Below are positions 1-64,000 of a DNA stretch of 64,000 nt, piece by piece. Every line of letters starts with the position of its first letter. The first letter of the stretch is position 1. This DNA is from Nitratireductor sp. B36. GTDB taxonomy: Bacteria; Pseudomonadota; Alphaproteobacteria; Rhizobiales; Rhizobiaceae. The notes below the pieces were generated by a model, which made no database searches, was not told where the DNA came from, and worked only from the letters and a program-made list of their open reading frames with translations. The stretch is from assembly GCF_020833685.1 (NCBI RefSeq), contig NZ_JACKZY010000002.1, forward strand, positions 248,001 to 312,000. Reading direction: 5' to 3'. Position numbers and translations under genes: made by a program.

Positions 1-1163
1 ACGGAAACCGCCTTGAGAAGGGCGTGGACCCGGCCGCCCGGCTGAAGGTCGAGCGCGTCTGCTGATTTTGCCGTGATGCGGGCCAGAAGCTGCTGCCCGC
101 CAAAGCCAAGCGCGACCGTGGCGAACGCGCCGTCGCGGCGAATTTCCGCGACTATTGCGGGAAGCTGGTTGCGGATGGACAGCCTGTCATGGGGCGCAAT
201 GGCAATGGCGACATCGCCCGCCCGCACGCGCAGCCGAACCGTCATGCCGGGTGCGAAACCGTTTCCGGTAAGTTCGATGCGGTCATCCCCAAGCGCGATG
301 GTGGCGGTGTGGTAGGAGGGGTCTGTATCTACCACGCGGCCCTCTAGGATGACGCCGGCCTCGTCGGGATCGCTGCCGGCGGCAAGGCCGAGGCGTGCGA
401 GGATGGCTGCGGCGGGGCCGCTGTCGGCCACGCGTCCGTTTTCGATCAGCACGACCGTGTCGGCCAGACGCGCGACCTCCGAGGTTTCGTGGCTCACATA
501 AAGGATGGGAATGCCGGCCTCGGTGCGGATCGCTTCCAGATAGGGCAGGATCTCGTTGCGCCGCGCCTTGTCGAGCGAGGAGAGCGGCTCATCCATGAGA
601 AGCAGTGCAGGGTCGGCAAGCAGCGCCCGGCCGATCGCGACGCGCTGGCGCTCGCCGCCTGATAGCGTGGCGGGTGCGGCGTCGAGGCGGTCTTCAAGGC
701 CAAGCAGGGCCATCACTTCATCGAAGGCGCGGGATGCCGGACGGCGACCGGCCCAGCGGGCATAGGTGAGGTTTCTGCGCACCGAGAGATGCGGGAAGAG
801 GCGCGCATCCTGAAAGACGAAGCCTATGCCGCGTTTTTCCGGCGGGAGGTTCGTGCCCGTGGCTGAATCGAACAGCGTGCGTCCGCCCGCCACGATGCGC
901 CCCGACTGCGGACGGGCCGTGCCGGCGATCATCTTGAGCAGGGTCGATTTGCCGGCACCTGATGGCCCGAACAGCGCGGTGACGCCTGCGCCGGCCTGAA
1001 AGGCGGTTTCGATCTCGAAACTGCCGGCGCGGCCCCTGATGTCGACACATAGAGCACTTCCGCTCCTCGCTGAATCGCGAAAATGCTCTAACTCATTGTT
1101 TTTCCGAAATTCCGGACGGAAAACCGGTTTCCACTTTTCCCGGAATTTCTTCAGCACGCTCAT
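1..1163 (-). CDS. modC: ModC, molybdate ABC transporter ATP-binding protein (partial at window edge)
   Basis: ATPase of the ModABC molybdate importer on the cytoplasmic face of the inner membrane. The reading frame is open from ATG at 1163 to the window edge (387 codons), so only the extreme C-terminus is missing. Walker A GPSGAGKST is near residue 66, the signature LSGGERQR near 168 and Walker B LLLMDEP near 188. A C-terminal TOBE/MOP-like molybdate-sensing region follows from about residue 290. The start overlaps the modB stop (ATGA), so the genes are translationally coupled. Oddly, residues 5-37 are encoded by a palindromic repeat element, which places Walker A about 33 residues later than usual. 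If this extension is not tolerated, translation would have to begin inside or after the element, where I see no good start. Confidence 0.93.
   Translation of the reverse strand, partial: MSVLKKFREKWKPVFRPEFRKNNELEHFRDSARSGSALCVDIRGRAGSFEIETAFQAGAGVTALFGPSGAGKSTLLKMIAGTARPQSGRIVAGGRTLFDSATGTNLPPEKRGIGFVFQDARLFPHLSVRRNLTYARWAGRRPASRAFDEVMALLGLEDRLDAAPATLSGGERQRVAIGRALLADPALLLMDEPLSSLDKARRNEILPYLEAIRTEAGIPILYVSHETSEVARLADTVVLIENGRVADSGPAAAILARLGLAAGSDPDEAGVILEGRVVDTDPSYHTATIALGDDRIELTGNGFAPGMTVRLRVRAGDVAIAIAPHDRLSIRNQLPAIVAEIRRDGAFATVALGFGGQQLLARITAKSADALDLQPGGRVHALLKAVS
1051..1149. repeat. RIME-like palindromic repeat element inside modC
   Basis: A 99-bp block holds two imperfect palindromes. 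The first pairs AGAGCACTTCCGC (1051-1063) with GCGAAAATGCTCT (1077-1089). The second pairs AAATTCCGG (1107-1115) with CCGGAATTT (1140-1148), with an inner GGAAAA/TTTTCC pair. The two-palindrome layout, size and AGAGCATTTTCGCGATTC-like core resemble Rhizobium-specific intergenic mosaic elements (RIME) known in Rhizobiales. It lies between the ATGA overlap and the conserved start of ModC; its length is a multiple of three and it has no stop in the modC frame. Confidence 0.7.
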
Positions 1164-1843
1164 ACGCGTCCTCCGGCGGTGAGCCTGCGGGCCAGATATT
1201 CGGACGCGAGGATGGCGGCGAGCGCCAGGGCTATGGCGATTGCGATCAGGCGAAGGGCGGCAGCGTCGCCGGACGGCGATTGCAGCAGCGCATAGATGGC
1301 AAGCGACAGGGTCTGCGTTTCGCCGGGAATGTTTGAGACGAAGGTGATCGTCGCCCCGAACTCGCCAAGCGCCTTCGCAAAGCCAAGCACTGCGCCGGCA
1401 ATGACGCCCGGAAGGGCGAGCGGCAGGGTGACGGTGAAGAACACGGTGAGACGCGATGCGCCGAGCGTGCGCGCGGCTTCGCCAAAGCCCTGATCCATGG
1501 CTTCCAGCGACAGGCGGATGGGCCGCACGAGGAGCGGAAACGCCATGACGCCGGCGGCGAGTGCTGCACCCGTCCAGCGGAAGGCGAAGCTGATGCCGAA
1601 CAGGTTTTCAAAGAGCTGGCCAAGCGGGCCTTTGGAACCGAACAGGATCAGCAGGCCATAGCCGGTGACGACCGGTGGCAGAACGAGTGGCAGGGTGACC
1701 AGCGCCTGAGCGACGCCCTTGCCGGGGAACTCCCTGCGGGCCAGAAGCCAGGCGACCGCAAAGGCCGGAACGAGCGCGCAGAGTATGGCGGTAAACGCCA
1801 CCCTCGCGGACAGGAGTATGATCGAAAGTTCGGTCTCGCCCAT
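1160..1843 (-). CDS. modB: ModB, molybdate ABC transporter permease
   Basis: Inner-membrane permease of the molybdate importer, 227 residues, the usual ModB length. About five hydrophobic segments are visible, beginning with SIILLSARVAFTAILCALVP. The binding-protein-dependent transport EAA loop appears at about residue 125 (EAARTLGASRLTVFFTVTLP), which docks onto ModC. It sits 9 bp downstream of modA and its stop overlaps the modC start, giving the order modA-modB-modC in one leftward operon. Confidence 0.95.
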   Translation of the reverse strand: MGETELSIILLSARVAFTAILCALVPAFAVAWLLARREFPGKGVAQALVTLPLVLPPVVTGYGLLILFGSKGPLGQLFENLFGISFAFRWTGAALAAGVMAFPLLVRPIRLSLEAMDQGFGEAARTLGASRLTVFFTVTLPLALPGVIAGAVLGFAKALGEFGATITFVSNIPGETQTLSLAIYALLQSPSGDAAALRLIAIAIALALAAILASEYLARRLTAGGRV

Positions 1844-1852
1844 GTTGGCAGT

Positions 1853-2590
1853 CTATTCTGTAGCTTCGGAAAAACCGAGATCGGTGAAGATCGCGCGGCC
1901 GGCATCGCTTTTCAGGAAGGTGAGGAAGGCTTCTGCGCTTTCGGCTCCATTCTTCGTGGCGGCGGCGGGGTAGAGGATCGGCGCGTGACTATCTGCCGGG
2001 AAAACATAGGCGAGCACCAGATCGCCGGCGGCTTTCTGGTCCGATCCGTAGACGATTGCCGCTTTCACCTCGCCACGGCTGGCGAGCCCCAGAGCCACAC
2101 GGACGTTTTCACCGAACACGGCGTTCTTTTCGACGTCTTTCCAGAGACCGAGGTTTTCGAGCGCCGTGCGGGCATATTTGCCGGCGGGCACATGGCTCGG
2201 GTCGCCCATGGCGAAACGCTGGTCGAGCAGGGCGCTGGGGTTTTCCACCGGCTCTGTGCCTTCTGAGGTTGCGATGACGAGATTGTTGCCGGCGATGATG
2301 GTCTCGCTATCGGTGCGGACCAGATCACGTTCGACCAGATAGGCCATCCAGTCGATGTTTGCGGAGATGAACACATCCGCCGGTGCACCAGCCTCGATCT
2401 GACGGGCAAGAACGGAACTGGAGGCAAACGAGATGACCACTTCCTCGCCACCAGCTGCCTGATATTCGCTGGCGGCGCGCTCGATGGCGTCCTTCATGCT
2501 GGCGGCAGCGAAGACGGTGAGCTTTTCAGCGAGAGCCGCGGTGGAGAGAGAAGCGAGTAGGGCGAGGCTCACAAGAGTGCGTTTGAACAT
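1853..2590 (-). CDS. modA: ModA, periplasmic molybdate-binding protein
   Basis: Extracytoplasmic solute-binding protein that delivers molybdate (or tungstate) to ModBC. A signal peptide MFKRTLVSLALLASLSTAALA precedes mature EKLTVFAAASMKDA; the FAAASM stretch and the later SSS segment form the oxyanion pocket typical of ModA. I chose the ATG at 2590 (245 residues), preceded by GGTGG at good spacing; an upstream in-frame ATG at 2608 would put six extra residues before the signal peptide. First gene of modABC. I searched the upstream region by eye for a ModE-type palindrome and saw none. Confidence 0.95.
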   Translation of the reverse strand: MFKRTLVSLALLASLSTAALAEKLTVFAAASMKDAIERAASEYQAAGGEEVVISFASSSVLARQIEAGAPADVFISANIDWMAYLVERDLVRTDSETIIAGNNLVIATSEGTEPVENPSALLDQRFAMGDPSHVPAGKYARTALENLGLWKDVEKNAVFGENVRVALGLASRGEVKAAIVYGSDQKAAGDLVLAYVFPADSHAPILYPAAATKNGAESAEAFLTFLKSDAGRAIFTDLGFSEATE

Positions 2591-2834
2591 GAAACCACCA
2601 TAGATCATTGATGCGGGCGAATGCCGCGCCAGTCAGCGAGAATGCATGGTGGTCAGGTCTGGACATTCGCGCCCCGAATGCCGCCCGAACCTTGGGACAG
2701 AGGCAGCCATCACGCGCTGCCCGGACCGGATATTAGGAGGGGCGCGACGGTGGGGTCAAGGGAGGATGGGGCAAGGGTCTTGGGGATGGGGGTGGTGGTA
2801 TCTTGGAAGTGCCGGTGCTCGCCCCTCATCCTCA

Positions 2835-2860
2835 CCTTCTCCCCGCGTGCGGGGAGAAGG
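2835..2860. repeat. Perfect 12-bp inverted repeat between modA and the DUF533 gene
   Basis: CCTTCTCCCCGC and GCGGGGAGAAGG are separated by two bases and flanked by CCTCATCCTCA on the left. This sequence type recurs in many Rhizobiales intergenic regions. It may act as a transcription stop for the leftward DUF533 gene that ends at 2883, although no T-run follows on that strand. The rest of 2591-2882 shows no gene. Confidence 0.7.
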
Positions 2861-2882
2861 GGGCCTTGACGTTGAGAAACGG

Positions 2883-3578
2883 TCAGGCGGTTGCTCCGGA
2901 GACGGTAGCCTCGATATGGTCGACAAGTGCATCGGGCAGCCGCAGGCGGCCGGCGAGCATGTCGAGATAGCCGCGCTCGGCGCGCGTCTTCGGTTCTATG
3001 GTAAGCCGTGAAGCTGTGTAGAGCTCGATTTTCTGAGCGTCGGTCTGGGCTGCTTCGACCAAAGCATCGAGATCGACCGGACGTTCGAGCTCCTGGATGA
3101 GGAAGGCTTCCGCCTCGCCGTCGATGCCGGAGAGCCTGAGCTTGTCGGCGATCTTTCCGCGCTCGGCCTCGTCAATGTGCCCGTCGGCACGGGCAGCGGC
3201 GATCATAGCACGCACCAGTGCGAGGGCGAATTCGCTTTCACCCTGTGGTGCTTGAGCCGGGTTGAAACTCGTGTCTTCCGGCGGTGGAAGAAGGTCACCT
3301 TCCTGCGCGGCTTCGGTTGGTTCCTTGCCTGCCTGATAATTCTGATAGGCCTTGTAGGCTAAACCGGCCACGGCGGCGATGCCGCCGAGCTTTAGTGCAC
3401 TGCCGGTGACCGAGCGTCCTGCGCTGGTGCCCAAAAGAACTGCAGCGATTGCGCCCGTCGCGAGCGGATTGTCCTTGGCAAGCTGTACCGCCTGGCCTGC
3501 CTTGTCCCGCACTGTGCCTTCGGTTCCGGGCACTTGCGAGCCCAAAAGGTCGTTCAGCAGTTTCTTGGGGTCGAACAT
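2883..3578 (-). CDS. DUF533 / TerB-like (YebE family) protein
   Basis: 231 residues. The N-terminal part (MFDPKKLLNDLLG) is followed by a hydrophobic glycine/alanine segment (about 41-75) that is probably membrane-associated. An acidic, proline-containing linker (about 88-110) leads to a C-terminal helical TerB-like domain with the hallmark ARADGHIDEAER acidic motif, which in TerB families can bind metal. The start at 3578 is chosen because GAGGAG lies seven bases upstream; longer in-frame starts add an unlikely N-terminus. It stands alone between modA and a divergent gap. Cellular role unknown; homologues are loosely tied to envelope stress. Confidence 0.85.
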   Translation of the reverse strand: MFDPKKLLNDLLGSQVPGTEGTVRDKAGQAVQLAKDNPLATGAIAAVLLGTSAGRSVTGSALKLGGIAAVAGLAYKAYQNYQAGKEPTEAAQEGDLLPPPEDTSFNPAQAPQGESEFALALVRAMIAAARADGHIDEAERGKIADKLRLSGIDGEAEAFLIQELERPVDLDALVEAAQTDAQKIELYTASRLTIEPKTRAERGYLDMLAGRLRLPDALVDHIEATVSGATA

Positions 3579-3935
3579 CCGCATCTCCTCGTTTCGCGCA
3601 GTATACACCCTAGGGTTGGCAGGAAAGTAGGGATGCATTCATTGCATTGCAATGACAACGCCTGGCATTACCGTGATGGCGCGGGTCATCACGGGCGAGC
3701 GAAGATCATCCGAACGGCTCGTTGGGTGCCGTGCCTCCTGAAAGACAGGTCATAATAGCGGGCCGTATGTCTTTTCTATGCCTGGCGGTTTCGAATTGGA
3801 GCGCCTCGATCACTCCATCGCGCGGAAACCGCTCAAGAACAGCAGAGAGTGTTGCAGGCGCGATACGGTGCCGACCGGTGCCAAGATGCTGGGCACCGGC
3901 TGATTTGGCTTTGACATTTCGCACGTCCGGTGGCA
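3579..3935. other. 357-bp intergenic gap with a possible degraded HTH coding remnant
   Basis: No convincing complete gene. On the minus strand, 3706-3936 is open for 76 codons and reads like the end of a Crp/Fnr-type helix-turn-helix region (PATLSAVLERFPRDGVIE), but without the rest of the domain and with no plausible upstream part. I treat it as a possible relic only. The operator-like repeat at 3639-3655 lies at its left side. Confidence 0.3.
3639..3655. promoter_or_regulatory. Perfect 17-bp inverted repeat, operator-like
   Basis: TCATTGCA-T-TGCAATGA is a perfect inverted repeat about 60 bp upstream of the DUF533 start, next to a TATACT sequence (3600-3605 region, minus strand) that could be its -10. 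The symmetry suggests a dimeric regulator site. The regulator is unknown. Confidence 0.45.
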
Positions 3936-4829
3936 ATGGCTCCCGCCCCCTTATTTTTACAGGTATCGACTGTGAACGATGTTGTTTCCCATCGACTGAA
4001 TCTCCCCGATGGCCGGCGTCTCGGCTGGCACGAATGGGGTGCAGAAAATGGCAAGACGGTGATTTTTTGTCCCGGGGCCGGCATGGCCGGGGCGATCCCG
4101 TTCGGCGAGGCGGCGGCCCGGCGAATGGGCTTGCGCATTCTCTCCGTAGACCGGGCTGGTCTTGGAGCGTCAGATGCCAATTCGGAGAAGAGCTTTGCGA
4201 GCTGGAGCGGCGATGTTGCTTCCCTGCTTCAGCATCGTGGAGGCAATGAGGCTTTGGCCATCGGATTTTCGCAAGGTGCGCCCTTTGCCTTGGCCTTGGC
4301 GGATACCGGTTTGGTCAACGCGGTGTCGGTGGTGTCGGGGCAGGATGAACTTGCATCGCCCGAGGTGTTCTCGCAACTGCCTGAGCCGGTGGCAAACATG
4401 GTGCAGCTTGCAAAGGATGATCCTGAACGACTGGAGGCTGACGTCGCTGCCATTGCGACCGCTGAGTGGCTTTGGCAGATGATCGAGACAATGAGCGGGC
4501 CGCAGGATCGGGCATTTTATGCATCCGAAACCTTCGCGCCCCTTTATCGCAGGGCGCTTGAGGAAGGTTTTCGCCAAGGAGCCGCAGGATACGCCCGCGA
4601 CACGCGTCTTGCCATGGCGCCATGGCCCTTCCGGCTCGAGGACATCGTTTGCCCGGTGCAGCTGTGGTATGGCTTGGCCGACACTAGCCCGGTGCATGCG
4701 CCGGATTTCGGAGAGACTCTCAACAAGCGTTTGCCGAACAGCAAGCTTATGCGGCTCGAAAATGAAGGAAGCGCGATTTTGTGGAGCCATGCCGAGGCGA
4801 TCCTTGAGGATCTTGCCGGTATGGGATGA
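3936..4829 (+). CDS. Alpha/beta hydrolase
   Basis: About 297 residues with the alpha/beta-hydrolase fold. The oxyanion region is CPGAGMAG; the nucleophile elbow is GFSQG (Gly-X-Ser-X-Gly) near residue 110; the late acid is probably in WYGLADTSPVH. The catalytic His is expected in the C-terminal LWSHAEAILEDL. Substrate cannot be told. The start is uncertain: ATG 3936 (GGTGG just upstream), GTG 3930, or GTG 3972, which begins directly at the conserved VNDVVSHRLNLPDGRRLGW. It converges with trhO; the two stops are only five bases apart, with no visible terminator between them. Confidence 0.85.
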   Translation: MAPAPLFLQVSTVNDVVSHRLNLPDGRRLGWHEWGAENGKTVIFCPGAGMAGAIPFGEAAARRMGLRILSVDRAGLGASDANSEKSFASWSGDVASLLQHRGGNEALAIGFSQGAPFALALADTGLVNAVSVVSGQDELASPEVFSQLPEPVANMVQLAKDDPERLEADVAAIATAEWLWQMIETMSGPQDRAFYASETFAPLYRRALEEGFRQGAAGYARDTRLAMAPWPFRLEDIVCPVQLWYGLADTSPVHAPDFGETLNKRLPNSKLMRLENEGSAILWSHAEAILEDLAGMG

Positions 4830-4833
4830 AAGC

Positions 4834-5784
4834 TCAGGCCTCTTGCTTCCCTGCTGGCGTTCCGATGGGGAAGCGGTCGCCGCGTTTTTCTGCCAGCTCG
4901 ATCTGACGCTGGCGCTCGGCATAACGGGCGCGGTCCGCTTCGCTGCGGCTTTCGGCGCAGTGGGGGCAGGCAATACCTTCCTGGAACAGGGGTGAGGCGC
5001 GATCCTGCGGTGTCAGCGGATGCCGGCAAGCCCGGCAAAGCGTCGCTTCACCCTCTTCGAGCCCATGGCGAACAGAGACGCGTTCGTCGAAGACGAAACA
5101 CTCCCCTTCCCAAAGGCTCTCTTCTGCCGGCACTTCTTCGAGGTATTTCAGGATGCCGCCTTTGAGGTGATAGACGTCATCGACGCCAATTAGCTTCATG
5201 TATGCGGTGGCCTTTTCACAACGGATGCCGCCGGTGCAGAACATGGCGACCTTGCGGCCTTTGAGGCGGTTGAGATTTCGCTCGGCCCAGGCCGGGAAAT
5301 CGCGGAAGGTTTCAGTCTCTGGATCCACCGCGCGGGAAAAAGTGCCGATGGCAGTCTCATAGGCGTTGCGAGTGTCGACGACCACCGTCTCGGGATCGGA
5401 GATCAAGGAATTCCACTCGGCCGGCTCCACATAGGTCCCTGCCTGATTAACAGGATCGACCTCGGGCACGCCCATGGTGACAATCTCTTTTTTCAACCGG
5501 ACTTTCATGCGGTGAAAGGGCATTTCGGAGGCAGTGCTGTACTTGACCTCCAAGCCTTTAAGCGCCGGCTTTTCTCCAAGATGTTCGATGAGCGCTTCGA
5601 TGGCTTCGGGTGTTCCGGCCACCGTGCCATTGATGCCTTCGGCTGCAAGAAGGAGCGTGCCGCGAATGCCTCGCTCACAGCAGAAAGCGGCAAGCTCGGA
5701 ACGCAATGCCTCGTGGTCGGGGAGAGAGGCAAAGCGATAGAGCGCGGCAACGCGAAACGCTTGTTCGGGTGAGGAAGAAATCAT
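4834..5784 (-). CDS. trhO: TrhO, oxygen-dependent tRNA uridine-34 hydroxylase (YceA/rhodanese family)
   Basis: 316 residues. Family members hydroxylate U34 of certain tRNAs to ho5U in an O2-dependent way. The N-terminal acylphosphatase-like part contains [14 protein letters not shown]. The rhodanese domain (about 115-215) holds the catalytic Cys in [12 protein letters not shown]. The C-terminus carries two CxxC pairs (LCRAC and IACPHC) that may bind zinc. ATG 5784 is preceded by GGAGA and begins at [10 protein letters not shown]; the longer in-frame N-terminus from 5931 lacks family features. Confidence 0.92.
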
Positions 5785-5946
5785 GCGCGGTCTCCTACGC
5801 CTCTCCTGAACCGCATGCAAGAAAAAGCAGCGTTTTAAAGGTTTGAACGGGATGTGGCAGCCCTCTTCGAAATTGTATGTGCCGCGATTTATCCCCTCAT
5901 GGTTGTTCTGACGGATAATTGTCCAATGCAACCATGGGCGAGAGCG

Positions 5947-6825
5947 ATGTTTTCAAACACAGCAATCAGGGAAATCAGCGAAGCGGCCTCGAAGGCGGGA
6001 ATCGAGCCATCCCTTTTATTGGCGGTGGCGCAGGTGGAAAGCGGTGGGAGATCGCATGTGGTACTGCGCGGCCGACCGGAGCCAATTATCCGGTTTGAAG
6101 GGCACTATTTCGATCGACGGCTCACTGGTGCCAAACGTGCGGCGGCGCGCGCGGCAGGGCTCTCTGCGCCGGAGGCTGGGAAAGTCGCGAATCCACGGGG
6201 GCAGGTGGAGCGCTGGCTGATGTTTGAAAAGGCCGCGCACATCGACCGGAAGGCAGCCTGCGAATCCGTCTCCTGGGGGATTGGGCAGGTGATGGGCGCG
6301 CACTGGAGCTGGCTTGGCTTTGCCGATGTGGAGGCGCTGGTCGCAGAGTCCCGACGCGGCCTCGCCGGACAGGTTGCGCTGATGCTGCGATTTATCGAGA
6401 AAGCAGCCCTGAAGGATGCGCTGATAGCGCGGGACTGGGCGCGCTTTGCGCGCGGTTATAATGGCCCGGGCTACAGGCGCAACCACTATGACCGGAAACT
6501 CGCCCGGGCTTACCGAGCTTATTCGGCAGATGACCCGCCTCTTTCGGAAGCGGTGTTGCGGACCGGCACGCGGGGCGCTGCAGTCGAGAGCCTGCAGTTG
6601 ATGCTGTGTGCCCTTGGTCGAAGGGTTGCGGTGGATGGCGTTTTCGGTCCGCAGACCGAGCTTGCCGTGCAGCGCTTTCAAACAGAAGCCGGGCTGGTTT
6701 CGGATGGCATCGTGGGCCCCGTGACCCTTGACGCGATCACAAGCCGCTTGCCGTATCGAGCCTTAGGTTTCCGTTTGTGGGCGTATTTCCTTCGGCTCGG
6801 GCGATTTTTGGGAGCGATGTTTTGA
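5947..6825 (+). CDS. N-acetylmuramidase with C-terminal peptidoglycan-binding domain
   Basis: 292 residues. The N-terminal catalytic domain is of the N-acetylmuramidase/DUF3380 type found in phage-type endolysins and bacterial lysozymes. The candidate catalytic Glu is in [11 protein letters not shown], and IIRFEGHYF and [12 protein letters not shown] are typical. A C-terminal PG_binding_1 domain (about 205-270) has [23 protein letters not shown] and [15 protein letters not shown]. There is no signal peptide, so export, if any, needs a holin or another route. ATG 5947 has GGGCGAG upstream; earlier ATGs at 5926 and 5854 lack a good site. It may be a prophage relic, but no other phage genes are near. 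Confidence 0.88.
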
Positions 6826-6944
6826 GTTTTGCAACTTGCCAGATTCTGGAGAAAAGTGTTCATGGACTGCGAAATCCGTGTCTTGAACCGTTTTAACGCT
6901 GCGATTTCGCTCGGAGATGGAAAATTTTGAGGAGACGTTTGCAT

Positions 6945-7595
6945 ATGAACGCTGCGATGCAAAAGAAGAACGAGGTGCTGCTGGCTATCCTGCAAGGTCA
7001 GCCGGTGATACCGGTTCTCAAGATCGAGCGGTTGGCAGATGCCGTCCCGCTGGCGCAAGCGTTGGTGAAGGGTGGATTGCCGGCGATCGAGATCACGCTG
7101 CGCACACCCGATGCAATCGACGCCATCCGTCTCGTCAGCGAGGAAGTGCCGGAAGCGATTGTTGGTGCGGGCACGATCCTGACCTCGAAGGATTTTTCCT
7201 ATGCGGTGGCGGCCGGCGCGCGTTTCATCGTCAGCCCCGGCATCACGCAGGAGCTGCTTGATGCGGCCTCGATGTCGGAGGTGCCGTTTCTGCCCGGTGC
7301 CGCGACGCCAAGCGAGGTGATGGCGGCGCGGGAAGAAGGGTACAGCCTGCTCAAATTCTTCCCTGCCGAGCAGTCGGGTGGCGCCCCCTTCCTCAAGGCT
7401 CTTTCTTCGCCGCTCGCCTCTATCCGTTTTTGCCCGACAGGCGGCATATCGCCAAAGAATGTGGGAGATTACCTCTCCCTGCCGAATGTGATTTGCGTGG
7501 GCGGGTCCTGGGTGGCGCCTGACGCAGCGATCGAAGCGGGGGACTGGGCGACCATTGAAGCTCTGGCGCAGGCAGCCAGCCAGCTCAGGGGCTGA
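6945..7595 (+). CDS. eda: Eda, KDPG/KHG aldolase
   Basis: 216 residues. It cleaves 2-keto-3-deoxy-6-phosphogluconate to pyruvate and glyceraldehyde 3-phosphate in the Entner-Doudoroff pathway, the main glucose route in rhizobia. The Schiff-base Lys is in LLKFFPAEQ; the general-base Glu is in AIEITLRTP; FCPTGGIS is the phosphate-binding loop. ATG 6945 follows AGGAGA by nine bases. It is monocistronic and ends in a strong terminator. Confidence 0.95.
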   Translation: MNAAMQKKNEVLLAILQGQPVIPVLKIERLADAVPLAQALVKGGLPAIEITLRTPDAIDAIRLVSEEVPEAIVGAGTILTSKDFSYAVAAGARFIVSPGITQELLDAASMSEVPFLPGAATPSEVMAAREEGYSLLKFFPAEQSGGAPFLKALSSPLASIRFCPTGGISPKNVGDYLSLPNVICVGGSWVAPDAAIEAGDWATIEALAQAASQLRG

Positions 7596-7617
7596 TGGTC
7601 TCCTGAGCAAGGCGCCC

Positions 7618-7651
7618 AAAAAAAGCGGGGCCGGTTAGGCCCCGCTTTTTT
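7618..7651. terminator. Bidirectional Rho-independent terminator
   Basis: AAAAAGCGGGGCC (7620-7632) pairs perfectly with GGCCCCGCTTTTT (7638-7650) around a five-base loop. It has T-runs in both directions, so it can serve eda from the left and the DUF882 gene from the right. Confidence 0.93.
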
Positions 7652-7670
7652 GTTGAACTTTTGCCGTCTC

Positions 7671-9461
7671 TTAGTTGGTGCGGAAACGGGCCATGGAGAT
7701 AAAGTTGACAGCTTTTCCGGAGAAGCGCGTGGCGTCCGCCACGGTAATGTCCTGCTGGAACCCAGTCGTGTAGACGGTTTCGGGCGAACGGACGAACTCG
7801 CTGTCGAACGCCGGAGGGCGGGCTGGGGGCGTGGCTTCTGTCAGCATCGAATTCTGGCTGAGCGCGCGGGTCGGCGCCTCAGACAAGGTGGCGACGACCA
7901 CGGGCTGAGCGCCGCGGGCGACATCATTTGGCCCGGGCTTTGCCGATTTACGTGTGCTGCGCGCCCGGCTCTCCTGGCGGCTTTGGGGGAGTTGTTCCGC
8001 ACGTGCGAGAAGCGCCTTGCGGGGGGAGGCGGAAACGGGCTGGCCTAGCTCCTCCTGGAGTGAAGAAGCGTCAGGAGCTTTCGCATCCACGTCGCCAGCA
8101 AGAGCGAAATCGCTCTTCACGGGTTCCGCATCTGCCTCTGGTCGCGGTTCGGGAAGCGCGGCGAGGGTGAACTCGTCAGCTACGGCGCGCTCGGGACGGC
8201 TCGAAGGCATTGGCAGATAGGCAGCCGTGGTGATCGGCTGCTCGGTTTCTTTGGCTTCGGCCAAAACGCCTGCAATCGCTTCCGGTGCATCCGTCTGGGC
8301 GGAAGCCATCTGCACGAGCGCTTCCTGGGTAGCGGTATCCGGCACATATTCCGGACGACGTGTCGGGATCGGGATGTTGGTGGCAACCAGCATCGCGGTT
8401 CCGGCGTTTTCAGGTGTTGCCTGCTCAATAGCAGGAGCTTCCTCCACCGGCTTGACTTCGAAGGGCAGCGGTTGGCCGACGGCAACATCCGGCCTCGGTG
8501 CAGCGCGCGGCGTGGGAAGACTGCGTTGTGGAAGGGCGGCCAAGATCGTGCTCGGCGTCTCGGGTTCGGGTTCGGGTTCGGGTTGCGGTGCAGGTGCTGC
8601 CGCCGGCGCCTCAGGCTGGCGCGCTGCGGGTTGCTGCCGCGCAACGACCGTTGTGGTCTCTGCGGTATCCTCTTCCTCGTCGGCTCCACCACCAAAGAGT
8701 GCTGCCAAGAGGCCTCGGCCATTGCCGCCGCCATTGTCACGTGCGACCTGGATCGGGCTGCCGTTCCGCTTGCGCGATTCATAAGCAGCGAGTGCCTGCT
8801 TGTATCCGGGCAGCGGTTTGCCATCCGTAGGAACATGCATGGTCTTTCCATCGGGGAAGACCGCAAGAAGCTGTTTGCGGCTCATGCGGGGCCAATGGCG
8901 CACACCCCCCACATCGATGTGAATGAAGGGAGATCCTGAACGGGGGTAATACCCAACACCACCAGCTTGGAATTTGAGGGCGGCGTTCCGCAAATTGGAG
9001 AGCTTTACGCCTGGAATGTAGAAATCGATTGCCTTGCCGAGCATGTGTTGGCTTTTTTTGGCAACTCCGCTCGAGCGGCTACGCAGCATCGCATTCGTTT
9101 TGGGCGAACGGTAGGCCGAGACGACGTGTATGTAATCGCGCGCGCCGGCGGCGCGATACACTTCCCACAACAGGTCAAGGACCTGCGGATCCATATTGGT
9201 GGGTTCGTTCTGGCGCCAGTCGCGCAGGAAGCGGTTCACCTGCTTCAGGCCGCTCTGAATGTAGCGACCGTTCTTTTTGAACGTGATCTCCGCTCGCTCT
9301 TTCGTGTGGATGAAATAGAGCTTTAGAGTGCGTGTTTCCGCGTGAGCGGCGGGCGCTGCTGCGACAAGCGCGCCAACTGCTAGCATCAAACCGGCGATAA
9401 GCCTCACGCGTATGAGCGCAGGCAAGCGCCACCCAAGAACGTGAACGTCGTTTTGTTTCAA
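7671..9461 (-). CDS. DUF882 / peptidase M15-like periplasmic protein with long disordered tail
   Basis: 596 residues. A signal peptide or anchor (about 16-42, ending AAHA) leads to a YcbK-like DUF882 domain (about 43-200) of the LAS metallopeptidase superfamily. The zinc ligands are likely in SQHMLGKAIDFYIP and FIHIDVGGVRHW; VVSAYRSPKTN is also typical. Family members are thought to act on peptidoglycan cross-links. The remaining 380 residues are Pro/Ala/Glu-rich, with a QPEPEPEPETP tract and repeated PxPxxRP segments, and are probably unstructured in the periplasm. It stands alone. A TTAACCAT octamer lies about 85 bp upstream. Confidence 0.85.
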   Translation of the reverse strand: MKQNDVHVLGWRLPALIRVRLIAGLMLAVGALVAAAPAAHAETRTLKLYFIHTKERAEITFKKNGRYIQSGLKQVNRFLRDWRQNEPTNMDPQVLDLLWEVYRAAGARDYIHVVSAYRSPKTNAMLRSRSSGVAKKSQHMLGKAIDFYIPGVKLSNLRNAALKFQAGGVGYYPRSGSPFIHIDVGGVRHWPRMSRKQLLAVFPDGKTMHVPTDGKPLPGYKQALAAYESRKRNGSPIQVARDNGGGNGRGLLAALFGGGADEEEDTAETTTVVARQQPAARQPEAPAAAPAPQPEPEPEPETPSTILAALPQRSLPTPRAAPRPDVAVGQPLPFEVKPVEEAPAIEQATPENAGTAMLVATNIPIPTRRPEYVPDTATQEALVQMASAQTDAPEAIAGVLAEAKETEQPITTAAYLPMPSSRPERAVADEFTLAALPEPRPEADAEPVKSDFALAGDVDAKAPDASSLQEELGQPVSASPRKALLARAEQLPQSRQESRARSTRKSAKPGPNDVARGAQPVVVATLSEAPTRALSQNSMLTEATPPARPPAFDSEFVRSPETVYTTGFQQDITVADATRFSGKAVNFISMARFRTN

Positions 9462-9545
9462 GATCCGTGGCCTTACAGGCTGGTGTTTGTCCCCCGAGCC
9501 TGAGGCCCGGACTGTGTGGTTCCCACCTTCCGATTATTCTGTTTA

Positions 9546-9553
9546 ATGGTTAA
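9546..9553 (-). promoter_or_regulatory. TTAACCAT octamer (CtrA half-site type) upstream of the DUF882 gene
   Basis: On the minus strand TTAACCAT is followed at once by TAA, within a short AT-rich stretch in an otherwise GC-rich 205-bp gap. This octamer is a known CtrA-associated motif in alphaproteobacteria. A single copy is weak evidence. Confidence 0.35.
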
Positions 9554-9666
9554 TTCGATCTTATTAAAGGAGGAATGCGCGAAGAGGATGGCGATATCGT
9601 GGCAAAATGAGACAAGCCGTCGCAGGGTAAACAGGACGTTAAACTCTGGACTGTGGCTTTGGGGCC

Positions 9667-11172
9667 TCAATCGTCTTTTGCGCGTGGGCGCTCGGTCGGA
9701 TCGATGCCCATGTCTTTCAGTTTCCGGTACAGGGTTGAACGGCCGATTCCCAGCCGTCGGGCGATCTCGCTCATCTGACCACCATAGTGATCCAGAGCAA
9801 ATCTGATGATCTCGCCTTCAATCTCCTCTAGCGGGCGTACGTTGTCGTTTTCGTCCAGAACGGCGACCTGCCCGGGCAGATCGCGGGGGACAGCCGACGA
9901 GAGTTGCGAGACCTCCTGCGCCGCCGGATCTGCAGGGCGGGCGCGGCCCGCAGCTTCAATTCCGACATTCAGCAATTCGTAGGGATCAAGTCCTTCGACC
10001 TGGGCGAAGATCTGCGGAAAGTCAGCGACATCAAGGACGCCGGTTTCACACAGTACCACCGCCCGGAATACCGCATTTTCCAACTGCCGGATGTTGCCAG
10101 GCCAGTCGTAACGCTCAAGGAGTTCAAGCGCGCTGCGCGAAATCCCGGTAACGCGACTTGTTGCATTGTCGCCGAAGCGGGCGATGAAGGTTTGCACCAG
10201 AAGGGGGATGTCATCCTTTCTGTCGCGCAGGGGGGGCACCATGATCGGAAAGACATTGAGGCGATAGTAAAGGTCCTCACGAAACCGTCCTTCCTTCACG
10301 CGCTCGATCAGATTCTGATTGGTGGCCGAGATCAGGCGAATGTCCACTTTTTGTGTGCCACGTCCGCCGACGGTGTCCACCTCCCCCTGCTGGACTGCCC
10401 GCAAGAGCTTTACCTGGACGTCGAGAGGGAGGTCGCCGATCTCGTCCAGAAAGAGTGTACCCGTGTCAGCCTCGGTAAACTTTCCGGCACGCTTTTCCGT
10501 GGCTCCCGTGAAGGCTCCCTTTTCATGACCGAAGAGGATGCTCTCCACCAACGTATCGGGGATCGCTCCGCAATTGACCGTGACGAAGGGCTTTCGCCGC
10601 CGCCGGCTTTCGCTCTGAATTGCCCGGGCGATCACCTCCTTGCCGACGCCCGATTCACCTTCGAGCAGGATGGGAATGTCGCTGGCAGCTGCCTTCCGGC
10701 CCAGCATAATAACCCGCGCCATGGATCGGCTGTTGGTGATCAGTTGGTTGAAAGACGATGCCTCCGCCGGTTTTTCGCCACGTCGCTTGCGAATTTCCAT
10801 GGCACTGACTTTGAGGGCATTGCTGATGGCAGTACCCAGCCGAGCGGGAGCCACAGGCTTTACAATGAAATCGAAAGCACCAGCGCGCATGGCTTCGACG
10901 GCGGTGTCTATGCTGCCGCGGGAGGTCTGAACAATGACCGGGATATCGGTCTCTTCCCCGCGAAGACGGTCAAGCATTTCCAGCCCACCCATCTGCGGCA
11001 TCACCAGGTCAAGCACGATCGTAGACGGTGGCTTTTCGGCCCGTTCCAGAACCTCCAGTGCTTCCAAACCGTTTTCTGCAAAGAGCGGCGTATGCCCCAA
11101 TTTCTCGACCGCCGCCTGAAGAAGGCGCCGCTGAACTGGGTCATCATCCACTATGAGAACGGCTTCGGACAT
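9667..11172 (-). CDS. Orphan sigma-54-dependent response regulator (NtrC family)
   Basis: 501 residues with three domains. The receiver (about 1-120) has acidic residues in LIVDDDP, the phospho-acceptor Asp in VLDLVMPQMGG and the Lys in FIVKPV. The AAA+ domain (about 145-380) has Walker A EGESGVGKE, the sigma-54-contacting loop GAFTGA and Walker B LFLDEIGD. The C-terminal Fis-type helix-turn-helix contains MSEIARRLGIGRSTLYRKLKDMG. ATG 11172 is chosen over an in-frame TTG at 11187. No histidine kinase gene is adjacent. It is divergent from pepF. Close relatives occur singly in many Rhizobiales; targets cannot be read from this window. Confidence 0.92.
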   Translation of the reverse strand: MSEAVLIVDDDPVQRRLLQAAVEKLGHTPLFAENGLEALEVLERAEKPPSTIVLDLVMPQMGGLEMLDRLRGEETDIPVIVQTSRGSIDTAVEAMRAGAFDFIVKPVAPARLGTAISNALKVSAMEIRKRRGEKPAEASSFNQLITNSRSMARVIMLGRKAAASDIPILLEGESGVGKEVIARAIQSESRRRRKPFVTVNCGAIPDTLVESILFGHEKGAFTGATEKRAGKFTEADTGTLFLDEIGDLPLDVQVKLLRAVQQGEVDTVGGRGTQKVDIRLISATNQNLIERVKEGRFREDLYYRLNVFPIMVPPLRDRKDDIPLLVQTFIARFGDNATSRVTGISRSALELLERYDWPGNIRQLENAVFRAVVLCETGVLDVADFPQIFAQVEGLDPYELLNVGIEAAGRARPADPAAQEVSQLSSAVPRDLPGQVAVLDENDNVRPLEEIEGEIIRFALDHYGGQMSEIARRLGIGRSTLYRKLKDMGIDPTERPRAKDD

Positions 11173-11329
11173 GTCGCAATTATGCAATGGCTTTACGATA
11201 TCGCGCTCAGTTTTTCGGCGCGGGCTGGATCAAAATGGCATAGGCTTCTAAACAAGGGCTCAAGAATCCCGGTGAACGAAACCTTTCGGCACCGCGGGGA
11301 GACAGCGATTTCGGCTCAACGAGGTTTAT

Positions 11330-13189
11330 ATGGCCAAGAACACTGACAGGGCCTCACACCCTGCGGCAACGGATGCGGCGCTAGCGGCTGAAAACGCAGT
11401 TTCTGAACTCGGCAACCTGCCAGAGTGGAATCTGGCTGATCTGTATCCGGCGATCGAGTCGCCTGAATTGAAGCGCGATCTTGATCGCGCGGCGGCGGAA
11501 GCTGCCGGTTTTGAGACGGCCTGGAAGGGCAAGCTGGCGGACGAGGCCGCGAGAGGGAATAAAGGCAGGCTTGGCGAAGCCGTTGAAGCCTATGAGTCCA
11601 TCGAAGAACTGATGGGCCGAATCGTGTCCTATGCGGGCCTTCTCTACGCTGGCGACACCTCTGATCCAAAACGTGCAAAGCTCTACGGAGATGTGCAGGA
11701 GAAACTGACGGATGCGAGCGCGCATCTCATCTTCTTCACGCTGGAGCTCAACAAGATCGACGATGCCGTTATCGATGCAGCGCTGGAAGCGGATGCGAAG
11801 CTTGCGCGCTACAGGCCCTGGGTGCTCGATATCCGCCGTGACAAGCCCTATGAGCTGGAAGACAGGGTCGAACAACTTTTCCACGAGAAGTCGGTAACCG
11901 GGCGAGGAGCCTGGAACAGGCTGTTCGATGAGACCATGACCAGCCTTCGGTTTACCGTGGACGGGGAAGAGCTGGCGCTGGAGCAGACGCTCAACCTGTT
12001 GCAGGACGCGAATGGGGAGAAGCGTCGTAGCGCTGCCGAGGCTCTGGCTGACACGTTTTCCAGGAATTTGCGCACGTTCACGCTGATCACCAACACCCTG
12101 GCAAAGGACAAGGAGATTTCCGACCGGTGGCGTGGTTTTGAGGACATCGCTGATTCCCGCCATCTCGCGAACCGGGTCGAGCGACCTGTGGTGGATGCTT
12201 TGGCCGAAGCGGTCCGAAACGCCTATCCGAAGCTTTCGCATCGATATTACGCCCTGAAAGCCAAATGGCTTGGAATGGATGTTTTGAACCATTGGGATCG
12301 CAACGCCCCCTTGCCGGAGACGCCGCAGGCAGTGATCGGCTGGGACGAGGCGAGGAAAACGGTGCTCGATGCCTATCAGGCCTTCGATCCGCGCATGGCG
12401 GAGATTGCGAGCCGGTTTTTCGATCGCAACTGGATCGATGCGCCTGTGCGTCCGGGCAAGTCACCGGGCGCTTTTGCACATCCCACGGTTCCGTCTGTGC
12501 ATCCGTATCTGCTGCTAAACTATCTCGGCAAACCGCGGGATGTCATGACGCTTGCCCACGAAATGGGGCACGGCATCCATCAGGTGCTGGCCGGCAAGCA
12601 GGGTGCCTTGATGGCGCCGACGCCACTGACACTGGCCGAGACGGCGTCGGTGTTTGGCGAAATGCTGACATTCCGTTCCCTGCTCGATCGGACGACCCAG
12701 AAGCGAGAGCGCAAAGCCATGCTGGCGCAGAAGGTGGAGGACATGCTGAACACGGTTGTCCGCCAGATCGCTTTCTACGAGTTTGAGCGGAAGGTGCATG
12801 CAAAGCGCCGCAGCGACGGGGAGCTGACCTCTGACCAGATCGGTGAATTGTGGCTCGATGTCCAGAAAGAATGCCTCGGGCCTTCGGTGAAGCTGCGCGA
12901 AGGGTATGAGACTTTCTGGACCTATATCCCCCACTTCATCCATTCACCTTTCTATGTCTACGCGTATGCCTTTGGCGATTGTCTGGTGAACTCCCTCTTT
13001 GCGGTCTATCAGCAGGCCCCGGAAGGGTTTCAGGATAAGTATTTCGCCATGCTTGAAGCTGGCGGTACGAAACACCATTCCGAGCTCCTGAAGCCATTCG
13101 GGCTTGCTGCCAGCGATCCGGATTTCTGGAGCAAGGGTCTTTCGGTCATCGAGGGTCTCATCGACGAGCTTGAATCGCTCGACGGCTAG
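11330..13189 (+). CDS. pepF: PepF, oligoendopeptidase F (M3 metallopeptidase)
   Basis: 619 residues, a usual size for M3B oligoendopeptidases that cut short cytoplasmic peptides. The zinc-binding HEMGH motif is in VMTLAHEMGHGIHQVLAG, with the third ligand Glu expected in LAETASVFGEML. FIHSPFYVYAYAFGD near the C-terminus is the conserved substrate-binding stretch. ATG 11330 follows a weak CGAGG. pabB starts 19 bases after its stop on the same strand, so the two may be cotranscribed. Confidence 0.95.
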   Translation: MAKNTDRASHPAATDAALAAENAVSELGNLPEWNLADLYPAIESPELKRDLDRAAAEAAGFETAWKGKLADEAARGNKGRLGEAVEAYESIEELMGRIVSYAGLLYAGDTSDPKRAKLYGDVQEKLTDASAHLIFFTLELNKIDDAVIDAALEADAKLARYRPWVLDIRRDKPYELEDRVEQLFHEKSVTGRGAWNRLFDETMTSLRFTVDGEELALEQTLNLLQDANGEKRRSAAEALADTFSRNLRTFTLITNTLAKDKEISDRWRGFEDIADSRHLANRVERPVVDALAEAVRNAYPKLSHRYYALKAKWLGMDVLNHWDRNAPLPETPQAVIGWDEARKTVLDAYQAFDPRMAEIASRFFDRNWIDAPVRPGKSPGAFAHPTVPSVHPYLLLNYLGKPRDVMTLAHEMGHGIHQVLAGKQGALMAPTPLTLAETASVFGEMLTFRSLLDRTTQKRERKAMLAQKVEDMLNTVVRQIAFYEFERKVHAKRRSDGELTSDQIGELWLDVQKECLGPSVKLREGYETFWTYIPHFIHSPFYVYAYAFGDCLVNSLFAVYQQAPEGFQDKYFAMLEAGGTKHHSELLKPFGLAASDPDFWSKGLSVIEGLIDELESLDG

Positions 13190-13208
13190 GACAGGTTTCT
13201 CAGACGCA

Positions 13209-14339
13209 ATGCCCGGGCAATTTCGGGGGCAGGTTCTTATTCGCGATGACGCGGCTGGCCGGGAGCTGCATTTCTCCCGGCCTCGCGCTGTTCTATCCGC
13301 ATTGGATGCCGAGACATTCGACATCATGCTCGAACGGGCTGAGTTGGCGCGGCGTGAGGGGTTCTGGCTGGCAGGATACATGGCCTATGAGGCCGGATAC
13401 CTGCTGGAGCCGAAATTAAGACCACTCCTGCCAGAAGGGCGGCGTGGGCCGCTTCTGTGCTTTGGCGTTTTCGATCCGCCCGAGGATCGGCCGATTGGCG
13501 CGCCGGTCGTGGGAGATGGCGCACTTTCCGACGTCAGGCCGAGCTGGAGCAGTACGGATTACAGGAGCCGTTTTGAACGCCTACACGCGCATTTGCGGGC
13601 GGGTGACTGCTATCAGGCGAACCTGACCTTTCCCATCAAGGCGCGCTGGAGTGGAAAGCCTGCCGGGCTTTTCGATGCGCTTGGCGCACGCCAGCCGGTG
13701 CGGTACGGGGCGCTGGTGGAGCTTGGCTGGCCGGTAATCGTCTCCCGTTCGCCAGAACTGTTTTTTCAGGTTTCACGGGATGGTTGGGTCGAGACCCTGC
13801 CTATGAAGGGGACGGCGCCACGCGGGGCGACGCCTAAAGAGGATGCGGCGCAACGGACGTTCTTGCGCAATGATCCGAAAAACCAGGCGGAAAACCGCAT
13901 GATTGTCGATCTCCTGCGCAACGATATCTCCCGCATCAGCGAGGTGGGAAGCCTGGAGGTGCCCGAGCTCTTTCGGGTGGAAAGCTATCCAACCGTTCAT
14001 CAGATGGTCAGTCGTGTTCGCGCGAAACTACGGCCGGATGTCGATTTTCGTGACATTTTTGCTGCGCTCTTTCCCTGCGGTTCGATTACAGGGGCGCCGA
14101 AAATCCGCGCCATGGAGATTCTTCACGGGTTGGAAGCAGTACCACGCGAGGCCTATTGCGGGGCGATCGGCTGGGCCGCACCTGACGGCACCATGCGTTT
14201 CAACGTGGCGATCCGCACGGTTTCGCTCTTTGCCGGTGGGGAAGCCGTCTACAATGTGGGCGGTGGGGTGGTGTTCGATTCCACTGCCGAAGGCGAATAT
14301 GAAGAAGCGATGCTCAAAGCGCGCTTCGCGATGACCTGA
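13209..14339 (+). CDS. pabB: PabB, aminodeoxychorismate synthase component I
   Basis: 376 residues of the chorismate-binding family, making 4-amino-4-deoxychorismate for folate. Diagnostic are LPMKGTAPRG (with the PabB-type Lys where anthranilate synthase has Ala), NDPKNQAENRMIVDLLRND, and FPCGSITGAPKIRAMEI. ATG 13209 starts just before the conserved region; the longer frame reading into pepF is not needed. No fused lyase (PabC) domain is present. It is followed 14 bases later by the YciI gene. Confidence 0.9.
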   Translation: MPGQFRGQVLIRDDAAGRELHFSRPRAVLSALDAETFDIMLERAELARREGFWLAGYMAYEAGYLLEPKLRPLLPEGRRGPLLCFGVFDPPEDRPIGAPVVGDGALSDVRPSWSSTDYRSRFERLHAHLRAGDCYQANLTFPIKARWSGKPAGLFDALGARQPVRYGALVELGWPVIVSRSPELFFQVSRDGWVETLPMKGTAPRGATPKEDAAQRTFLRNDPKNQAENRMIVDLLRNDISRISEVGSLEVPELFRVESYPTVHQMVSRVRAKLRPDVDFRDIFAALFPCGSITGAPKIRAMEILHGLEAVPREAYCGAIGWAAPDGTMRFNVAIRTVSLFAGGEAVYNVGGGVVFDSTAEGEYEEAMLKARFAMT

Positions 14340-14353
14340 AAAGGGGATGGGTG

Positions 14354-14638
14354 ATGTTTATCGTATCGTTGCGCTACGTTGTGCCGGTGGAGCAGGTGGA
14401 GCCGCATATGGAGGGGCATATGGCCTGGCTCGAGGATCATTACGCGAGCGGGATGTTCATGGCTTCGGGACGCAAGGTGCCGAGAACCGGTGGCATCATC
14501 CTGGCGCGCGGCGAGCGCGAGGCCGTTGAAGCCTGTATCGCCCAGGACCCGTTCGTGGCGAACGGTGTGGCAGAAGCAGAGATCATTGAATGCGCCATTT
14601 CACGCACCACCCAAGGCCTTGATGCGCTTAAAGAATAG
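14354..14638 (+). CDS. YciI-family protein
   Basis: 94 residues of the YciI/dimeric alpha-beta barrel family. The conserved His appears in HMAWLEDHYASGMF, followed by SGRKVPRTGGIILA and a C-terminal half DPFVANGVAEAEIIEC. Members resemble muconolactone isomerases but are mostly of unknown function. GTG 14351 and ATG 14354 are adjacent; I chose the ATG, about ten bases after AAGGGG. Probably cotranscribed with pabB. Confidence 0.85.
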   Translation: MFIVSLRYVVPVEQVEPHMEGHMAWLEDHYASGMFMASGRKVPRTGGIILARGEREAVEACIAQDPFVANGVAEAEIIECAISRTTQGLDALKE

Positions 14639-14732
14639 CAAGGCTTTGGCGAACCGGATCAGCATTTGCGCTTTATTGTGACACGCTTCTGTGTTTTGGA
14701 AGCTCTACTGTTCTGTTTAGGAGAGGCGCGCA

Positions 14733-16178
14733 ATGGCTGACAAGAAATGGCCCATCCATGGTGAAATCACCGGTCCGATCGTTATGATCGGCTTCGGCTC
14801 TATCGGGCGTGGTACGCTGCCGTTGATCGAGCGCCATTTCAAGTTCGACAAATCGCGCATGGTCGTGGTGGACCCGAACGACGCGGATCGCAAGCTTTTG
14901 GATGAGCGCGGCATCCGTTTCGTGCAGGCACATGTCACGAAGGACAATTACAAGGAACTGCTCAAGCCGCTGCTGACCGAAGGTGAAGGCCAGGGTTTTT
15001 GCGTGAACCTTTCCGTGGACACGTCCTCGCTGGATCTGATGAAGCTGTGCCGGAAACTTGGCGTGCTTTATATCGACACGGTGGTGGAGCCCTGGCTGGG
15101 CTTCTATTTCGATGACAAGGCCGACAATGCCTCGCGCACCAATTATGCCTTGCGCGAGACAGTGCGCAGCGAGAAGGCGAAAAACCCCGGTGGCACCACG
15201 GCCGTTTCCACCTGTGGCGCGAACCCGGGCATGGTCTCCTGGTTCGTCAAACAGGCTTTGGTGAACCTTGCTGCCGATCTCGGGCTCGAGTTTGCAGAGC
15301 CTGGCGTCAATGATCGCGAAGGCTGGGCAAAATTGATGAAGGCCTGCGGCGTGAAGGGCATACACATCGCCGAACGCGACACGCAACGCACCAAAAAACC
15401 CAAACCGATGAACGTGTTCTGGAACACCTGGTCGGTCGAGGGCTTTATCGCGGAGGGTTTGCAGCCGGCGGAGCTGGGCTGGGGCACGCATGAAAAATGG
15501 AAGCCGAAAAACGCGCGCAAGCAGAAGAAGGGCAACAAGGCTGCAATCTTCCTTGAGCAGCCGGGTGCCAATACGCGGGTGCGCAGCTGGTGTCCGACGC
15601 CGGGTCCGCAGTACGGATTTCTTGTCACCCACAATGAGTCTATCTCGATCGCCGATTTCTTCACGGTGCGTGACAAGAAGGGCAAGGTCGTCTATCGGCC
15701 GACCTGCCATTACGCCTATCACCCCTGCAACGATGCGGTGCTTTCGCTGCACGAAATGTTCGGAGCAGAAGGGAAGGCTCAGCCGGAGCAGCATGTGCTT
15801 GACGAAACCGAGCTGGTTGATGGCATGGATGAGCTCGGCGTCCTGCTCTATGGCCACAAGAAGAATGCCTACTGGTTCGGTTCGCAGCTTACGCTTGAGG
15901 AGGCTCGAGAACTCGCGCCATATCAGAACGCGACAGGACTTCAGGTGACGTCAGCGGTGTTGGCGGGGATGGTGTGGGCGCTGGAAAACCCTGAAGCGGG
16001 TATCGTCGAGGCCGATGAAGTGGATTACCGCCGCTGCCTTGAGGTGCAATTGCCTTATCTGGGGCCAGTGAAGGGCTATTATACCGACTGGACTCCACTT
16101 GAGGGCAGACCCGGCCTTTTCCCCGAGGATATCGACGAATCCGATCCGTGGCAGTTCCGCAACATTCTCGTGCGTTGA
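14733..16178 (+). CDS. hss: Homospermidine synthase
   Basis: 481 residues. It joins two aminobutyl groups (putrescine plus putrescine or spermidine, NAD+-dependent) to give sym-homospermidine, a major rhizobial polyamine. The N-terminal Rossmann loop is MIGFGSIGRG. CGANPGMVSWF and PTCHYAYHPCNDAV are conserved in the family. ATG 14733 follows AGGAGAG at good spacing. It appears monocistronic. Its substrate is supplied by the ornithine decarboxylase at 27379 in this window. Confidence 0.96.
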   Translation: MADKKWPIHGEITGPIVMIGFGSIGRGTLPLIERHFKFDKSRMVVVDPNDADRKLLDERGIRFVQAHVTKDNYKELLKPLLTEGEGQGFCVNLSVDTSSLDLMKLCRKLGVLYIDTVVEPWLGFYFDDKADNASRTNYALRETVRSEKAKNPGGTTAVSTCGANPGMVSWFVKQALVNLAADLGLEFAEPGVNDREGWAKLMKACGVKGIHIAERDTQRTKKPKPMNVFWNTWSVEGFIAEGLQPAELGWGTHEKWKPKNARKQKKGNKAAIFLEQPGANTRVRSWCPTPGPQYGFLVTHNESISIADFFTVRDKKGKVVYRPTCHYAYHPCNDAVLSLHEMFGAEGKAQPEQHVLDETELVDGMDELGVLLYGHKKNAYWFGSQLTLEEARELAPYQNATGLQVTSAVLAGMVWALENPEAGIVEADEVDYRRCLEVQLPYLGPVKGYYTDWTPLEGRPGLFPEDIDESDPWQFRNILVR

Positions 16179-16320
16179 TCGATGAAGTGCGTGCTGTACT
16201 TGCATTGATGACAAAATCGGGCAATTGGATTGGATCTTGCCGGGCCCTGAACAGGGCTGGGCCCAATTCAAGGCGGGCGCTGCCGGCCATATTCCAGTAG
16301 CGCGACAGGAGGCCAGAACC

Positions 16321-16704
16321 ATGAAGACAAGCAAAATTCTGACGCTTGCGACGGTCGTTTCAGCTCTTGCGGTGGCCGGCTGCCAGACGGGTATGCCAGA
16401 CGGTGGTGGGCAGCGCGCAGCGCGCCAGACCGGCGTCGAAGGACAGTGGATGGGCACGGACGGTGTGGCCGTGTCGACCCTTCAGGGCGGTCGCTTCAGC
16501 TCGCGCGCCGTGGAGACCGGCGAGGTCCTGACGGAGGGATCCTACTCGCACCGTGGGGCGCAGACCATCGATCTTTCCTTCTATTCGTTGAAAAGTCAGC
16601 GGCAGACCTCAGCAACATGTCTTCTGGCATCGAGCGACCGCATGAACTGCACGCTGGCCAATGGCACGAATTTCGTCCTGACGCGCACTTCTGGCGTTTC
16701 CTGA
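16321..16704 (+). CDS. omp10: Omp10-like outer-membrane lipoprotein
   Basis: 127 residues. Lipoprotein signal peptide with lipobox LAVAGC (Cys about residue 21). The mature part has VEGQWMGTDGVAVSTLQGGRF and ends TCLLASSDRMNCTLANGTN plus FVLTR, matching the layout of Brucella Omp10 (a GxW start and two Cys near the end), so I assign that family. ATG 16321 follows AGGAGG. The product should sit in the outer membrane facing the periplasm or surface. Function unknown. It ends in a strong terminator. Confidence 0.85.
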   Translation: MKTSKILTLATVVSALAVAGCQTGMPDGGGQRAARQTGVEGQWMGTDGVAVSTLQGGRFSSRAVETGEVLTEGSYSHRGAQTIDLSFYSLKSQRQTSATCLLASSDRMNCTLANGTNFVLTRTSGVS

Positions 16705-16718
16705 TTGCGAACACAATG

Positions 16719-16762
16719 AAGGCAAGCCGGGACATACGGCTTGCCTTCCTCGTTTTGTTTTT
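16719..16762 (+). terminator. Rho-independent terminator after omp10
   Basis: AAGGCAAGCCG (16719-16729) pairs perfectly with CGGCTTGCCTT (16737-16747) and is followed by CCTCGTTTTGTTTTT. Confidence 0.93.
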
Positions 16763-16849
16763 GACCGACTGCACCCCATGACCTTGGTCGGTCTTGCCCG
16801 CGGGCGGCGATTGTTGCGATAACATGGTCAAAACCCTTCGGGAGGAGCC

Positions 16850-18103
16850 ATGTCCCCGCATTTCGACGCGCTGGAAATCCGTGACCCAGCCGAGCGCGAA
16901 CGTGACCTGTTTTCAAGGTTGCCGGATTTTCTGAGCGGTGCCGTGGCCAAGGCCGATGGGCTTGCGAACTGGCTTTCGGGGCACGATCTCTCCGGCATTG
17001 TAGATCGCGCAGCCCTTGCGCGCCTGCCGGTCCTGCGCAAAACGGAGCTTCTGGATCGTCAAAGGACCACTCCGCCTTTCGGCGGGTTTGTCGATCCTGA
17101 CGCGCTGGAGGGCGCGCGGGTTTTCATGTCCCCGGGGCCGATCTGGGAGATACAAGGGGCAGGTGCTGACCCCTGGCAGGCCGCGCGTGCCTTTTTCGCC
17201 GCCGGCGTGCGGCCGGGAGCGCGGGTTCACAATGCGTTCGCCTATCATATGACACCGGGCGGGTTCGTGCTCGACACGGGCGCGCGTGCGCTTGGATGCA
17301 GTGTATTCCCAGCGGGGACAGGCAATACGGACATGCAGGTGGAGGCAGCGGAGATCTTTCGTCCGGATGTCTATGCCGGAACGCCGGATTTTCTGCAGAT
17401 GATGCTCGAACGGGCGGATCGCGACGGCAGGGACCTTTCGTCGATCCGGATTGGTCTGGTTTCCGGGGGAGCACTGTTTCCTGCCATGCGCGAAGCGTAT
17501 CGCGCGCGGGGAATTCACGTTCTGCAGTGCTATGCGACGGCTGAGTTTGGGGTGATCGCCTATGAAACCTCCGGGGCTGACGGGGCACCGCTGCCGGGCA
17601 TGGTCGTGAATGAAAACCTGATCGTGGAAATCGTGCGTCCTGGAACCGATGATCCGGTTCCGGAGGGTGAGATCGGCGAGGTGGTTGTCACCTCACTTAA
17701 CCCGTCCTATCCGCTGGTGCGTCTCGGCACTGGTGATCTTTCTGCGGTTTTACCCGGCACAAGTCCGTGCGGTCGGACCAATATGAGGATCAAAGGCTGG
17801 ATGGGGCGCGCTGACCAACGCACGAAGGTCAAGGGCATGTTCGTCGATCCCAAGCAGATCGCCGAACTCACCCGCAGGCATGCTGAGATTGAGAGGGCCC
17901 GGCTCGTTGTGACACGGGATGGCGCGAGCGATGCCATGACCTTGCATGTGGAGGTGCTCGCCGGCGCCACGCCCAACGCCGACGCCATCGAAACGACGCT
18001 GCGCGATGTGACCAAGATCGGTGGGCGCGTGGTTCTGGCTGAACCCGGTAGCCTGCCACGCGATGGCAAGGTGATCGCAGACGAGCGGGAATACTCAGAC
18101 TAA
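16850..18103 (+). CDS. PaaK-like AMP-binding (phenylacetate-CoA ligase family) protein
   Basis: 417 residues with the overall layout of PaaK-type adenylate-forming enzymes: NAFAYHMTPGGFVLDTGARA, CYATAEFGVIAYE (A5-like), LVRLGTGDLSAV (A7-like Asp) and a C-terminal KVKGMFVDPKQIAEL segment. The canonical P-loop (SSGTTGKPT) is replaced by MSPGPIWEIQGAG, so ATP binding may differ; related alphaproteobacterial proteins show a similar replacement. The substrate acid is unknown. It lies upstream of the DctPQM genes on the same strand, 190 bp away. Confidence 0.8.
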   Translation: MSPHFDALEIRDPAERERDLFSRLPDFLSGAVAKADGLANWLSGHDLSGIVDRAALARLPVLRKTELLDRQRTTPPFGGFVDPDALEGARVFMSPGPIWEIQGAGADPWQAARAFFAAGVRPGARVHNAFAYHMTPGGFVLDTGARALGCSVFPAGTGNTDMQVEAAEIFRPDVYAGTPDFLQMMLERADRDGRDLSSIRIGLVSGGALFPAMREAYRARGIHVLQCYATAEFGVIAYETSGADGAPLPGMVVNENLIVEIVRPGTDDPVPEGEIGEVVVTSLNPSYPLVRLGTGDLSAVLPGTSPCGRTNMRIKGWMGRADQRTKVKGMFVDPKQIAELTRRHAEIERARLVVTRDGASDAMTLHVEVLAGATPNADAIETTLRDVTKIGGRVVLAEPGSLPRDGKVIADEREYSD

Positions 18104-18158
18104 AGCATAAGGGAGAAAAGGGGCTGGCAGTTCCCGTCTCGCTTGATTTCGCTCTGCC

Positions 18159-18174
18159 TGTATCACAGGATACA
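18159..18174. promoter_or_regulatory. TGTATC-N4-GATACA inverted repeat, operator-like
   Basis: A perfect six-base inverted repeat with a four-base spacer, 120 bp upstream of dctP. This form suits a GntR/FadR-type dimer. No regulator gene is adjacent. Confidence 0.45.
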
Positions 18175-18293
18175 TTTGCAATGGCGCGTGGGCGCGGAGG
18201 ATCGCCCATGCCTTGCCAGAAAAGAAACAGGCGGTGACAGGCCGCGATTTTTCGGCCGCAGCATACTGCGGACCGCGGAGTGGAGGAGACCCC

Positions 18294-19289
18294 ATGCGAC
18301 TTCTGATCGGTGCCGTCTCGGCGCTTTCCCTGACCATGTTTGCAGGGCAGGCCCAAGCCCAGTGCGACGATGGCGAAATGGTTATCAAGTTCAGCCACGT
18401 GGTTGCCGAAAAAGGCCATCCCAAGGGAGATGCGGCAACGCTTCTGGCAGACCGGGTGAACGAGGAAATGAACGGAACCGCCTGTATGGAGGTGTTTCCG
18501 AATTCGACCCTTTATGATGACGACAAGGTGATGGAGGCCCTGCTTCTTGGCGATGTTCAGCTGGCTGCTCCTTCGCTTGCGAAGTTTGAGGCCTACACCC
18601 TCAAATATCGCCTGTTCGATCTTCCTTTCCTGTTTCCCACACTGGATGCGGTGAACAAGTTCACCACGTCAGATGACGGACAGGGCCTGCTGACTGTGAT
18701 GGAAGACGAAGGCTATACGGGCCTTGGTTTCTGGTCTTCGGGTCTGAAACAGTTTTCTGCCGGCAAGCCGCTTCTGGAGCCGAAGGATGCGGCGGGGCTC
18801 AAGTTCCGCGTTCAGACGTCCGACGTTGCCGTTGCCATGATCGAGGCAATGGGCGCGTCAGCGCAGAAACTTGCTTTCAAGGAAGTGTATGGCGCGCTCC
18901 AGACCGGTGTCGTGGACGGCCAGGAAAACAGCTGGTGCAACATCTATACGCAGAAATTCTTTGAGGTGCAGGACGGCATCACGGAGACCAATCATCAGCT
19001 TCTCGCCTATCTTCTCGTGACGTCTACGGAGTGGCTGGACGGGCTTGATCCGGCGGTGCGCGACCAGTTCGTTACCATTGTTCAGGAAGTGACCGAGACC
19101 GCCAACGCCAATGTGGCCGATCAGGAAGGAACTTGCCGCCAGAACATTCTGGATGCCGGGGGCACGATCCGTGAACTGAGCCCTGAGCAGCGCGCGACAT
19201 GGGTCGAAACCATGAAGCCCGTCTGGGCAAAATTCGAAGGCGATATAGGCAAAGAACTGATTGATTCAGCTGCCGCAAGCGGCTCCTGA
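18294..19289 (+). CDS. dctP: TRAP transporter solute-binding protein DctP
   Basis: 331 residues. Periplasmic binding protein of a tripartite ATP-independent transporter. The signal peptide MRLLIGAVSALSLTMFAG ends at AQA. The conserved carboxylate-binding Arg lies in LKFRVQTSDVAVAMIEAMGA, followed by GALQTGVVDGQENSWCNIYT. This fits C4-dicarboxylate or other organic acid substrates, but the substrate is not determinable. ATG 18294 follows GGAGGAG; the first gene of dctP-dctQ-dctM. Confidence 0.93.
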   Translation: MRLLIGAVSALSLTMFAGQAQAQCDDGEMVIKFSHVVAEKGHPKGDAATLLADRVNEEMNGTACMEVFPNSTLYDDDKVMEALLLGDVQLAAPSLAKFEAYTLKYRLFDLPFLFPTLDAVNKFTTSDDGQGLLTVMEDEGYTGLGFWSSGLKQFSAGKPLLEPKDAAGLKFRVQTSDVAVAMIEAMGASAQKLAFKEVYGALQTGVVDGQENSWCNIYTQKFFEVQDGITETNHQLLAYLLVTSTEWLDGLDPAVRDQFVTIVQEVTETANANVADQEGTCRQNILDAGGTIRELSPEQRATWVETMKPVWAKFEGDIGKELIDSAAASGS

Positions 19290-19306
19290 GGTTTCAGTCT
19301 TTCCCG

Positions 19307-19362
19307 ACGCGACGTCTCCCCTCGTCGCGTTATGCAGGGCCGTCCGCCGTGTGCGGGCGGTC
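19307..19362 (+). promoter_or_regulatory. Two tandem hairpins between dctP and dctQ
   Basis: Hairpin one pairs ACGCGACG (19307-19314) with CGTCGCGT (19323-19330). Hairpin two pairs GGCCGTCCGC (19338-19347) with GCGGGCGGTC (19353-19362), including two G-U pairs. No T-run follows, so they are more likely mRNA-stabilising or attenuating elements that raise DctP over DctQM. Confidence 0.55.
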
Positions 19363-19392
19363 TTGTGGCAGGCGATCTTCGGGAGGGAAATC

Positions 19393-20088
19393 ATGGTTCT
19401 GTTATGGCCAGCGCTCGGGCTTGTCGCAATCGTGGCCGTCATGTTCCTCCTGGAACGGCGTTTTCCCGATGCGGTCGGGCGGTTTGAGGAGAATGTGCTT
19501 GCCATACTTCTGGCGGCGATCACATTTGTCTCTTTCACCCAGGTTATTGCCAGATATGGCTTCAACAGCGGCTGGGGCGGTGCGCTCGAGTTCACACGTA
19601 TCCTGTTTGCGTGGATGATCCTGTTCGGGATGAGTTACGGCGTGAAGAACGGCATCCATCTGGGGGTCGATGCTTTCATTCGGCTGCTTCCTTCCCGGTT
19701 TTTCAAGGCGGTGGCGATTTTCGGCGCTGTCTGTGTTTTCCTTTACGCCTTCATTCTTCTCTACGCGGGTTGGATGACGCTCGTGGGGGCCGATGTGTCC
19801 ACCAATTGGCGCCAGACCGGCGCTATCGGATACTGGAAATTCATGTTTGACCGGGGCACCGGGCTCGACGATCTCCGCTACCCGCTCTGGATGCAGGAGG
19901 CGTTCGGACTGCAGGATCGCGTTCAGCGTTGGGTGGCCTATCTCATGTTGCCCGTGGGGCTCGCCCTCCTCGCATTTCGCGCTCTTGAGGGCGTGGTGGG
20001 TATCGCCAAGGGCGAGCGCGACCTGATCATTGCCGGCCACGAAGCAGAAGATCTCGTCGCCGAAAACAAAGATGCCCTGAAGGAGTAG
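19393..20088 (+). CDS. dctQ: TRAP transporter small membrane subunit DctQ
   Basis: 231 residues with four membrane segments (about 1-22, 35-55, 75-95, 115-140) and a further hydrophobic stretch near 195-215. The DctQ pattern FTQVIARYGFNSGW...EFTRILFAWMILFGMSYGVKNGIHLGVD is clear. A loop of about 50 residues rich in Trp lies before the last segment, making it longer than typical DctQ (~160-180). ATG 19393 follows GGGAGG; the longer in-frame start at 19261 overlaps dctP and is rejected. dctM starts 5 bases downstream. Confidence 0.9.
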   Translation: MVLLWPALGLVAIVAVMFLLERRFPDAVGRFEENVLAILLAAITFVSFTQVIARYGFNSGWGGALEFTRILFAWMILFGMSYGVKNGIHLGVDAFIRLLPSRFFKAVAIFGAVCVFLYAFILLYAGWMTLVGADVSTNWRQTGAIGYWKFMFDRGTGLDDLRYPLWMQEAFGLQDRVQRWVAYLMLPVGLALLAFRALEGVVGIAKGERDLIIAGHEAEDLVAENKDALKE

Positions 20089-20093
20089 CGGCG

Positions 20094-21710
20094 ATGGAAC
20101 CGGCCATTCTTTTCGTCCTCGTTTTGCTCCTCCTGTTCCTCGGGGTGCCGGTTGCGGTGGCCCTGGGGCTCTCGTCGCTTATCATCATCGCGTTCTTTTC
20201 CAGCGATTCCATCTCCTCGGTGGCGCTTCAGCTTTTCACGGCTTCGCAGAACTACACGCTTCTGGCGATTCCGTTCTTCATTCTGGCGTCCGCCTTCATG
20301 TCGACGGGTGGCGTTGCGCGACGCATCATCCGATTCGCCATCGCTTCCGTCGGCCATTTTCGCGGTGGTCTGGCAATGGCGTCTGTGCTGGCATGCATGA
20401 TGTTTGCCGCCCTTTCCGGTTCGTCGCCGGCAACGGTGGTTGCGATTGGTACAATAGCCATCGCCGGTATGCGGCAGGTTGGATACTCCAAGGAGTTTGC
20501 GGCCGGCATCATCGCCAATGCGGGCACCCTTGGCATTCTGATACCGCCGTCCATCGTGATGGTCGTTTATTCGGCGGCCACGGATGTGTCTGTGGGGCGG
20601 ATGTTTCTGGCCGGTGTAGTGCCCGGGCTCGTTGCAGGTCTGATGCTGATGGTTGCCATCTATGTGATGGCACGGGTCCGCAACCTCCCGGCCGAGGAAT
20701 GGAAAGGCTTTCACGAGATCGTCGAGGGCGGCAAGGAGGCGGGCTGGGGCCTTTTTTTGATCATCATCATTCTCGGCGGCATTTATGGCGGAGTTTTCAC
20801 GCCGACCGAAGCGGCTGCCGTTGCCGCAGTGTATTCCTTCGCGGTGGCCTTGTTCGTTTATCGCGACATGGGACCCATGAAGAACGAGCGGTGGGTCAAG
20901 GAGGAAGATGGCCCGCGCGCAAGGGTGGGATTTTCGGCCACGGTCTATGCGCTCGCATTCTTCTTTGTCTGGATGATTTTGAGCTTTTTCCTGACAGCGG
21001 ACTGGGACGGGGTGACGCTGCAGGGGCGTACGGTGACCGGGGTCGTCCTCTCTCTGGTGGCCATGGTGGCTTATGCAGTGTGGCGCAGCGGGGATGGGCC
21101 CGCGGCACTGCCGCGATTGCTTTCGGCGAGCCTGCCGATCTGGCGGCGCAATCTGAGCCTGATGGGACGGAATTTCCTGCGCGCCTTCTTCAACGAAGAG
21201 ACACGGAAAGTGACGGTCGATGCTGCGCGCACCACGGTCATGCTGATGTTCATCATCGTCAACGCGCTACTGTTCGCCCATGTGCTTACGGCCGAACGGA
21301 TCCCCCAGGCCATCACAGGTCTCATGGTCGATGCCGGTTTCACCTGGTTTACCTTCCTGATCGCCGTGAATCTGCTTCTGCTTCTGGGAGGGCAGTTCAT
21401 GGAGCCATCAGGCCTTCTTCTTATCGTTGCGCCAGTTGTGTTCCCCATCGCTATGGAACTGGGTGTGGATCCGGTTCACCTCGGCATCATCATGGTGGTG
21501 AACATGGAAATCGGCATGATCACGCCGCCAATCGGGCTCAATCTGTTCGTGACAAGCGGCATAACCGGCATGAGCCTGATCCAGGTGGTGCGTGCGGCGG
21601 CACCATTCGTGGCGGTTCTGTTTATCTTCCTGATACTGGTTACCTATATGCCGGTTATGTCAACATGGCTGCCATACAGCCTTATGGGGCCTGAGATCGT
21701 GACAAGGTAA
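20094..21710 (+). CDS. dctM: TRAP transporter large permease DctM
   Basis: 538 residues; usual DctM proteins have about 430. The N-terminal half has LLAIPFFILASAFMSTGG and AALSGSSPATVVAIG; the C-terminal half has LGIIMVVNMEIGMITPPIGLNLF. The extra ~110 residues lie in the middle (about 265-385) and include additional hydrophobic segments (VYALAFFFVWMILSFFL, VVLSLVAMVAYAVW). The subunit forms the Na+-driven transport channel with DctQ. The 5-base gap to dctQ suggests coupling. Confidence 0.92.
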   Translation: MEPAILFVLVLLLLFLGVPVAVALGLSSLIIIAFFSSDSISSVALQLFTASQNYTLLAIPFFILASAFMSTGGVARRIIRFAIASVGHFRGGLAMASVLACMMFAALSGSSPATVVAIGTIAIAGMRQVGYSKEFAAGIIANAGTLGILIPPSIVMVVYSAATDVSVGRMFLAGVVPGLVAGLMLMVAIYVMARVRNLPAEEWKGFHEIVEGGKEAGWGLFLIIIILGGIYGGVFTPTEAAAVAAVYSFAVALFVYRDMGPMKNERWVKEEDGPRARVGFSATVYALAFFFVWMILSFFLTADWDGVTLQGRTVTGVVLSLVAMVAYAVWRSGDGPAALPRLLSASLPIWRRNLSLMGRNFLRAFFNEETRKVTVDAARTTVMLMFIIVNALLFAHVLTAERIPQAITGLMVDAGFTWFTFLIAVNLLLLLGGQFMEPSGLLLIVAPVVFPIAMELGVDPVHLGIIMVVNMEIGMITPPIGLNLFVTSGITGMSLIQVVRAAAPFVAVLFIFLILVTYMPVMSTWLPYSLMGPEIVTR

Positions 21711-21730
21711 CTGCGATTTGAGGAATTTCG

Positions 21731-21746
21731 TTAAGTAAACGTTAAC
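21731..21746 (+). promoter_or_regulatory. CtrA box TTAA-N7-TTAAC
   Basis: TTAA (21731-21734), seven bases, TTAAC (21742-21746): a full match to the alphaproteobacterial CtrA consensus in intergenic DNA. A GANTC site (GATTC, 21761-21765), the CcrM methylation target, lies 15 bases further on. Placed right before the candidate small RNA. Confidence 0.65.
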
Positions 21747-21767
21747 GATTGGGCAGTTAGGATTCTG

Positions 21768-21845
21768 ACTGTCGGATCGGCTTTCCTCCTCCCAAGCACG
21801 GTTCGAAACGGGGCGGCCGACCAGTGGCCGCCTCGTCCGTTTTCA
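21768..21845 (+). ncRNA. Candidate small RNA with CCUCCUCCC hairpin loop
   Basis: Hairpin one pairs TCGGATCG (21772-21779) and GCTT (21780-21783) with AAGC (21794-21797) and CGGTTCGA (21799-21806). Its loop TCCTCCTCCC (21784-21793) is complementary to Shine-Dalgarno sequences. Hairpin two pairs CGGGGCGGCC (21809-21818) with GGCCGCCTCG (21826-21835) and is followed by TTTT at 21840, a terminator form. A CtrA box lies just upstream. Loops with CCUCCUCCC are known in alphaproteobacterial sRNA families. The 5' end is a guess, and it could instead be the leader of the downstream acetyltransferase gene. Confidence 0.55.
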
Positions 21846-21964
21846 TTGCTCCACTCTGTCCATGCTCGAGTGCTGTCTGGCGCAGGTCTGCATGTCCTGC
21901 TGGGCCTTTCGTGCGGCGCGCCACCATGCTTTGCAGAACAATGACAAGGCTGGAGAACATCCGT

Positions 21965-22639
21965 ATGCAGACCGATCTCATCAAATGGAGCACCAGACCG
22001 CGCCCGGAACGCGAGGTGCTTGAGGGACGTAACGTCAGGCTCGAGCCCCTTGATCCGGTGCTCCATGGCAATGGTCTTTATGCCGTTTCCACGGTTGCCG
22101 ATGCGGATGAGCGATTTCGCTGGCTGGCAGAATATCCGCCGGAAAGCGAGGAGGCGTTCAGACCCTGGCTTGAAAAGGCGGCCAAGAGCGCCGATCCGTT
22201 TTTCTACGCAGTGATCGACAGGGCGACAGGACATGTCGGCGGCCGGCAGGCACTGATGCGTATCGACCAGGCCAATGGTGTTATAGAGGCTGGAAACATT
22301 TATTGGGGACCGGGGATATCGCGCAGTGTGCGGGCGACCGAGGCGCTCTATCTTTTTGCCAGCTACGTCTTTGATGATCTGGGGTACAGGCGCTTCGAAT
22401 GGAAGTGCAACAATGCCAATCTGCCCTCGCGTCGCGCCGCAGAGCGGTTCGGTTTCAAGTTTGAAGGCGTCTTCCGTCAGCATATGATCGTAAAGGGTGA
22501 GAACCGCGACACGGCCTGGTACTCGATAATCGACAGCGAATGGCCGGCGCTAAAAAGTGCATTTGACGCATGGCTTGATCCAGCCAACTTCGATAAGGAA
22601 GGCCGTCAGAAGAAAAGGCTGGAAGCTTTCAGGGACTGA
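21965..22639 (+). CDS. RimJ/RimL-type GNAT acetyltransferase
   Basis: 224 residues of the ribosomal-protein-acetyltransferase-like GNAT subgroup. VLEGRNVRLEPLDP is the first strand motif; ANGVIEAGNIYWGPG and the CoA-binding part RSVRATEALYLFASYVFDDLG follow; KCNNANLPSRRAAERFGFKFEG is the classic C-terminal RimJ signature. ATG 21965 has GGAG about 12 bases upstream. Substrate unknown. The next small gene follows 34 bases later. Confidence 0.88.
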   Translation: MQTDLIKWSTRPRPEREVLEGRNVRLEPLDPVLHGNGLYAVSTVADADERFRWLAEYPPESEEAFRPWLEKAAKSADPFFYAVIDRATGHVGGRQALMRIDQANGVIEAGNIYWGPGISRSVRATEALYLFASYVFDDLGYRRFEWKCNNANLPSRRAAERFGFKFEGVFRQHMIVKGENRDTAWYSIIDSEWPALKSAFDAWLDPANFDKEGRQKKRLEAFRD

Positions 22640-22673
22640 CCCTGGAGCTCGGCGAGCAGACAGGCAGGGTCCT

Positions 22674-22874
22674 TTGTCGGAAAATCGCAAGGCGGCGATC
22701 GCAGCCGCGCTCATCCTCATCGGTTTTGGTGTCGTGGCCTATCTGATGCCGCGCATCATGCTCGCCATCGGTGCCTATTCGCCCTGGATTGCAGGCGTCG
22801 TCGCTGTTCTTTTCGTGCTGGCATTCTTCATGGTCTTCTGGTTGCGCGCCCGCGCTCAGCGGAAACGCAACTGA
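22674..22874 (+). CDS. Small two-helix membrane protein, TTG start
   Basis: 66 residues. MSENRKAAIAAALILIGFG begins helix one (about 7-30) and SPWIAGVVAVLFVLAFFMVFW forms helix two (about 38-58), with a basic tail RARAQRKRN. No ATG fits; TTG 22674 is preceded by GGCAGGG at suitable spacing and begins right at the conserved-looking part. It lies just after the acetyltransferase gene on the same strand and converges with the NicO gene. Function unknown. Confidence 0.6.
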   Translation: MSENRKAAIAAALILIGFGVVAYLMPRIMLAIGAYSPWIAGVVAVLFVLAFFMVFWLRARAQRKRN

Positions 22875-22887
22875 TCCGGCTAGTCAC

Positions 22888-23991
22888 TCAGGCGGCAAGG
22901 CTTGCTGCCAGGAGGGTCAGGCCCAGAAGCATCACAAGGGCGGCGCCCCCGATCTCAATCGCAGTATGAATATGGTTGCCCGCGCGGTTGCCGCCCGACA
23001 AGGCCACTGCCCAGTTCTTCGCCGTAACGGCGAGGGTCGCCAGAACGGAGACTGTGATCGCGGTTCCGATGGACATGGCCAGCACTGACAGAATCCCACC
23101 AAGCCAAAGGCTGTTCAGAAATGCAAAGGTGAGCACGATCAGTGCACCGGAGCAGGGGCGTATGCCCACGGCGGCGATGGCAGAGCCTGCGGTTTTCCAG
23201 TCAAAACGTTCTCCCGTCAGCAGGGCGGGGTCCGGGGCGTGAGAATGGCCGCAGCTGGGGCATACCTCACCGGGAGCGTGGCCATGCAGATGGTCGTGCC
23301 CGTGATGATGCTCATGTCCACAAGCGTGCTCATGCACCTGGTGGTGATGGTCGTGGCAATCGTCTCCGGGCCGGTGCTCATGTGAATGATCGTTCTTGTG
23401 TTCATGGACATGGGCCGCCGAAAGGCTGTGCATGGGTTGCGGGGCGGGGACACGGGTGGGGATGAGGCCTGTGAGCTTGCGCCAGAGGAGCCAGGCACCG
23501 AAAGCCGCGATCAGCCCGAAGCTTACAGTTTCAAGAAACCATGCCGCATCGGTCATGGAGATCGACGTCCCACGCAACGCGAGAAAGACGACACCCATCA
23601 GAATGATGGCGGTTGCGCCTTGAAGCAGTGCTGAGGCGAAAGAGAGAATGACGCCGCGGCGCAATGCCACCTCATTGGCGAGCATGTAGGAGGAAATGAC
23701 GGCTTTGCCGTGTCCAGGTCCGGCTGCGTGGAAAACGCCATAAGCGAATGAAAGGCCGATAAGCACCCAGAGCTTGCTGCCATCTTCACGCATCGCCTTC
23801 AAGGCGCCGGTCAGAGTGCGATAAAATGCCTGCTGCTGTGCGTTGATCCATTGCAGGGTGCCAGCAAACGGGCCGGTCGGGCTGATCGCCGGTTCGGCCG
23901 CTCCAATGCCGAGCGAGCTTTGGGCCAAGGCCGCGCTGCAGATCAGAAGAAGGATTGCAGAGGCGGCAGCGACGTGGCGGAATCGGAGCAT
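22888..23991 (-). CDS. NicO-family nickel/cobalt transporter with His-rich loop
   Basis: 367 residues. Inner-membrane NicO/RcnA-type protein with an N-terminal signal or anchor, then membrane segments bearing FHAAGPGHGKAVISSYMLA (first signature) and GIRPCSGALIVLTFAFLN (second signature). Between them, at about 190-255, is a loop extremely rich in His, Asp and Cys, likely binding metal. Members export or import Ni2+/Co2+; direction cannot be told. It follows the DUF1007 gene by three bases, a common pairing in alphaproteobacteria. Confidence 0.9.
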   Translation of the reverse strand: MLRFRHVAAASAILLLICSAALAQSSLGIGAAEPAISPTGPFAGTLQWINAQQQAFYRTLTGALKAMREDGSKLWVLIGLSFAYGVFHAAGPGHGKAVISSYMLANEVALRRGVILSFASALLQGATAIILMGVVFLALRGTSISMTDAAWFLETVSFGLIAAFGAWLLWRKLTGLIPTRVPAPQPMHSLSAAHVHEHKNDHSHEHRPGDDCHDHHHQVHEHACGHEHHHGHDHLHGHAPGEVCPSCGHSHAPDPALLTGERFDWKTAGSAIAAVGIRPCSGALIVLTFAFLNSLWLGGILSVLAMSIGTAITVSVLATLAVTAKNWAVALSGGNRAGNHIHTAIEIGGAALVMLLGLTLLAASLAA

Positions 23992-23994
23992 GGT

Positions 23995-24660
23995 TCAGCT
24001 ATCCTTGCTGCAGATTAGCTCCAGGCGGGTAGCAAAGATCTGACTCATGTCATTGCCGGTTGGATCGTTGAAAAAAGCTTCTGTCAGCGTCTGCTGATTC
24101 TGGGCGATCGCTTCATCAGGATCCGGGCGAATGACGCTGCGGGTGCAACCAGCCGGAAGATTGTTGACGGTCATGTAGCTGTCTTCAACGAAATCGATGG
24201 CTGTGTAGAAGGTGGGGTCGTAGACACCGAAATGAATTTCACCGCTAAGGGGAAGGGGCGCTTCGGGTGCGGATTCAAACAGGATAATGAGCTGATTGTC
24301 GACGAAGTCGGCGACAAGCCGGTCGGGGGCTTGCATGGGGACATCCTTGCCGTCCCGCGTGACCAACTGGAAATAATTGAAATCGGCAAGCGACCCGTGA
24401 ACGACGCTTGCAACCTCTTCGAGTTCCGCCTGATCGAGCGCGAGGTCCTGGTTCTTGTCGAACTCGACCAGAACCGTGCTGGAGAAAAGGTCGTCGAACC
24501 GCCAGACGTGATGCAGGGACGATACGTTTCCAGCGTCATCGACATTCACGTCGAGCCGAGCTTCGGCAAACACGTGTGGATGAGCAAGGGCGGGAACGGC
24601 GAAGAGAAGGGCAAGAAGGGTGGTGCCGGTTCCAAACGTGAAATTCCTGCGAATCGGCAT
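23995..24660 (-). CDS. DUF1007 periplasmic protein, partner of NicO transporter
   Basis: 221 residues. Signal peptide ending VPALA, then HPHVFAEARLDVNVDD, the His-containing N-terminus typical of DUF1007 and a possible metal ligand pair once the signal peptide is removed. EFDKNQDLALDQAELEEV has an EF-hand-like look. ATG 24660 is chosen over an in-frame TTG two codons earlier. Cotranscribed with the NicO gene, so it probably presents or senses metal in the periplasm; this is inference from the pairing. Confidence 0.85.
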   Translation of the reverse strand: MPIRRNFTFGTGTTLLALLFAVPALAHPHVFAEARLDVNVDDAGNVSSLHHVWRFDDLFSSTVLVEFDKNQDLALDQAELEEVASVVHGSLADFNYFQLVTRDGKDVPMQAPDRLVADFVDNQLIILFESAPEAPLPLSGEIHFGVYDPTFYTAIDFVEDSYMTVNNLPAGCTRSVIRPDPDEAIAQNQQTLTEAFFNDPTGNDMSQIFATRLELICSKDS

Positions 24661-24730
24661 ACCCAACAGTCCTGCTCCCAGATCGTCTTTGCTGTTATGT
24701 ACACGAAACGGGCGGAAATTGGACGCGCTG

Positions 24731-25633
24731 TTATTTGTTGGGATAATTTTCTTTCAGCCACTGGGCGAGAAAGTCCACAAACGCGCGGACTTTTGCAGGC
24801 AAATAGCGTCGATGCGGATAGATGGCGTATATTCCGGCGCCGTCGAAGCTGTTTTGCTCGAGCAGGGGGACCAGACGACCGGCACTGATTTCCGGATCCG
24901 CGATGAAGTCCGGCAGGATGGCGAAACCCAGGCCGGACAAAGCCGCTGCTCTGGCCGCCATGGGGCTGTTTACCTCCAGGCGCCCGGTGACCGGGACGTT
25001 GACGGTTGTGCCATCTTCCAGGCGGAACGGCCAATTCTGACGGTAGCGACTGTTGGTGTCTACAATACAGGGTAAATGGGTGAGCTCTTGCGGCGTGCCT
25101 GGTTCACCATGACGGGAGATTAACTCAGGGGACGCGCAAAGCATTACGCGGAATGGAGCCAGCCGCTTGGCGATCAGAGAGGAGTCGGCGAGCTTGGTGA
25201 TGCGAATGGCGAGATCGAAACCCTCCTCGACCAGGTCCACGAAACGGTCGTCGAGATTGATTTCGAGCGTGACGTCCGGGTGCGCGCTGGCGAAATCGAT
25301 GAGTGATTGACCGATGGGAGCATCGGCAAATGTACGGGGTGCGGAGAGCTTTATCCTGCCGCGGACATCTCCTGAAGAATCGCGCACCGCCTCGGCAAGG
25401 TCCTCGACATCACGCAACAGTTCAACGGCGCGGGCGAAATAGGTGTGGCCGGCTTCCGTGAGGGACAACTGCCTTGTGGTGCGGTTGAGCAGAAGGGCGC
25501 CCAGTTCGTCTTCCAGCTCGCGGACATATTTCGACAAAAGCGCCTTCGATTTTCCGACCTTTCGCGCGGCGGCGGAAAAGCCTTCGGCCTCGACTACATC
25601 GACGAATGCGCGCATGCGGCTGAGTGTGTCCAC
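24731..25633 (-). CDS. LysR-family transcriptional regulator
   Basis: 300 residues. The N-terminal winged helix-turn-helix is clear: MRAFVDVVEAEGFSAAARKVGKSKALLSKYVRELEDELGALLL in order (residues about 7-50). The LysR substrate domain follows (from about 90). It resembles the DsdC/YafC-like subgroup with a CRG/AaeR-type effector domain. It lies 11 bases downstream of the amidase gene on the same strand, so it may be cotranscribed with it instead of acting divergently. Confidence 0.92.
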   Translation of the reverse strand: MDTLSRMRAFVDVVEAEGFSAAARKVGKSKALLSKYVRELEDELGALLLNRTTRQLSLTEAGHTYFARAVELLRDVEDLAEAVRDSSGDVRGRIKLSAPRTFADAPIGQSLIDFASAHPDVTLEINLDDRFVDLVEEGFDLAIRITKLADSSLIAKRLAPFRVMLCASPELISRHGEPGTPQELTHLPCIVDTNSRYRQNWPFRLEDGTTVNVPVTGRLEVNSPMAARAAALSGLGFAILPDFIADPEISAGRLVPLLEQNSFDGAGIYAIYPHRRYLPAKVRAFVDFLAQWLKENYPNK

Positions 25634-25644
25634 GAGAGTTTCCT

Positions 25645-26832
25645 TCAGCTTCCAGAGAGGATGTCGGCGGCGATGCGGATGAGCTGCCGGTCGCTGCCGG
25701 CGGGCCCGAGCAGTGAGATGCCGAAGGGGGCATCATGCACCTGGCCGAGAGGGATGGTGATCTGCGGCCAGCCCAGTAGGCCGGCAATGGACGTAAGCTT
25801 CAGCGCAAGGCTTCGATAGCGGTCGAGCTCTTCCTGCGTAGCGTTTTTCAGCGGCGCCACGGTCGGCTGGGTCGGCATGACGAGCACCATGTCGTGATCG
25901 AAGAGTGCTGCAAAGTCCTGCTGGAAACGATGGCGCTCAGCGCGCGCCTCGGCCACCGTCGTCGCGCTCAGACGGCTGCCAAACTCGAACCGTTCGTGAA
26001 CGCCGGGACCGAGTTGCGGGTTTGCAGAGCGGATGAACTCGCCATGCACCTGCCAAGCCTCGAAAGCCTGGATAATACGGAAGCACTCGAACAGCCTGTC
26101 CATGGAGCCAGGCAGAGCAAGGAAGGCAGCGTCCCGGTCGAAATGATGCATGACTGACGCAAACATCGCGCCGTAGACCGAGCGCTCCTGCTCCGCGAAA
26201 AGAAGGGCCTCGAAATCCGAGATGCGGACCGGGCGCACGAGACGGTCCTTATGCGGATCGTTTCCAAGAAGCACATCGCCGACCCGTGAATAGATAATTG
26301 CATCCCGGGAGAACCAGCCAAACGTGTCGAAAGACGGGGCAAGGGGCATGGCTCCCTCGAGCGGGATGCGGCCGTGCGTCGTGCGGAGACCGATCAGGCC
26401 ACAATAGGAAGCGGGCGCGCGGATGGAGCCATTCGTGTCAGAACCGGCGGCAATGTCGGCCAACCCGCCAGCCACCGCTGCGGCCGAACCGGAAGAAGAG
26501 CCACCGGTGAAACGTTGCGGTGCGGCGCGATTGACTGGAGCGGGGTAGTGGGCGTTCTGCCCAATCATCGAGAAGGTCAGTTCATCGGTTTGTGTCTTGC
26601 CAATGAAGCGTGCGCCCGCATCAAGAAGTTGCTGGATTGCTGGTGCTGTGCTCTGGGCGCGGGGATAATGCTCAGCGCGGCGCGGATTGCCGCCACCGGT
26701 CGGATATCCCGCTACGTCGAAGATATCTTTCACACCAAGCGTCAGACCCGCCAATGGTCCCTCGCCACTGGCAGGAGGAGAAGCGTCTGGGTAATCGAGG
26801 AAAGCGTTCAGCGTATCGCGCATCTTGATCAT
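25645..26832 (-). CDS. Amidase (amidase-signature family)
   Basis: 395 residues. The Ser-cisSer-Lys triad is visible: Lys in LTLGVKDIFDVAG, cis-Ser in FTGGSSSGSAAAVAGG, and the nucleophile in AAGSDTNGSIRAPASYCG. The family hydrolyses amide bonds; this one may act on small amides, with no clue to the substrate. ATG 26832 is chosen because AGGAAG lies about seven bases upstream; earlier in-frame ATGs (26847 and beyond) lack one. Divergent from the decarboxylase leader. Confidence 0.9.
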   Translation of the reverse strand: MIKMRDTLNAFLDYPDASPPASGEGPLAGLTLGVKDIFDVAGYPTGGGNPRRAEHYPRAQSTAPAIQQLLDAGARFIGKTQTDELTFSMIGQNAHYPAPVNRAAPQRFTGGSSSGSAAAVAGGLADIAAGSDTNGSIRAPASYCGLIGLRTTHGRIPLEGAMPLAPSFDTFGWFSRDAIIYSRVGDVLLGNDPHKDRLVRPVRISDFEALLFAEQERSVYGAMFASVMHHFDRDAAFLALPGSMDRLFECFRIIQAFEAWQVHGEFIRSANPQLGPGVHERFEFGSRLSATTVAEARAERHRFQQDFAALFDHDMVLVMPTQPTVAPLKNATQEELDRYRSLALKLTSIAGLLGWPQITIPLGQVHDAPFGISLLGPAGSDRQLIRIAADILSGS

Positions 26833-26908
26833 TATCGTCTTCCTCATCGCCCCAGAGCGCCAAAGGTCGGCATTCACGCGCTTTTTTTCAAGGACATAAA
26901 ATTTTTCA

Positions 26909-26937
26909 TTGATTGTGACAGCCGTTGCGCCTATATC
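26909..26937 (+). promoter_or_regulatory. Predicted promoter of the ornithine decarboxylase transcript
   Basis: TTGATT (26909-26914), 17-base spacer, TATATC (26932-26937). Transcription would start near 26944, leaving a leader of about 435 nt before the coding region. Confidence 0.45.
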
Positions 26938-26943
26938 CGCGCT

Positions 26944-27378
26944 GCCCAAAGTCGCACGTGCCTGTGGGTGTCCGCCGGGCCTCGAAAATGGCGAGGAAAC
27001 CGGTACGGTACCTGGACCTAACCGCTCCAGTCGGTCTGATGGCCAACCATCAAACCGAGGACATCTTGAAGCAACGACGGTGCGGGCCTTTCTGGTGTCT
27101 GCCGGCTGTCCAAAAGCCGGGGTTACTGAAGAGGCACACCTTCATTGCCGGCAGTGCGGTTGGGATCTCCCATCCAAAGCTGAGGCAGACAAAGCGCATC
27201 TTCGCCGCGAGGCGGGAATGCATCGTAGCGCGTTATCGCATGACCTGGTTCCGGTGCTCTCCACCTGCCGGCTCCCGTGTGCGCATGCCGCGCCCTTTGT
27301 CCACCGCGGAAGCAAGGTTCGCTTTCGCAGTTCGAAGCTTCGGTAACGCGGTCTGAAAGCCGCGATTGGAGAGACACA
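26944..27378 (+). promoter_or_regulatory. Long structured leader of the speF-motif kind upstream of ornithine decarboxylase
   Basis: The 435 bp hold no convincing gene but several helices: CCTCG/CGAGG (26980-26996), GATGG-CCAA-CCATC (27038-27051), CCGGCT/AGCCGG (27102-27120), and the symmetrical GGTACGGTACC (27002-27012). The speF RNA motif is described from alphaproteobacterial ornithine decarboxylase leaders, and position, size and helix richness fit. Open frames across it overlap each other and look unlike proteins. I could not run a covariance model. Confidence 0.6.
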
Positions 27379-28512
27379 ATGGCCACCCAGCGTATTCTCG
27401 ATTTCCTCGCCACCCGACGTCCCGAAGGGCCCTGCCTCGTCGTTGATCTCGACGTGGTGCGCGACAATTTTTGCGCCTTCGAAAAGGCATTGCCCGATTC
27501 CCGGATCTACTATGCGGTGAAGGCCAACCCGGCGCCGGAAATCCTGCGTCTTCTTGCTCAGTTGGGCTCCAGCTTCGACACGGCTTCGGTGGCCGAGATC
27601 GAGATGGCGATGAATGCTGGCGCGACTGCAGACCGCATCTCCTATGGCAACACGATCAAGAAGGAGCGCGATATCGCGCGTGCCTATGAACTGGGCATCC
27701 GCCTGTTCGCGGTCGATTGCGAGGAAGAGGTGGAAAAAATCGCTCGTGTTGCACCCGGTAGCAAAGTGTTCTGCCGTGTCCTGACGGATGGCGCCGGGGC
27801 CGAGTGGCCACTGTCGCGCAAGTTTGGCTGTGTACCGGGCATGGCTGTCGACGTCTTGCGCCATGCCCGCGCCCTCGGTCTGGACCCCTACGGGGTTTCC
27901 TTTCACGTTGGTTCGCAGCAAACCGATCTCGACGCTTGGGATCGTGCACTGGCTGACGCGCGTGGTGTTTTTGGTGCGCTGGCCGACGAAGGTATTGTGC
28001 TGCGCATGGTCAATATGGGGGGCGGCTTCCCGACGCGTTACCTGCGGGACGTGCCAGCTGCTCAGGCTTACGGCCAGGCGATCTTTTCGGCGCTTCGCAA
28101 GCATTTCGGCAACCGCATTCCCGAAACGATTATCGAGCCAGGGCGCGGCATGGTGGGCAATGCAGGTGTCATCAAGTCGGAAGTGGTGCTGATCTCCAAA
28201 AAGGCGGACAACGACAATGTCCGCTGGGTCTATCTTGATATCGGCAAGTTTGGCGGTCTGGCCGAGACCATGGATGAGGCGATCCGCTACCCACTCGTGA
28301 CGCGTCACGACGGCAGCGAAACGGCGCCATGCGTGCTCGCTGGTCCGACCTGTGATTCCGCCGACGTGATGTATGAGAAGACCCCTTATCCGCTGCCGCT
28401 GTCGCTGACCATAGGCGATGAGGTGCTGATCGAGGGCACGGGTGCATACACCACGACCTATGCATCGGTGGCTTTCAACGGTTTCGAGCCGCTCCGATCC
28501 TATGTGATCTGA
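27379..28512 (+). CDS. Ornithine decarboxylase (group IV, alanine-racemase fold)
   Basis: 377 residues, PLP-dependent. It decarboxylates ornithine (some members also lysine) to putrescine (cadaverine). The PLP Lys is in IYYAVKANP; FHVGSQ, GGGFPTRY and the phosphate-binding GRGMVGNAG follow; the active-site Cys from the partner subunit is in GPTCDSADVMYE. ATG 27379 follows GGAGAG. A long leader suggests polyamine control. It feeds homospermidine synthase. A terminator-like hairpin separates it from the GNAT gene. Confidence 0.94.
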   Translation: MATQRILDFLATRRPEGPCLVVDLDVVRDNFCAFEKALPDSRIYYAVKANPAPEILRLLAQLGSSFDTASVAEIEMAMNAGATADRISYGNTIKKERDIARAYELGIRLFAVDCEEEVEKIARVAPGSKVFCRVLTDGAGAEWPLSRKFGCVPGMAVDVLRHARALGLDPYGVSFHVGSQQTDLDAWDRALADARGVFGALADEGIVLRMVNMGGGFPTRYLRDVPAAQAYGQAIFSALRKHFGNRIPETIIEPGRGMVGNAGVIKSEVVLISKKADNDNVRWVYLDIGKFGGLAETMDEAIRYPLVTRHDGSETAPCVLAGPTCDSADVMYEKTPYPLPLSLTIGDEVLIEGTGAYTTTYASVAFNGFEPLRSYVI

Positions 28513-28525
28513 CCTAGACTGTGTT

Positions 28526-28555
28526 GCCCGCGCGCTGCAGCGCGGGCCGGGTTTT
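28526..28555 (+). terminator. Terminator-like hairpin after ornithine decarboxylase
   Basis: GCCCGCGC (28526-28533) pairs perfectly with GCGCGGGC (28540-28547), followed by CGGGTTTT. It is partly a weak terminator, so some readthrough into the GNAT gene is likely. Confidence 0.75.
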
Positions 28556-28576
28556 CCGGATTTCAGGATCAGGCTT

Positions 28577-29140
28577 ATGGAACAGGCTGTTTTCGGCAGC
28601 GCATGTGCGCCTGCCATCTCGATTCTTTGCGAAAAGGCTGGTGATGCGGCCGAGCGGGAGGCTCTGCTGGATCGCGTCATGGGTCCTCGGCGCAAGTCAA
28701 AATCTTCGGAGAAGCTGCGCCGCGGTCGTTTGCCGGCGGAAGGTTTGGCGTTCGTTGCGCGTGACTTGGGCGGTCGTATGATCGGCTCTGTCCGCCTCTG
28801 GAACGTTCGCCTGGGCGATGCTGGCGCCAATGCGCTTCTTCTCGGACCGCTCGCAGTTGAAAGAGAGTTCGCCGGGCAGGGGGTTGGCGCTGCGCTGATG
28901 CGCCATGCGATTGCAGAGGCGCGTCGGCTGGAGCATCAGGCTATCCTGCTCGTCGGTGATGCCGGCTATTATGGCCGCTTTGGTTTCACGTCCGACCTGA
29001 CAGGGGGGATTTCCATGCCCGGCCCATATGAGGCCCACAGGTTTTTGGCGTTGGAGCTTACAACGGGCGCGATGGCGCACGCGAGCGGCACGCTTTGTCC
29101 CACCGGACGGAAAGCAGCTACGCGCAGTCTGGTTGCTTGA
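28577..29140 (+). CDS. GNAT-family N-acetyltransferase downstream of ornithine decarboxylase
   Basis: 187 residues. Acetyl-CoA site LLLGPLAVEREFAGQGVGAALM (partial; Q-x-x-G-x-G/A pattern) and the typical GDAGYYGRFGFTSD segment of YhbS-like acetyltransferases. ATG 28577 follows GGATCAGG. In rhizobia a GNAT gene commonly lies after this decarboxylase, so a link to polyamine acetylation is possible but inferred. The end is marked by a strong inverted repeat. Confidence 0.88.
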   Translation: MEQAVFGSACAPAISILCEKAGDAAEREALLDRVMGPRRKSKSSEKLRRGRLPAEGLAFVARDLGGRMIGSVRLWNVRLGDAGANALLLGPLAVEREFAGQGVGAALMRHAIAEARRLEHQAILLVGDAGYYGRFGFTSDLTGGISMPGPYEAHRFLALELTTGAMAHASGTLCPTGRKAATRSLVA

Positions 29141-29146
29141 TGATGA

Positions 29147-29181
29147 CGGAGCGGATCGCACAGGATTTGCGATCCGCTCCG
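29147..29181. terminator. Strong inverted repeat between convergent GNAT and SCP2 genes
   Basis: CGGAGCGGATCGCA (29147-29160) pairs perfectly with TGCGATCCGCTCCG (29168-29181) around a seven-base loop, with AATCTTTTCTC shortly after on the plus strand. Probably a terminator for the convergent pair. Confidence 0.8.
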
Positions 29182-29228
29182 GCAAATCTTTTCTCAGAGC
29201 TTATGCGTCTCCAGCTCAGGGGAGTGCG

Positions 29229-29510
29229 TTACAAGATCTGGCTCAGCTGCATGGCGACAGACATGTCGCCATCAACCTTGAGTTTTCCCTGCATGAATGC
29301 AGCTGTTGGGTCGAGGTCGCCCGATATCATTGCTTCCAGATCGTCTTTGGACAGGCTGATGACGCAATCGGCCTGACCATCTTCAGTAGAAACAGCGCTG
29401 CCATCCACCACGATGACACCGTCATCCCCACAGTCAAACTTGACCGAACGGCTGAAATCCGAAGCCGCCACGCGGGCCTTCACTTTATCGGCAATTGCGT
29501 CCATCCCCAT
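29229..29510 (-). CDS. SCP2 sterol-carrier-like domain protein
   Basis: 93 residues, a stand-alone SCP2 domain that binds lipids or acyl-CoA in a hydrophobic tunnel. The typical pattern DCVISLSKDDLEAMISGDLDP...AFMQGKLKVDGDMSVAMQL is complete. ATG 29510 has GGGAG upstream; an ATG two codons later is possible. A TTGACG-N4-CGTCAA operator-like site lies about 100 bp upstream. Confidence 0.9.
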   Translation of the reverse strand: MGMDAIADKVKARVAASDFSRSVKFDCGDDGVIVVDGSAVSTEDGQADCVISLSKDDLEAMISGDLDPTAAFMQGKLKVDGDMSVAMQLSQIL

Positions 29511-29608
29511 ATGGATTCTCCCTGTATGCGCATCTGCGTTGTGTTGTCATTCGGTTGGCAATAGCACATGTCGGGTGCAGTCTGCCGCTGGCGGACAGTA
29601 GGTTACAC

Positions 29609-29624
29609 TTGACGTTTACGTCAA
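29609..29624. promoter_or_regulatory. TTGACG-TTTA-CGTCAA inverted repeat (LiuR-type operator form)
   Basis: A perfect inverted repeat in the gap between the SCP2 gene and the MarR gene stop. It resembles operator sequences of MerR-family LiuR regulators of branched-chain amino acid and fatty acid breakdown. SCP2 is the only gene it could control by position. Confidence 0.5.
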
Positions 29625-29638
29625 CGTCTTTCTTGCCG

Positions 29639-30172
29639 TCAACGTCGTGGTATTGGCGCTCGTTTCTTGCCGACAAGCAGGCGGTCGAGAAGTGCGATCA
29701 GAGCGTCTCTATTGTCTTCTCCCCCTAGTCTTTCAATGATCCGCTTCTCATGTTGAGCCCACAATTTCGAGATCTCAGAAACGAAATCGGAGCCCTTTGC
29801 AGTGAGGTGCAGGGAATGTGAACGGCGGTCGATGTCGCCTTTGCGACGCTCAGCCAGACCGCGGGTCTCAAGGCAATCCATGAGTGCAACGAAATTGGCG
29901 CGCTTGATGCCCAACTGCTCCGCCACCTCTGTTTGCTTTTGGCCCGGATTGGCGGCAATCAGAGACAAGACTGCAAATTCGGTTGGTCGCAGCTTCACGC
30001 AGGCGAAGGACTTCTGGAAATCCTGAAATACGACAAGTTGCGCCCGGCGCAGCTTGTAGCCGATGGCGGTCGCCAGAAGCGGTAAACAGGGGCTCTGAGC
30101 GTGGCTCTCAAAAACATCAAGATATTCATTCCCGGGGTTTCCGGTGGATATATTGACCGAAGGCTGGGTCAT
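29639..30172 (-). CDS. MarR-family transcriptional regulator
   Basis: 177 residues. Winged helix core PTEFAVLSLIAANPGQKQTEVAEQLGIKRANFVALMDCLETRGLAER and the wing residues KGDIDRRSHSLHLTAKG (in sequence from about 62 to 130) are typical. ATG 30172 (MTQPSVN) has GGAG about 13 bases upstream; the longer open frame to 30313 is probably untranslated. No target gene is divergently adjacent; it may control itself. An ATACG-N5-CGTAT repeat lies in its upstream region (30291-30308). Confidence 0.9.
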   Translation of the reverse strand: MTQPSVNISTGNPGNEYLDVFESHAQSPCLPLLATAIGYKLRRAQLVVFQDFQKSFACVKLRPTEFAVLSLIAANPGQKQTEVAEQLGIKRANFVALMDCLETRGLAERRKGDIDRRSHSLHLTAKGSDFVSEISKLWAQHEKRIIERLGGEDNRDALIALLDRLLVGKKRAPIPRR

Positions 30173-30671
30173 CTTCACTGTAAATCTCCAAACTATACTC
30201 TTTCGGCCCGCATAAACCGCATCGTCGAAACAGTGCTTTGCATCTCGACCGATAATTGGCGAGACCACCGAAGTAGCAAAAGACTGTTTGCATACGTTGG
30301 CCGTATAAGGCAACGCCCTATATCCACATTAAACAGATCCATTTTGGACAAGAATGAGGCGTTTGGATACAAAAGTTCACATAGAATGAGGTTTTTGTAT
30401 GTTATGTTTATGGGTATAAGTTTTATAAATAATATTATTTAATACTTCTATTTTTCGTATATGGCTTTGTCTGAATGCTAAAATCAATAAATATTATGTT
30501 TCATATGTATTTCTTCACCGCCAAAGCCTTCTTCGGCTCGGCGATCGCATATCTCGCAACAAGTCGGGGGAAGCTCAAGCGGGATGTGAGAGCTTGTCTC
30601 TCTGTTCAATGCAATGGAGAAAGATGCGTCCGGAGATTATCTGCCATGCCCACCCCCGCTAGACGCTAGGC
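30173..30671. other. 499-bp gene-poor gap with AT-rich core bordering the flagellar cluster
   Basis: No gene is supported. Bases 30370-30510 are strikingly AT-rich (runs such as TTTTATAAATAATATTATTT) against a GC-rich background. A 64-codon open frame at 30475-30669 has a non-protein-like composition and no ribosome site. The AT-rich core may carry the MarR promoter or mark an old junction. Confidence 0.6.
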
Positions 30672-31187
30672 TTAGTGAGCACTCTTTTTGGGTGCGGGCG
30701 CGGCTTCTGCCGGTCCGAGCCTGCTGCGGGCAGTCTTGTCGCGGATCTCGCTCTTCGACAAATATTCGGCCTGCTCGATGAATACCTCGTGGATGAGCTT
30801 ATCGCCGACGCGCTCGTTGATGCTGTCGCGAAGCCCATCCCGGAAAGCTACAACGTCGAAGCCCTCTTTGCTTGTGTAGTCAATCGCGGGGTTTGCATAG
30901 AGGTGGGAATAAATCTCATCGACCAGCATCGTCTGGACAGGGATGCTGAGCGCGGGCAGTTTCTTCGAATCCACGGAGTAGGAGAGGCGGGTCAGAAAGT
31001 AACCATCCACCACCCCGGCCTTGATCACCGGCACAGAGATGACATCGGTGCTCACATAGTCGAGGCCACCGAAAAATGCGGGTGGTGGCTCTGCACTGAT
31101 CTTGGCCTGCGAGAACTGGAACGAATAGAGCATCGTTCCAACCGTGACGGCACAGATCCAGAGCGCGGCAAAAACGAATTTGATCAT
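30672..31187 (-). CDS. Second FliL-like membrane protein at the end of the flagellar cluster
   Basis: 171 residues. One N-terminal membrane helix (about 2-22), then a periplasmic part with GYFLTRLSYSVDSKKL and a conserved-looking stretch FRDGLRDSINERVGDKLIHEVF, which recalls the FliL pattern (regular strand, then LR..INE...V). The canonical FliL is at 51543. ATG overlaps the upstream gene stop (ATGA). Family assignment is my reading of the pattern; function is likely stator- or basal-body-linked by position. Confidence 0.6.
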   Translation of the reverse strand: MIKFVFAALWICAVTVGTMLYSFQFSQAKISAEPPPAFFGGLDYVSTDVISVPVIKAGVVDGYFLTRLSYSVDSKKLPALSIPVQTMLVDEIYSHLYANPAIDYTSKEGFDVVAFRDGLRDSINERVGDKLIHEVFIEQAEYLSKSEIRDKTARSRLGPAEAAPAPKKSAH

Positions 31188-31597
31188 GCCGGTGAGGCCT
31201 GTCCGAATTCCTGCTGCGAGTAGGTGCCGTCTGTCTGTGCGCGCTGGATGGCGTCTTGCAGAAGATCGGCAACTTCGTTGACCGCACCCATGTGAGCCCG
31301 AATGGTGGCCTCGTTGTCGGCGAGCTTGTCGCGCAGGCGAATGAGGGCATCCCGGTGCGCATTGGCCAGCCCCGCCTCATTGGCGCCTTTGAGTGCCCGG
31401 GTCAGCTCGTAGAGGTGCCGGCTTTTTCGGGCGTTGGAAGCCTTGAGGTCGAAGGCAGGGTCGTTGCGGATTGCCGCGGTTTCCGCATCGATGGTTTCCT
31501 CAATGCGCCGCATGATCGCCAAAGCGCTTGCGCCACCATGCTGGTTCAACATGAGGGAGGCATTGTCGGAGTTTGCTGCGGAGGTCATATCATACAT
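31184..31597 (-). CDS. FlgN-like flagellar chaperone candidate
   Basis: 137 residues, almost wholly helical with amphipathic heptads (IMRRIEETIDAETAAI; LRDKLADNEATIRAHMGAV). Size, acidic character and location suit FlgN, the chaperone for the hook-junction proteins FlgK and FlgL, both encoded in this cluster. Sequence evidence alone is weak. It lies 22 bases after flgJ and overlaps the next start by four bases. Confidence 0.5.
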   Translation of the reverse strand: MYDMTSAANSDNASLMLNQHGGASALAIMRRIEETIDAETAAIRNDPAFDLKASNARKSRHLYELTRALKGANEAGLANAHRDALIRLRDKLADNEATIRAHMGAVNEVADLLQDAIQRAQTDGTYSQQEFGQASPA

Positions 31598-31619
31598 GAG
31601 GTTGTTCCGTTCCTGAACT

Positions 31620-32195
31620 TCAGCTGTCTTTGTCGCCGCCGGCCGGGGCCGTGTTCACGCCCAGCGTTTTGGCTGCTTCCCGTTGAATTTCCTCGACCAT
31701 GGCAGTGGAAAGAAGCGCGCGTTTTCCGATCTCTTCCTGCTCAGGTGTTTGGGAGACTGCGCCTATCGGCACGGGCTTTTCATTCTCCACCGTGTAGTCG
31801 CGCAAGACATTGCGCGCGATGCCGATGCCGCCCTTTTCTGCCAGCGTTTCGCTCAGTTGCTGGGCCAGCATGGAGCGCCACATTTCACCCGCAAGACCCT
31901 CGCCGTAGACGGCAGATGTTTCCTCAGGCAGAAGGGACTGCATAAAGTTCTGCAGGACCATCGCTTCAAATTTCTTCTCGACATCGGAAGGCGCGTTTGC
32001 GCTGGCCTTCGAAGTCTGGACGGAACTGCTGTCGAACACTGCCGAGAAACTTGCGGTCACACCGGATTTCGCCTGGAGCCGCTCTTTTGCAGCTGCAGCT
32101 TTGGCGGGGTCGGCGGCGCGCGCGACGTTCAGGACAATGTCGCCGGGAGGCGATATCGCCAAGGCGTCCTCCATCATTCGTTTCGTAGGCAGCAT
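31620..32195 (-). CDS. flgJ: FlgJ-like rod-binding protein (no muramidase domain)
   Basis: 191 residues. The rod-binding domain runs from about 74 to 128: KKFEAMVLQNFMQSLLPEET, GEGLAGEMWRSMLAQQLSET and GGIGIA. FlgJ caps the growing rod. The C-terminal peptidoglycan hydrolase part found in enteric FlgJ is absent; a separate lytic transglycosylase gene at 41828 probably supplies it. The start is uncertain (ATG 32195, or the internal ATGs at residues 7 and 8). Confidence 0.8.
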   Translation of the reverse strand: MLPTKRMMEDALAISPPGDIVLNVARAADPAKAAAAKERLQAKSGVTASFSAVFDSSSVQTSKASANAPSDVEKKFEAMVLQNFMQSLLPEETSAVYGEGLAGEMWRSMLAQQLSETLAEKGGIGIARNVLRDYTVENEKPVPIGAVSQTPEQEEIGKRALLSTAMVEEIQREAAKTLGVNTAPAGGDKDS

Positions 32196-32221
32196 CTTCC
32201 CAGAACAAGCTTGTGGGAGGC

Positions 32222-32611
32222 TTAAGTCTCGACGGGTTTGCTCCGCTCGATGAACTCAAGACGTTCCCTGTCAGCAGCACTCCGTTCGGAGAGATCTGTG
32301 GCTTCGCGATAGGCTCGCGCGAGCGCATTGCCGCGTGCATCAGCCTGCAAGAGGCGCTGTGCTTCCTGCCTGGCGCGCTCGGTGCTTGTGCGGCTGCGTT
32401 CGAGCGCACTGGCGACGCGACGGTGATAGAGTTCAGGAAACAGGGCGGTCATGGCCGATCCGGCATCGAGCGTTTCGGTTATGGCTTTTGCCTCTTCGTG
32501 TGCGACGGCGGCCTCGGCCATGTGCGCGGCGTGTTGGGCCTGATGAAAATCCTTGAGGCGCTGCATGACCATAACCAGTTTCTGCAGGCGCTTCTGACGG
32601 GGTGTCGGCAT
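32222..32611 (-). CDS. FliJ-like coiled-coil flagellar protein
   Basis: 129 residues, predicted continuous coiled coil with a basic start (PTPRQKRLQKLVMVMQRL) and many Ala, Glu and Arg. This is the form of FliJ, the export-ATPase stalk and chaperone-escort protein, but the gene is beside fliR and far from fliI. No catalytic motif. It begins two bases after the fliR stop, so it is in the same operon. Confidence 0.5.
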   Translation of the reverse strand: MPTPRQKRLQKLVMVMQRLKDFHQAQHAAHMAEAAVAHEEAKAITETLDAGSAMTALFPELYHRRVASALERSRTSTERARQEAQRLLQADARGNALARAYREATDLSERSAADRERLEFIERSKPVET

Positions 32612-32613
32612 CG

Positions 32614-33360
32614 CTAGCGACCTTCGAAGATTGGGAAGAAGCCCTCGGCAAACAGGCCGAGCAATGAGGGAATGGCGAAATAGAGTAGAATGATGCCTCC
32701 GGCGATTACGAACGGCAGGGAGATGAAGTAGATCGGGATTTGGGGCGTAAGCTTGTTGATGAAGCCAATCGCGAGGTTCACCAGGATTGCATAGGCCAGA
32801 AACGGGCTGCCAAGCCGGATCATCACGAAGAAGGCATCGGACAGCGTGTCGGTAATATCGGTCAGGGCCGATTGCGGATCGAACAGGCTTTCAATCGGGG
32901 CCAGCTCATAGGAGACCACAAGTGCGCGGATGATCTGATGATGAAAATCAAGAACGAAAAGCAACATCAGAGCAGACAGTGAAATGAGTGCCGTCAGGGG
33001 TGGCTGGGCCTCGGCCTCTTCAATGGCCGTACCACCCGCGGCCATACCGAAGCCGGAAAACATTGCCATGGATGTACCGATAAACTGCAGCGACAGCACA
33101 TAAAAGCGGGCGATGAGACCAATCAGCGCTCCAATGGCCAGTTCGGAGGCGATCAGCAGGAAGAGGGGCCCAGGTTCATTGGACACATGTGGCGTGATCA
33201 GGTCCCATAGATGCGCCAGCAGGGCCAATGTGGCCGCGACGGCTGCGAACAGGCGGACCTGCATCGGCACACGAACGCTTGAAAGCCCCGGCATAAAGAG
33301 GAAGCAGCCGCCAATGCGGCAGAAAGCAAGAAAGGCGGCCAGGAGCGGGGTTTCCAGCAT
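32614..33360 (-). CDS. fliR: FliR, flagellar export gate protein
   Basis: 248 residues with about six membrane segments. Typical are FCRIGGCFLFMPGLSS near the start, and IGFINKLTPQIPIYFISLPFVIAGGIILLYF in parts near the end. FliR forms the export channel with FliP and FliQ. ATG 33360 begins at the first hydrophobic segment. A 60-base gap separates it from flhA. Confidence 0.95.
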   Translation of the reverse strand: MLETPLLAAFLAFCRIGGCFLFMPGLSSVRVPMQVRLFAAVAATLALLAHLWDLITPHVSNEPGPLFLLIASELAIGALIGLIARFYVLSLQFIGTSMAMFSGFGMAAGGTAIEEAEAQPPLTALISLSALMLLFVLDFHHQIIRALVVSYELAPIESLFDPQSALTDITDTLSDAFFVMIRLGSPFLAYAILVNLAIGFINKLTPQIPIYFISLPFVIAGGIILLYFAIPSLLGLFAEGFFPIFEGR

Positions 33361-33420
33361 GGGCTCACGTCAACGCCGTAATCAATCGGGGGATCAGTCC
33401 CTGGAGACCGGAACCGGTCA

Positions 33421-35508
33421 TCAGGAGATCGAGCCCAATACGCTGAGGTCGACCCCTTTCGCCATTTCCACATGGCTGAGCACGGGAAGCGTGGGGAAGA
33501 GCCGCTCGGTGATCATGCGCACATAGGGGCGTGCCTCTGGCGCTGTGACGAGAACGAAGCGTTCGCCGGCATCGAGGTGTTTGCGAATGGCGGTGCTGGC
33601 TTCCTGCCCGAACTCCTCGAGCTGGCGCGGGTCGATATCGAACTCGCGGATTTCGCCCTTGGCATCACGCTTGAGCGCCTGGTGGAAGGCAAGGTCCCAG
33701 CGGCCGCCGAGCCTGAGGACCTTGAGCGTGTTGCCTTCAGTCAGGTCGCCGCAGATCTGCTGCGCCATCCGAATGCGCACATGCTCCACGATCTGCTCGG
33801 TGCGGCGGATATGCGGGGCAATCTCTGCAATCGCCTCAATGATCAGGTGCAGGTTGCGGATCGAGACGCGCTCGGCCAGGAGCAGTTTCAGCACCGCCTG
33901 CAGGCCGGGATAGGTGATATGGGAGGAGCAGATTTCGTCAGCAAGCTTGCGGTACTCGGGGTCGAGCCGTTCAATCAGCGCCTTCATGTCCTTGTAGGAG
34001 AGGAGCTGGGGCAGGTTGTTGCGGATGACTTCGCTCAGATGGGTGAGCAGCACCGACATGTTGTCGGCGAAGGCATAGCGCTCGCGCTTCAGGTCGTCGG
34101 CAAACATTTCCGGCACTGAGAAGGCGCGCATACCGAACGCAGGTTCCTTTACTTCCTCACCGGGCATGTCCGGCATGCGGTTATTCCCGACGAGCACCAG
34201 AAGCTCTCCCACGCGCATCTGATATTCCGTCACCACGGTGCCGTGGATCTTGATGCGGTAACTCTTGGGCGGAATGGAGTAGTCGTCGGTCAGGCGTACT
34301 TCGGGCACCACAAAACCGTACTGAGCGGCGAACTTCTTGCGCATTTTGCCCATGCGATAGGCGAGCTCCTGATGCGATGCCAGAAGCCGCGTCGAAAGCT
34401 GTTTGCCGATGAGGAGTTCGATCTCGGCCGTTTTCAGTGAAGATTTGACGGAGTTGCGCTCCTCCTCTTCCTGGGAGAGCTGTTCCTGTCGTTGTGCTTC
34501 ATTCTCTTTTTCACGCCGCTGTCGGGCACGCCGTGGCAAGGCGTAGCCTATACCACCCATGATGCCGGCCAGTGCGACGAAGGGAAGGAAGGGGAGCCCG
34601 GGAACAAGGCCGAGCACGGTCAAGAGCATCGCGGCAACGAAGAGCGCACGCGGGTAGGCGCTGAGCTGTCCGAACACCGCCTGATCGGCAGAACCGCGCG
34701 TGCCGCCCTTGGAGACCAGCAGACCCGCCGCAAGAGAGACGATGAGTGCCGGGATTTGCGAGACCAGGCCGTCGCCGACAGAAAGCTTGGTGAAGACATC
34801 TGCCGCTTCGCCGATACTCATATCGTGGCGTGCATATCCGATGGCGATGCCGCCGACGATGTTGATGGCGGTGATGATGAGGCCAGCGATCGCATCGCCG
34901 CGCACGAATTTCGAAGCGCCGTCCATCGCGCCGAAGAAGGAGCTTTCCTCTTCAAGTTCGGCGCGACGACGCTGAGCTTCCTTGTCGTCGATCGTACCGG
35001 CGGAAAGATCGGCGTCGATCGACATCTGCTTGCCGGGAATGGCATCCAGGGTAAAACGGGCGCCGACTTCGGCGATACGCGTCGAACCCTTGGTGATCAC
35101 GACGAAGTTGACCACCACCAGGATCATGAAGACGATCAGGCCGATGACGAAATCACCGCTCATCACCATGCGCGAGAAGCCGCCGATCACATAGCCGGCC
35201 GCGTTGGCTCCTTCATGACCTTCGGACAGGATCACGCGGGTCGTGGCGATGTTGAGCGAGAGGCGCAGCATCGTTGCGATAAGCAGGATGGTAGGGAAGG
35301 AGGAGAAATCCAGTGGCCTTTGAATCCATAGCGCGACCATGAGGATCAGCACAGAAAGCGCTATGGAAAAAGCGAGACCGACGTCGATCAGGAATGCTGG
35401 AATGGGCAGAAAGAGAACAGCCAGAATGATGACGATGCCGATGGCAAAGCCGATGTCGCGGCCGTGCTTTCTCGTCTCTGCACCTGTGATTGCTTCGCTC
35501 AACGCCAT
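33421..35508 (-). CDS. flhA: FlhA, flagellar export gate protein
   Basis: 695 residues, normal for rhizobial FlhA. About eight membrane segments lie in the first 330 residues, the FHIPEP signature region contains [18 protein letters not shown], and a large cytoplasmic domain follows that docks substrates and chaperones. ATG 35508 is preceded by GGGAA; an in-frame GTG at 35544 is less likely. Lies 97 bp downstream of fliQ. Confidence 0.96.
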
Positions 35509-35605
35509 GCCGGTATTCCCACTCAATTCAGGACGCGTTTGCACGTCCGTGTGTGGAAGCTAGCGTCTCAAGCTTGCGTGAAAGAGGAGAGGGGCTGAAA
35601 AAGCT

Positions 35606-35872
35606 TCAGAAGCCGCCTTCAATGCGCTGGAAAATGACGTTGCTGAAACCGGAAATCTGCGATGCGACGAAGGGTGCGGAGAAGGCGACAGCGACGAGGA
35701 TCGCCACGATCTTGGGAACGAAGGTGAGGGTGATTTCCTGCACCTGAGTGAGCGCCTGCACAAGCGCGATCCCGACGCCGACCACCATGGCGACAATCAC
35801 CGCCGGGCTGGAGGCGACCAGAACTGTCCAGATGGCATACTGAACAATATCGAGAGCGTCGGCTTCGTTCAT
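35606..35872 (-). CDS. fliQ: FliQ, flagellar export gate protein
   Basis: 88 residues with two membrane helices (about 15-38 and 52-72) and the family stretch ALTQVQEITLTFVPKI between them. Forms the export gate with FliP and FliR. Starts three bases after the flgD stop. Confidence 0.95.
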   Translation of the reverse strand: MNEADALDIVQYAIWTVLVASSPAVIVAMVVGVGIALVQALTQVQEITLTFVPKIVAILVAVAFSAPFVASQISGFSNVIFQRIEGGF

Positions 35873-35875
35873 CGT

Positions 35876-36274
35876 TCAGCGGATCACGACACCCGGTCCG
35901 ACAGGAATTTTGTCGCCGCTTTCGAGAATGGCCATGACGCCATCGCTATACAGGCGCACCTCGGCCACCTTGCCGGTGGTTTCGCCATCCGCGGAAGTGA
36001 TTTCCCGGCCCACTAGGCTGCCGGCCTGGGCAAGGGCGGAAGCCTGCAGGATCTGGTCGAGCTTGGCATTTGCCTGCACCGACTGCTCGACCTGCGAGAA
36101 CGTGGCAAGCTGTGCCACATAGTCGGTGGATTCCATCGGGCTGGTGGGATCCTGGTTTTTCATCTCCGCGACCAGAAGGCGAAGGAATGCCTGGTAATCG
36201 ACGGTCTGGGGTGCTGCGGTCTGCTGGGTGCCGTTATTGTAGGTCTGGGCGCCTGATGCTGCTTCCACGTTCAT
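35876..36274 (-). CDS. flgD: FlgD, hook-capping protein
   Basis: 132 residues, the short rhizobial form. The hook-cap signature LRLLVAEMKNQDPTSPMESTD and LATFSQVEQSVQAN in the N-terminal half are diagnostic. The C-terminal Ig-like/tudor part present in enteric FlgD is missing, as usual in rhizobia. Lies just after flbT and before fliQ. Confidence 0.94.
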   Translation of the reverse strand: MNVEAASGAQTYNNGTQQTAAPQTVDYQAFLRLLVAEMKNQDPTSPMESTDYVAQLATFSQVEQSVQANAKLDQILQASALAQAGSLVGREITSADGETTGKVAEVRLYSDGVMAILESGDKIPVGPGVVIR

Positions 36275-36277
36275 AGC

Positions 36278-36715
36278 TTACTCTCCTGCAAGGGCGGTGA
36301 CGGGCTCGCTGGTGGTGGATTGCGTGCTTTGCGTCATAATCTCGTCTTCAACGGGATAGAGCGCACGGATTTCCTTCAGAGCATCATACACCTGGCCGTT
36401 CGATACGAGTTCTTCCACATGCTTCAAGCCGGCCCGAATGCGCTCGCTTGTAAAGCTGTTCAAAAGCCGGGGGAGCAACTGAGCGAAGAGCTGACGCGCG
36501 TCGTCTGCATTGTCTGGCGTGATCAGCATTATCTGCACGGTGAAGTACAATTGACGCAGCGGCGTGTGCGCATCTTCTGCCTGAAGAACGTGGTTCTCGA
36601 GGAGGAATTGTACATTGTTCAGGAACTCGAGCGTGACTTTGCGGTCTGTCTTGATGACAGCGCCGTTGACATAGATCTTCTCGTTCGCTTTGAGTGATAT
36701 TTTTAAAGTGCTCAT
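36278..36715 (-). CDS. flbT: FlbT, flagellin synthesis regulator
   Basis: 145 residues. ISLKANEKIYVNGAVIKTDRKVTLEF and the PLRQLYFTVQIMLITPD segment are FlbT hallmarks. In Caulobacter FlbT binds the flagellin mRNA leader and blocks translation until the hook is complete; in Brucella it acts as an activator. Start overlaps the flaF stop (ATGA). Confidence 0.94.
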   Translation of the reverse strand: MSTLKISLKANEKIYVNGAVIKTDRKVTLEFLNNVQFLLENHVLQAEDAHTPLRQLYFTVQIMLITPDNADDARQLFAQLLPRLLNSFTSERIRAGLKHVEELVSNGQVYDALKEIRALYPVEDEIMTQSTQSTTSEPVTALAGE

Positions 36716-37062
36716 TGCTGAATGCCGTCGCGGATGATCTGCGACACCTCGATAAGACCATCAAGGTTCTGCGATCGTCCCTGACGCACCTCTTCTCCCT
36801 CGCGCAGCAGCCATAAGCCGATTGAAATCAGATTGGCTCGGAGCTCTTTGGGTAGCTCGTTTTCCGGATTGCCTAAATCGTCGATGAAGGCAGTCCAGAC
36901 GCGGATCATGAAGTGGATTGCCTCGACGGCTTCCTGCGAGTTCGGGCCCTTGTCGCGCGCGGCCTGAAGAAGATCGATCGAACGGCTCAGAACCTGTTCC
37001 TCCCGATCTCGGGCGTCGGCGAGCGAGTCTGTCTGAACTTCGCTGTAGGAAAACTGGTACAT
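36712..37062 (-). CDS. flaF: FlaF, flagellin assembly/regulation protein
   Basis: 116 residues. MYQFSYSEV and DLLQAARDKGPNSQEAVEAI are typical of FlaF, which is needed for flagellin synthesis or secretion and works opposite FlbT. Four-base overlap with flbT. Confidence 0.94.
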   Translation of the reverse strand: MYQFSYSEVQTDSLADARDREEQVLSRSIDLLQAARDKGPNSQEAVEAIHFMIRVWTAFIDDLGNPENELPKELRANLISIGLWLLREGEEVRQGRSQNLDGLIEVSQIIRDGIQQ

Positions 37063-37098
37063 GTGCTTCCCGTTCGTTTGGTTCCGGCTGTCTGTCGG

Positions 37099-38148
37099 TT
37101 ATCGCAGATAGTTCAAGATGCTGAGCTGCTGCAGGCGTGCGGTCAGTGCGTAGGAGGCGTCGAGCTGGGCTCTCAGATCGTTGACCCGCGTCGCAGCCTC
37201 GTATGGATCTATGCCTTCGCTGTCCTTGATGAGCGTCTTGAACAAATCAACCTGTGTGGAAAGCCGCTCGCTGGCTGCTGAGACCCGGTTTTCGACAATC
37301 CCGGCCTGAGCCTGCGCATTTGCGATCTCGGCAACGGCTTCCCCAACAAGCGTGAGCGCCCTGTCGTAAAGTACCGTGCGCGCTTCCCCACCGAGCGGGC
37401 CGTTGAGGAGGTCGGAAATCGTGGTCGCAACCATGGCCAGCTTACGGATGCCGCTCTCATTGGCCGTCAGAGATGTCTCCGCGGTTTCATTCAGGGTGAT
37501 ACGGCTGGTAATCTTCTGGCTGGAGGCGCTGGACCAGTTGGTCTCCCAACCCGCTCCGACGAACTGGGGTTCCACAAAATTGGTGAGGAAGTCGTCCATG
37601 TCGGCTGCGGTGATATTCGCCGCTGCCGGGTCGTTCTGACTGAAGCCGAACTTGGCCATGAAGGCTGCATCAAAGGCGGCTTTGGCTGGCGAAGCCGGGT
37701 CGTGGAAGTCGGACATCGGCTTGACGTCGGTGTTGATGCCAGCGAACAGATACTCACCATTGAGATTGGTGTTGAGTATGCCGGTGATCGACCTCAACAC
37801 GCGCTCGGCTTCTGCCTGGGAAACCGAGACCTGGTCGATATCAGATTTTGCTGCGGTCAACGAGGCAAGCAGGCTTTGCCCGAGATCGCCAATTTGCGTC
37901 ATAGCATTTTGTGTTGCTGAAAGACGGTTGGCGGCAATCGCGTTTGCGTCGACAAGCCCGTTGAGGCGGTCAATGTTGCGAGTCATCGAAAGGTTGCGGC
38001 CGGCATGGGCACCAAGGGCTACGCCAACATCAGCATGCCGTCCGGTTTGCGACTCCTTCAGTCTTTCAGCCAGCTCAGCCTGCATGCGCATGGTCTGGTA
38101 CCGCAGTGATTGCGACATAGCCAGCGATGAGATGAAGGAGGTTTTCAT
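37099..38148 (-). CDS. flgL: FlgL, hook-filament junction protein
   Basis: 349 residues. N-terminal MKTSFISSLAMSQSLRYQ and helix pairs of the flagellin/HAP3 type, with GEYLFAGINTDVKP in the middle and the C-terminal helix ending QLSILNYLR. Starts 11 bases after flgK. Confidence 0.93.
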   Translation of the reverse strand: MKTSFISSLAMSQSLRYQTMRMQAELAERLKESQTGRHADVGVALGAHAGRNLSMTRNIDRLNGLVDANAIAANRLSATQNAMTQIGDLGQSLLASLTAAKSDIDQVSVSQAEAERVLRSITGILNTNLNGEYLFAGINTDVKPMSDFHDPASPAKAAFDAAFMAKFGFSQNDPAAANITAADMDDFLTNFVEPQFVGAGWETNWSSASSQKITSRITLNETAETSLTANESGIRKLAMVATTISDLLNGPLGGEARTVLYDRALTLVGEAVAEIANAQAQAGIVENRVSAASERLSTQVDLFKTLIKDSEGIDPYEAATRVNDLRAQLDASYALTARLQQLSILNYLR

Positions 38149-38159
38149 GGTCGGTCTTT

Positions 38160-39620
38160 CTACCGGGTCGCCTGCATCAGCGTAGAGAGCATTTCGTCGA
38201 TGATTGAGATGAGCCGCGCTGAGGCTTCGTAGGCATTTTCGAGATCGAGCAACAACGCCATTTCATTATCGACGTTCACGCCTGTTGCGTTCGAGAGTGC
38301 AGTTGCGGTTCGTACGGCCAGAGCTTCCTTGCCTTCAGCACCGCTGGCCGCCTCCTTGCGACTGGCTTCCAGCCAGCCGACGGAATCGAACGAGAACGCG
38401 GTCACGCTCCTGTTTGTGTCGAGACCGGCCAGAGGATCAAATGCCATCGGTTCGTCGAGGCGTTGCGAGTAGGCGAGGAGCAGGTCCGAGTAGGATGCCG
38501 CGCCGCTTGTGTTGTGCAGATAGGCCGCGCCATTGGCACCGCCGTCACGCAGGAGCGAGGGGTTTCCTCCAGTGCTCTTGTCGAACGCTGTATTGATACG
38601 GATTGCTCCGGCCAATCCGTCAATGAGCGTGCCTGCGGGTGGGATGCCGGGGCCGCCGGCCCAGGTAAACAGGCCTGCCATGTCAGGCTGGGTGGCGCTT
38701 GGATCCGTCTCGGCAAAGGCCGTGATCAGGCCGCGTGCGACCTCGTCGAGTTGACGCTGCATCTGCAGCGCAGTCTCGTCGCGCAACTGCAGCGCAGCCG
38801 CTATCGAGCCTTTTGCACTCGTGTTTCCACCCACGCCGGGCACCAACGGGACGCCGTCAACATAGACAGAGTTTCCGGTCGTGCCTGGCCCATAGCTTGT
38901 GTTCGGAGTGAATGTGACAGGCCGGGGAATAGTCTCAAACAAGGTGGCACCGTCGGCGGTGACGATGACCATATCGTTTCCGGAACGCGTCGTCGTCGAG
39001 ATGGCGACATATTCGGAAATCTTCTTGAGGAGTGCTCCCCGCCTATCCAGCGCGTCCGAAACGTCGCGGCCGCTTCGCGTGCCATTGACGATTTCCGTAT
39101 TGACGGTTTCGAATTCGCCGAGAAGGTAATTAAGATCTTCAACCGCTGTCGCGATATCCCGATCTGCATCTGCCCGGAAATTCTGTACCGATCTGGCGCC
39201 GTCATTGAGTGACCGCACCACCTGCTTGGCAGCCTGAACAGCGCTTTCTGCAAGCGTCGTGTTGGACGGCGTGGCCGCGTAAAGCTGCAAAGCCTCCTGC
39301 AACTTGCTGATCGCGGTGGCCGGCGCATTCGCATCGTCAACGCCATTGACGGTGAGGCGCATGGTGTCGAGCCCGCCGGACATGGCCTTCTGACCTTGCC
39401 AGGCCGATATCGCGAAAAGGTTTTGTCTGAAGAGAACTTCGTCGGCCGCGCGCCGAATCTGGACGACGCGCGCCCCGGGGCCCATGCTGGATAGGAGCGC
39501 GCTGCGATGCGCGTAGTCCGGATTGCTGGCTTCCGAAACGTTGCGAGAGACAACGGTGGTCTGGCGCGAGGTGTTGAAAAGCGCCGTCTGCGCAATGTTC
39601 AGTGCAGATGTCAGGGACAT
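38160..39620 (-). CDS. flgK: FlgK, hook-filament junction protein
   Basis: 486 residues. N-terminal MSLTSALNIAQTALFNTSRQ, then NVSEASNPDYAHRSA (rod/hook consensus), and the C-terminal GVNVDNEMALLLDLENAYEASARLISIIDEM (in parts), all typical. Lies 37 bases after flgE in a flgE-flgK-flgL run. Confidence 0.94.
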   Translation of the reverse strand: MSLTSALNIAQTALFNTSRQTTVVSRNVSEASNPDYAHRSALLSSMGPGARVVQIRRAADEVLFRQNLFAISAWQGQKAMSGGLDTMRLTVNGVDDANAPATAISKLQEALQLYAATPSNTTLAESAVQAAKQVVRSLNDGARSVQNFRADADRDIATAVEDLNYLLGEFETVNTEIVNGTRSGRDVSDALDRRGALLKKISEYVAISTTTRSGNDMVIVTADGATLFETIPRPVTFTPNTSYGPGTTGNSVYVDGVPLVPGVGGNTSAKGSIAAALQLRDETALQMQRQLDEVARGLITAFAETDPSATQPDMAGLFTWAGGPGIPPAGTLIDGLAGAIRINTAFDKSTGGNPSLLRDGGANGAAYLHNTSGAASYSDLLLAYSQRLDEPMAFDPLAGLDTNRSVTAFSFDSVGWLEASRKEAASGAEGKEALAVRTATALSNATGVNVDNEMALLLDLENAYEASARLISIIDEMLSTLMQATR

Positions 39621-39657
39621 TTACGTTCTTCCACTCCCCCGTTCCGGAAACCCAGGC

Positions 39658-40914
39658 TTAGCGTTTCAGATTGACCAGAAGTTCCATCAGTTCGGAACCT
39701 GTCTGAAACGATTTCGAATTGGCGGTATAGTTGCGCTGAGCCTCGATCATGTCGGTCAGCTCTGTGGCGATGTCGACGTTGGAACGCTCCACAGCCCCCG
39801 GAGTTACCTTGCCAAGGCCGCCGGTTCCCGAAAAGCCCAACTGCACGCCGCCCGAATCCGCACTTTCGGAGAAGACGTTGCCGGTAATGACCTTCAACTG
39901 ATCGGGGCTCTGCACATTGGCAAGAGGAATACGGTACAAAGCCCGCCGGGAGCCATCAGCGTATTGCGCGAAGATCGTCCCGTCCTCGGAGATCTCGACG
40001 CTGTCGATTGCATAGGGTGCGCTTCCATCCACCTCGCCGGTGACCGAGAACCCGGTATCGAGCTGGGTCATGTCGGAAAGGTCGATGGTCAGCGTGTCGC
40101 CGCCAGGCACCGTCAGAGAGATATCCGTGGGGCTCGCGCCATCGAGTTTGCCGTTGGTGGGATCGAAGGTGAGCGTTGTCGTCGCCAATGCCGGATTTGC
40201 GTAGGGAAACGACGTGTTGGGTGCCGCATCAGCGCGGTCGTACACAGCGACTTCCCACGTGTCCGCACCTGTCTTGGTCATATAGACGTCGAGCAGTTGC
40301 TTGCCGCCCAGGTTGTCGTAGGCGACCAGCGAAGTCTTGTGGGTGTACTGAGCGGTCGCAGCATTGGCAGAAGGCAGATCCGCTGCCGCCACAACGTCAG
40401 AGCTTGACGGAAGGTTGGCCGTGAGCGTTCCGTTGCGCGATGGGGTGGCCACCAGCTCCGATTGCGCGATTGTTACAGCCTCAAGCCCGGCGTAACCGTT
40501 TGCGGTGACCGCTGGGACGCCGTTGGCGTAGCTGTAGCCCATGAGTTTATAGCCGGCCGCGTTGACGAGCTCACCGTTTGAGTTGGGCACGAAGGAGCCG
40601 GCGCGGGTGAGAAAGGGCTGACCATTGGTGCCCTGAACGACAAAGAAGCCATTGCCCTCAATGGCAAGGTCCGTTCCAGACGTGGTGTATTGCAGCGGTC
40701 CGGACTTGGAAATTTCATAGCGGATCGACGTGGTCACACCGCCGGAGTTGTAGGAGCCGCCAGAGGACGGCAGAACAAGCGAGGAAAATTCCGCTTTCGC
40801 GCGCTTGTACCCATTTGTGCTGGAGTTGGCGATGTTGTCGGCGACGGTGGACAACCGGTTGGATTGTGCCGCCATGCCGGAAACACCGGTACGCATCATG
40901 CCGTAAAGGCCCAT
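39658..40914 (-). CDS. flgE: FlgE, flagellar hook protein
   Basis: 418 residues. Starts MGLYGMMRTGVSGMAAQSNR, has the ANSSTNGYKRAK rod/hook motif, the FlgE middle (YDNLGGKQLLDVYMTKTGAD) and the C-terminal VERSNVDIATELTDMIEAQR hook signature. ATG 40914 fits the family start; an upstream ATG at 40929 adds five residues. Rem lies upstream by 99 bp. Confidence 0.96.
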   Translation of the reverse strand: MGLYGMMRTGVSGMAAQSNRLSTVADNIANSSTNGYKRAKAEFSSLVLPSSGGSYNSGGVTTSIRYEISKSGPLQYTTSGTDLAIEGNGFFVVQGTNGQPFLTRAGSFVPNSNGELVNAAGYKLMGYSYANGVPAVTANGYAGLEAVTIAQSELVATPSRNGTLTANLPSSSDVVAAADLPSANAATAQYTHKTSLVAYDNLGGKQLLDVYMTKTGADTWEVAVYDRADAAPNTSFPYANPALATTTLTFDPTNGKLDGASPTDISLTVPGGDTLTIDLSDMTQLDTGFSVTGEVDGSAPYAIDSVEISEDGTIFAQYADGSRRALYRIPLANVQSPDQLKVITGNVFSESADSGGVQLGFSGTGGLGKVTPGAVERSNVDIATELTDMIEAQRNYTANSKSFQTGSELMELLVNLKR

Positions 40915-41013
40915 CGGAAGTCTCCTCATAGTCTACGCCGATCACGGTCAAGGTAGGAGGCGTGACTTGCGTGAAACTGGTGGTGGCACTTTCTGAAGAA
41001 AAAAATTGGCGGA

Positions 41014-41688
41014 TCAGATGTCCGCCAGCCGGTAGCCAAGGTAGCGTTTGGAGTCGATCGGGTCGAACCCAAGCTTCTCGCGCAACTTCTTGCGCAATTT
41101 GCTGATGTGACTTTCCACCACGTTCTCTTCGACGTCCTCATCAAAGATGCCGTAGATGGCATTGAAGATCTGCGTCTTGGTCACCCGGCGTGTGGGGTTG
41201 CTCGCCAGATATTCCAGGATCCTGCGCTCACGGCGGGGCAGGGGAAGCGGTTGCCCCTCGATTTCCGGATCGCGCCCGTCGAAATAGATTCGCATGGTGC
41301 CGATTTCCGTGAAGGTGGCCGTTTCCTGCTGGGCGCGGCGGCGGATGGCTGTGATGCGCGCGAGGATCTCGCGGATGTGGACCGGCTTGCGAACAACATC
41401 GTCGACACCCCACTCGAACATGCGCAGCGTATCGTCGAGCGAATTGCGTTCACTCAGAGCAATCAACGGTGCGGTGGAGCGCTCACGAATGCGCTGAGCC
41501 CGAATGCTGCCTCCATCGCATTGGCCGAGCAAGAAAGCGCTCACGGCCTTGAGTTCATCATCCGGAACAGTCTCGACCCATTCGCCGAATTCGTCTGGTG
41601 CGAATCCTGCGCTCGCAACCCCTTCACGATTGAAAAGTGAGTGATAACCTTCAGTCACCAACTCACGCTCGTCTATCACGACAATCAC
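41014..41688 (-). CDS. ftcR: Rem/FtcR, OmpR-type flagellar transcription activator
   Basis: 224 residues. A receiver-like N-terminal domain and an OmpR-type winged helix (about 130-220: [35 protein letters not shown]). Known homologues (Rem in Sinorhizobium, FtcR in Brucella) activate class III flagellar genes such as flgE. The third-strand Asp of true receivers is not at the expected place ([10 protein letters not shown]), so phosphorylation is doubtful. GTG start at 41688 follows GGAGG by eight bases. Confidence 0.92.
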
Positions 41689-41827
41689 CGGCCCGCCCTC
41701 CGAATCAACTTATGTATCAAGTGGTAACTGGTCGGGCGAATCACGCACAACTATGAAATCTCAGGAGTCAATATTGGGGAGTCTGAAAGTCAGGCCTTTT
41801 GGATCCTGTTCGAAAAAATAATTTCAA

Positions 41828-42382
41828 TCAGGGATTGCAGAAGCGGCGTGCCTCCGGTGTCCAGGCTCCAAAGCCCGTGGCAACCATATTGGCAATCACA
41901 CGGCAAACGTATCTTTTCTGCGCTGGATCGTTATCAGGGCCTGCGTGATAGCGCGCGACAGCCATCGACCACGAGCCATGGCGTTGCTTGAGCTGGACCA
42001 AAAACCGGGCGGCATAATCGACGTTCTGGCGCGGGTCCAACATGGATCGCAAATTCTGGAATTTCTCGCCATGGTAGTGGTAATTGATCTGCATGCAGCC
42101 CAGATCGATAAGTTTCTTACCTTCGCTACGAGCGCGCTCAAAGCTGCGAATTGCATCCCCCGCGCTACGCGCGAAGACTGCCTTCCCCTCGATGTTCAGC
42201 GCGTAGGGTTGCAAGCTTCCCTTCACGCCCGTTTCCGTGAGGCCGACGGCATAAAGGATCCCGGGGGGGACACGGTACTTTTCCGCCGCGCGAAGGATTT
42301 CACCCTCACAGGCATTGCCGGCGGCCTGGGCACTGCTGGCCATTGCCGAAAGGCTAAATATAAACGCCGCTATGAGACGCAT
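41828..42382 (-). CDS. Flagellar lytic transglycosylase (SLT domain)
   Basis: 184 residues. Signal peptide MRLIAAFIFSLSAMASSAQA, then an SLT fold: catalytic Glu in YAVGLTETGVKG, IDLGCMQINYHYH and VARYHAGP. It should open peptidoglycan for rod passage, replacing the missing FlgJ muramidase. Its start overlaps the fliK end by 29 bases. ATG 42382 begins at the signal peptide; AGGA lies about 12 bases upstream. Confidence 0.88.
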   Translation of the reverse strand: MRLIAAFIFSLSAMASSAQAAGNACEGEILRAAEKYRVPPGILYAVGLTETGVKGSLQPYALNIEGKAVFARSAGDAIRSFERARSEGKKLIDLGCMQINYHYHGEKFQNLRSMLDPRQNVDYAARFLVQLKQRHGSWSMAVARYHAGPDNDPAQKRYVCRVIANMVATGFGAWTPEARRFCNP

Positions 42383-43631
42383 CGGCGGTATCCTGTGCCT
42401 GCCGTCCGCCATTGCTGGCCTCCTCACGGGTAGAGCGATCACCGCCGGTTCCTCGCGAGGGATTACCCTCGCCGCGTCCATCGCTCATGGACTGGAACGC
42501 TCCGTCTCGCGTGTTGCCACCGGTCGCGGTGTTGGTTTGCCCGCCGGGCGTGGATTGTTGAATGGTGACCCGGTCAATGTCGTAGCCGAGTGAGCGCAGG
42601 GCCTTGACGATGGAGTCGCTGTCGGTGCTCAGGCGGTGGCGCGCCTCGGTGCTTTCAACCTGCAGATCAACCATCAGTTGCTCACCCACGAGACGCAACT
42701 TGGCCGTTACGGTTCCGAGTTCGGCCGGCTGAAGCTGGATCTTCAGGGTCTGCACCATCTTTCCGGCTTCGCCCTGCTGACTGGTCTGCAAATGTGCGGC
42801 CTCGCTTGTTCCGGCGCGCGGGGCCAAAGAGCTCTGGTCGCCGCCGACCGTGGGGGCGGGGGCGGGCGCACGCTGGATGGACACAACGCGGATTTCCTGT
42901 TGTTGCTGCTGGGCATTCTCGCGCACGGGCCCCTCATTGCCGCCAAGGCCTCGCAGCGTCGCCTCGGACTTTGCAGATTGTTGGGTGGTCTGCTCAGCCG
43001 CTATCGGCGTGGAAGACTTCTCACTGACAGACAATGCGGCTTTGTCAGATGCCTTTGGCAGTCCAGGAAGAGGTTGCTCGGCTCTGTCTACACGTTTGGC
43101 TGGTACTACGCGTTCCCGGGTCCGATCGTTCGCCTGAGGAAGAGGTTGGGCTGAAGCCATTTGTGGCGCAGCAGGGGCGTCTTCGGAAACCGGAGTGGCG
43201 GCCGTTCGTACCTCGCTGGATTGCACTGCAGGACCTTTACCGCCTTCCAGAAGCTCGTCCGCTGTTGCATCCGCTTCCCCGTCACCCTTGGCGTCACCTG
43301 TTTCACCGCTCAATCTACCGGGGACGGGTGCATTCGTTTGAGGAGAAAGTGTCTCGGGAAGGTGCTGCAGTTCGCCGTCTTCGTTTTGCTGTTCTTCTTC
43401 GCTGGAAGGCTCTTGCCGTGGCCCCAACCCTTCGGCAAGCGTCCAACGTATCGGCTGCCAACCTGTGGCTTCCTCGCTGGTTTTCTTCTCCTGATTGCCC
43501 TTCGTGGTCCGTGTTTCCGTCAGAGCTTCCTCGAAGGCTGACGAAAGAGGCTCTCTGCCCGCACGTTTCTGGAGCCCCGCATCCAGCGTCTGCAGGGTGG
43601 TCGGCAAACTCCGGCTTATGGCGGGATTCAT
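42354..43631 (-). CDS. fliK: FliK, hook-length control protein (formerly MotD)
   Basis: 425 residues. Long low-complexity, Glu/Gln/Ala/Pro-rich N-terminal two thirds, then the FliK C-terminal domain (about 290-360) with MVQTLKIQLQPAELGTVTAKL and LRLVGEQLMVDLQVE. In rhizobia this gene was named motD before being recognised as FliK. Overlaps motC by four bases and runs into the lytic transglycosylase gene. Confidence 0.9.
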   Translation of the reverse strand: MNPAISRSLPTTLQTLDAGLQKRAGREPLSSAFEEALTETRTTKGNQEKKTSEEATGWQPIRWTLAEGLGPRQEPSSEEEQQNEDGELQHLPETLSPQTNAPVPGRLSGETGDAKGDGEADATADELLEGGKGPAVQSSEVRTAATPVSEDAPAAPQMASAQPLPQANDRTRERVVPAKRVDRAEQPLPGLPKASDKAALSVSEKSSTPIAAEQTTQQSAKSEATLRGLGGNEGPVRENAQQQQQEIRVVSIQRAPAPAPTVGGDQSSLAPRAGTSEAAHLQTSQQGEAGKMVQTLKIQLQPAELGTVTAKLRLVGEQLMVDLQVESTEARHRLSTDSDSIVKALRSLGYDIDRVTIQQSTPGGQTNTATGGNTRDGAFQSMSDGRGEGNPSRGTGGDRSTREEASNGGRQAQDTADASHSGVYI

Positions 43632-44911
43632 TGTGCGGTTTCCTTTCCAAGCAGCGCATCTATGTCGTCGAGTTTGCTGCGCATTTCCTTCAAATAGCTA
43701 TCGGCCTCGTCATTCTCGGGATCACCGGGAAAAGCGGCGTCGGCAGCCTCCTGCGTCATGAGAGATGCGGCGCTCTCAGCAATCTCAGCGTTGTTGTCGT
43801 CTTCAACGGAAATTTCTTCGTCAGGCAGGCGCGCATCCACGAGTTCCGGTTGGGAATCCGGCTCGAGTGCAGAAGTATGCCGTGGCTCGTCAAGAACCGC
43901 CCTGGCTATCGCGACAGCCGCATCGAGCAATTCCTGATCGGCTTTTGATAGACGATGACGATCGATGCTGTTCAGGGCGGTCAGGACATCGTTCACATTG
44001 TCCGAAGTCACAGAAGCCATGTTCGCGTAAAGAACGGCTCTTGGATCGTTGCGTCCGTCTGCGTCTTGACCATAGGCCATGGCCTTTTGCGAAGCGAAGG
44101 CGAGCAGCCGCTCATAACCCTCAATGGCGCTGTTGCGGGCAAGCCGCAGATACACGATCCTCGCCTGTTCATCGGACATCTGTGCAGTCACTTCGTCAAC
44201 CATGGAAGGGTCGACGGTGTCGTTTAACTCCACCACTGCAGCGACGAATGTGTCGACAAACTGTGTTGCGTAGGGCGAACGTAGAAAACGCCGAACATAT
44301 TGTTCCGATGCCCGGGCGAGCCGCTCTGTGTCTTTCAGGGCGGCAGCAAGCGGGATGCTACGCCGCAGGGCTGCCTCTTCAATAAGGGTTCCCGGGCTGA
44401 GAAGCCGGGCCTCATCAAGCATCCGAACCGCAAAAAGAGGGTTGTCCCGCGCCGTCACGGTCGCGCTGACGAGAGCGACTGGAGGCCCCACTTCCGGTGG
44501 AAGAGACTTGGGGTCGATCTCCTGAAGCACAGCGCGCGCCGCAGTGAAGTCTCCAAGCGCATAGCGCACTATTGCTTCGCCGAGCCGGGACTCCTGTGGG
44601 CCCAAAGAGAGCTTGGAGAAGAGCAATTCGAGAGTCTTGGGATTGCCGCCGCTTAACCCGTATATCAGCAAAGCCTGCAGGTTCCGCGGATCCGAGAAAT
44701 CTGCCGGGTCGGCTTTGCGTATGCGGTTGTCAATGATGCCGAGCAGCTTTTGCTGCATGGGCAGGGCCGCATGATCGCCGTCTGCGATGCGGTCTTGAAC
44801 GCGCTGAAGCGAGCGAACCATCTGATAGGGCTGCATGGAAGCTGCCTGCGCGCCGGTTTCGACGGCGAGACCGGTTATCAGAATAGCGGCGAATCTCGCA
44901 ACTGCCCTCAT
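43628..44911 (-). CDS. motC: MotC, periplasmic motility protein
   Basis: 427 residues. Signal peptide ending GAQA, then an alpha-helical repeat-rich protein with the rhizobial MotC stretch MQPYQMVRSLQRVQDRIADG and LLIYGLSGGNPKTLELLF. In Sinorhizobium MotC binds the periplasmic part of MotB and is needed for motor function. Acidic C-terminal tail. Overlaps motB by four bases. Confidence 0.94.
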   Translation of the reverse strand: MRAVARFAAILITGLAVETGAQAASMQPYQMVRSLQRVQDRIADGDHAALPMQQKLLGIIDNRIRKADPADFSDPRNLQALLIYGLSGGNPKTLELLFSKLSLGPQESRLGEAIVRYALGDFTAARAVLQEIDPKSLPPEVGPPVALVSATVTARDNPLFAVRMLDEARLLSPGTLIEEAALRRSIPLAAALKDTERLARASEQYVRRFLRSPYATQFVDTFVAAVVELNDTVDPSMVDEVTAQMSDEQARIVYLRLARNSAIEGYERLLAFASQKAMAYGQDADGRNDPRAVLYANMASVTSDNVNDVLTALNSIDRHRLSKADQELLDAAVAIARAVLDEPRHTSALEPDSQPELVDARLPDEEISVEDDNNAEIAESAASLMTQEAADAAFPGDPENDEADSYLKEMRSKLDDIDALLGKETAQ

Positions 44912-46248
44912 CGTGGCACTTCCAGAAGGATTTCGATGCGGCGGTTGGCACTGGCGTACGGATCTTCGGGTACTTTGAGCTTGCGATCAGCAAAACCTGC
45001 CACCTGCTCAATGCGCATCTCATCCAGCCCGCCGCGCACAAGCATGTAATAGGCGGCCTGAGCGCGGGCGCTGGATAGACGCCAATTGTCGTAAGTCTCG
45101 CTACGGAATGGACGCCCGTCCGTGTGGCCACGAACGCTCACCTTGCCCGATTGTTCGCTCAGGGTCTGGCCGATCTTGTCCATGGCGAGAACGAGCTCCC
45201 GCTGCGGCACCGCCGACCCTACCGGGAACATGCCGTTTTCAAGATCATCGGTGATCGAAACAAGCACACCCTCGTCGGTTGCTACGACGGATATGGAGCT
45301 CTCGAGCGGTGTTCCCGCAAATTGTGCAGCAAGCTGGGATCGAATCTTCTCGGCCAGCTGCTCACCTCTTTCCAGCGCGTCTTGAGCGGAAGGCTCGGCG
45401 GGCGCTTTCGCGGCGTCGCTCTCGCTACTCTGTGATGTTTCGGGAGGAGCGGTTTCCTGTGCGGCAACGTCTTCCCGCTCCAGGGGTTTCAGGGGCTGAA
45501 CCTCGCGAACCGGCTCCAGAGCGATTTGGGCCCCAGCCTCGGTTTCGGAAGCGTCCCGTGCGACGGCTGGTGGCGGATTTGCGCCGTTGCTTGGGAGATC
45601 GACATCGGTTCCGGCAGGATTTTCTCGCGCATTGTCGGGGTCGCCCTGAACACCAATCTGCGGTCGCGCGACCTGCTGCGACCAGAAATCGGGTGCGAAT
45701 GGATCGCGGTAGGATTCTCCTCCGGACGCGCCCGAGGAAGGGCCCGCAATCTGCGCGCCTCCGTCCCCTTTCTGGGAAATGTTCTGCATCGTGTCGGTGT
45801 TGGATGCGATTTCGGCGAGCACGGCATAGGGGTCCGAGAACAGGTTCTCGTCAGACAGTTTCTGGATGTCCGACTGGCCAACGGAGTTCTCGAAACTCAT
45901 CGGTCCTGATGTCTGCTCCTGGTTCTGCGATGGAGCGCCCGGTGCGTCATCTTCGACATCGTTGGGCGCGCTATCGACCGGATCGCCTTCGACGTCCTCA
46001 AGGCCCTTGCTGCTCGTGTTGCGATCGATGAGCTGCACCGGGTTGAAATAACTCGCAAGCGCGGTTTTCGTATCTTCGTCGGTCGCGTTGATGAGCCACA
46101 TGACCAGGAAGAAGCACATCATGGCGGTCATGAAATCCGCAAAAGCGATCTTCCATGCACCGCCGTGATGGCCCTCGTCTTCGTCGCCGCCGCCACGACG
46201 AACGATAATGATCTCCGAGGCGCGATCCTCGTCTTCCGCAACGCTCAT
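44908..46248 (-). CDS. motB: MotB, flagellar stator protein
   Basis: 446 residues. One membrane helix (about 37-57) with the proton-carrying Asp in WKIAFADFMTAMMCFFLVMW. A long disordered periplasmic segment (about 75-300) precedes the OmpA-like peptidoglycan-binding domain (VSVRGHTDGRPF; NWRLSSARAQAAYYML). The long linker is typical of rhizobial MotB, which interacts with MotC. ATG 46248 overlaps the fliH stop (ATGA). Confidence 0.95.
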   Translation of the reverse strand: MSVAEDEDRASEIIIVRRGGGDEDEGHHGGAWKIAFADFMTAMMCFFLVMWLINATDEDTKTALASYFNPVQLIDRNTSSKGLEDVEGDPVDSAPNDVEDDAPGAPSQNQEQTSGPMSFENSVGQSDIQKLSDENLFSDPYAVLAEIASNTDTMQNISQKGDGGAQIAGPSSGASGGESYRDPFAPDFWSQQVARPQIGVQGDPDNARENPAGTDVDLPSNGANPPPAVARDASETEAGAQIALEPVREVQPLKPLEREDVAAQETAPPETSQSSESDAAKAPAEPSAQDALERGEQLAEKIRSQLAAQFAGTPLESSISVVATDEGVLVSITDDLENGMFPVGSAVPQRELVLAMDKIGQTLSEQSGKVSVRGHTDGRPFRSETYDNWRLSSARAQAAYYMLVRGGLDEMRIEQVAGFADRKLKVPEDPYASANRRIEILLEVPR

Positions 46249-46892
46249 GAGATCAATCCTGCAAGTGTTTCCGACCACTCCGTAAGTCGGGTCTCAAAGA
46301 GTTCTTCATCGACTGAGATACTGAGGTCGAAGCCGGGGGCTTCCGCGAAATCGACGTGACGCGCTTTCTCGCCAAGCCCTGCCTTCAGACTGTCCCACAA
46401 TGCGGGCGAACCGCTGGCCCGGATGCGCAGGGTTTCACGGTCACCAACCGCACTGCGTATCACGCGTTCAAGTTCCGCGATCGATCGCTTCTGCAGATCC
46501 TCCGTCAGAACGCCGCCGAGGATCCGCGATGTGGCCTGCGAGGTCAGCGCGACCAGGTCGTCTTCCAGAGCGGTAAAGCGCGTTTCGATTGCCAGACCCA
46601 CCGCTTCGCCCAGTTGATTGCGCAGTGCCTCGAGCTCGTGAGCGTGCCGTTCACGTTCCTGTTCGAGAGCCACTGCATGTTCTTGAGCGAGCTTTTCTGC
46701 CAGCGCGGCTTCTGCTGCCGCGATCATCTCGTCGAGCTGGGTCTGCAGTGGAGGAACTGCTTCCTTGGCAGGAGGCTCCGGGCGCTCGATCAGTGAATCG
46801 AAATGTGCGCTCTCCGCCCTGCGCGGGGAGGCGGGCGGGGCTGGGGTGCCGAAGTCCGGCAGAACGTCGAAGAGCGAAAGAGCGGGAGGCAT
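46245..46892 (-). CDS. fliH: FliH-like regulator of the export ATPase
   Basis: 215 residues. Low-complexity N-terminus, long charged coiled coil (about 50-105, including LAQEHAVALEQERERHAHELEA), then a globular C-terminus: the layout of FliH, which binds FliI. Sequence conservation in this family is low, so the call rests on layout and on its place directly after fliF. The start codon overlaps the fliF stop (TGATG). Confidence 0.75.
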   Translation of the reverse strand: MPPALSLFDVLPDFGTPAPPASPRRAESAHFDSLIERPEPPAKEAVPPLQTQLDEMIAAAEAALAEKLAQEHAVALEQERERHAHELEALRNQLGEAVGLAIETRFTALEDDLVALTSQATSRILGGVLTEDLQKRSIAELERVIRSAVGDRETLRIRASGSPALWDSLKAGLGEKARHVDFAEAPGFDLSISVDEELFETRLTEWSETLAGLIS

Positions 46893-48532
46893 CAACCGGC
46901 CTCCGCCTCAGCGCGCGCCCATTTGCGCAGAATGTGGGCAGTGCGCTCCTCGTTGAGGTCGACCATACGGGCCAGACGTTCCTGCGGAGCAGGACGGATC
47001 TTGAGCCGGTGCGTGCCGTAGGTGTCGTCTTCCTCGAACTCAGGGTCGGAGTACGCGCCGTCGGTCAGACGTGCCTGTTCATCTTCCGGATTGGGCAGAG
47101 CCCGCTGCATGTCATCCGAAACCGGACCCTGTGCGATGGCCGGACGCATCAGGTTGGTCCCGATCGGTTTAAGGCCGAACCAGGTGACAAGAAACGCCAC
47201 GAGGATGAAGGCGGCTGCGTTGATCAGGGTACCGGTGTGCTGTCCGACCGCATCAAGAATGCCCGGCTCCGGCATTGGTGTACCGTCGAGGCCGTCGATG
47301 AACTCGACCGATGAGACATTGATCACGTCGCCGCGAGCTTCGTTGAAGCCGGTAGCAGAGGCAACGACATTCTGAATTTCTGCAATCCGGGCATTGATTT
47401 GATCGGGTGTGGCGTTGGGACCGAGGATCTCCAGGATCCTTGCCTGATTGACCACCACGGCAATCGACATCTTGTCGACGCTGTAGCCGTTGCTGGTGGT
47501 GGCAATGCGCTTGGTGTTCAGCTCATAATTGGTGGTTTCTTCACGACGCTCGCTTTCTTCGGAGGATTTCGGACCCGCCGTTGCGGCCGTCTCGTCCTCG
47601 GGAAGATTCTGCGCCACTGAGGTTGGTTGAATGGCTGTTTCGCGATTGGCGCTGTCGCTGGAGCGGACGACCTGAACCGACCGTTCGACGCGTGAGTTCG
47701 GATCGTAAATAACCTCCTCGATCTGACGTGCGTCAGTGTTTACGTCTGCTTTGACGCTGGCGCGGAAATTGTCGGGGCCCAGATAGGGAGCCAGCGCGCG
47801 GCGAATGTTCTGCTCGATCTGGTTTTCGACCGTGCGTTCGACGCCTATGGAACGTTGTGCGGTGCTGTTGGAGGGATCATCGCCGGCGGCAAGCAGCGTG
47901 CCGGTCGAATCCAGAATGGTCACTTTCTCCGCATCCAGGCCGGGGACGGCGGCTGCAACGAGATAGCGGATCGACGAGGCTGCGTTGGTTGCATCCAGAC
48001 TGGAGGCCCGAATGACGACAGAGGCCGAGGGCTGGCGTTCTTCCGTGCGGAATGTGCCGCGTTCCTGCATGACGATGTGAACCCGCGCTGCCTTAATGCC
48101 TGCGAGTGACTGAATGGTGCGGGCGATTTCGCCTTCAAGAGCGCGGACGCGGGTCACCTGCTGCATGAAGGTCGTGAGACCCAGGGAGCCGACATTGTCG
48201 AAGAGTTCGTAGCCCGCATTGGTGCTGCTTGGCAGGCCCTTCTCGGCCAGCAACATGCGCGCCTGCGCGGTCTTTCCGGCAGGTACCAGAACCGCCGTCC
48301 CATCCGAAACGACATCAAAACCGATCCCTGCCTCACCCAGAACCAGTCCGATCTGGTTCACGTCGGACCTGTCGAGTCCGATATAAAGCGTTTCATAAGC
48401 GGGCCTGTTGAGATAGGCCGCGCCCGCCACGATGACGGCCATGAAAAGTGCCAGCATGCCCCCAAGAAGGGCAAGCCGGCGAGGGCCGAGACTTTTCAGG
48501 TTTTCAACGACGGTCTGAATCTGCTCAGGCAA
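46892..48532 (-). CDS. fliF: FliF, MS-ring protein
   Basis: 546 residues, TTG start. The protein begins PEQIQTVVENLKSLGPRRLA after the start codon, the family start; GGGAG lies about 12 bases upstream. Two membrane helices (about 24-44 and 430-450) flank the periplasmic ring-building domains (YETLYIGLDRSDVNQI; LPSSTNAGYELFDN; PSASVVI). The C-terminus should bind FliG. A longer frame from ATG 48619 would overlap the flagellin terminator and is rejected. Confidence 0.94.
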   Translation of the reverse strand: MPEQIQTVVENLKSLGPRRLALLGGMLALFMAVIVAGAAYLNRPAYETLYIGLDRSDVNQIGLVLGEAGIGFDVVSDGTAVLVPAGKTAQARMLLAEKGLPSSTNAGYELFDNVGSLGLTTFMQQVTRVRALEGEIARTIQSLAGIKAARVHIVMQERGTFRTEERQPSASVVIRASSLDATNAASSIRYLVAAAVPGLDAEKVTILDSTGTLLAAGDDPSNSTAQRSIGVERTVENQIEQNIRRALAPYLGPDNFRASVKADVNTDARQIEEVIYDPNSRVERSVQVVRSSDSANRETAIQPTSVAQNLPEDETAATAGPKSSEESERREETTNYELNTKRIATTSNGYSVDKMSIAVVVNQARILEILGPNATPDQINARIAEIQNVVASATGFNEARGDVINVSSVEFIDGLDGTPMPEPGILDAVGQHTGTLINAAAFILVAFLVTWFGLKPIGTNLMRPAIAQGPVSDDMQRALPNPEDEQARLTDGAYSDPEFEEDDTYGTHRLKIRPAPQERLARMVDLNEERTAHILRKWARAEAEAG

Positions 48533-48596
48533 CGCCCAATGCTCCCATACGAGTTCTGTCCGGGAGAGTAGACGTCGAAGCTTGTGCGAAAATGAA

Positions 48597-48619
48597 ATGG
48601 GGCCGCGATGCGGCCCCAT
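48597..48619 (-). terminator. Rho-independent terminator of flagellin gene 1
   Basis: ATGGGGCCGC pairs perfectly with GCGGCCCCAT (three-base loop), followed on the minus strand by TTTCATTTTC. Confidence 0.88.
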
Positions 48620-48649
48620 TGTGTGAGCGGTTTGGCTGCGGTTTGCGGC

Positions 48650-49519
48650 CTACTTGAAGAGGGAAAGAATGCTCTGCGCGTTCTGATTGGCGATGGCGAG
48701 CGCCTGAATGCCAAGCTGTTGCTGGACCTGAAGGGCCTGAAGCCGCGTGGATTCCTCGTTCATATCCGCATCGACAAGCTGCCCGACCCCGCGCTCGATG
48801 GAATCCATCAGATTGGAGACGAAGTCCTTCTGCAGATCGAGGCGTGTCTTTGCCGCGCCGAGGTCGGCAGCAGCGTTGGACATGTTGGACAGTGCTGTCT
48901 CAACGTCCGTCAGGTAGCCATCGATATCCGCGTCAGTTCCATTGGTGACGATGTCGATGAGCATGATGTCGTCGGCCAGACCACCGGGAAGTCCGCCCGC
49001 CGCAAAGAGTTTCACGCTGGCAATGTCGATTTTGATCGTGTCGACCGACACCGTTCCGGCTGAAGAGCGATTATAGGACGAAACGACTTCGACGTTTCCG
49101 GTGTCATCGGTCGCGAGAATGTTGGTTCCGGCATAGCTCGCACCGGTGGCAGCACTCTTGATGTGGTCAAGCAGGATGTCGATCTCGGCCTGGATTTTGC
49201 CTTGGTTCTCAGCACTCGCGCCGCGGGCTGTCACCAATTTGGACTTGATCGCATCCACCGCTTCCAGAACGTTGTTCATGGCCGTGTAGGATGTGTCGAT
49301 CTTGCCGGCGCCCAGTCCGAGTGCGTCCTGAACCGCCGATAAAGCCTTGTTGTCGGAACGCATTGTCGTTGCGATAGACCAATAGGCGGCATTATCGCTC
49401 GCTTCAGCAACGCGGTAGCCCGTGGAGATGCGGCCCTGGACCACGTCCATGGCCTTGTTGGTCACCTTAAGGCTCTGCAATGCAACCATCGCAGAAGTGT
49501 TGGTCATGATGCTGGCCAC
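48650..49519 (-). CDS. Flagellin 1 (GTG start, CtrA-type boxes upstream)
   Basis: 289 residues. Filament subunit. N-terminal SIMTNTSAMVALQSLKVTNK and GRISTGYRVAEASDNAAYWS; C-terminal DADMNEESTRLQALQVQQQLG and a final IANQNAQSILSLFK. The centre diverges from flagellin 2. GTG 49519 follows AAAGAGGTG at ideal spacing and gives the usual MASI start; ATG 49507 is the alternative. Several CtrA-type boxes lie 55-110 bp upstream. Confidence 0.94.
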   Translation of the reverse strand: MASIMTNTSAMVALQSLKVTNKAMDVVQGRISTGYRVAEASDNAAYWSIATTMRSDNKALSAVQDALGLGAGKIDTSYTAMNNVLEAVDAIKSKLVTARGASAENQGKIQAEIDILLDHIKSAATGASYAGTNILATDDTGNVEVVSSYNRSSAGTVSVDTIKIDIASVKLFAAGGLPGGLADDIMLIDIVTNGTDADIDGYLTDVETALSNMSNAAADLGAAKTRLDLQKDFVSNLMDSIERGVGQLVDADMNEESTRLQALQVQQQLGIQALAIANQNAQSILSLFK

Positions 49520-49573
49520 GTGATCACCTCTTTGTTCAATCACTCCCGGTGGCACCGCGTGTTCGCGCCGGGT

Positions 49574-49627
49574 ATGGTTAACGATAGGTAGATGCACATG
49601 GTTAACAGGCTATTAATGGAGGTTAAC
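49574..49627 (-). promoter_or_regulatory. Cluster of CtrA-type boxes upstream of flagellin 1
   Basis: GGTTAAC occurs three times (49576, 49600, 49621), spaced 24 and 21 bp, about two helical turns. Two copies form the octamer TTAACCAT on the minus strand, and 49602-49616 is a full TTAA-N7-TTAA box. Confidence 0.7.
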
Positions 49628-49643
49628 TGTTGCTCCAAATATC

Positions 49644-49678
49644 AAAAAAAGACGGGCCGCTCGAATGAGCGGCCCGTC
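49644..49678 (-). terminator. Rho-independent terminator of flagellin gene 2
   Basis: GACGGGCCGCTC (49651-49662) pairs perfectly with GAGCGGCCCGTC (49667-49678), with seven Ts following on the minus strand (49644-49650). Confidence 0.95.
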
Positions 49679-49721
49679 CATTGTGGATTGATGCCGGCGC
49701 TTTGGCGCCGGGATCGATCTA

Positions 49722-50591
49722 TTAGCGGAACAGCGACAGGATGTTCTGCGAGTTGGAGTTGGCGATCGAAAGCGCCTGGATGCCCAGCTGCTGCTGAACC
49801 TGCAGAGCCGACAGACGAGCCGATTCTTCGTTCATGTCCGCGTCAACGAGCTGGCCAACACCGCGTTCGATAGCGTCGGAAAGCTTGCCAACGAAGTCTT
49901 TCTGAAGATCGACGCGCGACTTGGCCGCACCAAGTTCTGCCGCCTGGTCGGCGAGGGAGGCGAGAGCCGTCTCGACGGTGCCCAAAGCAGTGTCGATTGC
50001 AGCGTCACCAACCTGGCCGCCGGAAGCATCGAACAGAGCCGCTGCAACAACGTTGGCTGCGGAACCACCGGTACCAGCCGCGTCGAGCACCAGAACGTTG
50101 GCACCCGTCAGCGTGATCTCGTCAATGGTGACGGTCGCGCCGCTGCGGTTGTAGGACGCAACGATGTTCACATCGGTGTTGTCCTGGATGATGTTGGAAC
50201 CGGCATAGTTGGAGTTGCCGACGACCGACGTGATGTGAGCCTGGAGCGCGTTGATTTCGCCCTGGATCTTCTGCTGGTCTTCCTGAGAAGCACCGCGTGC
50301 CGTGACAAGCTTCTGCTTGATCTTGTCGACGGTGTCGATGACTTCATTGATACCCGTGTAGGCCGTGTCGATCTTGCCGGCGCCGAGACCCAGAGCATCC
50401 TGAACGCTGGAAAGGGCCTTGTTGTCGGACTTCATCGAAGTCGCGATGGACCAGTAAGCTGCGTTGTCGGAAGCTTCGCCCACGCGCAGGCCCGTCGAAA
50501 TGCGGGACTGGGTGGTAGCCATGTTCTTGGAGATGGTGTTGAGGGTCTGCAGCGCCGTCATTGCCGACGCGTTGGTCATAAGACTTGCCAT
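49722..50591 (-). CDS. Flagellin 2
   Basis: 289 residues, the same length as flagellin 1. N-terminal MASLMTNASAMTALQTLNTI; GRISTGLRVGEASDNAAYWS in near-identical form; C-terminal DADMNEESARLSALQVQQQLG and IANSNSQNILSLFR. The central region is more polar and shorter in charged residues than in flagellin 1. ATG 50591 has AGGGGCG upstream. Its own terminator and upstream region suggest separate transcription. Confidence 0.95.
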   Translation of the reverse strand: MASLMTNASAMTALQTLNTISKNMATTQSRISTGLRVGEASDNAAYWSIATSMKSDNKALSSVQDALGLGAGKIDTAYTGINEVIDTVDKIKQKLVTARGASQEDQQKIQGEINALQAHITSVVGNSNYAGSNIIQDNTDVNIVASYNRSGATVTIDEITLTGANVLVLDAAGTGGSAANVVAAALFDASGGQVGDAAIDTALGTVETALASLADQAAELGAAKSRVDLQKDFVGKLSDAIERGVGQLVDADMNEESARLSALQVQQQLGIQALSIANSNSQNILSLFR

Positions 50592-50629
50592 GGGAAAAAC
50601 GCCCCTGAAATACAAAACAAACGAGGGAC

Positions 50630-50648
50630 ATACCGGGCTTACCGGTAT
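50630..50648 (-). promoter_or_regulatory. ATACCGG-N5-CCGGTAT inverted repeat in the flagellin 2 upstream region
   Basis: Perfect seven-base arms lie 39-57 bases upstream of the ATG, so probably within the mRNA leader. It could be an RNA hairpin acted on by FlbT or an operator for a dimeric regulator. Confidence 0.45.
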
Positions 50649-50808
50649 GACGGAGCGGCATCATGCCCTTGATCCCGTTGTAAGATCTGTCCGCCATGCT
50701 TGAAGGCATTTATCGCGGCAAAGTCCTACCAAAAGGATAATGGGCCGGCTTAATTTTGTCGGCTGGCGTTTTTTCTGAAGAAACGAATTGTGGGGCCGCG
50801 AAGCCCCT

Positions 50809-51546
50809 CTAAACGAAAGAGCGAACGAGGCTGCCGACGAGCAGGTTCCAGCCATCGATCAGGACGAAGAACAAAATCTTGAACGGCAGGGAAACGACGG
50901 TCGGTGGCAACATCATCATACCCATGGACATGGTGATGGTGGCAACGATCAGGTCGATGACGAGGAAGGGCAACACGATCAGGAATCCGATTTCGAAGCC
51001 TCGTCTGATCTCGGAGATCATGAAGGCCGGAACCAGAACTCGTAGGTCTGCAGTCTCCACCGTTACGTCGATGTCTACATTGCCGCGTTCTGCGGCCAGA
51101 TCGGCGAAGAGTGCAAAATCCTTCTCGCGGACATTGTTGACCATGAAGCCCCGAAAGGGTTCGGCAATGCGCTGGACCGCAACTTCCTCACTGATCTCAT
51201 TGTTCATCAGGGGACGCATACCCTCTGCCCAGGCCCTGTCGAAGGTGGGCGCCATGACATAGAAGGTCATGAACAAGGATAGGCTGATCAGGATGAGGTT
51301 GGCAGGAGTGGTGGGCAGCCCCATGCCGGCGCGCAGGATGGAAAAGGCGATCACGAAGCGGGTGAAGCTTGTGACCATGATCAGAATTCCTGGCGCAACG
51401 GACAGGATCGTCAGAAGGCCGAAGAGCTGTATGATCGTTCCGATGGTGGAACCGTCTGCGCCCGTCAATGCCCCAAGATCGATGGATTGCGCCGCCGCAA
51501 CGGTCGGAACGAGAGATGCGGCGATCAGAAGAGCAAGGCGTCTCAT
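50809..51546 (-). CDS. fliP: FliP, flagellar export gate protein
   Basis: 245 residues. Cleaved signal peptide (ending VAAA), the LFGLLTILSVAPGILIMVTSF helix (in parts), the TPANLILISLSLFMTFYVMAP stretch and two FliP C-terminal helices ending with MMMLPPTVVSLPFKILFFVL. Four-base overlap with fliL. Last gene of the flgF-to-fliP run. Confidence 0.96.
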   Translation of the reverse strand: MRRLALLIAASLVPTVAAAQSIDLGALTGADGSTIGTIIQLFGLLTILSVAPGILIMVTSFTRFVIAFSILRAGMGLPTTPANLILISLSLFMTFYVMAPTFDRAWAEGMRPLMNNEISEEVAVQRIAEPFRGFMVNNVREKDFALFADLAAERGNVDIDVTVETADLRVLVPAFMISEIRRGFEIGFLIVLPFLVIDLIVATITMSMGMMMLPPTVVSLPFKILFFVLIDGWNLLVGSLVRSFV

Positions 51547-52046
51547 TCGAACAACAGAGCCCTGAAGAGGATTTGCTTGACCGCACCCTCGCTGCGAATG
51601 CTGGCGCGTTCTGCAAGATCAGAGCGCAGATGCTGAAGGCCGCTCGCGGTTTCCACCTGACGCAGTTTCACTGTGCGCAAGTATGCAAAAAGGTCCTGGT
51701 GGATCGCCGCTGCCATCGCTGGGTCAGGCTCCCCCTCGAACACAAGAGAAAGTTCAGCACGAACCCAGACTTCGCTGGGTTCGGCGAGATTGGTGGTGAT
51801 GGGCTCCAACATGAAGATGCCGGGCGGGGGGGTGGCGGCGCCATCCTCGTCGGGAGCGTGAGTGGTGGCAACGCTTTCTGATGCCGTAGCAGCGGGCTCC
51901 TCGACGCTGCCCGATCTGCTCTGCAGATAGCTGCCGGCGAACCAGGCAGCTCCGGCAGCAAGGGCCGACATGACCAAAAGCATGCCCAACTGGACGACAA
52001 GGGACGGGCCCTTTTTTTCGGTGGGTTGCTGTTCAAGCAGCGCCAT
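51543..52046 (-). CDS. fliL: FliL, basal-body and stator-associated protein
   Basis: 167 residues. Cytoplasmic start, one membrane helix (about 20-40), and a periplasmic FliL domain with FMLEPITTNLAEPSEVWVRAEL and LFAYLRTVKLRQVE. Encoded between flgH and fliP, as in other rhizobia. Confidence 0.93.
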   Translation of the reverse strand: MALLEQQPTEKKGPSLVVQLGMLLVMSALAAGAAWFAGSYLQSRSGSVEEPAATASESVATTHAPDEDGAATPPPGIFMLEPITTNLAEPSEVWVRAELSLVFEGEPDPAMAAAIHQDLFAYLRTVKLRQVETASGLQHLRSDLAERASIRSEGAVKQILFRALLFE

Positions 52047-52070
52047 GCGTCTTCAGGCTCCGGCGTTGGG

Positions 52071-52775
52071 TTAGAATGGTAGCACCTGGTCGAGGAATTG
52101 CTGGCCATAGGGCGGCTGCTGTACCTCGCTGATCCGACCGCGCCCTCCGTAGGAGATGCGCGCTTCGGCGATGCGTTCGTAGGAAATCATGTTCTGCGGA
52201 TCTATATCGCTTGGCCGAACGATGCCCTCGATGGTGAGGATGCGCAGTTCTGCGTTGACCCTGACCTCCTGGGTTCCTCGGATGCGCAGATTACCATTGG
52301 ACATCACCTGTGTGACCACCGCGGCCACGAGGAGGCGAATGTTTTCCGAGCGCTCCGTCTGGCCGCCGCCTGCCGTCGATGTGCCGGAACCAATCTTGCC
52401 GTTGAGCGCAGCTGATGACCCCGCGCCGCCGATGGAATAGGAGCCAGAAAGACCCAAGCTGCGATCCACATCGCGCGAACGCTCGGATTCGTTCTTGAAA
52501 CGAGCCTTGTCGTTGATCGATATCTCGACTGTCAGAATATCGCCGACATTGAGCGCGCGCGGATCTGTGAAGAGCCGGCTCTGCTTGTCGTCCCAGAGGG
52601 AGTAGCGAGTAAGCGCCGGGGCAGGGCGCTTTGGATAGTTGTAGGCGGCCATCACTTCCGGATCGATGGACGCTCCCACCTGCGTCATGGCCGGCTCTTT
52701 GCCAATCTCCTTGAGCGATTGGGAGCAACCGGCGACGAAGGCCAGCGGGAGGAGAAATACGGGCCGGAACGTCAT
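52071..52775 (-). CDS. flgH: FlgH, L-ring lipoprotein
   Basis: 234 residues. Lipobox AFVAGC within the N-terminal signal peptide; SLWDDKQSRLFTDPRALNVGD and the GNLRIRGTQEVRVNAE and GIVRPSDIDPQNMI stretches are FlgH hallmarks. Outer-membrane L-ring. Four-base overlap with motE. Confidence 0.95.
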   Translation of the reverse strand: MTFRPVFLLPLAFVAGCSQSLKEIGKEPAMTQVGASIDPEVMAAYNYPKRPAPALTRYSLWDDKQSRLFTDPRALNVGDILTVEISINDKARFKNESERSRDVDRSLGLSGSYSIGGAGSSAALNGKIGSGTSTAGGGQTERSENIRLLVAAVVTQVMSNGNLRIRGTQEVRVNAELRILTIEGIVRPSDIDPQNMISYERIAEARISYGGRGRISEVQQPPYGQQFLDQVLPF

Positions 52776-53284
52776 GTCGGGTCCTCCGGACGCGCGGCGC
52801 TGGCGATGATGGTCGTCAGTGTCGCTGCGGACTTGCTGTTCATTTCATTGAGGATAATGCCGGCCGTTCGCGGTTCGAGCTTCATCAGGATGGCGGCGGC
52901 GAGTTCGACACGGACTTCCGCAAGGCGTTCGGCGGCAGCGTCGGGTCGCATCGAGGCATAGATTTCCACGATGCCGGCTTCGGCCTGCGCGAGAAAGATG
53001 TTTCGGCGCTGGAGCCAGCCTTCGTAATCGGCGCGCTTTTGCTCGAGAGCGGCGATGCGCTCGTCCACTTCACCCTTGAGTTTCTCCAGTTCCATCGCCT
53101 GGAGAGCGTAGCGGCGGTCGCGTGCTGCATCGGCGATGTTTGCGCAGAAGCGCTCAACCTCGTCGGGCTTCATCGTTGCCGGGTTCTCGTTCGCCAGTGC
53201 ATGGAGTGGCGCGATCTGGGTAGCGATCACGAGCGCCGCGAATGCGCCAGTGGTGATTTTTCTCAATCGAAGACTGCGGGACAT
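52772..53284 (-). CDS. motE: MotE, motility chaperone for MotC
   Basis: 170 residues. Export signal (about 1-32), a charged coiled coil (about 55-110), and a C-terminal MgtE-N-like helical part (LAAAILMKLEPRTAGIILNEM). Known in Sinorhizobium as a periplasmic chaperone for MotC. ATG 53284 with AGGTG upstream is chosen; a GTG three codons earlier directly abuts the flgI stop. Confidence 0.88.
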   Translation of the reverse strand: MSRSLRLRKITTGAFAALVIATQIAPLHALANENPATMKPDEVERFCANIADAARDRRYALQAMELEKLKGEVDERIAALEQKRADYEGWLQRRNIFLAQAEAGIVEIYASMRPDAAAERLAEVRVELAAAILMKLEPRTAGIILNEMNSKSAATLTTIIASAARPEDPT

Positions 53285-53293
53285 GCGGTGCAC

Positions 53294-54397
53294 CTATTGC
53301 AGCACGAGTTCGGCCTGAAGCGCACCGGCGGACTTGATGCCCTGAAGGATGGCGATGATGCCATCCGGCTTCACGCCCAGCCGGTTGAGGCCGGAAACGA
53401 GGGTTTGCAGATTGGGACCGTCCAGCAGAGCCACATTGGCATCGGGCTGGTCGGCTTCGATTTCGGTAAAAGGTTCGATGGCAGTCTCGCCGCGAGAGAA
53501 CGGCTCGGGCTGAACCACGCGCGGGGTCTCGGTGATGCGGACGGTGAGCGTGCCGTGGCTTATGGCAACGCGGGAGATGCGCACGTCATTGCCGATGACC
53601 ACGGTGCCGGTGCGCTCGTCGACGACGACCCGGGCCGGACCGTCGGACTCCACCATCAGGTTTTCGATCTCGGCGTAGAAGCGGGCGTAGGAAATACCCT
53701 TGGGCCTGCGGATCCGAATGGTGCGGGCATCTTCTTCGTTGGCAAGCCGTGCGCCAAAACGGGAGCCGGTGTATGTGTTGATCGCGTCTGCAACACGTAC
53801 GGCCGTGGAGAAATCCGCATTGCGCAATTGCAGGACAAGGCTGGCGCTATCGGACATGGAGGCCTCGACCTTGCGTTCGATGATGGCACCGTTGGGCACA
53901 CGCCCCGAGGTGGGTACGCCCTGCGTGAGTGTCTCTGCCTGCCCCTGGGCGCTGAAACCGGAAACGATGACGGACCCCTGAGCCACCGCGTAAATTTCGC
54001 CATCGGCGGCGCGAAGGGGCGTCATCACCAGCGTGCCGCCAGCAAGCGACGTCGCGTCGCCAAGCGAGGAGACGCTGACGTCGATCCGAGCGCCCGACTG
54101 CACGAAGGGCGGAAGGTTTGCGGTGACAATGACGGCGGCGACGTTCTTTGCGCGGGCGCGACCGCCTTCCGACGCGATACCGAGATTTTCGAGCATCGCG
54201 CGCATGGACTGTTCGGTGAAGGGCGAGTTGCGCAGGCTGTCGCCGCTTCCCTGAAGGCCGATCACCAGTCCGTAGCCGACAAGCTGGTTGTCGCGTGCGG
54301 CCTGCAGCATCGCGATATCCTTGATGCGCGACGCGGCCTCGGCCGGGAGGCTGAGCGTGACCGCGAAGAGAATGGTGAGGAGGAGGCGATTCATCAT
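53294..54397 (-). CDS. flgI: FlgI, P-ring protein
   Basis: 367 residues. Signal peptide ending AEA, then SRIKDIAMLQAARDNQLVGYGLVIGL in parts, the P-ring start, and NKR-like C-terminal LVSGLNRLGVKPDGIIAILQGIK. ATG overlaps the flgA stop. Confidence 0.96.
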   Translation of the reverse strand: MMNRLLLTILFAVTLSLPAEAASRIKDIAMLQAARDNQLVGYGLVIGLQGSGDSLRNSPFTEQSMRAMLENLGIASEGGRARAKNVAAVIVTANLPPFVQSGARIDVSVSSLGDATSLAGGTLVMTPLRAADGEIYAVAQGSVIVSGFSAQGQAETLTQGVPTSGRVPNGAIIERKVEASMSDSASLVLQLRNADFSTAVRVADAINTYTGSRFGARLANEEDARTIRIRRPKGISYARFYAEIENLMVESDGPARVVVDERTGTVVIGNDVRISRVAISHGTLTVRITETPRVVQPEPFSRGETAIEPFTEIEADQPDANVALLDGPNLQTLVSGLNRLGVKPDGIIAILQGIKSAGALQAELVLQ

Positions 54398-54861
54398 ATG
54401 GCACCGACCTGAACGCTACCATCTGCCAGGACGATCCCCATGAAGGTGCGACCGCTCTCAATGTTGCGCAAACGGATCATGTCGCCGGCTGCTCCGGCTT
54501 GAAGCGGTACGGCGCGGAGCGAAATGACGAGGGGGCCTTCGCTGAATGTCACCGTGACAGGGGTGCCGGTTTCCACCAGATAGGCGTCACGCACATAGCT
54601 GATGGGTATAAGGCGTCCCGGGAGGAGCGTACGCCGGGCGACTTTTCCGTCGACGTCTTCCAGCATTCGAGCAATCGCGGTGTTGCCGCGCGGGGGGCGT
54701 CGCAGAAACACTTCGTCGAGCGCGTCGACAGAAATGGTTTCGCCGGGATAGATGACACGCGTGGACACCACCGCCTGCTCCTGCGCTGCTACCGGAACAC
54801 CGGTTACCAGGAAGCTGGCCAGCGCCAGGACAAGTGCGGAGACGATGGAGTGCGTGTTCAT
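54394..54861 (-). CDS. flgA: FlgA, P-ring assembly chaperone
   Basis: 155 residues. Signal peptide ending VAA, then an SAF-type domain (ISVDALDEVFLRRPPRGNT) and the C-terminal beta part. Short form lacking the N-terminal SAF-preceding domain found in enterics, as usual in rhizobia. Six bases after flgG. Confidence 0.92.
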   Translation of the reverse strand: MNTHSIVSALVLALASFLVTGVPVAAQEQAVVSTRVIYPGETISVDALDEVFLRRPPRGNTAIARMLEDVDGKVARRTLLPGRLIPISYVRDAYLVETGTPVTVTFSEGPLVISLRAVPLQAGAAGDMIRLRNIESGRTFMGIVLADGSVQVGAI

Positions 54862-54867
54862 GCGAAC

Positions 54868-55656
54868 CTACCGGATCGACTGGGTGACGGTTGCGGCCAT
54901 CTCGTCGGCCGCGCGGATGACCTTGGAGTTCATCTCGTAGGCGCGTTGAGCGGATATCAGCTCGGTGATTTCTTTCACCGGATCGACATTTGAACCTTCG
55001 AGATAGCCCTGTTCGATGACGGCGAAGCCGGGATCTCCTGGTACGCCCTGGATCGCAGCACCCGAAGCGGGAGTTTCGCGGAACAGGTTGTCACCGATTG
55101 GGTCGAGGCCCGCTTCATTGGCGAAATTGGCAAGGGTTAGCTGGCCAAGATCCTGAAGCTCTGCCTGCCCGTCGATCCGCGCAAAAACCTGTCCGGTCTT
55201 GTTGATCACAACCTCTACCGCGTCCTCGGGAATGATGATCGCCGGGTTCACATTGTAGCCTTGGGTGGTTACGAGCTGACCGGTCGCATTGGTGTTGAAC
55301 GAGCCGGCGCGCGTGTAAAGCGGCTCACCGTCAGTGCCTTCAATTTCGAACCAGCCCTTGCCGACCAGCGCTACATCAAGCTTGTTGCCGGTGTTGTTCA
55401 TCGGGCCCTGGATATGCAGGTTGCGCACGGCTGCGGCTTTCACGCCGAGGCCGACATTCGCGCCTTCCGGCACGATCGCCTGATTGGCGCGACTGGGAAC
55501 GCCCTGCATACGCTCCGTCTGATAAAGCAGATCGGAAAACTCGGCCCGGGCACGTTTGAAGCCGGTCGTGTTGATATTGGCGATGTTGTTGGCGATCACT
55601 TCAAGATTTAGTTGCTGGGCGCTCATGCCGGTGGCGGCAATCGACAGGGCTTTCAT
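54868..55656 (-). CDS. flgG: FlgG, distal rod protein
   Basis: 262 residues, standard length. [39 protein letters not shown] (motif ANNIANxxTxG), and C-terminal [20 protein letters not shown] are the rod signatures. Confidence 0.96.
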
Positions 55657-55668
55657 CTATCAGGCTCC

Positions 55669-55977
55669 TCAGATGGCCATGCGGCTGATGTCGAGATAGG
55701 CGGTGACAAGCTTGTCACGTACGGCAATCGCAGCCTGTAGCGCCTGTTCGGCGCTCATGACCGCGTCCACCACTTCCCGGGTTTCTGCTTCACCTTGCAG
55801 CGCCTTGATGGAAACGCCTTCGGCATGGTTCAATTTCGCTACCGTATTGGCCGCCGCTTGCCCCAGCATTGCGCTAAAAGCTTCTCCGGTTTCGGAGGTG
55901 GGGGCCTGACGAGCCGGCTGCAGACCGGTGGCCTGCGTCAATGTCGAAGGGGCGATGCTGCCCACGGGAGGAATCAT
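55669..55977 (-). CDS. fliE: FliE, rod-MS-ring adaptor
   Basis: 102 residues. [20 protein letters not shown] and the C-terminal [21 protein letters not shown] are FliE hallmarks. Four-base overlap with flgC. Confidence 0.94.
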
Positions 55978-56393
55978 GACTGGCTCCGCATCAGATCAAT
56001 GGTCATGGAAATGAGTTCGCGCGCTTGCTTGATGACCTGCAGGTTCGCTTCGTAGCCGCGATTGGCCTCACGCATGTCGGCCATCTCGATCAAGACGTTG
56101 ACATTCGGCATCTTCACATAACCGCGCTCGTCCGCGGCCTCGTGACCGGGATTGAACTCGAGGGTGAAATCGGTGGGATCACGGGCGATCGACCCGACCT
56201 CGACAACACTGCCGCCAATATTGCGGTCAAGCTCGGCAACGAAGCTGATGGTCTTGCGGCGGTAGGGATCTCCGCCCGGAATGTCGCTGGTAGACTTGGC
56301 GTTGGCCAGGTTTTCAGAAACCACCTGCATGCGCTCCGACTGCGCTTGCAGGCCGGATGCGGCGACTTTCAATGAAGCGGAAAGGGGGTCCAC
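55974..56393 (-). CDS. flgC: FlgC, proximal rod protein
   Basis: 139 residues. [29 protein letters not shown], and the [21 protein letters not shown]-terminal rod motif. Three bases after flgB. Confidence 0.95.
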
Positions 56394-56396
56394 AGC

Positions 56397-56774
56397 TTAT
56401 CCTCTCGACGTGTTCATCAGCATGCGGTGGAAGGCTTTGACGATTGCCGTGTTGAGCTCGAAGGAGCGGCGAACCTCGCCTGCATTGGCCAGTTCGTCTT
56501 CCATCTTCACGGTGTTTTCAGAAGGCAGAACAGACGGATCTTCGGTGCTGTTTACTGAAAAGGAGGCGTTTGTCGCACCGAATTTGAGATGGTTTGGATT
56601 GGTGCTGGTCAATGCCACGCGCGAACCGTTCAAGACATTTTCGAAGGGCTCAACCTCCAGGGCCTTGTATCCGGGTGTGTTGATGTTGGCGACATTGCTC
56701 GCCACTGTCGTCTGGCGAACGGAAAGCCACTTCGCCTGCTGGGTGGCAAGATCAAACAGGTTGACGGGCTGCAT
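56397..56774 (-). CDS. flgB: FlgB, proximal rod protein
   Basis: 125 residues. QAKWLSVRQTTVASNVANIN plus TPGYKA is the rod motif; EVRRSFELNTAIVKAFHRML the C-terminal helix. First of the flgB-flgC-fliE-flgG block. Confidence 0.94.
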   Translation of the reverse strand: MQPVNLFDLATQQAKWLSVRQTTVASNVANINTPGYKALEVEPFENVLNGSRVALTSTNPNHLKFGATNASFSVNSTEDPSVLPSENTVKMEDELANAGEVRRSFELNTAIVKAFHRMLMNTSRG

Positions 56775-56840
56775 CAGGCAAGTCTCTCGGTCTATGCAAA
56801 CATCCTGACGGCACTTTATGCAGCCAGTCTTGTGCGGGCC

Positions 56841-57482
56841 TTACGTCCCGTCTTCTGCAGAAACCTTGACCACCAGTTCACGTGACGTGATCATTTCCCA
56901 GTGCCCGTCTTTCCAGACGATCTGAGAGACACGGCTGCCATCGGGCAGACGTGAGCCTCTCTGCACGAGCCAGTATCCGTCCTCATCCTCGATCATGGCG
57001 CGTCCGCCCACCACATGCACAAGCCGAAAGCCTGGTTCATCGCCAGGAAAGGGCTGATTTTCCAGTGCTTCGGTGGGGGTGCGGTCGACGGTTCCGGTGG
57101 ACGTGTAATCAACCTGCGGCAAAGGGATAATCTGCGAGGGGATACGGGCGCCGACCAAAGAGGGAAGAGCTTCACGGGAAGGTCCTTGCGGGGAGGGGCG
57201 CCCCGCAAACGTCATGGGTCGAACGCCAAACTGCTCCTGATTGAAGAAGATGTACCAGGGAAACATGGCACAGACAGCGGCCAGCCCGATACCGCCCACC
57301 ATGATCATCCAGTCGCTGCGGCTGCTGCTTGGCTTGTGGAGAGAAGCCGTCTTTGGAATTCTGCGGGGAAGAAAGACGGATTTTCTTGAAGGCGGGGGCG
57401 TCTCGACAACAGGCGTGGCGGTTGGGTTGGGTTCGGTTCGCCGCCCGTCCGGGAGTTCGAGACTGGCCAGTTTAAGCGTCAT
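56841..57482 (-). CDS. Flagellar-locus membrane protein of unknown function
   Basis: 213 residues. A proline- and basic-rich cytoplasmic start (about 1-55), one membrane helix (about 58-80, MIMVGGIGLAAVCAMFPWYIF), then a periplasmic part. The last 60 residues (FRLVHVVGGRAMIEDEDGYW; LPDGSRVSQIVWKDGHWEMI) look like a small beta domain. It overlaps fliI by four bases and precedes flgB by 66 bases, so it belongs to the flagellar operon. Rhizobial flagellar loci hold a gene here; role unknown. Confidence 0.75.
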   Translation of the reverse strand: MTLKLASLELPDGRRTEPNPTATPVVETPPPSRKSVFLPRRIPKTASLHKPSSSRSDWMIMVGGIGLAAVCAMFPWYIFFNQEQFGVRPMTFAGRPSPQGPSREALPSLVGARIPSQIIPLPQVDYTSTGTVDRTPTEALENQPFPGDEPGFRLVHVVGGRAMIEDEDGYWLVQRGSRLPDGSRVSQIVWKDGHWEMITSRELVVKVSAEDGT

Positions 57483-58876
57483 TGTACCGGTTCTCCGGCT
57501 TTCAGTTTCATCGCCAGATCCGTGAAGGGATCAGTCGACCGCGGATCGTTTGGCGATTGTGTGAGGGCATCGTAGATGAGCGGTATCTGGCGCACGGCCT
57601 GATCGAGATCGGCATCGTTGCCGGGCTGATAGGCGCCCAGAAGGCGAATGTCGCGGGTGTCTTCGAAGCGGGCGATCATCGCGCGCAAGCGTGTCACCAA
57701 ACGTTTTTCGTCCGGTTTCCATGCACGTTCGGCAAGCCGCGAAATGGAAGCGAGGGGATTGACCGGTGGGAAGCGGCCCTGCTCGGCTATTGCGCGGTCG
57801 AGCACCACGTGGCCGTCGAGAATGCCGCGTACTGCATCGGCAACCGGGTCGTTGTGATCATCTCCATCCACAAGGACGGAGAGGATCGCCGTGATGGAGC
57901 CGCGACCGGTTTCGCCGGGTCCGGCGCGTTCGAGCAGGCGCGGCAGTTCTGTGAACACCGAAGCAGGATAGCCGCGCGCCACAGGTGGCTCGCCGGCGCC
58001 GATTGCCACTTCGCGCAGTGCATGGGCGAATCGTGTGATGGAGTCGACAATGAGCAGAACCTTGTCGCCGCGATCGCGAAAATATTCAGCGACGCTCATG
58101 GCCGTATCGGGTGCTCGGCGGCGCATCATGGCGCTTTCGTCGCTGGTGGCGACCACAGCCACCGATTTGGTCATTCCCTGCTGACCAATCGTGTCTTCCA
58201 GGAATTCACGGACCTCGCGGCCACGCTCTCCCACCAAAGCGATGACCACCGTGTCAAACGCATCGGCGTTGGCGAGCATGGACAGGAGCGTTGATTTGCC
58301 AACGCCAGAACCGGCAAACACCCCGAGCCTTTGTCCGTGGCAAAGAGGGGTAAAGATGTCGATGACACGAACACCTGTGCGGAAAGCCTCGGAAACCCGT
58401 TGTCGTTGCATGGCGGGTGGCGTGACAGGGGCCCCGCCGGTGGCGGAGCTCGCGCCACCGGGGATGGGTTTCCCATCGGCTGGGCGGCCCAGGGCATCGA
58501 TGACACGCCCACGCCATGCCGGTGAAGGCGCAAGGCTAAGTTGGCCACGATTGAAAACGGCTTCGCCCAGACCCACCGCACCTGCTTCCTCGTAGGGAGC
58601 GACGAGCACGCTGTCTTGCGCGATGCGGACAATCTCCCCTGCACCGGCAATACCACCCCGGCGGGCCTGCCGCGAAACGACATCACCGAGCCTTGCCGTT
58701 TCAGAAAGGCCGCGCACGCTGTAATGGGTCGGAGAAACCTCGCTGACGCGGCCGCCGTGCCGGACGAGGAAACGCTGATCGCCCGCTATCCGCCGATAGG
58801 CTTCTTCGAGAGCGGTCAGCGCGGTCTCGCGCGGAGGGTCAGCCGAGATTGCAGGCTCTGTCACAACTTCACTCAT
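57479..58876 (-). CDS. fliI: FliI, flagellar export ATPase
   Basis: 465 residues. Walker A GVFAGSGVGKSTLLS near residue 180, Walker B KVLLIVDSITRFAHA, and the FliI stretch GEPPVARGYPASVFTELPRLLER in parts. Energises export and escorts substrates with FliH. Overlaps flgF by four bases. Confidence 0.96.
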   Translation of the reverse strand: MSEVVTEPAISADPPRETALTALEEAYRRIAGDQRFLVRHGGRVSEVSPTHYSVRGLSETARLGDVVSRQARRGGIAGAGEIVRIAQDSVLVAPYEEAGAVGLGEAVFNRGQLSLAPSPAWRGRVIDALGRPADGKPIPGGASSATGGAPVTPPAMQRQRVSEAFRTGVRVIDIFTPLCHGQRLGVFAGSGVGKSTLLSMLANADAFDTVVIALVGERGREVREFLEDTIGQQGMTKSVAVVATSDESAMMRRRAPDTAMSVAEYFRDRGDKVLLIVDSITRFAHALREVAIGAGEPPVARGYPASVFTELPRLLERAGPGETGRGSITAILSVLVDGDDHNDPVADAVRGILDGHVVLDRAIAEQGRFPPVNPLASISRLAERAWKPDEKRLVTRLRAMIARFEDTRDIRLLGAYQPGNDADLDQAVRQIPLIYDALTQSPNDPRSTDPFTDLAMKLKAGEPVQ

Positions 58877-59589
58877 GCGCCGAGAAGCTTAATGGCATCC
58901 TTGAGGGCGGTGTCGCTGTCGCTCATCAGGGCCGAAACATGTTCAAAGGTGCGCTGTACCTCAATGAGGTTCATCATTTCGAGAACCGGATTAACATTTG
59001 CTTCTTCCACAAAACCCTGGGCGACGCCCACATCCGGCTGGTCGATGACCGGCTGGGCATCATTGGCGACGAAGCCCGAATTGCCGAAACGAGCGTAATC
59101 CTGCGATGGAGCAAAGGCATAAAGACCGATAGCGCCGACCAACTGGCCGTTTTGACGAAGCGTTCCATCCGCGCTTGCTTCAGGCGGGCCGGCGAGAGGG
59201 TCAAGCAACAATGGCGCGCCTCCCGCATCCAATACCGGATGCCCGTCTATGCTGACCAGTTCGCCGGTCTCACGCATGGTGAAGCGGCCGTCCCTCGTGA
59301 CCACGGTACCGGCCGGCGTATCAAGCGCGAACCAGGCTTCGCCCTGTATCGCGAAATCGAATGGATTCTTCGTTTCACGCAGTCCGCCGGCATGGGTGGC
59401 GATGTTGGGTGTACCCGGTGCGGCAAACGAAACCGAATCCGGACCGTCGCCATTGACCATGTCGCGGAAGTTCACCGACGTGGCGCGGAAGCCGACAGTG
59501 CCGGCATTCGCGACGTTGTCGGCCAGTGTTCCAAGGCGTTTTTCGAGCGCTACCTGGGAGGACAGGGCCACGTAGAGTCCGGTCTGCAT
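58873..59589 (-). CDS. flgF: FlgF, proximal rod protein
   Basis: 238 residues. MQTGLYVALSSQVALEKRLG, TLADNVANAGTVGFRA, and FVEEANVNPVLEMMNLIEVQ are FlgF rod motifs. ATG 59589 with AGGTAAC upstream is chosen; a longer frame to 59718 overlaps the neighbouring gene and is not family-like. Eight bases after the DUF1217 gene. Confidence 0.95.
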   Translation of the reverse strand: MQTGLYVALSSQVALEKRLGTLADNVANAGTVGFRATSVNFRDMVNGDGPDSVSFAAPGTPNIATHAGGLRETKNPFDFAIQGEAWFALDTPAGTVVTRDGRFTMRETGELVSIDGHPVLDAGGAPLLLDPLAGPPEASADGTLRQNGQLVGAIGLYAFAPSQDYARFGNSGFVANDAQPVIDQPDVGVAQGFVEEANVNPVLEMMNLIEVQRTFEHVSALMSDSDTALKDAIKLLGA

Positions 59590-59597
59590 TGGATCTG

Positions 59598-60722
59598 TTA
59601 CCTCTTCAACTGCGCGATGGTAAAAAGCATATCGGTGGAGATGCCGAATTCGGCGGGCTGGCTGAAAAGCGCTGCGATGGAAGTCTGCTGGGAGTTGGTC
59701 GGGTTCTCCAGTTCCCACATTGTGGTGAAGCGCTTCAGGAAATCCTCCAGCTTCTCGGGATCACGGAAGTCTTCGATGTCGATGCGCTCCTTGATCATCT
59801 CGACCTGCTTATCGATATCGGCCTGAGCAAGCGCTGCAGGGAAGCCGAGCGCCGTGCGCACCACCTCGGCGATGGCCTTGTCTGCCAGCAACTCATAGTA
59901 GGAACGGAATTCAGGGGCCTTGCGCTGGAAGTAGAGCGCGAGGCGCACACCCTCGTTTTCACGTCCCGCATCCTCTTCAAGCGTCTGGCGCACATAGCGC
60001 TCGACCGCCAGATTGTTGGCGATGTTGTAGGTCGTGGCATCCTCGCCGTAGCGTGCGAAATTGAACGCTTCCGCAAGTGCCCTGTAGCGCTTGTCTTCGG
60101 ACTGGTTTGCCGGGCTGGCTGGATCGTCAATGCCGCCTTCCAGGACCGAACGAAGGAATTTGACGTCGATCACTTCATCTGGATCGAAGCCGTGCGCAAG
60201 CAAGGCGAAAGACAGCATTTCCTGATCGTTCATCAGATCATCGACAGATTTGATGTCAGGGATCTTCGCCAGATAGTTGTTGATGCTGCCGATCAGGGCC
60301 GGATCACTGGGAGAAGCGCCGTTCTTGAGTGCGCGGGTGAGATATTTGTCCACCGTTCCCTTTTGGGCGGGATTGTAATTGGTGGTGTCGACGCCGCCGG
60401 CGGCAAAGTTATAGGTCCGGGCAAATTCGGCATAACGTTTGTCGGTGAGCTTGTTTGCGAAGCTTTCAGGATCGCTGATGCCTTCTTCCAGCACCTTCAC
60501 CATGAAGGCCTTGGCGTAGGCCATGTCGTCCAGCCCATGCGCTTTCATTGCGTAGCGGAACAGGCGGTCGTCATTGACGAACTCTTCAATGGAGGTCACT
60601 CGACCGATGTTCGCCTGATAGTACTCGGTTTCCCGCTGCACCATGGGCTGCGACTGCACACGCTCCAGCGAACGCGACAGGTCGCGGTTGATGAGATTGT
60701 AGCTCGTGAACGTGTTGATCAA
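59598..60722 (-). CDS. DUF1217 flagellar-locus protein with repeated units (TTG start)
   Basis: 374 residues. At least two clear repeats of about 67 residues (near 45-112 and 161-228), sharing DD-LM/FV...FA--AHG---D......VLE-GI-DP-S-AN---DKRY---A--FNFA, and a diverged third (about 278-346). DUF1217 proteins sit at flagellar loci in Rhizobiales and Rhodobacterales; function unknown. No signal peptide, so possibly an export substrate. TTG 60722 follows GGAGGG at good spacing. Divergent from motA. Confidence 0.85.
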   Translation of the reverse strand: MINTFTSYNLINRDLSRSLERVQSQPMVQRETEYYQANIGRVTSIEEFVNDDRLFRYAMKAHGLDDMAYAKAFMVKVLEEGISDPESFANKLTDKRYAEFARTYNFAAGGVDTTNYNPAQKGTVDKYLTRALKNGASPSDPALIGSINNYLAKIPDIKSVDDLMNDQEMLSFALLAHGFDPDEVIDVKFLRSVLEGGIDDPASPANQSEDKRYRALAEAFNFARYGEDATTYNIANNLAVERYVRQTLEEDAGRENEGVRLALYFQRKAPEFRSYYELLADKAIAEVVRTALGFPAALAQADIDKQVEMIKERIDIEDFRDPEKLEDFLKRFTTMWELENPTNSQQTSIAALFSQPAEFGISTDMLFTIAQLKR

Positions 60723-60865
60723 GGCGCGCCCTCCGCCATCTTCGGTTGCGCAACCCTAATCCGTCTATCTTGCGCGAGGCTTTCGCGGACGCTTCCGGTA
60801 TTCAAGCCTCACGCAAGCCACGGCGGGTACACAGGAGAAAAGGCCAAGAAAAGATGGCGGTTTAG

Positions 60866-61741
60866 ATGGGTATTCTGATCGGACTGGTGGTAACGCTCGG
60901 CTGCGTGATCGGCGGCTATATGGCGATGGGCGGACATGTGGATGTGCTCTTCCAGCCGTGGGAATTCGTGATCATCTGTGGGGCAGCGTTCGGCACGTTT
61001 CTGGTCGCCAACCCGATGTCGACGGTGAAGGATGCGGGCAAGGCCTGCATGGAGGCTTTCAAGGGCGCGGTGCCCAAAGAGACCGAGTATCTTGAAACGC
61101 TGGGTGTTCTTCACAGCCTGATGCGGGAGCTGCGGACCAAGTCGCGCAGCGAGGTTGAGGCTCATATCGACAATCCCGAAGAATCGGCGATCTTTCAGAC
61201 CTATCCAACGATCCTGAAAAACAAGGATCTCACCAACTTCATCTGCGACTATTGCCGCATTATCATTATCGGCAATGCGCGCCCTTTCGAAATCGAGGCG
61301 CTGATGGATGAGGAAATTCAGACCATCCGGCGCGATAAGCTTAAATCCTACAACGCGCTCGTGGCGGTTTCAGAAGGGCTTCCTGCGTTGGGCATCGTGG
61401 CTGCCGTTCTCGGTGTGATCAAGGCCATGGGGGCGATCAACGAATCGCCGGAGATTCTGGGTGGCCTAGTTGGCGCAGCGCTGGTCGGAACGTTTCTGGG
61501 AATCTTCATGTCCTATGCGGTGGTTGGTCCGATCGCGACCAAGATCAAGATTGTTCGCGAGAAGAAAAACCGGCTTTACGTGATCGTGAAGCAGACCTTG
61601 CTCGCATATATGAACGGCTCGCTGCCTCAGGTGGCGCTGGAGTTCGGCCGCAAGACCATTTCCGCCTACGACCGGCCGACCATCGATGCGGTCGAACAGA
61701 GCACGATGAACGCCGGCGGTGGCGAGAAGCAGGCGGCATGA
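60866..61741 (+). CDS. motA: MotA, flagellar stator channel protein
   Basis: 291 residues. Four membrane helices (about 1-22, 30-50, 168-190, 200-225). The charged cytoplasmic loop that meets FliG lies at about 80-160. [17 protein letters not shown] and [21 protein letters not shown] are the channel-lining helices. Forms the proton-driven stator with MotB. First gene of motA-fliM-fliN-fliG. Confidence 0.95.
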
Positions 61742-61754
61742 AGCAGCAGGATCA

Positions 61755-62711
61755 ATGGAGTTTCAGCCGATCATGGCGTTGACGAATGACCCTGAACTGA
61801 TGCGTGCGCTCGTCGTGGAGCGGCTGGTGGGCGCCACCGGGGATCCGCGAAAGGTCGTTGAGGCGGCGCGTTCATGCGCGACCCGTGCCCTGCCGCGTGT
61901 CATGGAAAGCCTGGAAGAAAAGCTGCCTACGCCGATAACGGTGGATCTGGTGGATGTCGAGATCGTTCGCCTTGCCGAGCTCAAGCCTCAGCCAGATTGT
62001 TGTGATGCATTGGTGGTGGTTCCTGGCGAAGCCTCCGGTGACGCTCTTACCATGCGGCTCGATCCCACAGCGATCTCCCTTCTTGTCGGAGCCATGTTCG
62101 GCGGCAATCCGGAGCTGCCGGCAATTCCTCTCGAACGTCCGCCTTCTGCTATCGAACGCGATGTCGCAGCACACGCCTTCGACATTTTTGCCAAGGCGCT
62201 CAACGGAAAGGGGGCCCGTTCGCTTGGATTGCGGTTGCAGATGCCAACCGTGCTGGCCGGCGCTGACTTTCGACGTTTCGTTGTGCGGGATGGGCCAGGT
62301 GTCCGCATCAGATTTACCATTGGCGGGGAAGAACACGGTGGTTTTCTCACTGCTTGGATGCCGCAGCGACTTCTGCTGGAAGTTCGCGACCCTGAAGCAG
62401 AAGACAATCGCCAGCAAAGTGCCAAGGCTGCCGACTGGCACAATCGCTTCAGCGATGAGGTTATGCGCTCAAACGTCCGCCTTAAGGCGACCATCCCGCT
62501 GATGCGGATGGCGCTTGGGCAACTCGCGTCGCTTCATGAAGGTCAGGTGATCGAGTTTGGCGACGGGGCTCAAGCCGAGGCAAGGCTCGCGGTGCGCGAC
62601 AAGACGGTTTTCACCTGTGATTTTGGAAAAGCCGGACATCACTACACGGTGCGGATCAAACAGCCCTTTGACGCCCGAAAGGACGTCGTCGAGGGGCTTC
62701 TGGCACAATGA
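61755..62711 (+). CDS. fliM: FliM, C-ring switch protein
   Basis: 318 residues. CheC-like middle domain and a C-terminal SpoA domain (about 240-318: VRLKATIPLMRMALGQLASL; QVIEFGDGAQAEARLAV). The N-terminal CheY-binding motif (LSQ-EIDALL) of canonical FliM is not seen, in line with divergent rhizobial FliM. ATG 61755 has AGGA upstream; ATG 61773 is possible. motA ends 13 bases earlier. Confidence 0.88.
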   Translation: MEFQPIMALTNDPELMRALVVERLVGATGDPRKVVEAARSCATRALPRVMESLEEKLPTPITVDLVDVEIVRLAELKPQPDCCDALVVVPGEASGDALTMRLDPTAISLLVGAMFGGNPELPAIPLERPPSAIERDVAAHAFDIFAKALNGKGARSLGLRLQMPTVLAGADFRRFVVRDGPGVRIRFTIGGEEHGGFLTAWMPQRLLLEVRDPEAEDNRQQSAKAADWHNRFSDEVMRSNVRLKATIPLMRMALGQLASLHEGQVIEFGDGAQAEARLAVRDKTVFTCDFGKAGHHYTVRIKQPFDARKDVVEGLLAQ

Positions 62712-62742
62712 TGTGCCAGACAGGCGGTGAAGGAGAATGACC

Positions 62743-63123
62743 ATGACGAATGCCCAGCCGGAGCCGCAGGAACACGGCGAGGAAGAGCTCAACAAGGCGA
62801 TAGAGGAACTGAAGGACGTGCTTCACGAGGAGAGCTCCGGCGGCGAGGAACGGGTCGATTCCTTCTCGGGAAACCCCGACCTCGTCATGAGCATTCCGGT
62901 CGAGGTCCAGATTGTTCTCGGCAGTGCCGAGATGCCCGTGTCCCAACTCATGGCCCTTAAAAAGGGATCGACAGTTTCGCTCAACCGCCGGGTCGGCGAG
63001 CCGGTGGAGATCGTCGTGAACGGACGGCGTATCGCTCGGGGTGAGATCACACTGGTTGACAACGACCCGTCTCGCTTCGGGGTTAAACTCACGGAAATCG
63101 CCGGCAAGGCCTCCGTTGAATAA
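62743..63123 (+). CDS. fliN: FliN, C-ring switch protein
   Basis: 126 residues. Acidic N-terminus, then a SpoA domain (about 45-118) with [19 protein letters not shown] and [24 protein letters not shown] 62743 is chosen because AGGAGA (62731-62736) is well placed for it and too close to the other ATG at 62737. Confidence 0.95.
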
Positions 63124-63162
63124 AGCGTAGAACAGTAAGCGGATAGGAAGGTCGGTTCGATC

Positions 63163-64000
63163 ATGACGGAAGCTCTGGCTCTGACACAGGCGCAAAAGGC
63201 TGCCACCATTCTTGTGGCGATGGGCAAGCCCTCTGCAGGGCGTCTCCTGAAATTCTTCAAGCAGGACGAGCTCAAGGCGCTCATGGAAGGAGCGCGTCTG
63301 TTGCGAACCATTCCACAGGCAGAACTCGAAAAAGTTGTCAGTGAGTTCGAAAGCGAATTCACCGAAGGTGCCGGGTTGCTGGATTCGGCCGACAGCATTG
63401 ACACGATTCTCAATGAAACGCTTTCCGAAGAGGAAATGAACCTTCTCATGGGGCGCAATGCGCCAGCGGCGAGTGAGGCCGAAGAGGTCTGGGCCGAACT
63501 TGAGAAGCTTCCTGCGGAAGAACTGATCGAACTCATCTCCGCTGAACACCCACAGGTGATCGCAGCGATTCTGGGCGGTATCGCTCCATCCATCGCCGCG
63601 AAAGTGTTGGTAAGCCTGGACAAAACCCTGCGCACCTCCGTCATCAGTCGAATGGCAGCGACGGGCGAAATGCCCGCCCAGGCGAAGAAGCTTATCGAGA
63701 ACCGCATGAGTGACCTTCTGCGCAATATGCGTGCGGGCAAGGATTCTGCCGTCGGACTGGCGCGCGTGGCGTCTCTGCTCAACGAACTCGACAAGGAGCA
63801 GGCCGATGAGGTTATCCACGAGCTGGAATTGACCGGGACAAGCGATGTGAAAGCGATCCGCTCTCAGCTTTTCAGTTTCGAGGAGATCGTTCTGCTCGAT
63901 CAGAAAGCCCGTGTTGCGCTGTTCGACGGGTTGTCGAGCGAATTGGTCACGCTGGCGCTTCGCAATGCCTCCGAAGCCATCGTCGAAGCGGTGCTATCGG
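63163..64000 (+). CDS. fliG: FliG, rotor switch protein (partial at window edge)
   Basis: 279 codons are visible. N-terminal FliF-binding domain (about 1-100), EHPQVIAAILGGI in the middle armadillo domain with EHPQ motif, and FSFEEIVLLDQKARVALF starting the torque-generating C-terminal region, which continues past the right edge. ATG 63163; ribosome site weak (AGGAAGG about 16 bases upstream). Confidence 0.95.
   Translation, partial: MTEALALTQAQKAATILVAMGKPSAGRLLKFFKQDELKALMEGARLLRTIPQAELEKVVSEFESEFTEGAGLLDSADSIDTILNETLSEEEMNLLMGRNAPAASEAEEVWAELEKLPAEELIELISAEHPQVIAAILGGIAPSIAAKVLVSLDKTLRTSVISRMAATGEMPAQAKKLIENRMSDLLRNMRAGKDSAVGLARVASLLNELDKEQADEVIHELELTGTSDVKAIRSQLFSFEEIVLLDQKARVALFDGLSSELVTLALRNASEAIVEAVLS

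Follow-up and report, generated by a model that had tools for sequence, protein, structure and literature searches.

The cuckoo RNAs reportedly consist of two to four adjacent hairpins, each of which carries an anti-Shine–Dalgarno (aSD) motif. Within this family ar14, or NfeR1 (RF02344), presents CCUCCUCCC in hairpin loops on stems of variable sequence. It is described with three motif hairpins and as silencing mRNAs through this motif (PMC7143759, PMC10746234), and is transcribed from a sigma-70 promoter and tied to nitrogen status. Hairpins with a CCUCCUCCC loop also make up CcsR1-4 of Rhodobacter sphaeroides (RF02791), which are reported to lie behind the DUF1127 gene ccaF1, to be transcribed from an RpoHI/RpoHII promoter and to be processed by RNase E (PMC10253847). 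MmgR (ar8; RF00519, 'suhB') is given as an RNA of ∼77 nt with one aSD stretch and a terminator (PMC7143759). Two further RNAs bring in the cell cycle. EcpR1 of Sinorhizobium is a cell-cycle-linked small RNA that is reported to repress dnaA and gcrA (PMC4414408), and CcnA of Caulobacter crescentus provides a described precedent for a noncoding RNA with a CtrA box (PMC8959179). The CtrA site in S. meliloti is given as TAA-N7-TTAAC (PMC3616915).

Here we describe a locus in a 64-kb stretch of Nitratireductor DNA (the whole of which is called the window), where an aSD loop and a CtrA box lie together. It is probably a CtrA-controlled gene for a trans-acting aSD small RNA of ∼75 nt, with CtrA∼P turning it on. 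As judged by comparison of sequences, the RNA structure and the exposed motif are conserved, and the CtrA box and the −10 element keep their positions; we infer that the RNA is transcribed, in which direction CtrA controls it, that its loop acts as an aSD, and on which mRNAs. In the open-licence literature, as far as the accessible parts of its texts extend, no paper was recognised as describing this RNA, or a CtrA box and an aSD loop together.

The locus and its features

The RNA is located in a gap of 254 bases (21711–21964) between the genes for a TRAP transporter subunit, dctM, and a GNAT acetyltransferase (Table 1), overlapped by mechanical open reading frames only. The first-pass annotation had pointed to a perfect TTAA-N7-TTAAC box, a GANTC site, hairpins and a TTTT run between 21731 and 21845, and all of these letters are present. 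The minimum free energy (MFE) fold of the RNA, at −36.2 kcal/mol, is the structure that had been drawn there. The eight-pair arm of the motif hairpin includes two G-U wobbles.

The CCTCCTCCC motif occurs once in the 64 kb, both strands counted, and a perfect CtrA box at two places, of which the RNA locus is one. GANTC occurs 94 times, and one copy alone is unremarkable. The second perfect box (49601–49616, minus strand) lies upstream of a flagellin gene and adjoins the end of what appears to be another flagellin frame, with further GTTAAC stretches around 49577–49627. Elsewhere in the window (26944–27226, plus strand) an ar45 small RNA (RF02347, 166.9 bits) is followed directly by a speF leader (RF00518, 91.5 bits).

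Table 1. Features of the small RNA locus and its neighbours (positions in the window)
Feature	Position	Strand	Basis and remarks
Upstream neighbour, TRAP transporter dctM	20094..21710	+	PF06808
CtrA box TTAAGTAAACGTTAAC (TTAA-N7-TTAAC)	21731..21746	+	Letters; conserved upstream of model matches; covers expected −35 region
−10-like hexamer TAGGAT	21758..21763	+	Predicted from the 71-locus promoter table
GANTC site (GATTC)	21761..21765	.	Letters and locus counts; over-represented yet not conserved
Predicted small RNA, ∼75 nt	21769..21843	+	Covariance model match (G000:C2:269769-269843); predicted ends, ± a few bases, 5′ end from the −10
Motif hairpin, arms TCGGATCG+GCTT / AAGC+CGGTTCGA, one bulged base	21772..21806	+	
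Left arm, TCGGATCG then GCTT	21772..21779, 21780..21783	+	
Loop UCCUCCUCCC, aSD motif (TCCTCCTCCC in DNA letters)	21784..21793	+	Unpaired in family folds
Right arm, AAGC, unpaired base, then CGGTTCGA	21794..21797, 21798, 21799..21806	+	
GC-rich terminator hairpin	21808..21836	+	
T run (TTTT)	21840..21843	+	Three bases past terminator stem; weak at this locus, while many other genera have a stronger run
Downstream neighbour, GNAT acetyltransferase	21965..22639	+	PF13302; start predicted (∼21965)

Conservation and distribution of the RNA

DNA similar to the gap is found in 12 of 40 genomes, that of the window included. In the alignment of the 12 the only changes in the box core and in the hairpin core (ATCGGC to AAGC) are short insertions, and most of the sequence between the cores and past the terminator drifts; the invariance is partly one of ascertainment, because the genomes were selected by similarity over the same stretch. 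A strict pattern, TTAA-N7-TTAAC-N20-50-CCTCCTCCC, matches 59 of the 297 genomes of the family, in 29 of 109 genera, and its reversed control matches 2. Most of the matches have a TCGGATCGGC-like arm ahead of the motif, and in many a GCGCATCATTT-like stretch lies between the box and the hairpin; the pattern requires neither. At least two matches, in G173 (locus L041, left out of the alignments) and in G048, look like chance, and that in G196 has no counterpart among the listed matches to the covariance model.

This model, R1, has 74 positions and was built from 32 sequences that cover the RNA body and no upstream DNA. It gives exactly one match per genome in all 10 Nitratireductor genomes searched. 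At E ≤ 0.001 it matches 134 of the 297 family genomes (63 of 109 genera). At 40 bits or above there are matches in 90 genomes (37 genera), one in each by a manual count of rows, and the strict pattern also matches 56 of these. The distribution is patchy, since 207 of the 297 genomes have no R1 match of at least 40 bits. Over 397 genomes of the order, searched at E ≤ 1e-5, 11 have a match, 10 from the same family and one (G429) from outside it. The latter scores 38.1 bits and has a hairpin with a CCTCCTCCC loop; no CtrA box is present there (best 5/9), and it may be another cuckoo-type hairpin. In a class sample of 385 genomes no match was found beyond the genome of the window, with search filters that are fast and can miss weak members. 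To judge from these searches, the boxed RNA is specific, within the genome samples covered, to the family of Nitratireductor and Mesorhizobium, which we take to be Rhizobiaceae in the GTDB sense. Comparison indicates a real small RNA gene, kept in relatives together with its CtrA box and its aSD loop. A candidate from Mesorhizobium huakuii, MH_s12, could, to judge by its description alone, be an ortholog of the boxed RNA that is expressed; it is listed with 85 nt, both neighbours on the same strand and no Rfam family (PMC5596092, Table 1).

Structure of the RNA

The stems are supported by an alignment of 72 sequences (69 distinct), which is biased towards the model structure because it was fitted to it. 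In this alignment 97.6% of the cells of the 14 base pairs are standard pairs and nine of the 14 have changes on both sides; neither value is reached in any of 500 shuffles, and shifting the partner by one base lowers the pairing to 52–60%. An alignment of 32 made on sequence only has double changes at seven of the 14 pairs. Of the two G-U wobbles in the stem at the window locus, one is represented in relatives by A-U or G-C and the other by U-A or C-G.

The motif is unpaired in 71 of the 72 MFE folds, where shorter variants such as CUCCUCCC are counted; the 72nd sequence (L119) has a shorter motif that was missed by the motif search. Folding z-scores average −3.6, and 65 of 71 are lower than −2. 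A single motif hairpin is followed by a motif-free terminator. The T run of the terminator is good in many genera; in Nitratireductor it is short and set three bases off the stem. The first-pass annotation had proposed a small RNA gene with an exposed aSD loop and a CtrA box, and an alignment of the gap in relatives that would look for covarying stems and a constant loop. Relatives do keep both loop and box, the stem changes are compensatory, and the proposal is borne out to that extent.

The promoter region

For an independent view of the box, R1 matches were drawn from genomes that the strict pattern had missed (40 loci taken). A CtrA box of at least 8/9 (eight of its nine fixed bases), counted within a 15-base start window, begins 35–40 bases upstream in 30 of 33 such matches of at least 41 bits (29 of 32 in a first set, plus L075 of G219 with 8/9). 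As background, windows of equal size were slid over the flanks of these 40 loci, and 0 of 10,166 reach 8/9. The three misses are L099 and L109, each with 7/9, and L117 with 4/9. A 34th pattern-missed genome (L121) has an 8/9 box at 40.1 bits, and among weaker R1 matches of 35 to 40 bits five of eight have a box of at least 8/9.

The promoter table comprises 71 box-anchored loci, 31 reached through the model and 40 through DNA similarity or box pattern, and box conservation within it is partly by construction because of how these 40 were picked. Excluded from it are L005 and L045 (duplicates), L041, and L117 (no box), the last of which counts as a miss in the box test above. In these 71 loci a −10-like hexamer, cATcaT, starts 26 bases past the start of the box, with A at the second place in 62 and T at the sixth in 63. 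In the window the corresponding TAGGAT is weak and lies one base farther from the box than the family hexamer; a scan of the locus with the sigma-70 consensus found no promoter. The expected −35 falls inside the CtrA box, and apart from the box no −35 hexamer is conserved over the 71 loci, as expected where an activator replaces the −35.

This geometry bears on the sign of the control. A repressor could sit on the expected −35 equally well, and in that case the RNA would be made at low CtrA∼P and be off in predivisional cells, and would still be an aSD small RNA. Promoters that CtrA activates usually have the box over the −35 and a −10 at a distance from it, however, and the lack of a −35 hexamer conserved apart from the box is likewise as seen with an activator; we consider repression by CtrA unlikely. 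As an activator on the −35, CtrA∼P would most likely act in the CtrA phase of the cell cycle, with transcription starting near 21768–21771.

CtrA is present in the genome (NF045991, 422 bits; cut-off 350), and the window locus has the TTAA-N7-TTAAC sequence of the CtrA regulon as a perfect box at promoter distance. Perfect boxes occur at 20 distinct places in the genome and are thus rare. Their genome-wide number (29 strand matches, against 19 in the reversed control) is not telling alone. Some of them precede ftsK, ftsE (TIGR02673, over cut-off), rpoD, flagellin and outer-membrane barrel genes, as well as a PdhS-like kinase gene (cut short by the locus edge, below cut-off). These genes fit a CtrA regulon by their sequence assignments; in S. 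meliloti rpoD, ftsE, ftsK and fla genes are reported to carry CtrA motifs (PMC3616915). One further perfect box (L200/L201, C5:111458-111474) has no frame of at least 90 codons starting within 350 bases on its plus side.

Control by CcrM, put forward in the first-pass annotation, would be expected to show as a GANTC site kept in the promoter. Such a site follows the box at a distance of up to 20 nt in 15 of the 71 loci, at differing places, and in five of the 10 Nitratireductor loci. Set against 208 of 11,423 background windows (1.8%) this is an approximately tenfold over-representation, in a count that is inflated by the relatedness of the loci. The site is missing in 56 of the 71. The genome has a CcrM-like enzyme (NF050803, 651 bits, below its cut-off of 830).

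Genomic context

Within the fetched flanks of the 71 loci an SDR gene is found downstream in 47 and a DUF533 (TerB-like) gene upstream in 35. The neighbours seen in the window are less frequent, dctM being upstream in 17 and a GNAT gene downstream in 13, and SDR, dctM and GNAT genes are all absent near the RNA in seven. In two loci (L042 and L044) dctM and SDR occur together, so that they connect the commoner arrangement with that of Nitratireductor.

The frequent SDR frame is on the same strand as the RNA, and its longest form often starts 50–150 bases past the RNA start, as might be found if the element acted in cis on the downstream gene, as a leader or attenuator, and not as a free RNA. 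Yet the downstream gene varies, down to the loci with GNAT and those with none of the three genes, and the aSD loop is kept regardless of it. There is also a terminator at the end of the unit, and its T run is good in many genera. The changing neighbours and the terminator together speak against leader function, and we regard it as very unlikely.

Proposed mechanism and candidate targets

As a free, trans-acting RNA, the molecule would work through its single motif hairpin, which is predicted to keep UCCUCCUCCC single-stranded, and transcription would stop at the next hairpin, the terminator. The loop would then pair with G-rich Shine–Dalgarno (SD) sequences (for example GGGAGGAGGA) in a set of mRNAs, which would keep ribosomes from binding. 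The sequence GGGAGGA-N5-12-ATG occurs 90 times in the genome and 16 times in the reversed control. Twenty stretches were selected for long complementarity; these have 17 frames of at least 40 codons, and 16 were scanned with Pfam. The candidate targets include a sodium:solute symporter and its DUF4212 partner, an MFS protein, two DctP proteins, two ABC permeases, an acyl-CoA synthetase and an aldehyde dehydrogenase; their pairing energies are not evidence, because the candidates were picked for complementarity.

Autoregulation of CtrA through the SD of ctrA was considered and rejected. Its best pairing is −12.5 kcal/mol, compared with −17.8 to −24.3 in ten candidates picked for complementarity, a comparison that is circular, and we make no target claim from it.

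The loop might be put to another use, titrating an RNA-binding protein (for example of the DUF1127, CcaF1 type) with no pairing to mRNA. CcaF1 is reported to promote the RNase E-mediated maturation of CcsR1 RNA in Rhodobacter (PMC10253847), and a DUF1127 gene precedes the ar14 copies of the present genome. NfeR1, however, is reported to silence mRNAs via the same motif (PMC7143759), and nothing in the analysis points to such a protein binding this RNA, so that we find a protein decoy highly improbable.

Comparison with known small RNAs

The first-pass annotation had suggested a search against Rfam. At the gathering threshold Rfam 15 gives no family for the window locus, nor for the one-hairpin relatives scanned, and an annotation based on Rfam would therefore miss the RNA. 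A permissive search of the window returns sub-threshold matches to ar14 and CcsR1 and three weaker ones. A search of the plasmid collection gives no match.

The best Rfam match of the window RNA is ar14, with 23.2 bits against a gathering score of 58.8. One-hairpin relatives have 26–30 bits with ar14 where listed, and all of the 37 relatives scanned are below 58.8 except L127, a true ar14 that came in as a weak R1 match. The window RNA could nonetheless be a shortened ar14, and thus a true family member, a question of membership that is compatible with the proposed mechanism. Like ar14 it has CCUCCUCCC unpaired in a hairpin loop on a variable stem that covaries. In contrast to ar14 it has one motif hairpin and then a motif-free terminator, a CtrA box in place of the sigma-70 promoter, and no DUF1127 context. 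Moreover, the same genome has three full tandem copies of ar14 elsewhere (L001–L003, C2:895161-895615, minus strand, 89–96 bits) and a near-threshold fourth (58 bits). The three tandem copies sit behind the gene of a 46-residue DUF1127 protein, in an array that resembles the ccaF1-CcsR1-4 arrangement of Rhodobacter, and have no CtrA box upstream (best 5/9). We think that membership of ar14 is not very likely. The cuckoo-type likeness drawn in the first-pass annotation therefore holds as an analogy, in the shared loop, and fails as an assignment, by score and by number of hairpins.

Three loci (L123, L124 and L128, around position 1960–2120) have more than one CCUCC-type motif and an 8/9 CtrA box upstream. 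They are weak with both ar14 (31–37 bits) and R1, and are possible links between ar14 and the boxed RNA.

The CCUCCUCCC loop is shared with CcsR1-4 as well, and here the score is 16.4 bits against 65.3; the window RNA stands alone between dctM and GNAT with no neighbouring DUF1127 gene. MmgR is similar in its length, single aSD stretch and terminator, but RF00519 (gathering score 41 bits) gives no match to the window RNA up to E = 5. Identity with MmgR had been raised by a 26-bit match in the relative L109, and was rejected because the genome has its own MmgR elsewhere (L135, C2:220966-221045, minus strand, 65 bits). An 8/9 CtrA-like box lies 66 bases upstream of the latter.

EcpR1 resembles the window RNA as a small RNA linked to the cell cycle. 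It had been offered in the first-pass annotation as an example of the aSD loop, and this does not hold, its loop motifs being given as UCCGCCGCAUCU and UCCUCG (PMC3927594), not CCUCCUCCC. CcnA, likened here by description alone, differs in its 182 nt and in its position at the replication origin.

By score, number of motif hairpins and context the window RNA appears to lie outside the ar14/cuckoo family, and by analogy it should work like its members. Its target set would probably overlap that of the ar14/NfeR1 RNAs, with the same seed under other promoters. CtrA is known mainly for regulating protein genes. Over many genera no feature of the present promoter is more constant than its CtrA box, and no part of the RNA more constant than the stretch that mimics the ribosomal anti-SD; sequence comparison thus suggests a small RNA by which the cell cycle can put a brake on translation. 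It is quite possible, if still tentative, that the RNA is the founder of an unnamed family in which the CtrA circuit directly gates translation, the cuckoo aSD seed having been placed under CtrA. Cell-cycle phase and stress or nutrient signals would in that event converge on one SD-dependent set of mRNAs, for uptake systems and catabolic genes. If transcribed as proposed, the RNA would form a direct link from cell cycle to translation in the Nitratireductor/Mesorhizobium group, using one seed that cuckoo RNAs such as NfeR1 place under different promoters.
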